A stretch of 47,907 nucleotides of DNA from Flavobacteriales bacterium (GTDB taxonomy: Bacteria; Bacteroidota; Bacteroidia; CAIKAF01), in the NCBI GenBank assembly GCA_026418175.1, contig JAOABX010000020.1, positions 1 to 47,907 of the forward strand, read 5' to 3'. Positions 1 to 47,907 of this stretch are shown here, one piece after another. Position 1 is the first letter of the stretch. The number at the start of each line of letters is the position of its first letter. The notes beneath the pieces are model-generated. The model saw only the letters and a program-made list of their open reading frames with translations, searched no databases and had not been told where the DNA came from. Made by a program: the position numbers and the translations under genes.

Positions 1-212
1 CAATTAATTTTGCAAGTACAATGTTTATTGAACAACAGACCCAGAAAATCACTAAATTGGAAAACCCCTATGGAGGTATTTCTAAAACATCTCTTAAAAA
101 AAGAAATGTGTCGCACTTACTAGTTGAATCCGCATTTTGAATACATACAAACTATATTCAAATTTCAATCGGCTATTTTTTTAAATTTGATAAAATTTTT
201 AATAAAAAAACC
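1..212 (+). promoter_or_regulatory. Upstream region with a TAnnTTTG promoter for the PGRP amidase gene
   Basis: A TAAATTTG box at 182-189 fits the Bacteroidota -7 consensus TAnnTTTG and lies 24 nt before the ATG at 213. No good -33 TTG is seen at the expected spacing. A second box, TAATTTTG at 5-12, lies just before a short open frame at 21-140. Nothing else is recognised in this stretch. Confidence 0.5.
21..140 (+). CDS. Possible 39-aa small protein, nearly leaderless
   Basis: The frame runs ATG to TGA for 39 residues, rich in Lys, Gln and Ser, with no signal peptide or membrane segment. The only support is position: a TAATTTTG -7 box at 5-12 would start transcription within a few bases of the ATG. 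No family is recognised and a frame this short can arise by chance, so this is a weak call. Confidence 0.15.
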   Translation: MFIEQQTQKITKLENPYGGISKTSLKKRNVSHLLVESAF

Positions 213-3200
213 ATGAAAAACCCTGCATTTATTCTAATTGTTTTTTTATTTATTGGGCTTCATTCTTTTTCACAACAATCCTTGCAACCCCATGAAATAT
301 TATCAGAAACCAATCGCCGTGGAGTATCTGCAACCCGATATACATTTTATAACCTTGCTCCTGGTAACTATGAAGTACAACTTCAACCCCAGCACGTATT
401 TTCATGCCTGGGCAGCGGATGGAAAATAAATCAAAATATTTCTGACCTTTCTCAACTTCAAATCAATTTTAGAACCCGAAAGTTGAATGATAACTGGGAT
501 GCATGGCAAGTGGGAGAAGCCGATTTTTACCCAGAAGACACCCCTACTGAAATGTATTGGACAGATGCATTATTTACACTTGACGCCACTTCACACCATG
601 AATTGGAAATATTTGTTCATATTCCAGTTTTTACTGAAAAATGGGTAATAGATGTATTTGACGGAAATGAAATTATGGATGAAAATCATCCGGTTCAACC
701 CATAGAAATTGGCAATGCAAGAAGTTGTCCTCCATTTCCACAAATCATACCCCGTAGTAGTTGGTGTGGTGGGGCTGCCCCCTGCTCTTCAGTGAATGCA
801 GGATACACTGTAACAAATATTAATGCCACACATATTGTTATTCATCACGGAGCGTCTCCAAATACTTATACCGATGCCGTAGCTGTTGTTCGTTCTTATT
901 GGAACTACCATGTAAATTCATTGGGCTGGGTTGACATTGGATATAATTATTTAATTGATAAATACGGAAATTTTTATCAAGGACGACATAACCCCAATCT
1001 TCCGAATACAGATGTACGCGGAGCACATGCCGGCAATGCCAATAGTACCTCTATCGGCATTAACTTTTTAGGCAATTTGGATGTTAGTATTGCAACGCCT
1101 CAGCAATTAGATAAACTTCATCGGGTAATGGCATGGTGGTTTGTACACAAATCATTAGACCCTCTTGAAATTGCTGGAATGCAAACGCAAGCATATGGTT
1201 ATCAACAACAGCCAAGAATCACCTATCATAACGCTATTGGAAATACAACCTGTCCCGGCACCGACATGATTTCACGCATGCCCAACATTCGTTTAGCTAC
1301 CAAAGCGATCATAGATTCATGCACTGCACCGCCCGACTTAGATCCTCCATACACCCAAGTCACTGATTATCCCTGGAAATCATCTGACTTTAAAGTAAAT
1401 TTTGAAGATGAAGATGCCCCTGATGGAAGTGGAGTGCGTGATCGATTTTATCAAACGCTTGATTTTAATGGTTCATCCTGGAATACAAATACAACCAATG
1501 GTTTTATTCGCGATGATTTCAGCAGTTTGAATGCTTCATGGACCACAGCTACCGGCACATGGAATAACAATAGCCAAACACTTAATCAAACCGATGCCTC
1601 TATTACCAATACCAACATCTATTTCCCTTTACCCCAAACCAATCAAACCAGTTATTTATATCATTGGAAGGCTTTCATTAGTGGAAGCGGCACTAACAAG
1701 CGTTCTGGATTACATTTTTTTGTTGATAGTCCCACATTAACCAATCGAGGTAATTCGTATTTAGCTTGGTATCGTGATGATAATAATCGATTTGAACTGT
1801 ATCGCACAAATAACGATGTGTTAAATTTGGTGCTGCAGGTAAACATCAATATTCCTACCAACACCTGGTTTGATTGCAAAGTGATATATCATCCATCTAC
1901 CGGTGTCATCATGGCGTATTTAAATGACCAACTCATCGGAAGTTATACAGATCCTTCCCCACTACAAACTGGAGGGTTCGTATCATTTCGAAATGGAGAT
2001 TGTATAGCTTCTTTTGATGATTTTAGAGTATATAAAAGCCGTGGTAGCGAAATTTTAGTTAAGGTTGGAAACAACCCTGCCAATGATTTCAGGTATGAAA
2101 GCCCTAATCCAAATACACCTGCCGGAAGAGTTTATACATTGTTGGTAGATCATGCTAATAATTGGTCATCAGAATACTTGAAAGCTTACAAGATTGACTG
2201 GACAGCTCCTTCTACACAGCCAGTTATAGCTTCTGGTTGGAAAACCAATGACTTCACTACAAATTTTAATGATGCGGATAATAGTAATGGAAGTGGAGTT
2301 TTAGAAACATGCTATTTAGTCTCAGAAATTACTAATAACACTGAAAGTACGAATTTTAACCGTGGATATTTTATTGATGATTTTACACAATTATCATCCA
2401 ACTGGCAATCTGTAACTGGAACATGGAATATTCAATCAGGTACCATTACTCAAACCAATCAATCATTATCAAATACAAATATTTTTGCCCCGCTTAATCA
2501 AAATTTATCAGATATACATGTCTATCAATTTGACCTAAAAATTGAGGGAAGTGGAAGCAATCGTAGGGGAGGATTTCATTATTTCTGCGATCAGCCCACA
2601 TTAACTAATCGTGGAAATTCGTATTTTATATGGTTCCGTATCGATCAACAAACCCTTGAATTTTATAAAGTAACCAATGATACTTTTTCACAAGAAAAAG
2701 TAGTTCCTATTACTATTTCTTCAGCTGCTTGGTATAATATAACGTTGGTATATAACAAGGTTTCTGGTACACACCGGGTGTACATGAATAACCAATTAGC
2801 AGGCACATGGACAGATCCTTTCCCCATACAACAAGGAGATTATATTTCTTTCAGAAACGGAAACAGTTTATTTTTTGCTGATAACTTAAAAGTATTTCGA
2901 AGTCGTAACGCATCTGTAATTATTCAAGTGGGAAATAATTCGACAGATGACATACGTTTTTGTAACGATGCCCCCACATTGGCCGCAGGAAAAATTTATA
3001 GTTTAATTACAGACTCTGCTTTAAATGTATCATTAATAACTCATGAATTGACAGATATAGATTTTACTGCACCTGATACCATTAGTTGGGTAAATGACGG
3101 ACTAACCGGAGAAATAGATACATTTTACACAACCCAACAAATCACTGCACATTGGAATGCTTCACAAGATATAAATTCAGGTATTGCAGGGTATGAAGTA

Positions 3201-3656
3201 TCTGTAGGATTATCGCCAGGAGCAACGAATGTAGTTAACTGGACCAATGTTGGAAATCAAACACAAGTTAGTTTATCCTCATTGAGTTTAATACCAAATA
3301 CCATGTACTATGTTAATGTAAGAGCAATTAATCATGCCGGCCTTTATTCATCCATACAAACTAGCAATGGTCAGTTTTTGCTAAATCCTGCAACTATTGC
3401 TGATGAGGTTATTTCAGGAATACATGTATATCCCAATCCACTCACCGAACAGTTATTTATTCAATGGGATGCGTCAACATTCATACCTCAATATGCTGAA
3501 ATCTATGATGCACTTGGCAGATTATTATGGAATACAAAAATTACATCTGAAAATAGTTTATTGGTAATATCCATCCCTGATACTTGGAGTAAAGGGATAT
3601 ATTCACTCAAACTTAGCAATCAACAACAATCATTAACCATAAAATTGATAAAATAA
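213..3656 (+). CDS. Secreted PGRP-family N-acetylmuramoyl-L-alanine amidase with T9SS sorting domain
   Basis: This is a predicted zinc amidase that cleaves the bond between N-acetylmuramic acid and L-alanine in peptidoglycan. It is exported by Sec and then by the type IX system. Residues 1-21 are a signal peptide. Residues about 175-370 are an Amidase_2/PGRP domain with predicted zinc ligands H211 or H212, H339 and C347; the 8-residue H-to-C spacing matches T7 lysozyme and PGRPs. Tyr in the segment GYNYLID (244-250) fits the catalytic tyrosine. Two tandem modules of about 285 residues follow (about 380-665 and 666-955), sharing IDDF/RDDF, GTWN, TLTNRGNSY and SFRNG motifs, then an Fn3-like domain (about 955-1055). 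The C-terminal 85 residues, with VYPNP and KGIYSLKL motifs, form a type A T9SS sorting domain. The target could be rival bacteria or the cell's own wall. A peptidase gene follows after 5 nt. Confidence 0.88.
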   Translation: MKNPAFILIVFLFIGLHSFSQQSLQPHEILSETNRRGVSATRYTFYNLAPGNYEVQLQPQHVFSCLGSGWKINQNISDLSQLQINFRTRKLNDNWDAWQVGEADFYPEDTPTEMYWTDALFTLDATSHHELEIFVHIPVFTEKWVIDVFDGNEIMDENHPVQPIEIGNARSCPPFPQIIPRSSWCGGAAPCSSVNAGYTVTNINATHIVIHHGASPNTYTDAVAVVRSYWNYHVNSLGWVDIGYNYLIDKYGNFYQGRHNPNLPNTDVRGAHAGNANSTSIGINFLGNLDVSIATPQQLDKLHRVMAWWFVHKSLDPLEIAGMQTQAYGYQQQPRITYHNAIGNTTCPGTDMISRMPNIRLATKAIIDSCTAPPDLDPPYTQVTDYPWKSSDFKVNFEDEDAPDGSGVRDRFYQTLDFNGSSWNTNTTNGFIRDDFSSLNASWTTATGTWNNNSQTLNQTDASITNTNIYFPLPQTNQTSYLYHWKAFISGSGTNKRSGLHFFVDSPTLTNRGNSYLAWYRDDNNRFELYRTNNDVLNLVLQVNINIPTNTWFDCKVIYHPSTGVIMAYLNDQLIGSYTDPSPLQTGGFVSFRNGDCIASFDDFRVYKSRGSEILVKVGNNPANDFRYESPNPNTPAGRVYTLLVDHANNWSSEYLKAYKIDWTAPSTQPVIASGWKTNDFTTNFNDADNSNGSGVLETCYLVSEITNNTESTNFNRGYFIDDFTQLSSNWQSVTGTWNIQSGTITQTNQSLSNTNIFAPLNQNLSDIHVYQFDLKIEGSGSNRRGGFHYFCDQPTLTNRGNSYFIWFRIDQQTLEFYKVTNDTFSQEKVVPITISSAAWYNITLVYNKVSGTHRVYMNNQLAGTWTDPFPIQQGDYISFRNGNSLFFADNLKVFRSRNASVIIQVGNNSTDDIRFCNDAPTLAAGKIYSLITDSALNVSLITHELTDIDFTAPDTISWVNDGLTGEIDTFYTTQQITAHWNASQDINSGIAGYEVSVGLSPGATNVVNWTNVGNQTQVSLSSLSLIPNTMYYVNVRAINHAGLYSSIQTSNGQFLLNPATIADEVISGIHVYPNPLTEQLFIQWDASTFIPQYAEIYDALGRLLWNTKITSENSLLVISIPDTWSKGIYSLKLSNQQQSLTIKLIK

Positions 3657-3661
3657 GCTGC

Positions 3662-4888
3662 TTGCAATCTGAATTTTTAGAACTTCCTAATCATATAAGA
3701 ATTGCCTATCACCGGGTTCATTCACCCATTTCTCATGTTGGTGTATTAATAAATACCGGTTCAAGGGATGAAAGTACTCAAGAACAAGGAGCCGCACATT
3801 TAATGGAACACATGTTCTTTAAAGGTACTAAAAAAAGAAAAGCATTTCATATCCTTAACCGTATTGATGAAGTGGGAGGCGAACTTAATGCATTTACCAC
3901 GAAAGAAAACACCTTTATTTACGCCTCTTTTTTGACGGAATATACTTCAAGAGCTTATGAATTAATGGCCGATATTTTGTTCAATTCAGAGTTCCCTGAA
4001 AAAGAACTGGAAAAAGAGAAAGCAGTAATAATAGATGAAATCAAAGCCTATCGAGATGACCCTTCGGAAGAAATTGGCGATATGTTTGATCAGTTGGTTT
4101 TTGGTAATCATCCCTTAGGAAGTAACATTCTAGGTACAGAAAAGAGCGTTAAATCCTTTACACCTGAAAAAATCAAACATTTTTTAAAAAGAACATACAC
4201 CACTGACCAAATGATTGTTTGCTACATTGGTAATTTATCATTTGAAAAAGTAGCAAACGAAATAAAAAAACAATTTGGACATGTAAAACCTACTGAGCGA
4301 AAATTCAAGCGTGAAAAATTTAAAAACTACACCCCTCAAAAAGAAATTCATAAAAAAGATAACCATTCCTGTCATGGTATACTAGGGAATATTGCTTATT
4401 CAGTAACTCATAAAAACCGAATAGCTTTTTATATGCTGAATAATTTGTTAGGGGGGCCATCACTGAATTCACGTCTCAACATGCACATTCGTGAAAAATA
4501 TGGATACACGTATTATCTTGAATCAAATTATACCCCATTTGACGATACTGGCCTTTGGTGGATATACTTTGCAACTGATTTTAAAAATTTTCATAAAACT
4601 AGAAAGTTGATTTACCGTGAACTTCGCGATTTACGGAACAAAAGTCTGGGAATGATACAAATGGAAAAATTAAAAAAACAAGTAAAAGGGCAATTAGCAT
4701 TAGCTAATGAAAATTATAGTCATCTGTTAAATGTAATGGCTCGAAGTTACCTTATTTTTAACAAGTTTGAATCGTTAGAAAGTACATACAAAAAAATTGA
4801 TAAAGTAACTGCCTCTCAAATACTGGAATGCGCCAACAATGTGTTTTCTGAAGATAGAATTAGTGAATTATTATTTGAATCAAAATAA
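3662..4888 (+). CDS. M16-family zinc metallopeptidase (pitrilysin/MPP-like)
   Basis: This is a zinc peptidase of the inverted-motif family. HLMEH at 46-50 gives H46, E49 and H50, and the third ligand E126 lies exactly 76 residues after H50, the M16 HxxEH-X76-E rule. The C-terminal half keeps the family Arg...GYTYY segment. At 408 residues it is a single-chain M16B type acting as a dimer, similar in size to mitochondrial processing peptidase subunits. There is no signal peptide, so it is probably cytoplasmic. The frame begins at TTG, 5 nt after the upstream stop; the next in-frame ATG falls inside the active site, so TTG is the best start. It is co-transcribed with the amidase and overlaps none of the methyltransferase once that start is corrected. 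Confidence 0.88.
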   Translation: MQSEFLELPNHIRIAYHRVHSPISHVGVLINTGSRDESTQEQGAAHLMEHMFFKGTKKRKAFHILNRIDEVGGELNAFTTKENTFIYASFLTEYTSRAYELMADILFNSEFPEKELEKEKAVIIDEIKAYRDDPSEEIGDMFDQLVFGNHPLGSNILGTEKSVKSFTPEKIKHFLKRTYTTDQMIVCYIGNLSFEKVANEIKKQFGHVKPTERKFKREKFKNYTPQKEIHKKDNHSCHGILGNIAYSVTHKNRIAFYMLNNLLGGPSLNSRLNMHIREKYGYTYYLESNYTPFDDTGLWWIYFATDFKNFHKTRKLIYRELRDLRNKSLGMIQMEKLKKQVKGQLALANENYSHLLNVMARSYLIFNKFESLESTYKKIDKVTASQILECANNVFSEDRISELLFESK

Positions 4889-4895
4889 CAGTATA

Positions 4896-5534
4896 ATGGA
4901 GTTTTTACCACTTGCAATTGAACAATATGCTCAGGAACATTCAACTGAAGAAATGCAGGTACTTCAAGAACTTTCCAGAGAAACACAAGCCAAAGTGTTA
5001 CGCCCTCGCATGCTTAGTGGGCATATACAAGGCTTATTTCTACAAATGATTAGTAAACTGATTAAGCCCCAAAGGGTTTTGGAAATAGGAACTTATACCG
5101 GTTATTCGGCAATTTGTTTAGCCCAAGGCTTAAATAAAAATGGAATACTACATACTATTGAGGTGAATGATGAGTTGGAATCTATAATTCGTAAATACAT
5201 TAATAAAGCCGGGCTTACAAATAAAATAACTCTACATATTGGCGATGCATTAAAAATTATTCCTACCCTCAATGAAACCTGGGATTTGGTATTTATAGAT
5301 GCCGATAAAGAGAATTATTTAAATTATTACAACTTGGTTTTTAATCAAGTTAAACCAGGTGGATGGATAATTACAGATAATGTATTATGGAGTGGCAAAG
5401 TACTTGATAAAAATGAAAATGATATAGAAACCCAATCAATTCGTCAGTTTAATCAATTCATACATACCGATGATCGGGTTGAACATTTGCTGTTGCCATT
5501 ACGAGACGGACTAATGATGATACGCAAAAAATAA
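4896..5534 (+). CDS. SAM-dependent O-methyltransferase (caffeoyl-CoA OMT / TrmR-like family)
   Basis: This is a class I methyltransferase of the Methyltransf_3 family, 212 aa. It shows the SAM-binding motif VLEIGTYTGYSA, an acidic loop (TIEVND), and the metal-binding segments FIDADKENY and ITDNVLWSGKV. The family includes plant catechol O-methyltransferases and bacterial TrmR, which methylates 5-hydroxyuridine in tRNA; a tRNA role is plausible here but unproven. An upstream in-frame ATG at 4839 lies within the M16 gene. The ATG at 4896, 7 nt after the M16 stop, starts the conserved N-terminus and is preferred. Transcription ends at the hairpin at 5534-5559. Confidence 0.85.
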   Translation: MEFLPLAIEQYAQEHSTEEMQVLQELSRETQAKVLRPRMLSGHIQGLFLQMISKLIKPQRVLEIGTYTGYSAICLAQGLNKNGILHTIEVNDELESIIRKYINKAGLTNKITLHIGDALKIIPTLNETWDLVFIDADKENYLNYYNLVFNQVKPGGWIITDNVLWSGKVLDKNENDIETQSIRQFNQFIHTDDRVEHLLLPLRDGLMMIRKK

Positions 5535-5559
5535 AAAAACCCGGATATCCGGGTTTTTT
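5534..5559. terminator. Bidirectional rho-independent terminator
   Basis: This is a perfect palindrome with the core CCCGGATATCCGGG (5540-5553), flanked by A6 on the left and T6 on the right. It therefore works in both directions. It separates the convergent methyltransferase gene (+) and rplQ (-). Confidence 0.9.
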
Positions 5560-5583
5560 AAACTAGATTTATTAGAAAAAAAC

Positions 5584-6075
5584 TTATTCGGCAGTTTCTT
5601 CTTTTGTTTCGCTTGTCTCAGTTACCTGAGAGGCTTCAGCCTTTGCCTTAGAAGAACCGGCACGGCGGGTACGCTTCTTAGCCGGAGCCTTCGCTGATTT
5701 ATCTTTCAGCAAATTAGTATTGTAATCTACAAATTCTATCATTGCCATTTCTGCATTGTCCCCTTGTCGGTTACCAAGCTTTATAATGCGAAGATATCCT
5801 CCCGGACGATCGGCAATTTTACCTGACACTTCACGGAATAATTCAGTAACAGCTTCTTTATTGTTTAAATAACTGAATACAATACGACGTGAATGGGTAG
5901 AATCCACTTTACTTTTAGTAACCAATGGCTCTAAATATTTTCGAAGTTCTTTAGCCTTAGCCAATGTAGTAGTAATTCGCTTGTGCATAATCAGCGAAAC
6001 AGCTAAGTTGGCCAGTAAAGCACGACGGTGTCCGGCCTTTCTTCCTAAATGATTGTCTTTTCTTCCGTGTCTCAT
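5584..6075 (-). CDS. rplQ: 50S ribosomal protein L17
   Basis: Large-subunit protein lining the peptide exit side of the ribosome. The N-terminus [20 protein letters not shown] is the L17 signature. At 163 aa it is longer than the usual 115-130 aa because of a Lys/Ala then Glu/Thr-rich tail from about residue 128, which looks disordered. L17 tails of this kind are known in Bacteroidota. It is the last gene of the alpha block, just after rpoA. A small hairpin with a GUGA loop lies 18 nt upstream of the start. Confidence 0.98.
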
Positions 6076-6092
6076 CTCAATTCAATTTTCTG

Positions 6093-6104
6093 GGCTTCAC
6101 AGCC
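6093..6104 (-). promoter_or_regulatory. Small GNRA-type RNA hairpin in the rpoA-rplQ spacer
   Basis: On the transcribed strand, GGCU-GUGA-AGCC forms a 4-bp stem with a GNRA tetraloop, 18 nt before the rplQ start. It may affect rplQ translation or simply be chance; the stem is short. Confidence 0.25.
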
Positions 6105-6112
6105 TCGTTATA

Positions 6113-7105
6113 TTAGTCTTTATCCAATTTATATTTAGCCACATTCATTCCAAAATGAAGTCCCTTGGAACGAACCAAATCTTCTAATTCCACCAACGAC
6201 TTTTTACCAAAGTTGCGGAATTTGAGAAGGTCATTTTTATTAAATGATACCAAATCGCCCAAAGTTTCTACATCAGCAGCTTTCAAACAATTCAATGCAC
6301 GTACAGACAAATCTAAATCAACCAATTTCGTCTTCAACAACTGACGCATGTGCAAGGATTCTTCATCAAACTCTTCAGATTGTGATTTCTCTTCGGTATC
6401 TAAAGTGATTTTTTCATCACTAAATAACATGAAATGATGAATCAGAATCTTAGCTGCTTCTTTTAATGCTTCTTTCGGATGAATAGAACCATCAGAATGT
6501 ACTTCAATTACAAGTTTTTCATAGTCGGTCTTCTGTTCTACCCGGTAATTTTCGATGTTATATTTCACATTAACAATGGGTGTAAAGATGCTATCAATTG
6601 GAATCACCCCTGGCTCAAGACCGCCATGTTTATTTTCTTCTGCAGGACGATATCCGCGCCCCTTATCAATTGTAAGTTCAATGTTAAGTTTTACATTTTC
6701 ATCCATGTTGCAGATCACCAAATCCGGATTAAGGACTTGAAAAGCGGAAGTATATTTCCCAATATCTCCTGCAACAAACTTATCGGAACCACTGAAATTT
6801 ATGATCACTCGTTCATGATCAATCGTATCAATTTGTCTTTTGAAGCGAACTTTTTTAAGATTTAAAATTATTTCAGTTACATCTTCTACCACCCCTTTAA
6901 TAGTGGAAAACTCATGGCTCACACCTTCAATTTTTAAGGTAGTAATAGCAAACCCTTCCAGCGAAGAAAGTAAAATTCTACGCAACGAATTACCAATGGT
7001 AATACCATATCCGGGTTCAAGAGGTCTGAATTCGAATTTACCTTTAAAGTCATCAGATTCAATCATGATAACTTTATCCGGCTTCTGAAAATCTAAAATT
7101 GCCAT
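6113..7105 (-). CDS. rpoA: DNA-directed RNA polymerase alpha subunit
   Basis: Alpha subunit, 330 aa, the assembly platform of RNA polymerase. The N-terminal domain (about 1-235) has the dimerisation signature [14 protein letters not shown] linker rich in acidic residues follows. The C-terminal DNA- and activator-binding domain includes [17 protein letters not shown] and the [10 protein letters not shown] helix-hairpin-helix. The length is typical. The location between rpsD and rplQ is the conserved bacterial order. Confidence 0.99.
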
Positions 7106-7134
7106 GTGTATATGATGTATTTGGTGTTTATAAA

Positions 7135-7740
7135 TTACTTAGAATACAATTCAACAATTAATTGCTCCTTTATATTTTCAGGAATCTGTTCACGACGAGG
7201 TGGCATCACAAAAGTACCTGTCATGGTAGCACGATCCCAGCTTAACCAGTCATACTTTACCTGACTATTGCTAACAGAATTTAAAATCACTCCCAATGAT
7301 TTTGATTTTTCACGTACCTCCACTTTATCACCTGCCTTTAACTGGTAAGATGGAATGTTTATAATCTCACCGTTCACAGCAATATGTTTGTGGGATACCA
7401 ACTGACGGGCAGCAGCACGGGTTGGAGCAATCCCTAAACGGTAAACCACATTATCCAATCTTGATTCGCAAAGAATCAACAATATTTCACCGGTAATTCC
7501 ACGAGTACGGGATGCTTTATCAAACATTTTACGGAATTGTCTTTCAAGAATTCCATATGTGTACTTGGCCTTTTGCTTTTCCTGCAGCTGCACCGCATAC
7601 TCTGACTGCTTTCTTTTTCTCTTAGAGGGGCCATGCATACCGGGAGGATAATTCTTTTTTTGAAGATATTTATCCGGTCCGAAAATAGGCTCTCTGAACT
7701 TTCTTGCAATCTTTGATTTTGGGCCTGTGTATCTTGCCAT
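7135..7740 (-). CDS. rpsD: 30S ribosomal protein S4
   Basis: Primary 16S rRNA-binding protein, 201 aa. It starts [18 protein letters not shown] and carries the S4 RNA-binding domain (about 93-155; [10 protein letters not shown] and [10 protein letters not shown] motifs). The N-terminal zinc cysteines found in some S4 proteins are absent. In many bacteria S4 represses its own alpha operon, but I see no recognisable S4 pseudoknot here. Confidence 0.98.
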
Positions 7741-7778
7741 TTTATTAAAACTTTAAACTAAATACTAAACAAATTCAA

Positions 7779-8162
7779 TTATACTCGACGCTTTTTAGGC
7801 GGACGACATCCATTGTGAGGAATTGGAGTTATATCTACAATTTCGGTTACTTCAATTCCGGCATTGTGAATGGTACGAATTGCAGATTCACGACCTGCGC
7901 CCGGACCTTTAACAAATACCTTAACCCTACGAAGTCCGTAATCAAAAGCTTCCTTGGCACAGTCCTGAGCAGCCATCTGAGCAGCATAGGGGGTATTCTT
8001 TTTTGAACCTTTAAAACCCATTTTACCGGCAGATGACCAAGAAATAACTTGACCCAAATTGTTGGTCAGTGATATAATAATATTGTTAAATGTAGCATTG
8101 ATGTGGCACTGCCCAACTGCTTCTACTTTAACATTTTTCTTTGCTTGCTTTTGTTTTGACAT
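7779..8162 (-). CDS. rpsK: 30S ribosomal protein S11
   Basis: Protein of the 30S platform, 127 aa. Family motifs include [41 protein letters not shown] and the C-terminal [18 protein letters not shown]. The Asn-Gly near the C-terminus (117-118 region) is the site that becomes isoaspartate in E. coli S11. It sits between rpsM and rpsD as expected. Confidence 0.98.
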
Positions 8163-8187
8163 GATACAAAAACGTTTTTTAATTCAA

Positions 8188-8565
8188 TTACTTAGTTACC
8201 TTTTTCTTGTTTGCTACCGTCTTACGCTTTCCTTTTCTTGTACGACAGTTATTCTTGGTTTTTTGGCCACGTACAGGTAACCCCACACGATGGCGAATAC
8301 CACGGTAACAACCTATATCCATCAAACGCTTAATGCTTAATTGTACTTCAGAACGCAAGGCGCCTTCAACCTTTAGTTCATTATTAATGTAATTACGAAT
8401 TTTTGTCAGCTGTTCATCATTCCATTCTCCCACTTTAATGTCACGATCAATACCTGCTGAATCAAGTATTTTACGGGCAGTACTTCTGCCAATTCCGTAA
8501 ATATACGTGAGGCCTATTTCTCCTCTTTTGTTTTTTGGTAAATCTATACCAGCAATCCTTGCCAT
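8188..8565 (-). CDS. rpsM: 30S ribosomal protein S13
   Basis: Head protein of the 30S subunit that contacts P-site tRNA and the 50S bridge, 125 aa. It starts [20 protein letters not shown], has the helix-two-turn-helix region [11 protein letters not shown], and ends in the basic tail [21 protein letters not shown]. It follows rpmJ by 32 nt. Confidence 0.98.
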
Positions 8566-8597
8566 ATATCTAGTACTGTTTATCTGTTAAACCTTTA

Positions 8598-8714
8598 TTA
8601 TCCCTGTCTTTGTTTGAATCGGGGATTCTTTTTGTTAATTACATAGAGACGACCTTTTCTGCGAACTATTTTGCATTCGTCACTTCTCTTTTTAATTGAC
8701 GCTTTAACTTTCAT
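8598..8714 (-). CDS. rpmJ: 50S ribosomal protein L36, zinc-free type
   Basis: This 38-aa protein was read directly from the sequence. It starts [15 protein letters not shown] and ends NPRFKQRQG, the diagnostic L36 ends. Only one cysteine (C14) remains of the Cys/His ligand set seen in zinc-binding L36, so this is the C-minus form, whose assembly does not need zinc. It lies 10 nt after infA and 32 nt before rpsM, the standard place for rpmJ. Confidence 0.96.
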
Positions 8715-8724
8715 AACTGCGATA

Positions 8725-8943
8725 TTACTTATATCTATAACTTATTCTACCTTTAGTCAAATCATACGGCGACATCTCAACTCGAACCTTGTCACCGGGA
8801 AGGATTTTGATATAATTCATCCGCATCTTTCCCGATATATGACACACTATTACATGGCCATTTTCAAGCTCCACCTTGAACATAGCATTTGAGAGTGCCT
8901 CAATGATAGTTCCGTCTTGCTCTATAGATGCCTGCTTTGCCAT
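8725..8943 (-). CDS. infA: Translation initiation factor IF-1
   Basis: OB-fold factor that blocks the A site during initiation, 72 aa. Motifs: [39 protein letters not shown] and [16 protein letters not shown]. Its ATG shares a base with the map stop (TAATG), which suggests translational coupling. Confidence 0.98.
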
Positions 8944-9737
8944 TAATTCAACGTCAGGTTATTATTTTTTTTAATTGCTTCTTCAATAAATTCAAATGTT
9001 GACAACACATCCGGCCCATATTTTCCCACTGCTACCGTATGCTCGAAATGTGCAGACGGTAACCCATCACGTGTAACCACAGTCCAACCATCTTTCAACG
9101 TTTTAACTTCACGCTTCCCTTGGTTTATCATAGGTTCAATGGCAATTACCAACCCTTCTTTCAGCATGATTCCATTTCCTCGTTTTCCATAATTTGGCAC
9201 TTCCGGACTTTCATGCAGATTTCGACCTAACCCATGTCCAACCAATTCTCGTACAACTGAAAATCCATGCGACTCTGCGTGATGCTGCACTGCATAACTA
9301 ATATCTCCTAATCTATTTCCGGATACAGCCATTGCTACCCCTTTCATTAATGATTCACGAGTTACCCGCAACAATTTTTTAGTTTTTTCAGGCACCTCGC
9401 CTATAGAAAAGGTATAAGCAGAATCACCATGAAATCCATTCATAAACACCCCACAATCTATTGAAACAATATCTCCTTCTTTGAATGGCTCTGCAGATGG
9501 AAAACCATGAACTACCATGGAGTTTACCGAAATGCATAACGTAAACGGATAGCCGTTGTAGTTTTTAAAAGAGGGTATTCCACCATGGTCACGAATGAAG
9601 GTTTCCGCAATCCTGTCTAGCTCAAGCCCAGTAATACCTGGCCTAAGCAATCCAGCCAGTTCCGCATGTGTTTTACCAACAAGTAAAGAACTCTTTCTGA
9701 TTAACTCTATCTCTTCCGGCGTCTTGTAATATATCAT
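8943..9737 (-). CDS. map: Methionine aminopeptidase, type I
   Basis: Removes the N-terminal methionine from nascent proteins, 264 aa. The five metal ligands are visible in order: two Asp in [17 protein letters not shown], His in [11 protein letters not shown], Glu in AIEPMIN and Glu in HFEHTVAV. There is no N-terminal extension, so it is the bacterial type Ia form. It lies between secY (15 nt) and infA (1-nt overlap), a common Bacteroidota order. Confidence 0.97.
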
Positions 9738-9752
9738 TTTACAAAACTCCTC

Positions 9753-11084
9753 TTATGATCCGGCATAACCCATCATGGATGAGCGGCCCTTGATCCTACC
9801 TGATTTCATTAATCCTTCATATTGTCTTGTTCTAAGGTGGCTGTCAATTTGACTAAGTGTGTCTAAAACCACACCCACCAAAATTAACAGGGATGTCCCA
9901 CCATAAAACTGTGCAAATGCCTGATTCACTCCTGCCAAAATAGCAAATGCAGGCAATATTGCCACAAATGCTAGGAATAAAGACCCCGGAAGTGTAATTC
10001 GAGACATTACATTATCAATATATTCAGCTGTTTTCTTTCCAGGTTTAATACCGGGTATAAAACCACCATTTCTTTTCAAATCATCTGCTATTTGCTGCGG
10101 ATTCACAGTTAATGCTGTATAAAAATAAGTAAAAGCAATAATCATTAAGGCAAAAACAAAATTATACCAAAAACCGGTGTAATCGCTAAAATTACGTACC
10201 ACCCAATTTCCCCCCTCACTAGCAAATCCAGCAAGTACGATAGGAATAAACATTATAGCTTGTGCAAAAATAATTGGCATAACACCGGCCGCATTCACTT
10301 TTAAAGGTAAAAACTGTCGAACCCCACCATATTGCCTATTCCCAACTATTTTCTTAGCAAACTGAATAGGAATTCTGCGTGTACCCTGTACTAATAAGAT
10401 GGAAATAATAATTACAAGCAACAATACCACCATTTCAAGGAGGAACAACACCATGCCACCGCCTTCAGGTCTCATTCGTGATACAAATTCAACTCCCATT
10501 CCTTGTGGCAGACTGGCAATTATACCAATCATGATAATTAATGAAATACCATTACCAATGCCTCTATCGGTAATACGCTCTCCAAGCCACATAACAAAAA
10601 TAGTCCCAGCAACCAATATTGTTACTGCAAGTATCCACCATAATGTAGTATCAGGACGAGCATTGGAAGGGACATACGCTAACAAATAATTTGGAGCTTG
10701 TGCAGCTGTAATAATCACCGTTAGAGCCCGGGTAATTTGATTCATTTTATTACGTCCACTTTCTCCTTCTTTTTGAAGTTTTTGAAAATATGGAATGGCT
10801 ATCCCAAGTAATTGAACAATAATGGATGCCGAAATATAAGGCATGATACCAAGAGCAAATATGGATGCATTAGCAAAAGCCCCACCGGTAAATGCATTGA
10901 TAATATCAAGAATAGAGCCTCCTCCCTGAGCACTTTGTTGTGCTAGAATTTTTGAGTCAATACCTGGTAGAATAATAAAAGAACCCAAACGATAAACCAA
11001 AACCAGTATTAATGTGGTGGTGATTCTCGAACGGAGTTCTTCAATTCTCCAAATATCCTGTAATTTCCTGATCAATGCTTTCAT
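9753..11084 (-). CDS. secY: Protein translocase subunit SecY
   Basis: Channel subunit of the Sec translocon in the inner membrane, 443 aa with ten hydrophobic segments. The N-terminus (about 1-35) reads KLQDIWRIEELRSRI...LVYRLGSFI. Plug and lateral-gate regions follow, including GITERxxDRGIGNGIS-like ERITDRGIGNGISLIIM. It is transcribed with rplO upstream and map downstream. Confidence 0.98.
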   Translation of the reverse strand: MKALIRKLQDIWRIEELRSRITTTLILVLVYRLGSFIILPGIDSKILAQQSAQGGGSILDIINAFTGGAFANASIFALGIMPYISASIIVQLLGIAIPYFQKLQKEGESGRNKMNQITRALTVIITAAQAPNYLLAYVPSNARPDTTLWWILAVTILVAGTIFVMWLGERITDRGIGNGISLIIMIGIIASLPQGMGVEFVSRMRPEGGGMVLFLLEMVVLLLVIIISILLVQGTRRIPIQFAKKIVGNRQYGGVRQFLPLKVNAAGVMPIIFAQAIMFIPIVLAGFASEGGNWVVRNFSDYTGFWYNFVFALMIIAFTYFYTALTVNPQQIADDLKRNGGFIPGIKPGKKTAEYIDNVMSRITLPGSLFLAFVAILPAFAILAGVNQAFAQFYGGTSLLILVGVVLDTLSQIDSHLRTRQYEGLMKSGRIKGRSSMMGYAGS

Positions 11085-11091
11085 GAATAAA

Positions 11092-11538
11092 TTAAATTTT
11101 TTCCACTATCCCACCCTTGTTTTCAATTGCTGCAACTGCTGATGCTGAAAATGCATGTGCCTTAACTGTAAGGGTAGCTTTTAACTCCCCGCGACCCAAA
11201 ATTTTTATTTTATCATTTTTGGTAACTAACCCATTAGATTTCAGAACTTCCGGAGTTATTTCAGTAAGTCCTTTCTTTTCTGCTAACGACTGAAGAACAT
11301 CTAAATTCAAAGGCTTGTATTCAACCCGTGTAAAATTGGTAAAACCATACTTAGGCAAACGACGTTGAAGCGGCATTTGACCTCCCTCAAAACCAATCTT
11401 TTTGCTGTTACCTGAACGAGACTTGGCACCTTTATGACCACGGCCCGAAGTTCCGCCTATAGCAGATCCTTCTCCACGTCCAACACGTTTTTCACGATGT
11501 GTAGATCCTTTTGCCGGTTTTAAATTACTCAGTTTCAT
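11092..11538 (-). CDS. rplO: 50S ribosomal protein L15
   Basis: 148 aa with the Gly/Arg-rich N-terminus (THREKRVGRGEGSAIGGTSGRGHKG) typical of L15, and the C-terminal segment LTVKAHAFSASAVAAIENKGG. Seven bases separate it from secY. Confidence 0.98.
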   Translation of the reverse strand: MKLSNLKPAKGSTHREKRVGRGEGSAIGGTSGRGHKGAKSRSGNSKKIGFEGGQMPLQRRLPKYGFTNFTRVEYKPLNLDVLQSLAEKKGLTEITPEVLKSNGLVTKNDKIKILGRGELKATLTVKAHAFSASAVAAIENKGGIVEKI

Positions 11539-11557
11539 TGATTTCTACCTTAATAAA

Positions 11558-11740
11558 TTACTTTACTTCCTCTACTTCTACCAAATGTTTAACTTTTGTT
11601 ACCATTCCTAAAATTTGAGGAGTGGCTTCATGTTCAACAACCTGGTGATTTCTTTTGATTCCCAAGGCAACCAACGTTTTTTTCTGACGCTCGGGACAGC
11701 CAATCTTACTTCTTACCTGTTTTATTCTAATTTTTGCCAT
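11558..11740 (-). CDS. rpmD: 50S ribosomal protein L30
   Basis: 60 aa, beginning MAKIRIKQVRSKIGCPERQK and ending VKHLVEVEEVK, the full L30 fold. An earlier in-frame start at 11749 would add only three residues. The ATG at 11740, 11 nt after the rpsE stop, gives the family N-terminus and is preferred. Confidence 0.96.
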   Translation of the reverse strand: MAKIRIKQVRSKIGCPERQKKTLVALGIKRNHQVVEHEATPQILGMVTKVKHLVEVEEVK

Positions 11741-11751
11741 GGCAATCAAAA

Positions 11752-12270
11752 TTATCCGTTAAACACTTTGTTTAATTTCACTGAACGTTCTTGCGCTATC
11801 GTATATGCATCACGCATTTGACTAAGTGCTTCAAAAGTTGCCTTCACTACGTTATGGGGATTTGATGAACCTTTGGATTTACAAAGTACATCCTTTACAC
11901 CCACACTTTCTAATACTGCACGCATTGCTCCTCCGGCAATTACTCCGGTACCATGAGCAGCAGGCTTCAAATACACTATCGATGAGCTATACTTTGCAGT
12001 TTGTTCGTGAGGAATAGTACCATTAATGATAGGCACTTTGATCAAATTTTTCTTGGCATCGTCTATTCCCTTGGAAATAGCATCAGTTACTTCATTGGCT
12101 TTCCCCAAACCATAACCTACCACGCCATTTTCATTTCCTACCACTACGATAGCAGAAAAACTGAAATGACGACCACCTTTGGTAACTTTTGTAACACGCT
12201 GAACAGCTACCAATCTGTCTTTCAGCTCTATTTCGCTAGATTTTACTCGTTTTACATTTGTGTTTGCCAT
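11752..12270 (-). CDS. rpsE: 30S ribosomal protein S5
   Basis: Decoding-fidelity protein, 172 aa. It has the N-terminal double-stranded RNA-binding domain ([21 protein letters not shown]) and the C-terminal domain ([19 protein letters not shown] and [15 protein letters not shown]). Position and length are normal. Confidence 0.98.
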
Positions 12271-12277
12271 AATCCAA

Positions 12278-12634
12278 TTAAAATTTTAAACCTCCTTCGC
12301 GTGCACCGTCAGCCAATGCTTTTACACGACCATGATATAAAAAACCTCCCCGATCAAAAGCCACCTCGGTAATACCAGCTGCCAATGCCTTTTCTGCTAT
12401 TTTTTTTCCAACCAATGCAGCCTGTTCGGTTTTGGTTATTTTCTTTCCACGTAGATCTGCATCTTGGGTTGATGCTGCTACAAGAGTTACACCTTTTACA
12501 TCATCTATCAATTGAGCATAAATACCAGTATTACTTCTAAAAACTGCCAGGCGAGGCTTTTCAGCAGTCCCCTTTACCACCTTACGGATTCTATATCGTA
12601 TCCGCTGTCTTCTGGCTACTTTATCAAACGACAT
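12278..12634 (-). CDS. rplR: 50S ribosomal protein L18
   Basis: 5S rRNA-binding protein, 118 aa. Motifs: [35 protein letters not shown] and the C-terminus [24 protein letters not shown]. Seven bases separate it from rpsE. Confidence 0.98.
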
Positions 12635-12659
12635 ATTTTTTTGCTTTTACTTGGTTCTG

Positions 12660-13220
12660 TTATTTACCTTTACCAGCTGATTTACCTGCTTTTCTTCTAA
12701 TTACTTCATCAACAAACTTAATTCCCTTGCCTTTGTATGGCTCAGGCTTACGGAATGAACGTATCTTAGCCGCAACCTGTCCTAACAATTGATTATCAGC
12801 AGATGTCATTATAATTTTAGGAGCTTTCCCTTTTTCTGCCACCGTTTCTACCTTAATTTCTTTAGGAAGCTCTACAATAATGTTGTGTGAATAACCTAAT
12901 GTTAGATCCAATAACTGGCCTTTTGCTTCCGCACGATATCCAACCCCAACTAACTCTTGTTCTACTGTAAAACCAGTAGATACACCAACTACCATATTAT
13001 TAATCAATGAACGATATAAACCGTGCAATGCACGATGGCGCTTTTGATCCGTTGGTCGTTCAATAATTAACTGACCACCTTCTTGCTTTACAGTAATCGC
13101 TGGATCAATAGTTCTTTTCAATTCACCTTTTGGCCCTTTTACAGTAATTACATTAGTAGGACTTATCTCTACTGTAACTCCTGATGGAACTGTAATTGGC
13201 ATTTTACCTATCCTTGACAT
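12660..13220 (-). CDS. rplF: 50S ribosomal protein L6
   Basis: 186 aa with two duplicated alpha/beta domains. It starts MSRIGKMPITVPSGVTVEI, and the C-terminal signature KPEPYKGKGIKFVDEVIRRKAGKSAG is the L6 rRNA-binding region. Confidence 0.98.
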   Translation of the reverse strand: MSRIGKMPITVPSGVTVEISPTNVITVKGPKGELKRTIDPAITVKQEGGQLIIERPTDQKRHRALHGLYRSLINNMVVGVSTGFTVEQELVGVGYRAEAKGQLLDLTLGYSHNIIVELPKEIKVETVAEKGKAPKIIMTSADNQLLGQVAAKIRSFRKPEPYKGKGIKFVDEVIRRKAGKSAGKGK

Positions 13221-13230
13221 GGCTAATGTT

Positions 13231-13623
13231 TTAATAAATATAACAAATAACTTCTCCGCCTACATTGTTTCTTCTGGCATCTTTATCGGTCATTAATCCT
13301 TTAGAGGTAGAAATAATGGCCGTACCTAATCCACTTAATACACGAGGCAATTCCGCAACACCACTATATTTACGAAGTCCTGGTTTACTAACACGCACTA
13401 ATGATTTAATTGCTGGTGCTTTGGTCATTGGATGATATTTTAATGCCACCTTTATAGTTCCTTGTGGGCCATTGTCATCAAACTTGTAATTGAGTATATA
13501 CCCCTGATCAAAAAGAATTTTTGTAATTTCTTTTTTAAGATTTGAAGCAGGTATTTCAACTACACGATGACGTGCTTTGATGGCATTTCTTACTCTTGTC
13601 AGATAATCTGCTATTGGATCCAT
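13231..13623 (-). CDS. rpsH: 30S ribosomal protein S8
   Basis: Primary 16S-binding protein, 130 aa. Motifs: [19 protein letters not shown] and the C-terminal [33 protein letters not shown]. In E. coli S8 represses the spc operon by binding mRNA near rplE; I did not find a clear equivalent site. Confidence 0.98.
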
Positions 13624-13644
13624 GTTCTTCTTTGTTCTTTTATA

Positions 13645-13914
13645 TTACCAACTAGACTTTTTAACTCCAGGTATCAATCCCTCATTGGCCATCTTTCTGA
13701 ATAGTACACGGGAAATTCCGAATTGACGCATATACCCTCTAGGACGGCCTGTTAACTGACAACGGTTATGCAAACGCACTCTGGAAGAATTTCTAGGAAG
13801 AAGAGCTAAGCCTTGATAATCTCCCTGAGCTTTCAATTCTTCTCTTTTCTTAGCGTATTTTGCAACCAGGCGTTCGCGTTTTCTTTCCCTGGCTTTCATT
13901 GATTCCTTAGCCAT
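13645..13914 (-). CDS. rpsN: 30S ribosomal protein S14, zinc-free type
   Basis: 89 aa, the longer form of S14 without the CxxC pairs of the zinc-binding short form. The C-terminal signature [23 protein letters not shown]...VPGVKKSSW-like ending is present. It lies 7 nt after rplE. Confidence 0.97.
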
Positions 13915-13921
13915 ATCTCAA

Positions 13922-14488
13922 TTATGCGTTTTTTGATTTAAATGGTTCATTAAATGGCATTCCAAATTCCTTCAACAATGCATAAGCTTCAGCATCCGTC
14001 TTGGCAGATGTTACAAACGTAATATCCATTCCCATAATTCTATTGATTTTGTCAATATCTATTTCTGGGAAAATAATCTGCTCAGTAATTCCAAGTGTAT
14101 AATTACCTCTTCCGTCAAATCCTTTAGCAGCTAACCCTTTAAAGTCACGTATTCGTGGCAGAGAGATTGAAATAAAACGATCCAAGAACTCATACATTCT
14201 CTCTCCGCGTAGCGTAACCATACAGCCTATAGGCATACCTTTACGCAACTTAAAGTTTGATATATCTTTTCTAGATTTGGTTGCTACTGCTTTTTGACCA
14301 GCAATTAACGACATTTCTGCAATTGCATTCTCCACTACTCGCTTGTCAGCAACAGCAGCACCCAACCCCTGATTCAGAACAATTTTCTGCAAACGGGGCA
14401 CTTGCATTACACTTTTGTACTCAAACTGCTTCATTAAAGCAGGAACAATTTCTTCCTTGTATTTCTTAATTAACCTTGGAGCGTACAT
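13922..14488 (-). CDS. rplE: 50S ribosomal protein L5
   Basis: 5S rRNA- and P-site-contacting protein, 188 aa. Motifs: [64 protein letters not shown]. Its ATG shares one base with the rplX stop (TAATG), suggesting coupled translation. Confidence 0.98.
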
Positions 14489-14808
14489 TATTTTAAAATT
14501 TCACCAGTTTTTTTTGCATATCGTACAATCTTACCTTCTTCTACCTTTCTACCCACGCGGCTGGCAGTACCATTTTTGGGTGTCAGCAGCATTAGGTTTG
14601 AGATATGAATAGGAGCCTCTTTTTTAATGATTCCACCATCAGGAAATTGAGCGGAAGGCTTTGTATGACGATATATCATATTTACACCTTCTACGGTAGC
14701 ACGATTTTTTTCGCGATCTACGGAAAGAATAATACCTTGTTGCCCTTTATGCTCTCCGGAGATCACTACCACCTTATCTCCTTTCTTAAGTTTAAGTTTC
14801 ACTGCCAT
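14488..14808 (-). CDS. rplX: 50S ribosomal protein L24
   Basis: Assembly-initiating protein, 106 aa, with the KOW motif near the N-terminus ([20 protein letters not shown]). The frame extends 11 residues further to 14841. The extra residues overlap rplN and are not L24-like, so the internal ATG at 14808 starting [12 protein letters not shown] is chosen. Confidence 0.96.
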
Positions 14809-14821
14809 GATCTTCAAGTAA

Positions 14822-15190
14822 TTACAGCACCTCAGGTGCAAGTGAAATAATTTTCATAAATTGTTTATCGCGTAGCTCCCTCGCTACTGGACCAAATATA
14901 CGGGTTCCCCGCATTTCTCCCTGATTATTTAGAAGCACCACCGCGTTATCATCAAAACGAATATATGACCCGTCTGGACGTTTAATTTCCTTCTTCGTTC
15001 TAACCACCACAGCTTTAGCAACAGCCCCTTTTTTAACGTTTCCAGAGGGGAGGGCGCTTTTCACTGAAACCACAATGGTATCCCCCACAGAAGCATAACG
15101 TTTCTTGGTTCCACCTAACACTCGGATACAAAGCACTTCCTTTGCCCCGCTGTTATCTGCTACATTTAATCTTGACTCCTGCTGTACCAT
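14822..15190 (-). CDS. rplN: 50S ribosomal protein L14
   Basis: 122 aa, starting [19 protein letters not shown] and ending with the [22 protein letters not shown] signature. It contacts 16S helix 14 in an intersubunit bridge. It follows rpsQ by 2 nt. Confidence 0.98.
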
Positions 15191-15192
15191 GA

Positions 15193-15459
15193 TTATTTTG
15201 CTCTTTCAATAATTTCAACTAATCTCCAATTCTTATCTTTACTAAGCGGACGAGTTTCTGCAATTTTCACAGTATCACCAATATTACATTCCTGCTTTTC
15301 ATCGTGAGCTTTAAACTTGGAAGTTTGAGTTATAAACTTTCCATATTTTGGATGCTTCACTTTACGAATAACAGCTACAGTAATGGTTTTCTGCATTTTA
15401 TTGCTAGTAACCACACCTACTTTCTCTTTCCTAGTATTGCGTTTTACTGCTTCAGTCAT
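15193..15459 (-). CDS. rpsQ: 30S ribosomal protein S17
   Basis: 16S-binding OB-fold protein, 88 aa. Motifs: [29 protein letters not shown] and [28 protein letters not shown] three codons upstream (15468) could start it, but the ATG at 15459 fits the family. Unusually it is the first gene of its transcript. rpmC, normally immediately upstream, is 1.2 kb away beyond an inserted plus-strand gene, and rpsQ has its own promoter with an inferred leader of about 44 nt. Confidence 0.97.
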
Positions 15460-15486
15460 GACTTTCAACCTTATTTCAAAATATTA

Positions 15487-15559
15487 TACCCCTAAAAACG
15501 GGCTTGCAAAGGTGCAGCATTTTTTTTAATTATCCAACAGTGCTCTGTTAATTTTTTTA
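15487..15559 (-). promoter_or_regulatory. Promoter/operator module, copy A (rpsQ block)
   Basis: On the minus strand, in order, are: a T/A tract; the dyad AACAG-N4-CTGTT (plus coordinates 15536-15549); a -33 TTG (15535-15537) overlapped by that dyad; a 20-bp spacer; a CACCTTTG -7 box (15507-15514); then GCAAGCCC and a CCC/GGGG hairpin sequence. It is identical to the rpsJ copy at 68 of 73 positions, without gaps. Four of the five differences fall in the 4-base centre of the dyad. It drives rpsQ through rplQ. Confidence 0.85.
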
Positions 15560-15678
15560 TGGAATTTTTGTTTATCCTACATTCTACTCTTGTAAATCAG
15601 GCAATTAAGTATTTAATAAAATTGTATTTTCTTCTATTAGTGAATGTTATAAATCAAGTTAAAAAATGCAGGGGATTG

Positions 15679-15686
15679 TATATTTG
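15679..15686 (+). promoter_or_regulatory. -7 box of the binding-protein gene
   Basis: TATATTTG matches TAnnTTTG and lies 20 nt before the ATG at 15706. No clear TTG is found 20 bp upstream. It points away from the rpsQ promoter, so the two promoters are back to back within about 170 bp. Confidence 0.55.
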
Positions 15687-15705
15687 TCTCCCATAAAAAT
15701 TACAT

Positions 15706-16593
15706 ATGAAAAAACTCCTTGGAAGCTGGCTAACAATTTTATTATTTACAGGCATTTGTGCTGCTCAAGCAACCTCCATATTAGCTCAGCAAAAAGAAGA
15801 AGAGCGAAAAAATGCCGAAAATGAACGAATAAAAGTTTCAAAAAATATTCCGTTGGAAATCTATTATTTTGAGCAGGAACCTTTTGCCTTCTTACAAAAT
15901 AACAAGCCAACCGGAGTAGAAATTGATATTTTAAATGAATTTGCCCAATGGGCACTAACCAGAAAAGGTTTTAAAATGGATATAAAATACACTCCTTTTA
16001 AAAAGTTTGAAGATTTTTACAAATCTGTAGTTACAGGCAATAGTTTTGTTATTGGGGCAGGCACGGTAGCAATCAATGAAGAACGTAAAAATGATGTAAT
16101 TTTTTCTTCTCCTTACTTGAATAATGTATCCATATTAATTTCAAATGGTAGTGTTGAAACAATTTATAAAAAGGAAGAAATATCAGGAAAATGGAAAAAC
16201 ATGAAAGGTATTACTACAAAAGAATCGGTGCATAGCCAGTACATGGAAGAACTTAAGAAAAAGTACTTGCCAGGCTTAACTATAGAAATGGTTAAAACGC
16301 CTATGGAGGTTGCAGATCGAATTGGCCAACAGGCAAATTATATTGGGTATATTGATATTGTAACTTTTTGGCATTACCTTAAAAAATCAAATGTTTTTAT
16401 AAAAATTCAGCGGGCTTTCTCTGTAAATAATGAAAAGTTTGGATTTATAATGCCAAAAAACAGTGAACTTCATGGTCTTATTACAGAATTCTTCGAAAGT
16501 GGATTTGGGTTTACTGCTACAAAGAATTATCGTGATATATTAGAAAAGCATTTAGGTTACGAAGTAATTTCAACCGTCGAAATCAGAGATTAA
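15706..16593 (+). CDS. Orphan periplasmic substrate-binding protein (SBP_bac_3 type) inserted in the S10-spc cluster
   Basis: Predicted secreted binding protein of the family that serves polar amino acid transporters, 295 aa. Residues 1-28 are a signal peptide ending SILAQ, followed by a charged linker (29-45). The two-lobe domain (about 47-290) includes NKPTGVEIDILNEFA, the ligand-carboxylate Arg in INEERKND (R127) and an Asp in YIGYIDIV (D217) placed like the amino-group-binding Asp. No permease, ATPase, sensor kinase or GGDEF gene adjoins it, so its partner is unknown; it could be a stand-alone binding or signalling protein. It sits between the split halves of the ribosomal operon, on the opposite strand, with its own promoter and terminator. 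Confidence 0.8.
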   Translation: MKKLLGSWLTILLFTGICAAQATSILAQQKEEERKNAENERIKVSKNIPLEIYYFEQEPFAFLQNNKPTGVEIDILNEFAQWALTRKGFKMDIKYTPFKKFEDFYKSVVTGNSFVIGAGTVAINEERKNDVIFSSPYLNNVSILISNGSVETIYKKEEISGKWKNMKGITTKESVHSQYMEELKKKYLPGLTIEMVKTPMEVADRIGQQANYIGYIDIVTFWHYLKKSNVFIKIQRAFSVNNEKFGFIMPKNSELHGLITEFFESGFGFTATKNYRDILEKHLGYEVISTVEIRD

Positions 16594-16606
16594 GTTTGAA
16601 TTTGCC

Positions 16607-16647
16607 AAAAATAAAAAACCACACAAATTGTGTGGTTTTTTATTTTT
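16607..16647. terminator. Bidirectional terminator between the binding-protein gene and rpmC
   Basis: This is a perfect 20-bp inverted repeat around one central base, with the core CCACACAA-A-TTGTGTGG and flanks of A and T runs. It terminates both the plus-strand gene and the rpsJ-rpmC transcript. Confidence 0.92.
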
Positions 16648-16663
16648 AAAGCAATTCTTTTTT

Positions 16664-16858
16664 TTAAGCATTCAATTCTCTTCTTCTTTTTTCGGTAAGT
16701 AAACGAGCAATATCTTTGCGATTCTTACGAATCAACATAGGATTTTCCAAAGGAGAAATTCCGTGGTTGATTTTCATTTTGGTAAGCTCATTCTGGAGAT
16801 TTTCAATTTTTTCTACCAGTTCAGCATTGGAAAGTTCTCTTATTTCTGACTGCTTCAT
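16664..16858 (-). CDS. rpmC: 50S ribosomal protein L29
   Basis: 64 aa helical protein by the exit tunnel. It begins MKQSEIRELSNAELVEKIENL and includes the family segment NPMLIRKNRKDIARLLTEKRRREL. A TTG at 16864 could add two residues; the ATG at 16858 is preferred. It is the last gene of the rpsJ transcript here, cut off from its usual partner rpsQ. Confidence 0.96.
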   Translation of the reverse strand: MKQSEIRELSNAELVEKIENLQNELTKMKINHGISPLENPMLIRKNRKDIARLLTEKRRRELNA

Positions 16859-16879
16859 AATCAAATGTGTATTATAAAA

Positions 16880-17299
16880 TTATTCCGCGTAATCGCGTCG
16901 AACTACAAATTTTGTTCTCACGGGTAATTTTTGTGCGGCTAACCTCATAGCTTCCTGAGCCACCGACATCGGTACACCATCTATTTCAAAAAGGATTCGA
17001 CCTGGCTTAACCACAGCAGCCCAATATTCCGGATTACCTTTAACCTTACCCATACGAACCTCTGCAGGTTTTTTTGTAATCGGCTTATCTGGAAAAACAC
17101 GAATCCAAACCTGACCTTCCCTTTTCATGAAGCGATTCATCGCTACACGGGCTGCCTCAATTTGACGTGAAGTCATCCAAACTGTATCCAGTGATTTCAA
17201 AGCAAAAGATCCGAATGCAATTTGTGCTCCGCGATGAGCTTCACCGTGCATTCTTCCTTTTTGTACTTTTCTGTATTTCGTTCTTTTTGGCTGTAACAT
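16880..17299 (-). CDS. rplP: 50S ribosomal protein L16
   Basis: 139 aa protein near the A site. It starts [24 protein letters not shown], with a conserved [27 protein letters not shown] segment. The Arg of the [17 protein letters not shown]-like loop, hydroxylated in some bacteria, is present. Confidence 0.98.
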
Positions 17300-17332
17300 C
17301 GCTGAAAGTTATTTCAATTGTCAATTCTCTTA

Positions 17333-18049
17333 TTAATTTTTCTTCTTTCTGGAGCGGGGTGCAGCAACACCTGTAGGCGCTTTTGTTTGCTTAGTAGATG
17401 AAATATTGGGAGATAAATCACGTTTTCCATATACTTCACCCAAACAAATCCAAACTTTAATACCAATACGACCGTATGTTGTATGTGCTTCTGCAACATG
17501 ATAATCAATATCAGCACGGAATGTATGTAATGGAATACGTCCTTCCTTCAAATGCTCAGTACGTGCCATCTCAGCACCACCTAAACGACCAGATATACTT
17601 ACTTTAATACCTTCAGCTCCCATGCGCATAGTAGAAGCAATGGCCATTTTAATAGCACGGCGGTATGAAATACGACCTTCAATCTGCTTTGCAATCGAGT
17701 CAGCCACCAAGCGAGCATCCAGTTCTGGACGTTTAATTTCTGAAATATTAATCTGTATTTCCTTCTTGGTGATTTTTTTCAACTCTTCACGTAATTTGTC
17801 AACTTCCTGACCGCCTTTACCGATAATAATACCTGGACGGGCTGTATGAACTGTAATAGTAACAAGCTTCTGTGTTCTTTCGATAATAATTTTAGATACA
17901 CTGGCTTTGGCCAAACGGGCACGAAGATAATTTCTTATTTCTTCGTCTTCCACCAGTTTATCAGTAAAATTTTTACCTCCAAACCAGCTGGATTCCCATC
18001 CACGAATATATCCTAATCGAAGGCCTATCGGATTTGTTTTTTGTCCCAT
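17333..18049 (-). CDS. rpsC: 30S ribosomal protein S3
   Basis: 238 aa mRNA-entry protein with helicase function. It has an N-terminal KH domain ([23 protein letters not shown], GxxG loop) and the C-terminal S3 domain ([21 protein letters not shown]...[19 protein letters not shown]). The tail is Lys/Arg rich. Confidence 0.98.
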
Positions 18050-18062
18050 TACAAAACTTCTT

Positions 18063-18506
18063 TTATGCGTTTTCTACTGTTTGATTATTATTTACCAACT
18101 GTTCTTTCAGATCAGCATTTTTTGTATCTACAATCAGCGTTACATGATTTGAACGCTTGCGAATACGGTGAGCACGACCTTGTGGAGCTGCCTGAATACG
18201 CTTTAGCATTCTACCCCCATCCACATAAATCGTTTTAATATATAAATCACTTTCATCAGCTCGCATTCCTGATTTTTGTTCAAAATTACTAATGGCTGAT
18301 TTCAATAACTTTTCCATTGCTTTTGCAGCTTCCTTACGGGTAAATTGCAAAGTATCCAAAGCCTTATTTACGTCCATTCCTCTTATTAAATCGGCTACCA
18401 AACGCATTTTGCGTGGTGAAGTAGGACAATTATTCAGCCTGGCAATGTAAGTTGTTTTCATTGCTTCTTTTCTTTTTTCGGCTGATACACGTTTTCTGGC
18501 TCCCAT
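18063..18506 (-). CDS. rplV: 50S ribosomal protein L22
   Basis: Tunnel-constriction protein, 147 aa. It has the core [18 protein letters not shown] and the beta-hairpin region [32 protein letters not shown]. The N-terminus has about 16 extra basic residues and the C-terminus an Asn/Gln-rich tail compared with the 110-aa form. Confidence 0.97.
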
Positions 18507-18530
18507 GACTATCGTATTAATTCACTAATT

Positions 18531-18812
18531 TTATTTCTTTCCTTTATCTTTCCGCTGACCTGCATGCCCTCTCCATGTCCGAGTAGGTGCAAATTCACCT
18601 AACTTATGGCCAACCATATTCTCAGTTACATAAACCGGAATAAACTTATTTCCGTTGTGAACAGCAAATGTATGACCCACAAAATCAGGGGTTATCATGG
18701 AACGACGGCTCCAAGTTTTGATAACACTCTTTTTACCGGATTCATTCTGTTCCAGTACCCTTTTTTCGAGTTTATAATCAACAAAAGGCCCTTTTTTTAA
18801 TGATCTTGCCAT
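18531..18812 (-). CDS. rpsS: 30S ribosomal protein S19
   Basis: 93 aa. It starts [21 protein letters not shown] and includes [51 protein letters not shown]-type S19 motifs. Forms the S13-S19 head complex. Confidence 0.98.
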
Positions 18813-18819
18813 AATCTAC

Positions 18820-19644
18820 TTATTTCTTCCTTCTTTCAATTATATATTTAGATGATGCTTTTTTCGGAGCACGGGTCTTATATCCTTTTGCAGGTATTCC
18901 TTTACGTGATCTAGGATGACCACCTGAAGCACGACCTTCTCCTCCACCCATCGGGTGATCTACTGGGTTCATTGCTACACCGCGGGTTCTTGGACGAATA
19001 CCAAGCCAACGCTTACGGCCTGCTTTACCATGAACTATAAGATTATGTTCAGGATTAGAAACAGCACCAATCACCGCTTTGCATGTTACTAATATCATAC
19101 GCGTTTCACCAGAAGGTAATTTAACCACCGCATATTTCCCGTCGCGGGCAGTAAGTTGTGCACTTGAACCAGCACTGCGGCAAATGGATGCTCCTTTACC
19201 AGGATGCATTTCAATGTTATGAATTACAGAACCCATGGGTATTTCAGCCAATGGTAAAGCATTTCCAATATCTGGTGAAACTCCAGAACCAGAAATTACT
19301 TTTTGCCCGACCTTTAATCCCTGTGGAGCAAGAATATAACGTTTTTCTCCATCAGCATACGCCAATAAAGCAATCCGAGCAGAACGATTGGGATCATATT
19401 CAATCGTCTTTACTGTAGCAGGAATACCATCCTTGTTCCTTTTAAAATCAATTAAACGGTATTGCTTTTTGTGTCCACCGCCAATGTAACGCATGGTCAT
19501 CTTGCCATCGTCATTTCGTCCACCTGTTTTCTTTTTAGTTATCAACAGGCTTTTTTCAGGCTTATTGGTAGTAATTTCTGAAAAATCAGATATTACCTTA
19601 AATCGTGTTCCGGGTGTAACCGGGCTAAATTTCCTTAATCCCAT
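18820..19644 (-). CDS. rplB: 50S ribosomal protein L2
   Basis: 274 aa core protein of the peptidyl-transferase region. It has the RNA-binding domain and the C-terminal [28 protein letters not shown]-type segment, including the conserved His needed for activity. Followed by rpsS after 7 nt. Confidence 0.98.
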
Positions 19645-19649
19645 CGTTC

Positions 19650-19943
19650 TTAAATATTAGCGAAGAAGTCGATTGATTCGCCCTCCTTCAAGGTTACAAT
19701 TGCTTTTTTAAATGCATCTTTCCGTCCTGTAGAAAAACTTTTCTTGGTGTAACGTACTGTTTTTTTACCTATGTAATTCATTGTATTTACATCGGTTACA
19801 GTTACTCCATACATTTTTTCTACGGCATTTTTCACTTCTACCTTGTTAGCACGCTTATCAACCAGGAAGCCGTAGCGGTTCAGTTTCTCGCTGATACCGG
19901 TCATCTTTTCAGTTATAATCGGTTTCAATATTACTTTTTCCAT
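19650..19943 (-). CDS. rplW: 50S ribosomal protein L23
   Basis: 97 aa protein at the tunnel exit, docking site for trigger factor and SRP. Motifs: [35 protein letters not shown] and [21 protein letters not shown]. The trigger-factor-binding Glu region (VEVK) is present. Confidence 0.97.
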
Positions 19944-19946
19944 GGT

Positions 19947-20576
19947 TTAAGCGCTTAAAATGTTATCAATGGTACTTAATGAATCTTCCAAAATAAACAG
20001 CTTATCTGCATCCATCACTTCATAAGTGTTTAACTCAGAAGCCACAATTACATTGGCTGTAGGAATATTTCTGGAAGAAATATAAATATTCTTGTTGTTC
20101 TCAGGAATTACAAACAAGGCTTTTGTAGATTCAACGCCAAAGTTTTTCAATATACTTGCAAATTCTTTGGTTTTAGGGGCATCTAAGTTGAAGTTCTCTA
20201 ATATGGTGATACTTCCTTCTTTTGCCTTGTATGTTAATGCAGATTTACGAGCTAACTTCTTTAGTTTTTTATTCAACTTGAAGCTGTAATCACGAGGTTG
20301 CGGACCGAAAATTCTTCCCCCACCACGAAATAAAGGGTTTTTAATACTACCCTTTCGAGAGCCACCGGTACCTTTTTGCTTATGAAGTTTACGAGTAGAA
20401 CCATGAACTTCGTTTCGCTGTTTGGATTTGTGAGTTCCCTGACGAGCATTGGCCAAATGCTGTTTAACATCTAAATAAATGGCATGATCATTTGGCTCAA
20501 TGGCAAAAATCTCATCGTTTAACCGGGCTTTCTTACCGGTTTCTTTTCCTTGAATATTATATACTGCCAGTTCCAT
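19947..20576 (-). CDS. rplD: 50S ribosomal protein L4
   Basis: 209 aa. It has the tunnel-reaching loop ([32 protein letters not shown]) and the C-terminal Rossmann-like part. The frame extends to 20588, overlapping rplC; the ATG at 20576, just after the rplC stop, starts [15 protein letters not shown] and is preferred. In enterobacteria L4 represses the S10 operon; no E. coli-like leader is present here. Confidence 0.96.
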
Positions 20577-20577
20577 G

Positions 20578-21195
20578 TTACTTCTCAATTATTACGTATG
20601 AACCTTTATAACCTGGCACATTTCCACTGATCAAAATCAGGTTTTTATCTGCCATTACTTTCAATACCTGAAGATTTATAGCCTTAACACGGGCTCCTCC
20701 GGTTCTGCCCGCCATGCGCATTCCTTTCAAAACGCGTGAAGGGAATGATGAAGCACCTAATGAACCCGGATGGCGTTGACGGTTATGCTGACCATGTGTA
20801 CGCCCTCCTACTCCGCCAAATCCATGACGCTTTACTACTCCTTGAAATCCTTTACCTTTTGAAGTACCTATTACATCCACATATTCTCCTTCAGTAAAAG
20901 ATTCTACAGTCACAACATCACCCAGCTTACACTCTCCAGCCATTTCTCTAAACTCTACCAGCTTGCGTTTAGGCGCTGTACCAGCCTTTTTAAAATGACC
21001 AAGTTCTGCTTTAGTTGTGTGCTTTTCTTTCTTATCATCAAAAGCCAACTGAATTGCATTATAACCCTCTTTTTCTACAGTTTTAATTTGGGTTACAATG
21101 CAAGGACCTGCTTCTATGACGGTACAAGGTACTATTTTCCCTTTTTCGTTATAGATACTGGTCATTCCGATTTTCTTGCCAATGATTCCTGACAT
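20578..21195 (-). CDS. rplC: 50S ribosomal protein L3
   Basis: 205 aa assembly-initiating protein. It starts [20 protein letters not shown] and has the extended loop near the peptidyl-transferase centre ([22 protein letters not shown]). A Gln within this loop is methylated in some bacteria. The 88-nt spacer upstream of rplC holds a candidate RNA hairpin. Confidence 0.98.
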
Positions 21196-21210
21196 TGTTG
21201 TTTGTTTTGC

Positions 21211-21238
21211 GGCAGCGGAGGTAGTTGAACCTCATGCC
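21211..21238 (-). promoter_or_regulatory. Candidate RNA hairpin in the rpsJ-rplC spacer
   Basis: On the transcribed strand GGCA (pairs with UGCC), a U bulge, GAGGU (pairs with ACCUC) and the loop UCAACU form a two-part stem with a CGC internal bulge. It ends 15 nt before the rplC start, in an otherwise AT-rich spacer. The place suits translational autoregulation by a ribosomal protein, but no known leader family is recognised. Confidence 0.4.
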
Positions 21239-21283
21239 TGATTTATATTTATTTTATAATGTTTTACTTACTATTTAAACTTA

Positions 21284-21586
21284 CTATTTAATTTCTACTT
21301 CTACACCACTGGGCAACTCTAACTTCATCAACGCATCAATAGTTTTTGAAGATGAGTTATAAATATCCATCAATCGTTTATAAGTACTAAGTTCAAATTG
21401 CTCACGTGATTTTTTATTTACGTGTGGCGAACGCAAAACGGTAAAAATACGCTTGTGCGTAGGCAATGGGATTGGCCCATTTACCACTGCGCCTGTAGAT
21501 TTCACCGTTTTCACAATCTTCTCTGCAGACTTGTCAACGAGATTGTGATCGTATGACTTCAACTTAATTCTGATCTTTTGGCTCAT
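21284..21586 (-). CDS. rpsJ: 30S ribosomal protein S10
   Basis: 100 aa, with the S10 signatures [21 protein letters not shown] and [29 protein letters not shown]. It also doubles as NusE in antitermination. First gene of its transcript, with an inferred leader of about 45 nt from promoter copy B. Confidence 0.98.
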
Positions 21587-21614
21587 ATTTTACTGATAAT
21601 AATCAAATACATTG

Positions 21615-21687
21615 TACCCCCAAAAACGGGCTTGCAAAGGTGCAGCATTTTTTTTAATTATCCAACAGCTTCCTGTTAATTTTTTTA
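21615..21687 (-). promoter_or_regulatory. Promoter/operator module, copy B (rpsJ block)
   Basis: Minus-strand layout as in the rpsQ copy: dyad AACAG-N4-CTGTT (plus coordinates 21664-21677), -33 TTG (21663-21665), 20-bp spacer, CACCTTTG -7 box (21635-21642), then GCAAGCCCG and a T5/G5 stretch able to form a CCC/GGG hairpin. The fusA terminator lies 56 nt upstream, so the S10 block is transcribed separately from the str block. Confidence 0.87.
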
Positions 21688-21742
21688 GGATTAATTGGTT
21701 AAAATGCAAAATAATAACCTTATAACACTTGTGTATATAAAA

Positions 21743-21766
21743 AATGCCCGGATATTTCCGGGCATT
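21743..21766 (-). terminator. Terminator of the rpsL-rpsG-fusA transcript
   Basis: On the minus strand AATGCCCGG pairs with CCGGGCATT across a 6-nt loop, followed by a run of T (A6 on the plus strand at 21739-21744). It lies 19 nt past the fusA stop. Confidence 0.88.
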
Positions 21767-21784
21767 CATCGTAATTTAAAAATC

Positions 21785-23887
21785 TTATGCTGTTACTTTC
21801 CCTTTTACTTTTGCCACTACTTCGTCCACTATATTCTTGGGAGCAGGTTCATAATGCGAAAACTCCATGGTTGATGTGGCACGTCCTGAAGAAATGGTTC
21901 GTAATGTAGTTACGTAACCAAACATTTCACTCAATGGAACCTTGGCCTTAATCACACGAGAATTAGCACGGCTATCCATTCCTTCAATCTGACCACGGCG
22001 CTTATTCAAATCACCTACAATATCACCCATGTTTTCTTCAGGAGTTACAACCTCTACTTTCATGATTGGCTCCAATAGTATTGGCTTGGCTTGAGGCATG
22101 GCTTCACGATATGCCATCTTGGCACATAATTCAAACGACAACGAATCTGAGTCAACTGCATGATAAGAACCATCTAATAAAGTTACTTTTAAGGAAGTAA
22201 CAGGAAAACCAGCTAAAACCCCATTTGCCATGGCAGCCTGGAACCCTTTCTGTACAGAAGGTATAAATTCACGAGGTATGTTACCCCCTTTCACCATGTC
22301 GATAAATTCTAATCCTGGTTTAGAAGGATCGCCAGGCTCAATAGTTACATGAATATCTGCAAATTTTCCACGACCCCCGGTTTGCTTTTTATATACTTCT
22401 CTATGTGTAACAGTTCCGGTAATTGATTCTTTATATGCCACCTGAGGAGCTCCCTGATTACATTCTACCTTAAATTCACGCTTCAAACGATCCAAAATAA
22501 TTTCCAAGTGAAGCTCTCCCATACCACTGATAACTGTCTGACCAGTTTCTTCATCAGTATGAACTCGGAAAGTGGGGTCCTCTTCAGCTAATTTTGATAA
22601 CGCCATTCCCAGCTTATCAACATCAGCTTGCGTTTTGGGTTCAATTGCTAACCCAATCACAGGCTCTGGGAATACCATGGATTCAAGCACAATAGGATGC
22701 TTTTCATCACACAAGGTATCTCCGGTTTTAATATCTTTAAACCCAACAGCAGCACCAATATCTCCTGCACCCAAATATTCAATTGGATTCTGCTTATTGG
22801 CATGCATCTGGAAAATTCGAGAAATACGCTCTTTATTTCCACTGCGTGTGTTTAAAACATAAGAACCAGCCTCTAATTTACCAGAATAAGCTCTCATATA
22901 TGCCAATCGCCCAACAAATGGGTCCGTAGCAATTTTAAATGCCAACGCCGCAAATGGCTCATCGTAGGACGGTTTACGCTCAACTTCTTCACCGGTTTCA
23001 GGATTAGTACCCTTTATACTTTCTTTATCAAGCGGACTTGGTAATAATTCCATCACATAGTCCAGCATGGTTTGAACCCCCTTATTTTTGAATGATGAAC
23101 CGCAAAGCATTGGAACGATTTTCATATCAATAACAGCTTTGCGAAGCGCATCCAAAATTTCACGTTCTGTAATGCTATTGGGGTCATCAAAAAATTTCTC
23201 CATCAACTTATCATCGTATTCTGAAACTGCTTCAAGCAATTTCTCTCTCCACTCTTTCGCTTCCTCCATCATTTCTGCAGGTATATCCACTACTTTGTAT
23301 GTCATCCCCTTATCTTCTTCATTCCAAATCATTCCACGAAAATTAATTAGGTCAACCACTCCTTTGAAGTTGTCTTCAGCACCTATTGGCAACTGCAAAG
23401 GAACTGCATTGCTGCCTAACATTTCCTTTACCTGCTTTACTACATTAAGAAAATCGGCACCAGAACGATCCATCTTATTCACAAAACCAATGCGCGGCAC
23501 ATTATAATTATTGGCCAAGCGCCAGTTTGTTTCAGACTGTGGCTCTACCCCATCAACCGCAGAAAAAAGAAAAACCAATCCATCTAACACACGAAGCGAG
23601 CGATTAACTTCTACAGTAAAATCAACGTGCCCGGGGGTATCAATAATATTTATCTGATACTTTTTTCCTCGATAGTTCCAGGGCACAGTAGTAGCTGCAG
23701 ATGTAATGGTAATACCACGTTCAGCTTCTTGCACCATCCAGTCCATGGTTGAAGCACCATCGTGCACCTCACCAATTTTGTGATTTACGCCAGAATAATA
23801 AAGAATACGCTCTGTTGTGGTTGTTTTACCAGCATCAATGTGGGCTGCAATACCGATATTTCTTGTTAATGATAAGTCGCGTGACAT
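21785..23887 (-). CDS. fusA: Elongation factor G
   Basis: Translocation GTPase, 700 aa. G motifs are [13 protein letters not shown] (G1), DTPGHVDF (G3) and NKMDR (G4). Domain IV carries the tip loop and domain V ends [23 protein letters not shown]. It lies downstream of rpsG by 30 nt. tufA, which often follows fusA, is not here. Confidence 0.98.
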
Positions 23888-23917
23888 AATCTGTAAATAG
23901 AATATGAATTTTTGATA

Positions 23918-24388
23918 TTAGAATCTGAAATGAGAGAATGCTTTATTAGCTTCTGCCATGCGGTGCGTATCTTCTTTCTTCTTAAAAGCTCCACCTTCAG
24001 AATTGTATGCTGCTACAATTTCGTTGGCTAATTTTTGAGACATGGACTTGTCATTGCGCTTGCGTGCAGCACCAATTATCCACTTCATACCCAACGATAG
24101 ACGGCGATTAGGACGAATTTCCTGCGGTATTTGGAAAGTTGCACCTCCCACTCGGCGACTGCGAACCTCCACAGTAGGAGTTACATTATCCAAGGCTTTT
24201 TTCCAAACATTCAAGGGCTCGTCATCTTGTATTCTTTTCCCTACAATTTCCATAGCATCATAGAATATCTGGAATGCTATTCCTTTTTTACCATTATGCA
24301 TCAAATTATTGACAAATTTGGTAACCAACACATCCCCATATTTAGGATCTGGTAAAATTATCCGCTTTTTTGGTTTTGTTTTTCTCAT
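23918..24388 (-). CDS. rpsG: 30S ribosomal protein S7
   Basis: 156 aa head-assembly protein. Motifs: [44 protein letters not shown] and the C-terminal AFSHFRF. In E. coli S7 represses the str operon by binding the rpsL-rpsG spacer, which is only 25 nt here. Confidence 0.98.
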
Positions 24389-24413
24389 GACTTCTTAATG
24401 CTTTACTACTTGA

Positions 24414-24815
24414 TTACTTTTTCTTTGCAGGAGCGGCTGCACCCGGTTTCGGACGTTTTGCGCCATATTTTGATCTGCGCTGTTTTCTCCCTTCCACACC
24501 GGCCGTATCAAGCGTACCGCGAACGATGTGGTAACGCACACCAGGCAGATCTTTAACCCGACCTCCACGCACTAGTACAATTGAGTGCTCTTGCAGGTTG
24601 TGACCTTCTCCCGGTATGTATGCGATAACTTCTGTACCGTTGGTTAAACGCACTTTTGCAACTTTTCGAAGCGCTGAATTCGGCTTCTTCGGCGTAGTGG
24701 TATAAACCCGAGTACATACTCCCCTGCGTTGCGGACAGGCATCAAGAGCTATGGATTTGCTTTTCTTGATTTGTTTTTGCCTGCCTTTGCGAACTAATTG
24801 CTGAATTGTTGGCAT
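24414..24815 (-). CDS. rpsL: 30S ribosomal protein S12
   Basis: Decoding-centre protein, 133 aa. The [14 protein letters not shown] and [14 protein letters not shown] loops carry the normal Lys residues, so no sequence sign of streptomycin resistance is seen. The tail is Ala/Lys-rich. First gene of the str block, with a leader of about 43 nt from promoter copy C. Confidence 0.98.
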
Positions 24816-24841
24816 TACTTTAACTCATTTAAATAATATGA

Positions 24842-24910
24842 TACCCCCAAATTTGGGCTTGCAAAGATGAAGTATTTTTTTTTCAAATCCAACAAGGCAT
24901 TGTTAATTTT
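24842..24910 (-). promoter_or_regulatory. Promoter/operator module, copy C (rpsL block)
   Basis: Same architecture and exact spacing as the rpsJ and rpsQ copies. The dyad is AACAA-N4-TTGTT (plus coordinates 24891-24904), the -33 TTG is at 24890-24892, the spacer is 20 bp and the -7 box is CATCTTTG (24862-24869). GCAAGCCC and a perfect CCCAAATTTGGG hairpin follow. Relative to the other two, both arms of the dyad changed symmetrically (G to A and C to T), so the dyad is kept. Confidence 0.82.
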
Positions 24911-24952
24911 TTCCTGTATAGCATTTTAATAAGTGATATCACCTCTAAAATT

Positions 24953-25057
24953 ATGAAGATATATCTAATCCATTTTATCATCGCCTCCTCGGCTACAATA
25001 GTTTTATTTATTTTACTATCTACCATGCATCTTTCTAACGTATTGCATTTTAAATAA
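24953..25057 (+). CDS. Possible 34-aa single-span membrane peptide
   Basis: The frame starts MKIYLIHFIIASSATIVLF and forms one hydrophobic span with a basic N-terminus and a His/Lys C-terminus. That shape is shared by type I toxins and other small membrane proteins. I see no good TAnnTTTG box before it and no obvious antisense RNA promoter, so it may be a chance frame in AT-rich DNA. A palindrome overlaps its start. Confidence 0.18.
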   Translation: MKIYLIHFIIASSATIVLFILLSTMHLSNVLHFK

Positions 25058-25087
25058 TAAAATTCAAATAAATTGAGTACAATAAAA

Positions 25088-25135
25088 TTTGGAAAGTTCA
25101 AAAACAAAAAATATTTTTGATATCAAATTGATATC
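25088..25135 (+). promoter_or_regulatory. SPFH operon promoter with overlapping operator-like dyad
   Basis: TTTG (25088-25091), 20 bp, then TATTTTTG (25112-25119) is a full match to the Bacteroidota promoter pattern. The dyad GATATCAA-A-TTGATATC (25119-25135) overlaps the -7 box edge and the inferred start site. It also reads as two direct TTGATATC sites 11 bp apart, one helical turn. Confidence 0.7.
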
Positions 25136-25138
25136 TTT

Positions 25139-26017
25139 ATGAAAAACACCATGATTATCGAAGGACAAGAAAAGGTTGTAAAACCAATTAGTGGATATGG
25201 CATGCTCATCGTAGGGCTGCTGTTTACCGGAGTAGCTGTTTTCTTTTTTACGCTAAAGGGGCTGGAATGGCTGGGAGCAATTAGCGTCTTTGCAGCACTA
25301 CTGACATGGTCAGGCCTAATGGTAGTTGACCCTAATAACTCAAGGGTTCTTATTTTATTTGGGAATTACAAAGGAACTGTAAAGCAAAATGGTTTCTTTT
25401 TTGTAAACCCGCTCATGATCAAAAAGAAGATTTCACTTCGGGCACGCAACCTGGAAACCCAACCCATCAAAGTGAACGACAAAATGGGCAACCCCATCAT
25501 GATTGCAGCCGTATTGGTTTGGAAAGTAGAAAACACGTACCGTGCTGCCTTTGAGGTAGAAAAATACGAAGAGTTTGTAAAGGCACAGAGTGAATCTGCC
25601 ATACGTCAGCTGGCCGGTGCCTATTCATATGACAACATTGAAGACGAAACAGCCACCACTACCTTGCGTTCCAGCCATGAAGAAATTAATCATGTATTAG
25701 AAAAAGAAATTGCCGAACGCCTTTCCATTGCAGGAATCGTAGTAATTGAAGCACGCATTAGCCACCTTGCTTATGCATCTGAAATTGCCGGTGCCATGCT
25801 TCAACGCCAACAAGCAACAGCCGTTGTAGCTGCTCGTCAAAAAATTGTAGAAGGAGCTGTTGGCATGGTAGAAATGGCATTAAATGAACTTTCTAAAAAA
25901 GAAATTGTACACCTGGATGATGAACGTAAAGCAGCCATGGTTAGCAATTTGATGGTGGTGTTGTGCAGTGATAAAAATCCCACTCCGGTAGTGAATGCTG
26001 GCACATTATATCAATAA
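25139..26017 (+). CDS. SPFH/Band 7 domain membrane protein
   Basis: Membrane scaffold protein of the stomatin/prohibitin/flotillin superfamily, 292 aa. Two hydrophobic segments (about 20-38 and 43-62) anchor it. The SPFH domain follows (about 63-250), including [41 protein letters not shown] and an Ala/Gln-rich coiled segment ([20 protein letters not shown]). The C-terminus is short. The ATG lies 19 nt after the -7 box. It is first in a run of four genes; two membrane PH-like genes and a ribbon-helix-helix gene follow, so a membrane microdomain or stress role is possible but untested. Confidence 0.85.
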
Positions 26018-26035
26018 CTTAAACCCTCTATCTCC

Positions 26036-26542
26036 ATGAATAAAGAAATTTTATTTTCAGAAACTCAGCGATTCAAACAGATTTGGATTTGGGTAATCTT
26101 ACTGGGTATTAATTCTATTTCTATATATGGAATTTATCAACAGATTGTTCTCGGCATTCCCTATGGCGAAAATCCTATGAGCAATACTGGACTAATCATC
26201 ACCAGTTCTATCACAACTTTACTTACCATTTTCTTTCTACTCTCACGATTAGATACAAAAATTACAAACGATGGCATACTCATAAAATTCTTTCCATTTC
26301 ACATTAAAAACAAGAAATTTAATTGGAATCAAATTAAAAAAGCTTATCTACGTAAATACTCTCCCATTAGGGAATTTGGCGGATGGGGATTACGATTATT
26401 TGGCAATAGCATAGCATACAATGTTATGGGCAATGTAGGTCTTCAACTAGAACTAAGTAACAAAAAGAAAATTTTGATAGGAACCAACAAACCATCTGAA
26501 TTAAAAGAAACACTAATAAAATTGGGGAAATACATTGAATAA
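26036..26542 (+). CDS. Two-TM protein with PH-like cytoplasmic domain
   Basis: 168 aa, not firmly assigned to a characterised family. Two transmembrane segments (about 14-36 and 50-70) are followed by a beta-rich domain containing TKITNDGILIKFFPF, W-Q-I-K-K-A-Y, GGWGLRL and GLQLELSNKKKILIGTNKP, then a short C-terminal helix. This pattern resembles bacterial PH-like domains. The next gene has the same layout and looks like a diverged paralogue. It starts 18 nt after the SPFH stop, so is probably in the same operon. Confidence 0.7.
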   Translation: MNKEILFSETQRFKQIWIWVILLGINSISIYGIYQQIVLGIPYGENPMSNTGLIITSSITTLLTIFFLLSRLDTKITNDGILIKFFPFHIKNKKFNWNQIKKAYLRKYSPIREFGGWGLRLFGNSIAYNVMGNVGLQLELSNKKKILIGTNKPSELKETLIKLGKYIE

Positions 26543-26568
26543 ATAATAAATTATTTTTATTGAGGTCA

Positions 26569-27117
26569 ATGGAAAAAAGAAAAGTTATAGATGGCGTTAT
26601 TTGGTTTCAAGAAGAACAATGCATGTGGAATACTTGGATAAAGTATCTTTTAATTGTTGATTTTATTTTTTTAAGTATACTAGTTACAACAATCGTAATT
26701 ACTGATAAAGATACTTCTACGCCTGAAAAAATTTTCATCCCCATAGGTATTGCATTATTCAACACCCTTGTAATTATTTTATTCCGATCAATAAAATTAC
26801 AAACAGTAATAACTGATTGTGGAATTTTTCTTCGGCTAAAACCCTTTGAAAAAAAATTCCAATTCATTGCTAAAGAAACAATTAAAGAATTAAAAGAAGT
26901 AAAAGTAACCTGTTTCAATACCGGAATAAAAATTTCAAAAAACGCAAAATCGTACATTATTGAAGGCAATAAAGCAGTCGAAATCTACACCCAAAAAATG
27001 AAGATTACACTAGGAAGTAATCACTACAATGATTTAAATTCTGCATTAAAAAAAATTACTTCATCGGATAATCCAACGTCAACAGTTATTTACTTAGCAA
27101 ACTCTGAAGACCTATGA
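26569..27117 (+). CDS. Two-TM protein with PH-like domain, paralogue of the preceding gene
   Basis: 182 aa hypothetical. After FQEEQ near the N-terminus come two membrane segments (about 24-45 and 58-76). A beta-rich part then aligns by eye with the upstream protein: ITDCGIFLRLKPF against ITNDGILIKFFPF, and EIYTQKMKITLGSNHYNDLNSALKKI against QLELSNKKKILIGTNKPSELKETLIKL. It lacks the GGWGLRL segment and has a 20-residue Ser/Thr-rich tail. The frame extends to a TTG at 26560; the ATG at 26569 is preferred. Its stop overlaps the next gene by 4 nt (ATGA). Confidence 0.6.
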   Translation: MEKRKVIDGVIWFQEEQCMWNTWIKYLLIVDFIFLSILVTTIVITDKDTSTPEKIFIPIGIALFNTLVIILFRSIKLQTVITDCGIFLRLKPFEKKFQFIAKETIKELKEVKVTCFNTGIKISKNAKSYIIEGNKAVEIYTQKMKITLGSNHYNDLNSALKKITSSDNPTSTVIYLANSEDL

Positions 27118-27308
27118 GCCCCAAAAAATCATATATCCTTCGGCTTGACGAAGAAACCTACAAGGCGTTGGAAAAATGGGCAGCTGATGAATTCAGAAGC
27201 GTAAACGGGCAATTGGAATGGCTAATTTATCAAGGTTTAAAGAATAGTGGTAGGCTGAAAAAACAAAAAACAAATAAAGAAAAGAATCAAGAAGAAACTA
27301 ATTCATAA
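27114..27308 (+). CDS. Arc-type ribbon-helix-helix DNA-binding protein
   Basis: 64 aa. The N-terminal strand KSYILRLDEETYKALEKWAADE followed by SVNGQLEWLIYQGLKNS is the ribbon-helix-helix pattern of Arc-family proteins. A Lys/Glu-rich tail follows. The ATGA overlap with the gene upstream indicates translational coupling. It may bind the TTGATATC sites at the operon promoter; that is inference. Its last 22 bases overlap the end of the convergent AlbA_2 gene. Confidence 0.75.
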   Translation: MSPKKSYILRLDEETYKALEKWAADEFRSVNGQLEWLIYQGLKNSGRLKKQKTNKEKNQEETNS

Positions 27309-27931
27309 CGGATGCCTTGAGGTTGAATATTTATTTTAACCAATTCCCAACGAATAAATCGAACCAATAAATTCTCCACACGCCATAATGGGAACCCAGT
27401 TAAACGAACCAGTTTGCTGATGCTACAATTTGAATTTCCCTTCAATACATTTAGTAGTATCAACTCATAGGGTTTAAATACTTCGGGTTTTTTACTGGGA
27501 TGCATTTCTTGTTTCATAAGTTTAATAATAACCCGACTTGCCACCGCATTAAAATCATTATGCCGAATAAATGCCAAATTCCTTCGATCATCAATTTTGG
27601 CAAAATGGGGTATTAAATCAGATACGGGCACCTCACAACGCAACACTGGTTTACCTTGCAATATCAGTGTAGTTACATTTACTTTTACTTCGGGGAAGCA
27701 ATACAATCGGGCAGCACCAGCGATCATATGAAATTCTTCATCAGGATTGCAACCCGAAATCTTACCATTGTCTTTTATTCCTACCCAAATTATCCCTCCT
27801 TTTGTATTTGCAAAAGCACAGAGGGTTTGAGCTATCTCGCAACTGCTATCAATGCGAAATTTGAATTCTTGTTGGATATTCTCGCCTTGAGCAATCTGCT
27901 TTAACCATTTTTTTTCAGAATTATCAATCAT
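27287..27931 (-). CDS. AlbA_2 (Schlafen-type) domain protein with C-terminal helix-turn-helix
   Basis: 214 aa. The N-terminal domain (about 1-125) has QGENIQQEFKFRIDS, ALCAFANTKGG and IWVGIKDNGKISG, the hallmark segments of the AlbA_2 putative DNA-binding/nucleotide domain. The C-terminal part (about 150-214) contains LLNVLKGNSNCSISKLVRLTGFPLWRVENLLVRF, which looks like a winged helix. A transcription regulator is likely; Schlafen-type proteins also occur in defence loci, but no other defence gene is near. The stop of the convergent RHH gene lies within it. Confidence 0.75.
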   Translation of the reverse strand: MIDNSEKKWLKQIAQGENIQQEFKFRIDSSCEIAQTLCAFANTKGGIIWVGIKDNGKISGCNPDEEFHMIAGAARLYCFPEVKVNVTTLILQGKPVLRCEVPVSDLIPHFAKIDDRRNLAFIRHNDFNAVASRVIIKLMKQEMHPSKKPEVFKPYELILLNVLKGNSNCSISKLVRLTGFPLWRVENLLVRFIRWELVKINIQPQGIRYELVSS

Positions 27932-27932
27932 T

Positions 27933-28400
27933 CTAGTAAAATTCCTTCATTTCTTCTTCTATATTTTTGCGCAAATTCATTAAACGTATAGCATAATCTT
28001 GCAGACGTTTTTCCTCTTCAGTAAAAGGATTAAATTTTGGAACATTAACCTGTTTCCCATCATCATCAATAGCAACAAAAATGATCATACAATGCGTATT
28101 CTTTACATACTCTGCTTCCTGAGGTCTTTTACTATAAACATCAACAGCTATGTGCATGGATGAGTTACCGGTATACACTAGTCGTGCCCGAATTTCTACC
28201 AAATTTCCAATAAAAATGGGTTTGAAAAAACGAATTCCTCCCACATAAATGGTTACCGCATACTGCTTACACCAATTTACCGCACAAGCATATCCGGCCT
28301 GATCAATCCACTTCATTACTACCCCGCCATGCACTTTACCCCCAAAATTTACATCCGTAGGTTCAGCCAAAAAACGTAATGTAATTTGATGATTTTCCAT
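27933..28400 (-). CDS. Acyl-CoA thioesterase (hotdog fold, YciA/BACH-like)
   Basis: Predicted hydrolase releasing CoA from acyl-CoA, 155 aa from the ATG at 28400. The hotdog core shows DVNFGGKVHGGVVMKWIDQAGYACA (substrate loop and catalytic Asp), VGGIRFFKPIFIGNLVEI and STHC-like NTHCMIIFVAID. The C-terminal tail is helical and charged. The frame extends to a TTG at 28442. A near-consensus AATATTTG box on the minus strand at 28421-28428 would place transcription inside that extension, which favours the ATG at 28400. Confidence 0.85.
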   Translation of the reverse strand: MENHQITLRFLAEPTDVNFGGKVHGGVVMKWIDQAGYACAVNWCKQYAVTIYVGGIRFFKPIFIGNLVEIRARLVYTGNSSMHIAVDVYSKRPQEAEYVKNTHCMIIFVAIDDDGKQVNVPKFNPFTEEEKRLQDYAIRLMNLRKNIEEEMKEFY

Positions 28401-28536
28401 AATTTGTTTTTGCAATGATGCAAATATTTCTTTTCGATTCAACCATTTTATAGATTGAATATTGTTTAATAATAGATTATTTATTAACCTGAATTGAGTG
28501 TTAAAAAGTTGAGCTCAAAATTCCCATCTCTTGTAC

Positions 28537-28544
28537 TACCTTTG
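28537..28544 (+). promoter_or_regulatory. -7 box of the helicase gene
   Basis: TACCTTTG matches TAnnTTTG and lies 14 nt before the GTG start at 28559, implying a leader of only a few bases. The nearest upstream TTG (28509-28511) is 25 bp away, further than usual. Confidence 0.55.
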
Positions 28545-28558
28545 TAAAAAACTGCGGA

Positions 28559-30835
28559 GTGGATTATTTGAAAGACTTAAATGAACCGCAACTGAATGCC
28601 GTACAGGCCATAGAAGGCCCTGTGATGATTATTGCTGGAGCAGGTTCAGGGAAAACCCGGGTATTAACTTACCGCATTGCTTTTTTAATTCAGCATGGGA
28701 TAGATCCGTTTCATATTTTGGCACTAACTTTTACCAACAAGGCAGCCCGTGAAATGAAAGAACGGATTGCCAAAGTGGTAGGAGAATCAGAAGCTAAAAA
28801 CCTATGGATGGGAACTTTTCATTCCATCTTTGCACGTATTCTCCGTATTGAAAGTGAAAAAATCGGTTATCCAAACAACTTTACCATTTATGATACGGAT
28901 GATGCTAAAAGTTTATTGAAAAGTATCATCAATGAATTAGGACTGGAAGATAAAATTTACAAACCCAATATCATATACAATCGTATTTCTTCGGCCAAAA
29001 ATTCTCTAATCAATGCCCGTCAATACATCAAGCATCCGGATATAACGACTGATGACCAGCTTTCTGGAAAACCCAAAATGGGTTTGATATATGAAAAATA
29101 TGAAATGCGATGCTTTAAGGCAGGAGCTATGGATTTTGATGATCTGTTGCTAAAAACCTATGAGCTTTTTAAAAAACATCCTGACGTTTTATATAAATAC
29201 CAAAACCGATTCCGCTTTATTATGGTGGATGAGTTTCAGGATACTAACCATGCACAATATGCAATCATTAAAATGTTAGCGGCATTGCATCAAAACATTT
29301 GCGTGGTGGGAGATGATGCTCAAAGCATTTATGCTTTTCGTGGAGCTAACATTGAAAATATTCTCAATTTTGAAAAAGATTATCCGGATTTACAAACCTT
29401 TAAGTTAGAACAAAACTACCGCTCCACGAAAAACATTGTAAACGCTGCCAACTGCATTATTGAAAAAAATACACAGCAGCATAAGAAAAATGTATGGACT
29501 TCAAATCATACTGGTAATAAAATAAAGGTTTTCAGGGCCACTACCGATAATGAAGAAGGAAATTTTGTTGCCCAACAAATCTTTGAAAACCGGATGAATC
29601 AACAACTGCAGTATAGTGATTTTGCAGTATTATATCGCACCAATGCCCAGTCAAGAGCACTGGAAGAGGCCCTTCGCCGATTCAATATCCCCTACCGCAT
29701 CTACGGCGGTTTGTCTTTCTATCAGCGTAAAGAAATTAAAGACCTGTTGGCATATTTCCGGATAGTAATCAACCCACACGATGAAGAAGCATTAAAACGC
29801 ATCATCAATTATCCAGCACGCGGTATTGGAAAAACAACGTTGGAAAAACTGGTAGCTACCGCCGGAGAAAACGAAGTGAGCATATGGACGTTAATGTCTC
29901 ACCTTCACGAAATAAAGCTCGGCCTATCACCCGGAGTGTTAAAAAAAATTGAAGAATTCATGGTCATGATCCGCAGTTTTGCAAGCATGATCTACACCCA
30001 CAATGCCTTTGACTTAGCCAGTCATATTGCCAGCTCATCTGGATTACTCAAGGAACTATACAATGATAAAACGCCAGAAGGGGTAAGTCGGTATGAAAAT
30101 ATTCAGGAATTACTTAATGGGATTAAAGAATTTTGTGAGCAAGAAACCACGGAAGAAAACGGCCATTCCCTCCCTAAATTCATGGAAGAAATTGCCCTGC
30201 TTACAGATGCCGATAATGAAAAAGACGACGATCCTAACAAGGTATCACTAATGACTATCCACTCATCAAAGGGGCTGGAATTTCCTTATGTATTTATTGT
30301 GGGGATGGAGGAAAATCTTTTCCCTTCACAGCTCAGCATTAATAGCCGGCAGGATTTGGAAGAAGAACGCCGATTATTTTACGTAGCCGTAACCCGTGCC
30401 ATGAAGCAAGTATATTTATCTTTTGCTTTAAACAGGTACCGATACGGACAATTAATAATGAGTGAACCTAGCCGGTTTTTAGCAGAAATTGACCGAGAAT
30501 ACCTGGAAATTAGTTTGCCTTCTCAAGGATTATCAAGTTTAGGAAATGGCGGAATTCCATCTGGCAATAATAGAACATCAGCCAATCAATACCACATTCC
30601 CAAGGGGTCTGGCTTAAAGAAAATATCCTCTAGCCCTAATCCTCTTTTTAGCGGGCCTTCTGAACCTATTACGGCTTTTCAGCCGGGAGTAGAAGTGATG
30701 CATGGAAAATTTGGCAGGGGCACCATTTTGCAAGTTGAAGGGAATGACTTGAATCGCATGGCTACAATCCGGTTTCAGGATGGGGAAAAAAAATTGTTAC
30801 TTAAATTTGCAAAACTTACTCTCATTAAAAGTTAA
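28559..30835 (+). CDS. ATP-dependent DNA helicase, UvrD/PcrA family
   Basis: Superfamily 1A 3'-5' helicase for DNA repair and replication-fork clearance, 758 aa. Motif I is AGAGSGKT (26-33), motif II DEFQDTN (224-230), motif III GDDAQSIYAFRG (251-262), motif V MTIHSSKGLEF and motif VI VAVTRA. The C-terminus (about 690-758) is the Tudor-like domain that binds RNA polymerase in PcrA/UvrD: PGVEVMHGKFGRGTIL...IRFQDGEKKLLLKFAKL. It starts at GTG, matching the family N-terminus. UvrD versus PcrA naming is arbitrary here. Confidence 0.95.
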   Translation: MDYLKDLNEPQLNAVQAIEGPVMIIAGAGSGKTRVLTYRIAFLIQHGIDPFHILALTFTNKAAREMKERIAKVVGESEAKNLWMGTFHSIFARILRIESEKIGYPNNFTIYDTDDAKSLLKSIINELGLEDKIYKPNIIYNRISSAKNSLINARQYIKHPDITTDDQLSGKPKMGLIYEKYEMRCFKAGAMDFDDLLLKTYELFKKHPDVLYKYQNRFRFIMVDEFQDTNHAQYAIIKMLAALHQNICVVGDDAQSIYAFRGANIENILNFEKDYPDLQTFKLEQNYRSTKNIVNAANCIIEKNTQQHKKNVWTSNHTGNKIKVFRATTDNEEGNFVAQQIFENRMNQQLQYSDFAVLYRTNAQSRALEEALRRFNIPYRIYGGLSFYQRKEIKDLLAYFRIVINPHDEEALKRIINYPARGIGKTTLEKLVATAGENEVSIWTLMSHLHEIKLGLSPGVLKKIEEFMVMIRSFASMIYTHNAFDLASHIASSSGLLKELYNDKTPEGVSRYENIQELLNGIKEFCEQETTEENGHSLPKFMEEIALLTDADNEKDDDPNKVSLMTIHSSKGLEFPYVFIVGMEENLFPSQLSINSRQDLEEERRLFYVAVTRAMKQVYLSFALNRYRYGQLIMSEPSRFLAEIDREYLEISLPSQGLSSLGNGGIPSGNNRTSANQYHIPKGSGLKKISSSPNPLFSGPSEPITAFQPGVEVMHGKFGRGTILQVEGNDLNRMATIRFQDGEKKLLLKFAKLTLIKS

Positions 30836-30944
30836 ATAATCTCCAAAAAATTATACCGACTTATTTAAATTACTTACCTTCATCATAAAATTCAACATTA
30901 GGTTAAAGAGTTGTTAACGACATCAGTTATAACCAAAGAGGAAT

Positions 30945-30952
30945 TAAATTTG
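30945..30952 (+). promoter_or_regulatory. -7 box of the DUF1573 gene pair
   Basis: TAAATTTG matches TAnnTTTG, 34 nt before the ATG at 30987. A GTTAT 20 bp upstream is only a partial -33 match. Confidence 0.5.
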
Positions 30953-30986
30953 TAAAAGTAAAATCAAAACATAATCTAAATTTTAT

Positions 30987-31412
30987 ATGAAAAAGTTAGT
31001 TACTACCCTTTCAACTGTTGCACTATTCATCGCAGTAAATGCAATTTCTACGCATGCTCAAAAATCCATGGGGCCTGAATTTTCAGCTACCAAAATGGAG
31101 GTTGATTTTGGAGAAGTTATTCAAAACGGCGACGGAACACGTGAATTTAAGTTTACCAATACCGGATCTGAACCACTACTGATAACTAATGCTACTGGCT
31201 CATGTGGTTGTACAGTGCCTACTTGGCCTAAAGAACCTATTATGCCTGGCAAAACGGGAGTTATTTCTATAAAATATGACACCAGCCGCCTTGGTGCTAT
31301 TAATAAAACTGTAACCATCACGACCAACGAAGTAGAAGGGAAAGATGCAAACGGCAATCCTATATATAAAAATCATGTGATTCAGGTGAAAGGTAATGTA
31401 AAACAACCATAA
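30987..31412 (+). CDS. Secreted DUF1573 domain protein (first of a tandem pair)
   Basis: 141 aa. Residues 1-25 are a signal peptide ending STHAQ. The rest is one DUF1573 Ig-like domain: EVDFGEV, TREFKFTNTGSEPLLITNATGSCGCTVP, GKTGVISIKYDTSR and TVTITTNEVEGKDANGNPIYKNH. Two cysteines in GSCGC may form a disulphide or bind metal. Function in the cell envelope is not known. The next gene is a close paralogue. Confidence 0.85.
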   Translation: MKKLVTTLSTVALFIAVNAISTHAQKSMGPEFSATKMEVDFGEVIQNGDGTREFKFTNTGSEPLLITNATGSCGCTVPTWPKEPIMPGKTGVISIKYDTSRLGAINKTVTITTNEVEGKDANGNPIYKNHVIQVKGNVKQP

Positions 31413-31448
31413 TCTTTTGTTAGTTATCAAGTTTAATTTTCTCAGTAT

Positions 31449-31925
31449 ATGAAAAAGGTATTTGTAATTCTCAACATCGTTTCATTGTTTGTAGTAGCTG
31501 GCGTATTTCATTCCTTGGCACAAAAAACAAGTGGCCCTGTTTTTAGTGCTGAAAAAATGGAAGTAAATTTTGGTGAAGTAGAATATAAAGGAGATGGTAC
31601 CCGTGAATTTGTTTTTAAAAATACAGGTAATGAACCTCTTTTAATTACAAATGCCAAAGGCAGCTGTGGTTGTACGGTTCCAGAATGGCCTAAAGAGCCT
31701 ATTCGTCCGGGCCAAACAGGGGTTATTAAAATCAAATATGACACTTCACGTTCAGGTCCCATCAGCAAAACGGTAACCATTACAACCAACGAAGTAGAAG
31801 GAAAAGATGCAAACGGAAATCCTATCTACAAAAACCATACAGTTGCAGTAAAAGGGAATGTAAAACAGGCCCCAGCCAACGATGGCATGCCTACCAAATC
31901 AACCAGCGGTGCTCCCGTTGAATAA
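31449..31925 (+). CDS. Secreted DUF1573 domain protein (second of a tandem pair)
   Basis: 158 aa. Signal peptide 1-25 (ending HSLAQ) and one DUF1573 domain nearly the same as in the gene upstream, from FSAEKMEV through AVKGNVKQ. A 17-residue Pro/Thr/Ser-rich tail is added. DNA identity is also high near the 3' end, so the duplication is recent or kept alike by conversion. It starts 36 nt downstream and ends at a strong terminator, so the pair is one transcript. Confidence 0.85.
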   Translation: MKKVFVILNIVSLFVVAGVFHSLAQKTSGPVFSAEKMEVNFGEVEYKGDGTREFVFKNTGNEPLLITNAKGSCGCTVPEWPKEPIRPGQTGVIKIKYDTSRSGPISKTVTITTNEVEGKDANGNPIYKNHTVAVKGNVKQAPANDGMPTKSTSGAPVE

Positions 31926-31956
31926 TCGTCTTTTCATTTCATAATTGTTAATTTTA

Positions 31957-31983
31957 CCCCGAAAAAACTTTCGGGGTTTTTTT
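31957..31983 (+). terminator. Rho-independent terminator after the DUF1573 pair
   Basis: CCCCGAAA-AAAC-TTTCGGGG followed by T7. It lies 31 nt after the second DUF1573 stop and 23 nt before the aminotransferase start. Confidence 0.92.
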
Positions 31984-32006
31984 ATTTAAACAATAAATTT
32001 AAAAAT

Positions 32007-33215
32007 ATGCCTTCAATATCCAACAAAGGCCGACAAATGCCGGCTTCTCCTATCAGACGACTAGTACCTTATGCCGAAGAAGCCAAACGAAAAGGCCGCA
32101 TCGTTTATCACCTAAACATAGGCCAACCAGATATTCATACCCCTCAGGGAGCATTGGATGCAGTAAAAAATTTCAAAGGAAATATTATTGAATACAGTCA
32201 TTCAGCTGGAAATGAAAGTTATAGAAAGAAATTAGCTGTTTATTATCAAAAATTACATATTCCGGTTACCAGCGAAGAAGTAATGATTACAACCGGTGGT
32301 TCAGAAGCTCTATTATTTGGATTGATGAGTTGCCTGGATGAAGGAGATGAGATTATTATACCAGAACCTTTTTATGCAAACTACCTGAGTTTTGCACTTA
32401 CGGCCGGTGCTCGTATTGTACCAATTACTGCGAGCATTGAAAACGGGTTTGCATTACCTCCCATTGATGAATTTGAGAAAAAAATTACTTCACGAACCAA
32501 AGCTATTTTGATTTGTAATCCAAGTAATCCTACCGGATATTTATACACTCGAGAAGAATTAGAAACCTTGAGTAGCATTGTAAAAAAACATAACTTGTTT
32601 TTATTTGCTGACGAAGTGTATAGGGAGTTTGTTTACGATGGAAAAAAACATATCTCTACCTTTGAAATATCTGGCCTGGAAGAACACTTAATAGTTGTAG
32701 ATTCTATTTCAAAACGATACAGCATGTGCGGTGCACGCATCGGGGCGTTACTTACCAAAAACAAAGATGTTTATGCCTCGGCTTTAAAGTTTGCTCAGGC
32801 ACGTTTAAGTCCACCCACATTTGGCCAAATAGCCGGAGAAGCAGCATTAGATACACCACAATCGTATTTTGATGAAGTTGTAAAAGAATACCAGCATCGC
32901 AGAAATGTAATGGTGGGTTTATTAAATCAAATTCCGGGGGTAAAATGCCCAAATCCAGGCGGAGCATTCTATACAGTGGCACAGTTACCCGTAGAAAATG
33001 CAGAAGATTTTTGCATTTGGATGCTAAGTGAATTTGAACACCAAAATCAAACCGTAATGATGGCTCCCGGAAGCGGATTTTATGCCACACCCGGGCTTGG
33101 TAAAAATGAAGTACGTTTAGCTTATGTACTAAATACGGAAGCCATTACCAATGCAATGGAATGCTTAGCTCAGGGACTAAGGGCATATGAGCAGGTGAAA
33201 GAGTTGGCAATATAA
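32007..33215 (+). CDS. PLP-dependent aminotransferase, class I/II
   Basis: Fold-type I aminotransferase, 402 aa, close in layout to aspartate/aromatic aminotransferases. LNIGQPD near residue 37, TTGGSEALLFG (95-105), NPSNPTG (171-177), ADEVY (D202) and the PLP lysine in SISKRYS (K236) with R244 following. The substrate cannot be told from sequence; an aspartate or a methionine/aromatic type is equally possible. The gene stands alone between the terminator upstream and the convergent amidase. Confidence 0.9.
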   Translation: MPSISNKGRQMPASPIRRLVPYAEEAKRKGRIVYHLNIGQPDIHTPQGALDAVKNFKGNIIEYSHSAGNESYRKKLAVYYQKLHIPVTSEEVMITTGGSEALLFGLMSCLDEGDEIIIPEPFYANYLSFALTAGARIVPITASIENGFALPPIDEFEKKITSRTKAILICNPSNPTGYLYTREELETLSSIVKKHNLFLFADEVYREFVYDGKKHISTFEISGLEEHLIVVDSISKRYSMCGARIGALLTKNKDVYASALKFAQARLSPPTFGQIAGEAALDTPQSYFDEVVKEYQHRRNVMVGLLNQIPGVKCPNPGGAFYTVAQLPVENAEDFCIWMLSEFEHQNQTVMMAPGSGFYATPGLGKNEVRLAYVLNTEAITNAMECLAQGLRAYEQVKELAI

Positions 33216-33279
33216 CCTTACAATACTAGAAGCAAGAATCAATACATAAGGTTTATTGCGGCATGGGTGCTATGTTATC

Positions 33280-34578
33280 TTACTCCTTTATCCAAGCTTG
33301 AATAGCATGAAAATATGTTCGGGCTGTTTGCAATATCCTTCGGCTTGTATTTAATGTATCCCCTGAAATTGTAATGTAATAACTATCTTTTTGCAGCAAT
33401 TGAAAAAATTCTTGTTCGTTATCTTGCAGAAAAGGCTCAACTAAAATCACAGGATAACGAACCTGACGCAACAAAAATAAATTTCGGTGATATACACCTG
33501 GATTTGATTGATTATGTAATCGGGAAAACTTTAACAAATAAGTTAGTTCGTTAGTTATGGGCGAAGCCACCGCAGGTACTACTAATGAATCAGTAATGAA
33601 CCGTTGAAAAACTATAGCAGCCCTCACGGATAACGGCACCTGCTGTCCAAGCCACTGCCGTAAAAAAGCAAGTCGGTCCAATGGAAACTTTAACTCTTCA
33701 GTAGCATATGCTCCAGGTACAAACACCATGGAATAATTGCGTTTATGCAATGTATGAAAACCATCTTTGTCTGGCACATTTTTTTCATCAACATTTAAGT
33801 GAATGCTCACTACCAAATGCGGAGCAAAAGAGTTGATTTTTTCTGCTCGTTTATGCATTTCATAGGTTCTGAATACATCTCGAATAATTTTCCTTTCATC
33901 GGTGTAAGAACCATATTTTTCTGATTCTGCCTTTTCCAACCATCCTTTTCGAACAGATTCATCCAATGCTTGTTTCCAGTTTCCTTGTACCCATTCTTCA
34001 GCAGTTATACCAAGTGTTGAGAGGCCTGGCTGGCGGGTAAGCATCACTTCGGCACCCTCACGCTGCAACATATCTTGCAATATTACGGCTATTTGTTCTG
34101 TCAATGCTGCTTCATACAATGTATATTCATGCCCTATCGAATCACGAATTCGTAAATATTTTTTTTCCAGAATAGCAGTAGATAAATTATGTGCAAAATG
34201 CCCCGGATCAATGGCTATTTTAAGCCTGCTTAGTGAGTACGGCTTTTGAGGAAAAGAGGAAAGATTATTAAGTTGCTGCCAGTTGCACGTAGCTAAGGCA
34301 TCATATAACACGTACGGTTCATAAGCCTGAGCTATTTCAATAAGGGTGGATAGCATTTGATATGGTACAGAACAAAGCACTGTATTTTTTCCATGTGCAG
34401 GATGTAAAAATTCAACTGCATTATGTCTTAGTGCAACAACTTGCTGAAGTGCATTGGTATCCAACAGCATACGTGATAATGACTCCCTGCCAATTGGGTG
34501 CTGCCCTCGAAGAAAAAAGTGAAATGTGCAGCAGAAGCTGATACAAACACAAAACCAAAATGATGTAAGTTTGCTCAA
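33280..34578 (-). CDS. Secreted Amidase_3-type N-acetylmuramoyl-L-alanine amidase
   Basis: Zinc peptidoglycan amidase, 432 aa. A hydrophobic N-terminus (about 5-24) is a likely signal peptide. The catalytic domain (about 118-395) carries H127 in IDPGHFAHN, E156 in TLYEAALTEQ and H260 in VVSIHLN as metal ligands, and E380 in ILVEPFLQDN as catalytic glutamate. The usual DPGHGG motif reads DPGHFA, and a long insert of about 70 residues lies between E156 and H260. The start is TTG, with no earlier ATG; the first 53 bases overlap the region used by the divergent malic enzyme promoter. Confidence 0.83.
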   Translation of the reverse strand: MSKLTSFWFCVCISFCCTFHFFLRGQHPIGRESLSRMLLDTNALQQVVALRHNAVEFLHPAHGKNTVLCSVPYQMLSTLIEIAQAYEPYVLYDALATCNWQQLNNLSSFPQKPYSLSRLKIAIDPGHFAHNLSTAILEKKYLRIRDSIGHEYTLYEAALTEQIAVILQDMLQREGAEVMLTRQPGLSTLGITAEEWVQGNWKQALDESVRKGWLEKAESEKYGSYTDERKIIRDVFRTYEMHKRAEKINSFAPHLVVSIHLNVDEKNVPDKDGFHTLHKRNYSMVFVPGAYATEELKFPLDRLAFLRQWLGQQVPLSVRAAIVFQRFITDSLVVPAVASPITNELTYLLKFSRLHNQSNPGVYHRNLFLLRQVRYPVILVEPFLQDNEQEFFQLLQKDSYYITISGDTLNTSRRILQTARTYFHAIQAWIKE

Positions 34579-34592
34579 AAGCCGTATGTTTG
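34566..34592 (+). promoter_or_regulatory. Two -7 boxes for the malic enzyme gene, inside and beside the amidase start
   Basis: TAAGTTTG (34566-34573) and TATGTTTG (34585-34592) both match TAnnTTTG. The first lies within the amidase coding start, so the divergent genes have overlapping control regions. Neither has a TTG at the ideal distance. Confidence 0.4.
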
Positions 34593-34615
34593 ATCTGAAA
34601 TTTAAAAAGCAAAAT

Positions 34616-35806
34616 ATGGATTATTTTCACGAATCATTGTTCTTACATGAAAAGTTGCGGGGAAAAATTAGAGTACAGCCAAAGATGGAAATTCAGAGTA
34701 AGGAAGATTTAGCCTTGCTGTATTCGCCCGGCGTTGCCGAACCATGTCTTAAGATTGCAGAAGACCCAAAAAACGTATGGAAATATACCATTAAGCGAAA
34801 TACTGTAGCTGTAGTAACCGATGGCACAGCGGTACTTGGACTTGGTAACATCGGAGCCCTGGCTTCCATCCCGGTGATGGAAGGGAAAGCCATGCTGTTT
34901 AAAAAATTTGCCGGCATAGACGCTTTTCCTATCTGCTTGGATACGCAAGATACCGAGGAAGTGATTGATACCATTCGCCGGATTGCCCCGGTGTTTGGAG
35001 GCATCAATTTGGAAGACATTGCAGCACCACGTTGTTTCGAAATTGAAGACCGACTACAGGATTTAGGAATACCGGTTTTTCATGATGATCAACATGGAAC
35101 CGCCGTGGTAGTACTAGCTGGCATCATCAACGCCTGCAAACTAATGAATCGAAATATTCAAGATCTTAAAATTGTTATTAATGGATCTGGAGCAGCTGGA
35201 ATTGCCATTGCTAAACTTCTAAGAAGTGCTACCAGTGAAAACGTGAATAGTGATGCCATTGCTGTAAAAGAACTTATCCTTTGCGATAGTAAGGGAATTA
35301 TTCATCGGGACCGCGACGACCTGAACGATTTTAAAAAATCATTACTCAGTTGGACAAACCCCAATAACCAACAAGGCACATTGATGGATGCGTTGGAAGG
35401 CGCTGATGTATTCATTGGGGTAAGCCAAGCTAACTTGCTCACTGCTGAGGATATTCGCCGCATGAACAAAGATTGTATCATCTTTGCATTAGCCAATCCT
35501 GTGCCTGAAATTATGCCTGAAGAAGCGTTTAAAGGTGGTGCAAAGATTGTGGGGACCGGCCGCAGCGACTTACCCAATCAAATAAATAATGTTTTGGCCT
35601 TCCCCGGAATATTTCGTGGAGCATTAGATGGTAAAGCCAAACGTATCACTACTAAAATGAAACTTGCTGCTGCTTACGCCATTGCCAATAGTGTATATAA
35701 CATGTCATTTGACAAAATTGTACCCTCTACCCTCAACCTGCGTGTGGCTCACGAAGTATCTTTGGCCGTACAAGATGCAATCGAAGAGAATGATCGGTTG
35801 TTTTAA
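34616..35806 (+). CDS. NAD(P)-dependent malic enzyme, short form
   Basis: Oxidative decarboxylation of malate to pyruvate, 396 aa. Motifs: YSPGVAEPC (Tyr general acid), the catalytic Lys near GKAMLFKKFAG, metal ligands NLEDIAAPRCFEIE and FHDDQHGTA, and the Rossmann segment INGSGAAGIAIAKLL. It ends at HEVSLAVQDAIEENDRLF, without the phosphate-acetyltransferase-like domain of the 750-aa MaeB enzymes. The frame extends to 34526 inside the amidase. Starts at ATG 34586 or 34616 are possible; 34616 matches the family N-terminus. Confidence 0.92.
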   Translation: MDYFHESLFLHEKLRGKIRVQPKMEIQSKEDLALLYSPGVAEPCLKIAEDPKNVWKYTIKRNTVAVVTDGTAVLGLGNIGALASIPVMEGKAMLFKKFAGIDAFPICLDTQDTEEVIDTIRRIAPVFGGINLEDIAAPRCFEIEDRLQDLGIPVFHDDQHGTAVVVLAGIINACKLMNRNIQDLKIVINGSGAAGIAIAKLLRSATSENVNSDAIAVKELILCDSKGIIHRDRDDLNDFKKSLLSWTNPNNQQGTLMDALEGADVFIGVSQANLLTAEDIRRMNKDCIIFALANPVPEIMPEEAFKGGAKIVGTGRSDLPNQINNVLAFPGIFRGALDGKAKRITTKMKLAAAYAIANSVYNMSFDKIVPSTLNLRVAHEVSLAVQDAIEENDRLF

Positions 35807-35946
35807 TAAATTGACTATTCTATTATGAAAGAATTATATTCATTAGCATTTGCAAAGAGTTTATCTCGCTAAGTGTGCATGAACTGAAGTTATTTCATGC
35901 TTATTTGTTGAATGCAGTGAAGGCATTTATTAAAAATATCTTCATA

Positions 35947-36480
35947 TTATTTCTCAAATTTACAACTAAACAACTGCCAAAGTACAATGCCTGCAGCAAC
36001 CGACACATTGAGGGAATGCTTGGTACCAAGTTGAGGAATTTCAATGATTAAATCACATAACTTTAGTGCTTCTTCATTTACACCATTTACTTCGTTTCCA
36101 AGTACCACAGCATATTTCCCATGCTGTAAAAATTTGGCATGATGTAGTTTCACCGAAGCGGTGGTCTGCTCCAATCCAATCACGATATAACCATCTTGCC
36201 GGCAACGTTCTATAGCTTCTTCTGCTGTGGTACATTTTTCCCAGGCAATGGTATCTTCGGCTCCCAGAGCCGTTTTGTAAATCTCTACATGCGGAGGAGC
36301 CGGGGTTTTTCCGCAGAGGTAAACCTTATCCACCAAAAAAGCATCAGAGGTTCGAAACACAGACCCAACATTATGCCCACTCCGAATATCATCCAAAACC
36401 ACACGTAAGGGTAGTTTTTCGGTTTGAATAAACTCCTCTACCGTTTTTCGGCCCAACTCATGAAGTTTCAGTTTACGCAC
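35947..36480 (-). CDS. SpoU/TrmH-family RNA 2'-O-methyltransferase
   Basis: 177 aa with the trefoil-knot (SPOUT) motifs: RSGHNVGSVFRTSDAF (motif 1, Asn/Arg), VVLGNEVNGVNEEAL (motif 2) and IPQLGTKHSLNVSVAAGIVLW (motif 3). The target, tRNA or rRNA, cannot be determined. It lacks the N-terminal extension of RlmB-type enzymes. Divergent from mutS. Confidence 0.9.
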   Translation of the reverse strand: MRKLKLHELGRKTVEEFIQTEKLPLRVVLDDIRSGHNVGSVFRTSDAFLVDKVYLCGKTPAPPHVEIYKTALGAEDTIAWEKCTTAEEAIERCRQDGYIVIGLEQTTASVKLHHAKFLQHGKYAVVLGNEVNGVNEEALKLCDLIIEIPQLGTKHSLNVSVAAGIVLWQLFSCKFEK

Positions 36481-36555
36481 AGATGTTAGAATTTCGTGTA
36501 AAAATAGGTAATAAAAGTAGTGGTGAACCGAAAGGAAATTCAGAATTTTACGCGG

Positions 36556-39171
36556 ATGGCAAAAAAGTCAAATACAGCAGGAAGTGCAGAAACACCGCTG
36601 ATGAAACAATACCTTAGCATCAAAGGAAAATATCCGGATGCAATACTATTGTTTCGGGTGGGTGATTTTTATGAGACCTTTGGAGAAGATGCCATTATTA
36701 CCTCCAAGGTGCTGGGCATTGTGCTTACTAAGCGAGCCAATGGCGCCGCATCGCACATAGAGTTAGCAGGCTTTCCGTATCACTCCTTGGAGTCCTACCT
36801 CCCCAAACTGGTTCGAGCTGGTTACAGGGTAGCCATCTGCGAACAGCTGGAAGATCCTAAAATGGCCAAAACCATAGTAAAGCGAGGCGTTACAGAACTG
36901 GTAACACCGGGCCTAACACTTAACGAAAATGTACTGGACAACAAATCCAATAATTTTCTTTGTGCAATACACTTGCAATCTGAAAAATGTGGCATTGCAT
37001 TTCTGGATATCAGTACCGGCGAATTTCTGGCGGGTGAAGGTAGCATTGAATATGCACAAAACCTATTACAGTCATTTCAACCCAAAGAGGTAATATATAC
37101 CAAAAGCAAACAACGCCAACTCATCGAAATTTTTGGTGAACAACTGAACCTTTTTGCTCTGGATGAATGGATTTTTGATTATAATTTTTGCCGCGATTTG
37201 CTGCTAAAGCAGTTTGGCATCACCACGTTGAAAGGATTTGGCATTGAAGACTTGAACTTAGCTACCTGTGCTGCTGGGGCCATCATTCATTACCTCAGCG
37301 AAACACAAAATAACCAAACTTCGCACATTAATACCATTTCGCGAATTGATCAGAATACACATGTATGGCTAGATAATTTTACCATTCGCAACCTGGAACT
37401 CATTTATTCTTCGAACGAAAAAGCAATCACCTTACTCGATGTAATTGACCGCACGGTTACTCCCATGGGTGCTCGTATGTTGCGCCGTTGGCTGGTAATG
37501 CCGCTAAAAGACGTAGCTTCCATTGAACAACGATTGCAAGTTACCGATTACTTTTTCAAACACCGCGAAAATCTTAATGACCTGCAACATTGGCTAAAAG
37601 AAATTGGCGATTTAGAACGCCTTTCAGCCCGTATTGCCACCGGAAGGGTAATTCCTAGAGAACTTAATCAATTAAAAAAAGCATTATTGGCGGTAGCTGA
37701 AATTCAAAAAAATCTAAGCCATGAACCTCTGCTCCGGCCCATTGCCGACCAACTCAATCCGTGTACGGCCGTTATAGAAAAAATACAACGTGAAATTCGC
37801 GAAGATGCACCGGTGGCTGTACAAAAAGGAGGTGTGTTTGCCACTGGAGTACATCCTGAATTAGACGAACTACGTGCACTCTCAGTTTCTGGCAAGGAAA
37901 CGTTGGTACAAATACAGCAACGCGAAATTGAACGAACCGGTATTTCTTCACTCAAAATTGGATTTAATAATGTATTTGGTTATTATCTCGAAGTAACCCA
38001 TGCCCATAAAGACAAAGTACCTACCAGTTGGACACGCCGCCAAACACTAACTAATGCCGAACGCTACATTACTGAAGAGCTGAAAGCATACGAAACCAAA
38101 ATTCTTGGAGCTGAAGACCGCATCCTAACCATTGAAACAGAATTATACCAACAATTTGTACAATGGCTGCATCAATTTATTCCCACGTTTCAGCTGAATG
38201 CCCGATTATTGAGTGAATTGGATTGCCTGCAAGGCTTTGCCGAAGTTTCGATACAGAATAACTATCGAAGACCCGAAGTAAACAACGGTAAATCTATCAC
38301 CATTTTGCAGGGCAGGCATCCGGTAATTGAAAAAGCATTGCCCGTAGAAGAAACCTACATCCCCAACGATATTTATTTAGATGAAGATGAACAACAGATT
38401 TTGATCATTACTGGACCAAACATGAGTGGTAAGTCAGCCATTCTTCGGCAAACTGCGTTGATTGTATTGTTAGCACAGGTAGGCTGTTTTGTACCAGCCC
38501 AAGAGGCTCGCATCGGCATTGTAGATAAAATTTTTACTCGGGTAGGTGCATCCGATAATTTAAGCATGGGCGAATCCACGTTCATGGTAGAAATGAACGA
38601 AACAGCCAGTATCTTAAATAATTTATCCGAACGTTGTTTGATTTTATTAGATGAAATTGGGCGTGGTACCAGCACATACGATGGAATATCGATAGCATGG
38701 TCTATCGCCGAATACCTTCACGAACATCCTAAATATCGCCCTAAAACGTTGTTTGCCACACATTATCATGAATTAAATGAAATGGCAAATCGCTTGCCAC
38801 GAATAAAAAATTTTCACGTAGCCGTTAAAGAACTAGGCAATAAAGTAATATTTCTAAGGAAGCTGGAACCTGGAGGCAGTGAACATAGCTTTGGTATTCA
38901 TGTAGCTAAAATGGCCGGCATGCCTCACGAGGTGATACGCCGAGCCAATGAAGTGCTTAAACAATTAGAAAAAACCTATCGCGAACCGGTATCCGGCAAA
39001 AAACATAACGTGCAGGAAAAACAGTTTCAGTTAAGTTTTTTTCAGTTAGACGATCCGGTATTGTCACAAATCAAAGAAGAAATAGAAAACCTGGATGTGA
39101 ATACCCTTACACCGGTTGAAGCCCTGTTACGATTAAATGAAATCAAAAAAATTTTAGGAGTAAAAAAGTAA
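36556..39171 (+). CDS. mutS: DNA mismatch repair protein MutS
   Basis: Mismatch-recognition ATPase, 871 aa. The mismatch-wedging F-x-E motif is F38-Y-E40 in LLFRVGDFYETF. The clamp and lever domains follow, then the ATPase domain: Walker A GPNMSGKS at about 620-627, the segment STFMVEM, Walker B LILLDEIGRGTSTYDG and FATHYHEL. The C-terminal helix-turn-helix is present (about 800-871). A GTG at 36520 could add 12 residues; the ATG at 36556 gives the family N-terminus. Confidence 0.97.
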   Translation: MAKKSNTAGSAETPLMKQYLSIKGKYPDAILLFRVGDFYETFGEDAIITSKVLGIVLTKRANGAASHIELAGFPYHSLESYLPKLVRAGYRVAICEQLEDPKMAKTIVKRGVTELVTPGLTLNENVLDNKSNNFLCAIHLQSEKCGIAFLDISTGEFLAGEGSIEYAQNLLQSFQPKEVIYTKSKQRQLIEIFGEQLNLFALDEWIFDYNFCRDLLLKQFGITTLKGFGIEDLNLATCAAGAIIHYLSETQNNQTSHINTISRIDQNTHVWLDNFTIRNLELIYSSNEKAITLLDVIDRTVTPMGARMLRRWLVMPLKDVASIEQRLQVTDYFFKHRENLNDLQHWLKEIGDLERLSARIATGRVIPRELNQLKKALLAVAEIQKNLSHEPLLRPIADQLNPCTAVIEKIQREIREDAPVAVQKGGVFATGVHPELDELRALSVSGKETLVQIQQREIERTGISSLKIGFNNVFGYYLEVTHAHKDKVPTSWTRRQTLTNAERYITEELKAYETKILGAEDRILTIETELYQQFVQWLHQFIPTFQLNARLLSELDCLQGFAEVSIQNNYRRPEVNNGKSITILQGRHPVIEKALPVEETYIPNDIYLDEDEQQILIITGPNMSGKSAILRQTALIVLLAQVGCFVPAQEARIGIVDKIFTRVGASDNLSMGESTFMVEMNETASILNNLSERCLILLDEIGRGTSTYDGISIAWSIAEYLHEHPKYRPKTLFATHYHELNEMANRLPRIKNFHVAVKELGNKVIFLRKLEPGGSEHSFGIHVAKMAGMPHEVIRRANEVLKQLEKTYREPVSGKKHNVQEKQFQLSFFQLDDPVLSQIKEEIENLDVNTLTPVEALLRLNEIKKILGVKK

Positions 39172-39449
39172 TTTACTATTAGCAATGATGAGAATATTCA
39201 GAATGATATGCATTGTTGCATAAAAGAACGTACATGCATGAGTAATTAATAAACTTAAAATAGTTTAAAAATTAGCCTATGGTTTTGTGGTAATTCATCG
39301 ATTTCCCGCAAAGTTGATAAAGAAATAACTCCTAAAATTTCTGTTCCTTAACATTCTTTATTTGCAAGCCAGATTGGTTTATAGCTAACAATTTCTATTG
39401 TCGCTTTGAGGAAAATTTGATACTAAAATATATCCTTACCGTTTAGATA
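39172..39449. other. 278-nt intergenic region with no gene found
   Basis: Lies between mutS (+) and the exchanger gene (-), convergent. AT-rich; no clear hairpin terminator or open frame beyond about 12 codons. TTTGCAAGCC occurs at 39361-39370, as in the ribosomal promoters, but without the dyad or a TTG at the right distance and with no gene downstream on that strand. Confidence 0.5.
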
Positions 39450-40412
39450 CTAAACCGATGCAACCACTAGGTAAATGGTATAACCTATGTAAGCCAAGGT
39501 AAACAAAGCACCTTCTAACCGAGTAATTTTTGATTTTTGCCCAGTAAACATAAATCCAAATAATATCAAGCTGGCAGCAATGCAAATCACCAAATCTGTA
39601 TTCATGGATAAATTAAAAGGCAAAGGCGATATTGTTGCCGATGTTCCCAAAATAAAAAAAATGTTGAAAATATTTGAACCCACCACATTCCCCATGGCAA
39701 TGTCTGAATTCTTTTTTATTGCAGCTACTACCGAAGTAGCCAATTCAGGTACAGAAGTGCCCACGGCAACAATAGTTAGCCCAATGACCGCTTCGCTGAT
39801 ACCCAGTTCCCTGGCTATATCAACAGCACCCGCTACCAATAGTTTTCCTCCGCCTACCAATGCAACAATTCCGATGGCCAGTAAAAACAACGATTTCCAT
39901 ACCGGAAATATCTTTACCACCAATTGCTCGGTTTCAGTTGAATTTTTTGAAGTTTCAAACGAATAGTAAATAAAAATAAGAAAAAAACAGAGCAGAATTA
40001 ACCCATCAATACGAGATAAAAAGGAAGCCGAAGCCCCATCAATTAAAAAATCATTGGCCATAAAAAATAATACTACAGCCGCTAGCAATGTAAATGGAAT
40101 TTCTTTCCAAACCGTACTGTGCTGTACAGTTATTGGATATACCATGGCAGATACTCCGAGAATAAGCAAAATATTTACAATGTTTGACCCCACCACATTC
40201 CCAATGGCAATATCTGTATTGCCATTAAGCGAAGAAATAAAACTTACCACAAATTCAGGCATCGACGTTCCTAGTGCAACTACAGTAAGACCAATCACCA
40301 AATTAGAAATCTTCATCTTTTTAGCCAATGATGAAGCGCCATCTACCAACCAGTTCGCTCCATAAATCGTAAGCACTAAACCACCAAATAACAAAAGCAG
40401 GGCAATTAACAT
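39450..40412 (-). CDS. Calcium/sodium antiporter, CaCA family (YrbG-like)
   Basis: Inner-membrane exchanger, 320 aa, about ten membrane segments. It has two inverted alpha-repeats: GTSMPEFVVSFISSLNGNTDIAIGNVVGSN and GTSVPELATSVVAAIKKNSDIAMGNVVGSN-like segments, each with the ion-binding Glu and Asn. It is last in a minus-strand run with EamA, nadE and a hypothetical gene. A TACTTTTG box on the minus strand (40431-40438) may give it its own promoter. Confidence 0.93.
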   Translation of the reverse strand: MLIALLLLFGGLVLTIYGANWLVDGASSLAKKMKISNLVIGLTVVALGTSMPEFVVSFISSLNGNTDIAIGNVVGSNIVNILLILGVSAMVYPITVQHSTVWKEIPFTLLAAVVLFFMANDFLIDGASASFLSRIDGLILLCFFLIFIYYSFETSKNSTETEQLVVKIFPVWKSLFLLAIGIVALVGGGKLLVAGAVDIARELGISEAVIGLTIVAVGTSVPELATSVVAAIKKNSDIAMGNVVGSNIFNIFFILGTSATISPLPFNLSMNTDLVICIAASLILFGFMFTGQKSKITRLEGALFTLAYIGYTIYLVVASV

Positions 40413-40430
40413 AACAAATTAAAAATACTT

Positions 40431-40438
40431 CAAAAGTA
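40431..40438 (-). promoter_or_regulatory. -7 box of the Ca/Na exchanger gene
   Basis: The minus strand reads TACTTTTG, matching TAnnTTTG, 18 nt before the ATG. No TTG is found 20 bp upstream. Confidence 0.4.
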
Positions 40439-40446
40439 ATGGATAA

Positions 40447-40851
40447 TTATTCGATTAATACACCTTTGTTACCTAACGTGGGGATATTTACAAAGTTCTC
40501 GTAACAAATGGAATCGGGAGGAAAAATAAATTTCTTATCATATATCTCAGCCTGCTTGTAAAAACTAACCCAATACTCATTACTTAAAACAAATAAATCT
40601 TCCATGATGGGTTCAATTTTAATAAATCCTCCGGCAGGCACTTCTTCGATAAAATGACGTAATACGGACGATTCTCGTTTCTCCTGGTTTATAACTCCAT
40701 ATCCGCGGGATGTAACCAAAACTCCATAAATCTTTTCATTACCCAGGTTGAGTAAGTACACATTCCACACCAACTCATCATTCTCTCCTGCTTCCTGAAT
40801 TACAGCAATAGCAATGTCTTTTACTTCAGGTTGTTTAATATCCTTCAACAT
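40447..40851 (-). CDS. Conserved-looking hypothetical protein, 134 aa
   Basis: Function unknown. The protein is a soluble, mostly beta domain with ELVWNVYLLNL, VLVTSRGYGVI, SSVLRHFIEEVPAGGFIKIEPI, LSNEYWVSFY and KKFIFPPDSI, and has no signal peptide. I recall very similar short proteins in other Bacteroidota, sometimes mislabelled as a phenylalanyl-tRNA synthetase chain; it shows no synthetase motif. The ATG at 40851 lies one base after the nadE stop, so translation is likely coupled. The frame extends to a TTG at 40872 within nadE. Confidence 0.7.
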   Translation of the reverse strand: MLKDIKQPEVKDIAIAVIQEAGENDELVWNVYLLNLGNEKIYGVLVTSRGYGVINQEKRESSVLRHFIEEVPAGGFIKIEPIMEDLFVLSNEYWVSFYKQAEIYDKKFIFPPDSICYENFVNIPTLGNKGVLIE

Positions 40852-40852
40852 A

Positions 40853-42481
40853 TTACTGCAAGTATTTTGCAACTATTGGCATACGGCGTCCCATTCCAAA
40901 TGCCTTATCAGACACCCGAAGGATAGGAGGCGTTTGATGCCGTTTGTATTCGTTCATATTTACCAATTTCAGTACACGGTCAACCAACATAGAATCAAAA
41001 CCCATTTTCTTTAATTCAAGAGGCCCTTTTCGCATTTCAATATACTGAAACAATATCTTATCAAGAATATCATATTCAGGTAAAGAATCAGAATCTTTTT
41101 GATTTTCTCTTAGCTCTGCCGAAGGGGGTTTTACAATCGTATGCATCGGAATGACTTCTTGATTTCGGTTGATGTAATTGGCCAGTTCGTACACCTGTGT
41201 TTTATAAATATCTCCCAATACCGACAACCCGCCACACATATCACCATACAATGTTCCGTATCCAACTGCTGCTTCACTTTTATTCGATGTATTCAGCAAT
41301 ATATGTCCAAATTTGTTGCTCAATGCCATTAACGTTACGGCCCTACAACGTGCCTGGATATTTTCTTCAGTTACATCAAAAGGCTTGCCTTCAAACAATG
41401 GTTGTAATCCTTGTAGAAAACTATGATAAAAATTGCTAATAGATATAACATCATGTCGTATTCCTAAATTTTTTGCTAACTGTACTGCATCTTCAATCGA
41501 ATGTTGCGAAGAATAAGGCGAGGGCATCATCACTCCCCACACCTGTTCTTTGCCTAACGCCTCTACAGCCAATGCACAAGTAACCGCAGAATCAATACCT
41601 CCCGATAATCCAAGAATAGCTTTTTTAAATCCTAATTTATGAAAGTAATCGCGAATGCCAAGCACCAATGCATCATGAATTAACGACACTTCCGTTGGGT
41701 CATTCACCGGTTTCTTCGCTTCTAAATGCTTTATGTTTATTATTCGAACTTCTTCTTTAAAAAAAGGAAGCCGTTCACAGCATTCTCCGCTTGCATTAAA
41801 TACCATCGAGCCTCCATCGAAAATCAATTCAGTTTGAGCCCCCACATGATTTACATACACCATGGGAAGCTTATATTTTTGGGTATTCCATCGTAGCATA
41901 TCCATGCGTTTACGATGATGTGTGTAAGAAAATGGAGAAGCTGAAAGATTGATGATACATTCCGGATTTTCTTTCATTAACTCATCCAACGGATGCACAG
42001 TATACATCGGGTCATCAGCAATATCCCAGGTATCTTCACATATAACAACAGCTATTTTTTTTCCATTTATTTCAACACATTCAAATGTTTTGTTAGGTTC
42101 AAAATACCGGTATTCATCAAACACATCGTAGGTAGGAAGCAGGGTTTTGTTAATCACTTGTTTCACTTTCCCATCGCCAAGTAAATACGCGGAATTGAAA
42201 AGATTTTTACCAGATAGTTCCGGATTTACCGAAGGAGCCCCCACCAACGCATGAATGGTGGTACACGCCTTAGCTACTTGTTTTATAGCCAGATGTACAC
42301 GGTCTAAAAAATCTGTAAACTCCAAAAAATCACGCGGTGGGTATCCGGTAATGCATAATTCCGGAAATACTATCAGCTCTGCCCCGGCCAATTGTGCCTG
42401 ATGAATGGCATCCAATATCTTACGGGTATTCTGCTCAAAATGCCCAATGTGAAAATCTAACTGTGCCAGCGCCACATTCAT
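40853..42481 (-). CDS. nadE: Glutamine-dependent NAD+ synthetase
   Basis: Converts nicotinate adenine dinucleotide to NAD+, 542 aa with two domains. The nitrilase-like glutaminase (about 1-260) has the triad E41 (VFPELCITGYPP), K112 (INKTLLPTYDVF) and C148 (VVICEDTW). The synthetase domain (about 275-542) has the P-loop LGLSGGIDSAVT and the segment NKSEAAVGYGTLYGDMCGG. It lies 13 nt after the EamA gene and 1 nt before the 134-aa gene. Confidence 0.95.
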   Translation of the reverse strand: MNVALAQLDFHIGHFEQNTRKILDAIHQAQLAGAELIVFPELCITGYPPRDFLEFTDFLDRVHLAIKQVAKACTTIHALVGAPSVNPELSGKNLFNSAYLLGDGKVKQVINKTLLPTYDVFDEYRYFEPNKTFECVEINGKKIAVVICEDTWDIADDPMYTVHPLDELMKENPECIINLSASPFSYTHHRKRMDMLRWNTQKYKLPMVYVNHVGAQTELIFDGGSMVFNASGECCERLPFFKEEVRIINIKHLEAKKPVNDPTEVSLIHDALVLGIRDYFHKLGFKKAILGLSGGIDSAVTCALAVEALGKEQVWGVMMPSPYSSQHSIEDAVQLAKNLGIRHDVISISNFYHSFLQGLQPLFEGKPFDVTEENIQARCRAVTLMALSNKFGHILLNTSNKSEAAVGYGTLYGDMCGGLSVLGDIYKTQVYELANYINRNQEVIPMHTIVKPPSAELRENQKDSDSLPEYDILDKILFQYIEMRKGPLELKKMGFDSMLVDRVLKLVNMNEYKRHQTPPILRVSDKAFGMGRRMPIVAKYLQ

Positions 42482-42494
42482 ATTGCGAAGGTAA

Positions 42495-43373
42495 TTATTT
42501 ATTGGCGAGGGTTACGCCGGTAAGGATAATGAAAATACCAACAAAATAATGGATGGTTATATCTTCTCCCAGAAAAATTCCCCAACTTATGGCAAACATG
42601 GGTACCAAATAAGTTACCGAAGCTGCAAATAAAACGGTGGTATGCTTAATAAGAAAATTAAATATCAACACCGCCAATGAAGTTCCTACTACGCCTAATA
42701 ATACTACGAATAATAGGTTTTGTAAGTGCTCGGATGAAGTCATGGCTTTTTGTGGCACCCCACTCAAAAGTAAATAAGCCAAACTGGGTGGCCCAATAAA
42801 ACTTAGTGCCCCGGCGGTTACCATCAAGGCAGGCAAATCTTTCAAGTATGTTTTGATAATATTTGTAGAAAAGGCATAACATACCGAGGCAAGTAATGGC
42901 AAAATAGCATAAACATAATTATTTCCTTGTCCAACGCCTTTGTTAAAAACTAGTAGGTAAATGGTTCCTGCCAGCCCGATGATAATTCCCATAGCTGCCG
43001 ATCGCTTGAAGGCCAGGGAAAAAAACATCCACCCTACAATGAGAGTAAAGATAGGTGCCGTAGCATTGAGGATGCCTGCCAACGAACTATCAATACGGGT
43101 TTGTGCGGTGGCAAATAAAAAAGCGGGAATACCATTGCCCAGCAGGCCGGCAAAAAAAAGATAACGATAACGATCACGCGGCACCAGCTTGTATTTAGGA
43201 ATCATAAAAGGCAACAAAAACAAAAAACTTGAACTTATACGAATAATAGCAACTTCAATGGGAGTATAGGTTTTCAAACCTTGCTTCATTAATATGAAAC
43301 TACTTCCCCAAGTAAGTCCCAACAATAAAAGTGTTATAAATTGCCAGTGTTTCTTCGATAAATCAATCAGCAT
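42495..43373 (-). CDS. EamA/DMT-family transporter
   Basis: 292 aa, ten predicted membrane segments in two repeats of five (EamA domains). Motifs include WGSSFILMKQGL at the start of the first repeat and FLIKHTTVLFAASVTYLVPMFAISWGIFLGEDI in the second. A drug/metabolite efflux or amino-acid export role is usual for the family; the substrate is unknown. Probably the first gene of the run that includes nadE. Confidence 0.88.
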   Translation of the reverse strand: MLIDLSKKHWQFITLLLLGLTWGSSFILMKQGLKTYTPIEVAIIRISSSFLFLLPFMIPKYKLVPRDRYRYLFFAGLLGNGIPAFLFATAQTRIDSSLAGILNATAPIFTLIVGWMFFSLAFKRSAAMGIIIGLAGTIYLLVFNKGVGQGNNYVYAILPLLASVCYAFSTNIIKTYLKDLPALMVTAGALSFIGPPSLAYLLLSGVPQKAMTSSEHLQNLLFVVLLGVVGTSLAVLIFNFLIKHTTVLFAASVTYLVPMFAISWGIFLGEDITIHYFVGIFIILTGVTLANK

Positions 43374-43419
43374 GTTTGGGGAGGATCTATAATTTTACAG
43401 CTACAAAGATTCACAGAAT

Positions 43420-43830
43420 ATGTGTAACAAACGAATACTTCTTCTAGTTTTTACAGTACTTCAATTTTTGACTGGCTGCAGAAATAATAAAATTGAAAAT
43501 CAAAATATCCAAACCGTTCGTATCACCATCAGCGGACTTGACGGGCAAGGAGTAGCCGAAGGCCGTATTCAAAAAGCACTGGATAAATTGCCAGGCATTA
43601 AGAAAATTTCGTTTGAATACCTATTTGATTGCTTCTATGTAAGCTTTGATTCAACAAAAATCACCAAAGACATGATAATTCATACCATTCAGTCAATTGA
43701 AGCCGATAAATACAAAATTTTGGAAATTGAATCTGCCATCTCTACACAAAAGCCAAAACTTCCTTCACCTACACCTCTGCAGCAAGAAGAAATTAGTGAC
43801 GATGTAAACATATACAAAAACGATGTGTAA
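43420..43830 (+). CDS. Lipoprotein with HMA-like domain lacking the metal-binding cysteines
   Basis: 136 aa. The N-terminus has a lipobox LTGC (C19) after a short hydrophobic stretch, so a lipid anchor is likely. Residues about 32-100 look like a ferredoxin-like HMA domain: VRITISGLDGQGVAEGRIQKALDKLPGIKKISF and SFDSTKITKDMIIHTIQS. The CxxC of metal-binding HMA domains is replaced by DGQGVA-type residues, so heavy-metal binding by that site is unlikely. The C-terminal 35 residues are Pro/Gln/Asp-rich. The function is unknown. Confidence 0.65.
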   Translation: MCNKRILLLVFTVLQFLTGCRNNKIENQNIQTVRITISGLDGQGVAEGRIQKALDKLPGIKKISFEYLFDCFYVSFDSTKITKDMIIHTIQSIEADKYKILEIESAISTQKPKLPSPTPLQQEEISDDVNIYKNDV

Positions 43831-43832
43831 GC

Positions 43833-44684
43833 TTAAAATTTTATACGCATTCGTACTGCAAAATGATCAGATAAATCCTGGTGCTTCTTGCTCCATTGGG
43901 CCATGGGTCGCACCACTTCACGGTATATAAATACTGGCTGCACACCATTTCCCTTATAAAAAATGTAATCAATCACCTCCCTATCAGTGGAGTCGTAGCT
44001 ATCCATATCGTTTAGTAAATGGTCGCTGGTAAATTGTAATTCTCCTGCCAAGGAGCCATCTTCTGCCTGCAAAATATTAAGCATTTTTGGATACAAGTCC
44101 TGATTCGATTTTGCCGTATTAAAATCGCCACACAACAATTGAGGCACGCCATAATTCTGGTGCGCCCTGAGCAAACCCGCCAACTCCTGATACTGGCTTA
44201 GTTTAATCTCCCGGGGGCCACCTGCCTCAAGATGTGTACCCAGAATGTGCAACAGCCGGCCATACCAATTTATTTCTACCAATAAGGCCCCTTTTCGGGC
44301 AAAGCAATCTTCCTTTTCACAGTCCTTAAAATCTACCGTACCCCGTTCACGCAATGGTACTTTGCTTACTATTAAAATCCCACTGTTAATTTTAAATACA
44401 CCTTTTTTATTAGCCGGGCCGACATAATACGGATATTTTTCCTTCAGCAATTTCATTAACCTGCGGTTCGCCACATTATCAAATGCTTCCTGAAATACAA
44501 TCACATCGGCTGAATCCTTCAGCAAATAATCTGCAATAAACGGCACCCGCTTCAATGGCCGGTGTCCTATATGTGCCAATATTCGTGGTAAAAATTTTAT
44601 GTTCCAGCTTAGCACATTCAATTCTTGAGATATTCCCATAAGCGGAAATAGTACCAACCATAATATAATCCATCGTTTTATCAT
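43833..44684 (-). CDS. Secreted endonuclease/exonuclease/phosphatase (EEP) family hydrolase
   Basis: 283 aa. A signal peptide (1-19) ends with GISQ. The EEP core is visible in order: LSWNIKF (Asn), VIVFQEAF (Glu), GTHLEAGG (His), LLCGDFNTA (Asp/Asn) and SDHFAVRM (Asp-His). This family includes neutral sphingomyelinases, DNases and inositol phosphatases; the HLEAGG and short loops are reminiscent of sphingomyelinase-type members. The substrate is not decidable. It overlaps no neighbour and is convergent with the small lipoprotein gene 2 nt away. Confidence 0.82.
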   Translation of the reverse strand: MIKRWIILWLVLFPLMGISQELNVLSWNIKFLPRILAHIGHRPLKRVPFIADYLLKDSADVIVFQEAFDNVANRRLMKLLKEKYPYYVGPANKKGVFKINSGILIVSKVPLRERGTVDFKDCEKEDCFARKGALLVEINWYGRLLHILGTHLEAGGPREIKLSQYQELAGLLRAHQNYGVPQLLCGDFNTAKSNQDLYPKMLNILQAEDGSLAGELQFTSDHLLNDMDSYDSTDREVIDYIFYKGNGVQPVFIYREVVRPMAQWSKKHQDLSDHFAVRMRIKF

Positions 44685-44698
44685 TTCCTGATGTATTT

Positions 44699-44853
44699 GG
44701 GCGGCCCCTTCGGGTCGGGTGCTTTGTTATAGCTTGTTTGCCTCAGCGGCAGCTTCAACGGCTGCGGGGTCCGCTGTTTATGCGGCCTCCTCGCCGGGTA
44801 GCTGTTTCGCTTCGGCAGCACTCGCTACCACTTCGCCCCCTGCCGCATAAAAT
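44699..44853. repeat. GC-rich structured intergenic element
   Basis: Strikingly GC-rich for this DNA and full of inverted repeats. An outer pair TTTATGCGGC (44777-44786) / GCCGCATAAA (44842-44851) encloses an inner pair GGTAGC / GCTACC. Upstream, GGCAGC and GCTGC form another stem, and GGCGGCCCCTTCGGGTCGGG resembles a repeated intergenic motif I recall from other Bacteroidota. It may be a REP- or MITE-like element; a second copy is not in this window. Confidence 0.5.
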
Positions 44854-44879
44854 TAGTACATTCGAGGTAAAATCATTCG

Positions 44880-46295
44880 ATGATGGAAACCTTTCTACCA
44901 TATTTAGCCGGAAATTTCATACAAACTTCACATAGCCATATCATTTTTAATCCACATACCGGCCAGCCGGTTGCACAAACATGGCTTTGCGGAGAAGAAG
45001 AAATTAATACAGCCATACGCCTGGGGCTCGAAGCCGAACCGGACATGGCCTCCTATCCAGCCTGGAAACGCTACGAAGCCCTTCGTTTTATATCTGACGA
45101 GCTCATTAAAAATAAAGCATACCATGCCGACCTGCTGGCACGCGAAGCAGCTAAACCTCTGCGATACGCAATTACCGAAATAGAACGTGCAGCCCAAACT
45201 TTTTTGGTGGCAGCTGAAGAAAGCAAACGCATCCAAGGCGAAGTAATTCGTTTAGACTGGACACCGGCAGGCCAGGAAAAAGAAGGCATCATCAAAAAAT
45301 TTCCTCTAGGTTTAATAGCAGGCATCAGTCCGTTTAACTTTCCACTGAACCTGGCTGTACATAAAATCGCTCCGGCCATTGCCTCAGGCAATCCTATCAT
45401 CCTCAAACCGGCATCTTCTACGCCATTATCAACCCTGGCATTAGCTCGCATTATTCACCAAACCGATTTGCCTCCAGGTGCTGTTTCTATTCTTCCAGCA
45501 TCACGAACGGCTGGTAATCAATTGGTAACCGACGAACGTATAAAATTACTTTCATTCACCGGCTCTGATACGGTAGGATGGGAAATGAAAAAACAATGCG
45601 GAAAAAAAAGAATTGTACTTGAACTTGGCGGCAATGCAGGAGTAATTGTATCAGCTTCTGCAAATATCACATCTATAATTGACACATGTGTGCAAGGTGC
45701 TTTTGCGTATGCAGGCCAGATTTGCATACACGCCCAGCGGTTCTTTGTACATACCTCGCATTACGATTCATTTGTTGAATCATTAAAACAGCAGGTTGCT
45801 AATATTCACATTGGCCCTCCGGAAGAAAAAGATACCGAATTCTCTGCCATGATTGACCATAGCAATGCTCAACGAGTAGAAAGCTGGATTAACGAAGCCC
45901 TGGCTGACGGGGCAGAACTAATTTACGGAGCTAAACGCAATCAAAATCTGGTTTACCCTACCATCCTCACTAACACTAAACCGACCATGAAAGTAAATGC
46001 AGAAGAAGTGTTCGGGCCTGTTATTACCATCGAGCCATTTCGCGAATTTTCAGAGGCAGTTCATAAGATTAATCAAAGTAAATTTGGATTACAAGCCGGA
46101 GTTTTTACGAACCATCTGGATGAATTAAATTACGCGTTTGAACATATTCACGCTGGAGGTATTATACTAAATAATGTACCTACACTTCGCTTTGATCACA
46201 TGCCATATGGAGGAGTTAAAGATTCAGGCATAGGCCGCGAAGGTGTAAAATATGCCATGGAAGATATGCTGGAAAAAAAAATCCTGGTGAAATAA
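44880..46295 (+). CDS. Aldehyde dehydrogenase family protein
   Basis: NAD(P)-dependent oxidation of an aldehyde to the acid, 471 aa. Residues: N153 in SPFNFPLN (oxyanion), K176 region ILKPASSTP, E248 in VLELGGNAG (general base) and C282 in AYAGQICIHAQR (nucleophile). EAAKPLRYAITEIERAA is like the lactaldehyde/GAPN branch, but the substrate is uncertain. ATGs at 44880 and 44883 are both possible. The coding end overlaps a hairpin that probably ends the convergent adhesin transcript. Confidence 0.9.
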   Translation: MMETFLPYLAGNFIQTSHSHIIFNPHTGQPVAQTWLCGEEEINTAIRLGLEAEPDMASYPAWKRYEALRFISDELIKNKAYHADLLAREAAKPLRYAITEIERAAQTFLVAAEESKRIQGEVIRLDWTPAGQEKEGIIKKFPLGLIAGISPFNFPLNLAVHKIAPAIASGNPIILKPASSTPLSTLALARIIHQTDLPPGAVSILPASRTAGNQLVTDERIKLLSFTGSDTVGWEMKKQCGKKRIVLELGGNAGVIVSASANITSIIDTCVQGAFAYAGQICIHAQRFFVHTSHYDSFVESLKQQVANIHIGPPEEKDTEFSAMIDHSNAQRVESWINEALADGAELIYGAKRNQNLVYPTILTNTKPTMKVNAEEVFGPVITIEPFREFSEAVHKINQSKFGLQAGVFTNHLDELNYAFEHIHAGGIILNNVPTLRFDHMPYGGVKDSGIGREGVKYAMEDMLEKKILVK

Positions 46296-46318
46296 TCAAT
46301 CTTTTATTTCACCAGGAA
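46275..46318 (-). terminator. Terminator of the adhesin gene, overlapping the aldehyde dehydrogenase stop
   Basis: TCCTGGTGAAATAA (46283-46296) pairs with TTATTTCACCAGGA (46305-46318) over an 8-nt loop. On the minus strand the stem is followed by T9 (A9 at 46274-46282 on plus). The left arm contains the last codons and stop of the aldehyde dehydrogenase gene. Confidence 0.8.
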
Positions 46319-46336
46319 TTTCGTGTAGCTTTATTT

Positions 46337-47907
46337 TTATCGCAATAAGTTTACTTGTCCTATCAATTCTTGATATTGTCCATTATAAAATTTTGCCTCT
46401 ATGCGATAGCTATATACATCTTGTTTTGCTTCTTTTCCTAAATAATATCCATCCCATCCGTGATGAATATTATCTGTTTCATAAACCTTATCGCCCCAGC
46501 GATTAAATATATACATCCGAAACTCCTTGCAACTGCGTGATACTGCTGTAAACTTATCGTTTATCCCATCTCCGTTCGGGCTAAATGTATTGGGAACATA
46601 CAAGGTATATAGCACATTTACTGTACTGCTTGCTACTTGTGTACATCCGTTCTGATCAGCTACCATCAATACATATTCTGTTGTTAACAATGGTGATGCC
46701 GTTGGGTTTAAACAAGTATTGCAATCTAACCAGTCTGCCGGACTCCATAGATAGGTATAACCTCCTGCTCCTCCACTTACATTGGCATTCAAAACCACTT
46801 CTTCTCCAACAAAAATGGTATATTCTTCTTCTGTCTGGATTTCTATTGGGGCAACATCTTGTAATACATATGTGGCTTGAATCATACATTGATTATCATC
46901 TAATACAGTTACTGTATATGTTCCTGCTCCTATTTGTGTTAAATCCTGACTATTAGCTCCCGTATTCCAAAAATATTGATACGGAGTAACCCCTCCGGTT
47001 ACTTGTAAATCAATGTATCCGTTCATTAACCCATGACAAAGTATATTTTTTACGGTTGCATCCAATGCTAATGGATCAGGCTGCATTACTGTAAAATTTA
47101 TCGTAGTCTGGCATGATTGCGCATCTGTTATTACTACTGCATAGTTGCCGGCTGATAACTGATGAATATCCTCATCAATAGAGCCATTATTCCATGCATA
47201 CTGGTATGGTGATGTTCCTCCTACTACATTCAAATCAATGGATCCATTATTCTGTCCATTACACAATGGATTTACTACTATCCCTGAAGCTGATAACGCT
47301 GCAGCCGGTTGACCTACATTCACTACTGCATTGTCCACACAACCGTTATCATCCGTTACCTGGATGTTGTAATTACCAGCTGTTAGGTTGGTGAAGTTCG
47401 GACCTCCCGGATTGCCATTGATGGTCCATGTGTATGGTGCTGTTCCTCCTGTTGTATTGGTACTGATGCTGCCATCGTTCCCGCCAAAGCAGTTCACATC
47501 ATCTACCATCGCAACCGTCAAATCCAACGCTGCGGCCGGTTGGCCTACATTCACTACTGCATTGTCCACACAACCGTTATCATCTGTTACCTGAATGTTG
47601 TAATTGCCGGCTGTTAAGTTAGTGAAGTTCGGACCTCCCGGATTGCCATTGATGGTCCAGGCATACGGTGCTGTTCCTCCTACTGTGTTCGTGTTGATGC
47701 TGCCATCGTTCCCGCCAAAGCAGTTCACATCATCTACCATGGTAACCGTCAAATCCAACGCTGCAGCCGGTTGACCTACATTCACTACAGCATTGTCCAC
47801 ACAGCCGTTATCATCCGTTACCTGAATGTTGTAATTACCGGCTGTTAGGTTGGTGAAGTTCGGGCCTCCCGGATTACCATTGATGGTCCATGTGTATGGT
47901 GCTGTTC
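46337..47907 (-). CDS. T9SS-exported adhesin with SprB-like repeats and gliding-motility-associated C-terminal domain (N-terminus outside window)
   Basis: Partial: the frame stays open through the right edge, so only about 520 C-terminal residues are seen. At least five SprB-like repeats occur, each with CFGGNDGSI/CNGQNNGSID, VGGTAPY.W or GGTSPYQY, and AGNY.IQVTDDNGC motifs. The three outermost are near-identical 77-residue units. A PKD-like domain (VGEEVVLNANVSGGAGGYTYLWSP) follows. The end, VPNTFSPNGDGINDKF...FNRWGDKVYET...YSYRIEAKFYNGQ, is the gliding motility-associated C-terminal (type B T9SS sorting) domain. SprB-type proteins move on the cell surface during gliding in flavobacteria, but such repeats also occur in non-gliding species. 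Confidence 0.92.
   Translation of the reverse strand, partial: TAPYTWTINGNPGGPNFTNLTAGNYNIQVTDDNGCVDNAVVNVGQPAAALDLTVTMVDDVNCFGGNDGSINTNTVGGTAPYAWTINGNPGGPNFTNLTAGNYNIQVTDDNGCVDNAVVNVGQPAAALDLTVAMVDDVNCFGGNDGSISTNTTGGTAPYTWTINGNPGGPNFTNLTAGNYNIQVTDDNGCVDNAVVNVGQPAAALSASGIVVNPLCNGQNNGSIDLNVVGGTSPYQYAWNNGSIDEDIHQLSAGNYAVVITDAQSCQTTINFTVMQPDPLALDATVKNILCHGLMNGYIDLQVTGGVTPYQYFWNTGANSQDLTQIGAGTYTVTVLDDNQCMIQATYVLQDVAPIEIQTEEEYTIFVGEEVVLNANVSGGAGGYTYLWSPADWLDCNTCLNPTASPLLTTEYVLMVADQNGCTQVASSTVNVLYTLYVPNTFSPNGDGINDKFTAVSRSCKEFRMYIFNRWGDKVYETDNIHHGWDGYYLGKEAKQDVYSYRIEAKFYNGQYQELIGQVNLLR
47295..47907 (-). repeat. Near-identical 231-bp tandem DNA repeats in the adhesin gene
   Basis: Units begin at 47295, 47526 and 47757, a constant 231-bp step (77 codons), and the last continues off the window. 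Identity is high at the nucleotide level, including third positions. Confidence 0.93.

Follow-up and report, generated by a model that had tools for sequence, protein, structure and literature searches.

An S10-spc ribosomal operon divided between rpmC and rpsQ in a Flavobacteriales family: a border probably older than the gene inserted in it

Few bacterial gene orders are as conserved as that of the S10-spc cluster, and the way in which such an order can be broken without harm to the cell is usually reconstructed from end states. In E. coli, S10 and spc are separate transcription units with their own promoters; S10 ends there with rpsQ, which puts the border at rpsQ|rplN. The border described here lies one gene earlier, at rpmC|rpsQ, and is an independent invention. 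In Gammaproteobacteria and Bacilli, operon disconnection was described as a two-step process, where most events start with a gene insertion; a few native genes enter the operon border, and a second event separates the pieces (Brandis 2021, PMC8046335). That study takes the borders as given, and its main text mentions neither promoters nor terminators.

Two further systems bear on the locus. Promoters of the Bacteroidota primary sigma factor carry TAnnTTTG at -7 (PMC7366714, PMC9723704), and the ribosomal leader RNAs listed for Bacteroidia and Flavobacteria are those of L13, S4, S15 and S16 (PMC7247131).

We analyzed a window of 47,907 nt, which is the whole of contig C12 of a Bacteroidota-type genome (G000; 2.68 Mb, 99.7% complete). 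As in Brandis 2021, one gene stands at the border, the border is empty in sister genera, and full separation is found in a relative from the same genus (G001, with rpmC on contig C32 and rpsQ on contig C37). Unlike in that study, the border's own origin is visible here, within a unit that is tight in other Bacteroidia. The fragmentation of this very conserved operon is real and specific to the lineage, and it belongs to a known type of gene-order decay but with an earlier step visible.

Organization of the divided locus

The minus strand of the window carries two gene runs: rpsL-rpsG-fusA-rpsJ...rplP-rpmC, with its end at 16664, and rpsQ-rplN-...-rplQ, which extends from 15459 to 5584 (Table 1). 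As the initial annotation had read it, a plus-strand binding-protein gene lies between them. Its 295-aa product has a hydrophobic, signal-peptide-like N-terminus and matches SBP_bac_3 (1.4e-10, 41.5 bits versus a cut-off of 26.4); the nearest solved structures in the PDB, with weak E-values, are glutamine/arginine-type binding proteins (GlnPQ/ArtJ type). The gene is an orphan, with ribosomal genes as its neighbors and no ABC permease or ATPase genes beside it, and nothing points to a connection between its protein and the ribosome. Its -7 box, which had been noted earlier, reads TATATTTG, and no clear -33 TTG stands upstream of that box.

Table 1. Positions of the genes and predicted signals around the rpmC-rpsQ border and of the related start elements in the window
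Feature	Position	Strand	Basis or property
rpsQ (S17), start of the spc-alpha transcription unit	15193..15459	-	PF00366, 1.3e-33
Hairpin GCCC-GTTTTTA-GGGG, predicted start of rpsQ transcript	15489..15503	-	-6.2 kcal/mol
-7 box CACCTTTG of rpsQ promoter (predicted)	15507..15514	-	
-33 TTG of rpsQ promoter	15535..15537	-	Sequence; 20 nt from -7 box
-7 box TATATTTG of inserted gene	15679..15686	+	Direct sequence reading; putative promoter
Inserted gene, orphan periplasmic solute-binding-type protein	15706..16593	+	PF00497 (SBP_bac_3)
Perfect palindromic bidirectional intrinsic terminator (predicted)	16609..16645	both	37 nt, 17-bp arms
rpmC (L29), end of the S10 transcription unit (rpsJ...rpmC)	16664..16858	-	PF00831, 5.2e-19
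Second copy of the start element (promoter, leader hairpin), at rpsJ	21606..21687	-	90% identity to rpsQ copy over 82 nt
Third copy of the start element (promoter, leader hairpin), at rpsL	24833..24914	-	77% identity

Where rpmC and the inserted gene converge, their ends share the perfect palindrome that had been noted as a bidirectional terminator, which folds at -18.5 kcal/mol on each strand and has a GC-containing stem and a T run both ways. The rule-based terminator scan omits it because its T tract lies inside the stem. Within the window there is no tRNA or rRNA anchor; a search against Rfam returned only chance-level matches, with no accepted match (above the gathering score) for the rpsL, rpsJ or rpsQ leaders.

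The predicted rpsQ and rpsJ promoters both have a TAnnTTTG-type -7 box with a -33 TTG within about 17–23 nt, in each case as TTG-N20-CACCTTTG. The boxes CACCTTTG and TATATTTG resemble the Bacteroidota consensus, while the ribosomal-protein copies differ from it by a C in place of the box's first T and by an added +1 hairpin, which the rpsL and rpsJ leaders carry at the same place as the rpsQ leader. The rpsQ and rpsJ promoters are identical at 74 of 82 positions, and their best 73-nt stretch reproduces exactly the 68 matches that had been counted earlier; the third copy, at rpsL, had gone unmentioned and is the one kept in relatives without the split. Throughout the 2.68-Mb genome, CTTTGCA together with a CCC...GGGG hairpin occurs only at rpsL, rpsJ and rpsQ.

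The hairpins of the three start elements lie at 15489–15503, 21617–21631 and 24844–24858. In a comparison of rpsL leaders across Bacteroidia (loci L087–L182), 75% of 65 had a hairpin of -3 kcal/mol or lower located 3–5 nt after the -7 box, where the transcript is predicted to start; shuffled sequences reached this in 11% of cases and other -7 boxes in 21%. In an ungapped Flavobacteriales-type set, 83% were paired and the covariation score was 0.18 versus 0.118 when shuffled (12 of 500 shuffles reach it); two-sided changes are limited to a single pair, a number that shuffles also give, so covariation support is weak. The hairpin is possibly a 5′-end protector of ribosomal-protein mRNA. It resembles the listed leaders (PMC7247131) in being a structured leader of a ribosomal-protein mRNA, although none is listed there for rpsL, rpsJ or rpsQ.

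Elsewhere in the window, a SprB-repeat/CHU_C type IX secretion protein occupies 46337–47907, up to the contig end, and its 231-nt repeats (91–96% identical) are the likely cause of the contig break. Neighboring genes at 31056–31355 and 31518–31817 form a tandem pair (71% identical over 300 nt), and a Schlafen/AlbA_2-domain protein (PF04326; 27287–27931) lies downstream of an SPFH-domain gene, in an AT-rich stretch at 26–27 kb.

The border in related genomes

The distance between the rpmC and rpsQ domains is 37–173 in 94 of the 95 Bacteroidia genomes where both genes were located and 1261 in the window, a gap far outside chance. The intergenic spacer is 0–56 bp in 78 of 80 named Bacteroidia loci, which bears out that the two genes are normally neighbors. 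The exceptions, 162 and 188 bp, are VGMT01000017 (G004) and JANWKT010000014 (G012), both from the window's own family.

We compared 16 genomes of this family in six genera, g1 to g6, as grouped by the database. Genus g1 comprises the window's genome and G001–G003, g2 the six genomes G004–G009, and g5 G012 and G013. Genera g3, g4 and g6 show plain rpmC-rpsQ adjacency without a promoter. In g2 and g5 no gene occupies the spacer, yet a terminator hairpin (-13.6 to -21 kcal/mol) follows rpmC, and an rpsJ/rpsL-like promoter with a +1 hairpin precedes rpsQ; the strict hairpin rule missed the terminators of g5 and of two g2 genomes, which were folded singly instead. A FastTree phylogeny of 12 ribosomal proteins, built from the genes of the ribosomal locus itself, gives (g2,(g5,g1)) with support 1.0, g5 plus g1 with 0.94 and the family with 1.0, and g3, g4 and g6 fall apart from the other three genera with support 0.98. 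Presence or absence of terminator, promoter motif, inserted gene and neighbors can be read directly from these genomes, as can their order on the tree. The distribution places the origin of the terminator and promoter border in the ancestor of g1, g2 and g5; because g2 and g5 have both signals without the gene, the border is read as older than the insertion, and the gene as a later arrival, in g1 only, after g1 and g5 had parted. A presence of the gene at this position across the phylum, which would have spoken for an ancestral arrangement, was not borne out, but the promoter, not the gene, is the older feature.

Relatives of the inserted protein were found in G001, where the gene adjoins rpsQ and the product is 53% identical, and in g2 and g4, at unrelated loci without ribosomal genes nearby. 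The gene was undetected in g3, g5 and g6 among the 16 family genomes, and neither G002 nor G003, whose assemblies are both broken at the relevant place, yielded it or any remnant of it beside rpmC. With a GC content of 0.32, near that of its neighbors, and relatives inside the family, the gene appears indigenous to the family, which is the favored reading from a comparison made within the family, where sister genus g5 lacks it. A foreign origin was set aside on the same two grounds.

The fusA-rpsJ border has also opened. Of 66 named loci, 64 have a spacer of 6–34 bp here, and in g4 and g6 fusA is close to rpsJ and the promoter is absent. In g1 and g2 the spacer measures about 100–200 bp and contains the rpsJ promoter, and G001 has a lipoprotein gene and a terminator upstream of rpsJ. 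In G012 (g5), fusA and rpsJ are about 14 kb apart (L203 3501–17528, G012:C14), and in G010 (g3) the rpsJ promoter is present with rpsL-fusA on another contig. Throughout the family, a start element of its own accompanies each border that has opened, and none has opened without one, in what is a small sample.

Within g1, the neighborhoods mark the rpmC|rpsQ border as a site of repeated change. The window has the order rpmC, inserted gene, rpsQ. Contig C37 of G001 instead begins within the 3′ end of 23S rRNA and continues with 5S rRNA, the oppositely oriented binding-protein gene, rpsQ and the remaining spc-alpha genes; the end of the rRNA operon spans L063 1–491, and spc-alpha stands directly behind it. 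On contig C32, G001 rpmC is followed by a terminator and a convergent dppA-type peptide-binding lipoprotein gene, which two mevalonate-pathway-type genes (named from their translations) precede; in all, the contig extends for 16.5 kb of unrelated sequence beyond rpmC. The convergent dppA neighbor is common to G001 and G002, while the dppA relative of G000 and G003 lies elsewhere, behind a murQ-like gene. In G003, a terminator again stands after rpmC, and then come about 1 kb of gene-free sequence with a dispersed repeat and a TolB-like gene; this GC-rich repeat (L084 5600–5890, G003:C201) is listed at at least 40 places in G003, at a few in G000 and at none in G001 or G002. The window and the G001/G002 arrangements, with a gene between the pieces and with the pieces apart, look like two stages inside one genus.

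Proposed history and its alternatives

The explanation that very probably fits these observations best is that the border came first, as a terminator and a copied promoter, and that gene insertion and rearrangement followed. It draws on promoter activity, termination, co-regulation through the shared start element and a mode of gene movement that we infer from sequence. In most Bacteroidia the tightly packed rpsL-rpsG-fusA-rpsJ...rpmC-rpsQ genes would form one transcript from rpsL. The rpsL start element (-33 TTG, -7 box and +1 hairpin) would have been copied stepwise before rpsJ and before rpsQ, and an intrinsic terminator gained after rpmC. The pieces would then have become self-sufficient, with spc-alpha independent of read-through from rpsL, so that the rpmC|rpsQ border would be free to open; selection for its closure would lapse, and indigenous genes, repeats or rearrangement ends could settle there. 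In g1, an indigenous binding-protein gene would have been placed at the border on the opposite strand, and further rearrangement in sister species would have moved the S10 and spc pieces apart.

An alternative, unlikely though the best surviving one, holds that S10 and spc had already separated in the g1 ancestor, that a rearrangement put the binding-protein gene beside rpsQ, and that the window's order is a later rejoining. Three of the four g1 genomes have no visible adjacency of rpmC and this gene, and the neighbor of rpmC is variously the inserted gene, a repeat-rich region or dppA, as such a history would produce. However, the pieces would have to have met again in G000 at exactly the two ends that had parted, which adds a coincidence, and the G003 contig that carries rpsQ starts 203 bases before it with a stretch that is 86% identical, almost to the contig end, to the window's spacer between the inserted gene and rpsQ. 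Of the two possible states of the g1 ancestor, the window's order is the simpler reading of these broken assemblies, rather than separated pieces.

It is improbable that the junction of rpmC with the inserted gene is an assembly error and that S10 and spc lie apart in the window's species as they do in G001. That junction is seen in one assembly, and such draft genomes can be chimeric; yet the perfect bidirectional terminator of both convergent genes sits exactly at the junction, no repeat lies there, and the adjacency of the inserted gene and rpsQ is independently present in G001, and thus in two assemblies.

Still less probable is a placement for function, in which divergent promoters couple expression of the inserted gene to ribosome synthesis. 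The divergent arrangement with rpsQ is kept in G000 and G001 despite an identity of only 53% between the two proteins, but the g2 and g4 relatives lie away from ribosomal genes and the gene went undetected in the broken G002 and G003 assemblies.

The promoter copies bear on the remaining alternative. The rpsJ and rpsQ promoters are more alike within G000 (identity 0.90) than either is to its counterpart in G001 (0.82 for rpsJ, 0.85 for rpsQ). Because rpsQ promoters stand at the same place in g2 and g5, this identity more likely stems from homogenization between both sites in the line of G000 and G003 than from recent copying, and TTTTTAGGGGTA, which is common to the rpsQ leaders of g1, of G005 and G007 in g2, and of g5, points to one old rpsQ promoter. 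Dating from a promoter tree was dropped, as the 72-nt sequences are too short and the rpsJ and rpsQ copies of G000 and G003 are intermixed.

The initial annotation had proposed that the insertion cut off rpsQ and the spc-alpha genes downstream, which a promoter duplication then rescued; the recent-looking similarity of the window's two promoters agrees with this order of events, but it is the least probable of all, since the gene-less g5 and g2 already carry promoter and terminator, the shared leader motif indicates an old promoter, the similarity may be later homogenization, and the gene would be needed in the ancestor of g1, g2 and g5 and then cleanly lost twice. What stands of that proposal is a gene placed within the lineage and a promoter of the rpsL/rpsJ type; the causal order is reversed. 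The insertion would have landed in an existing border, so nothing was cut off and there was nothing to rescue.

Returning to the border-first history, we tentatively consider a broader version, in which promoter, -33 element and 5′ hairpin would make up one copyable start module of Bacteroidia ribosomal operons, leaving fragments self-sufficient and co-regulated and the dispersal of S10 and spc nearly neutral. Copies of the start element within one genome may be homogenized. In this one family, successive states can be seen side by side: closed in g4 and g6, with element and terminator in g2 and g5, with a gene in the gap in the window, and apart in G001 and G002. They suggest that acquiring its own promoter was the enabling step for the spc-alpha piece, and that the insertion was the consequence.
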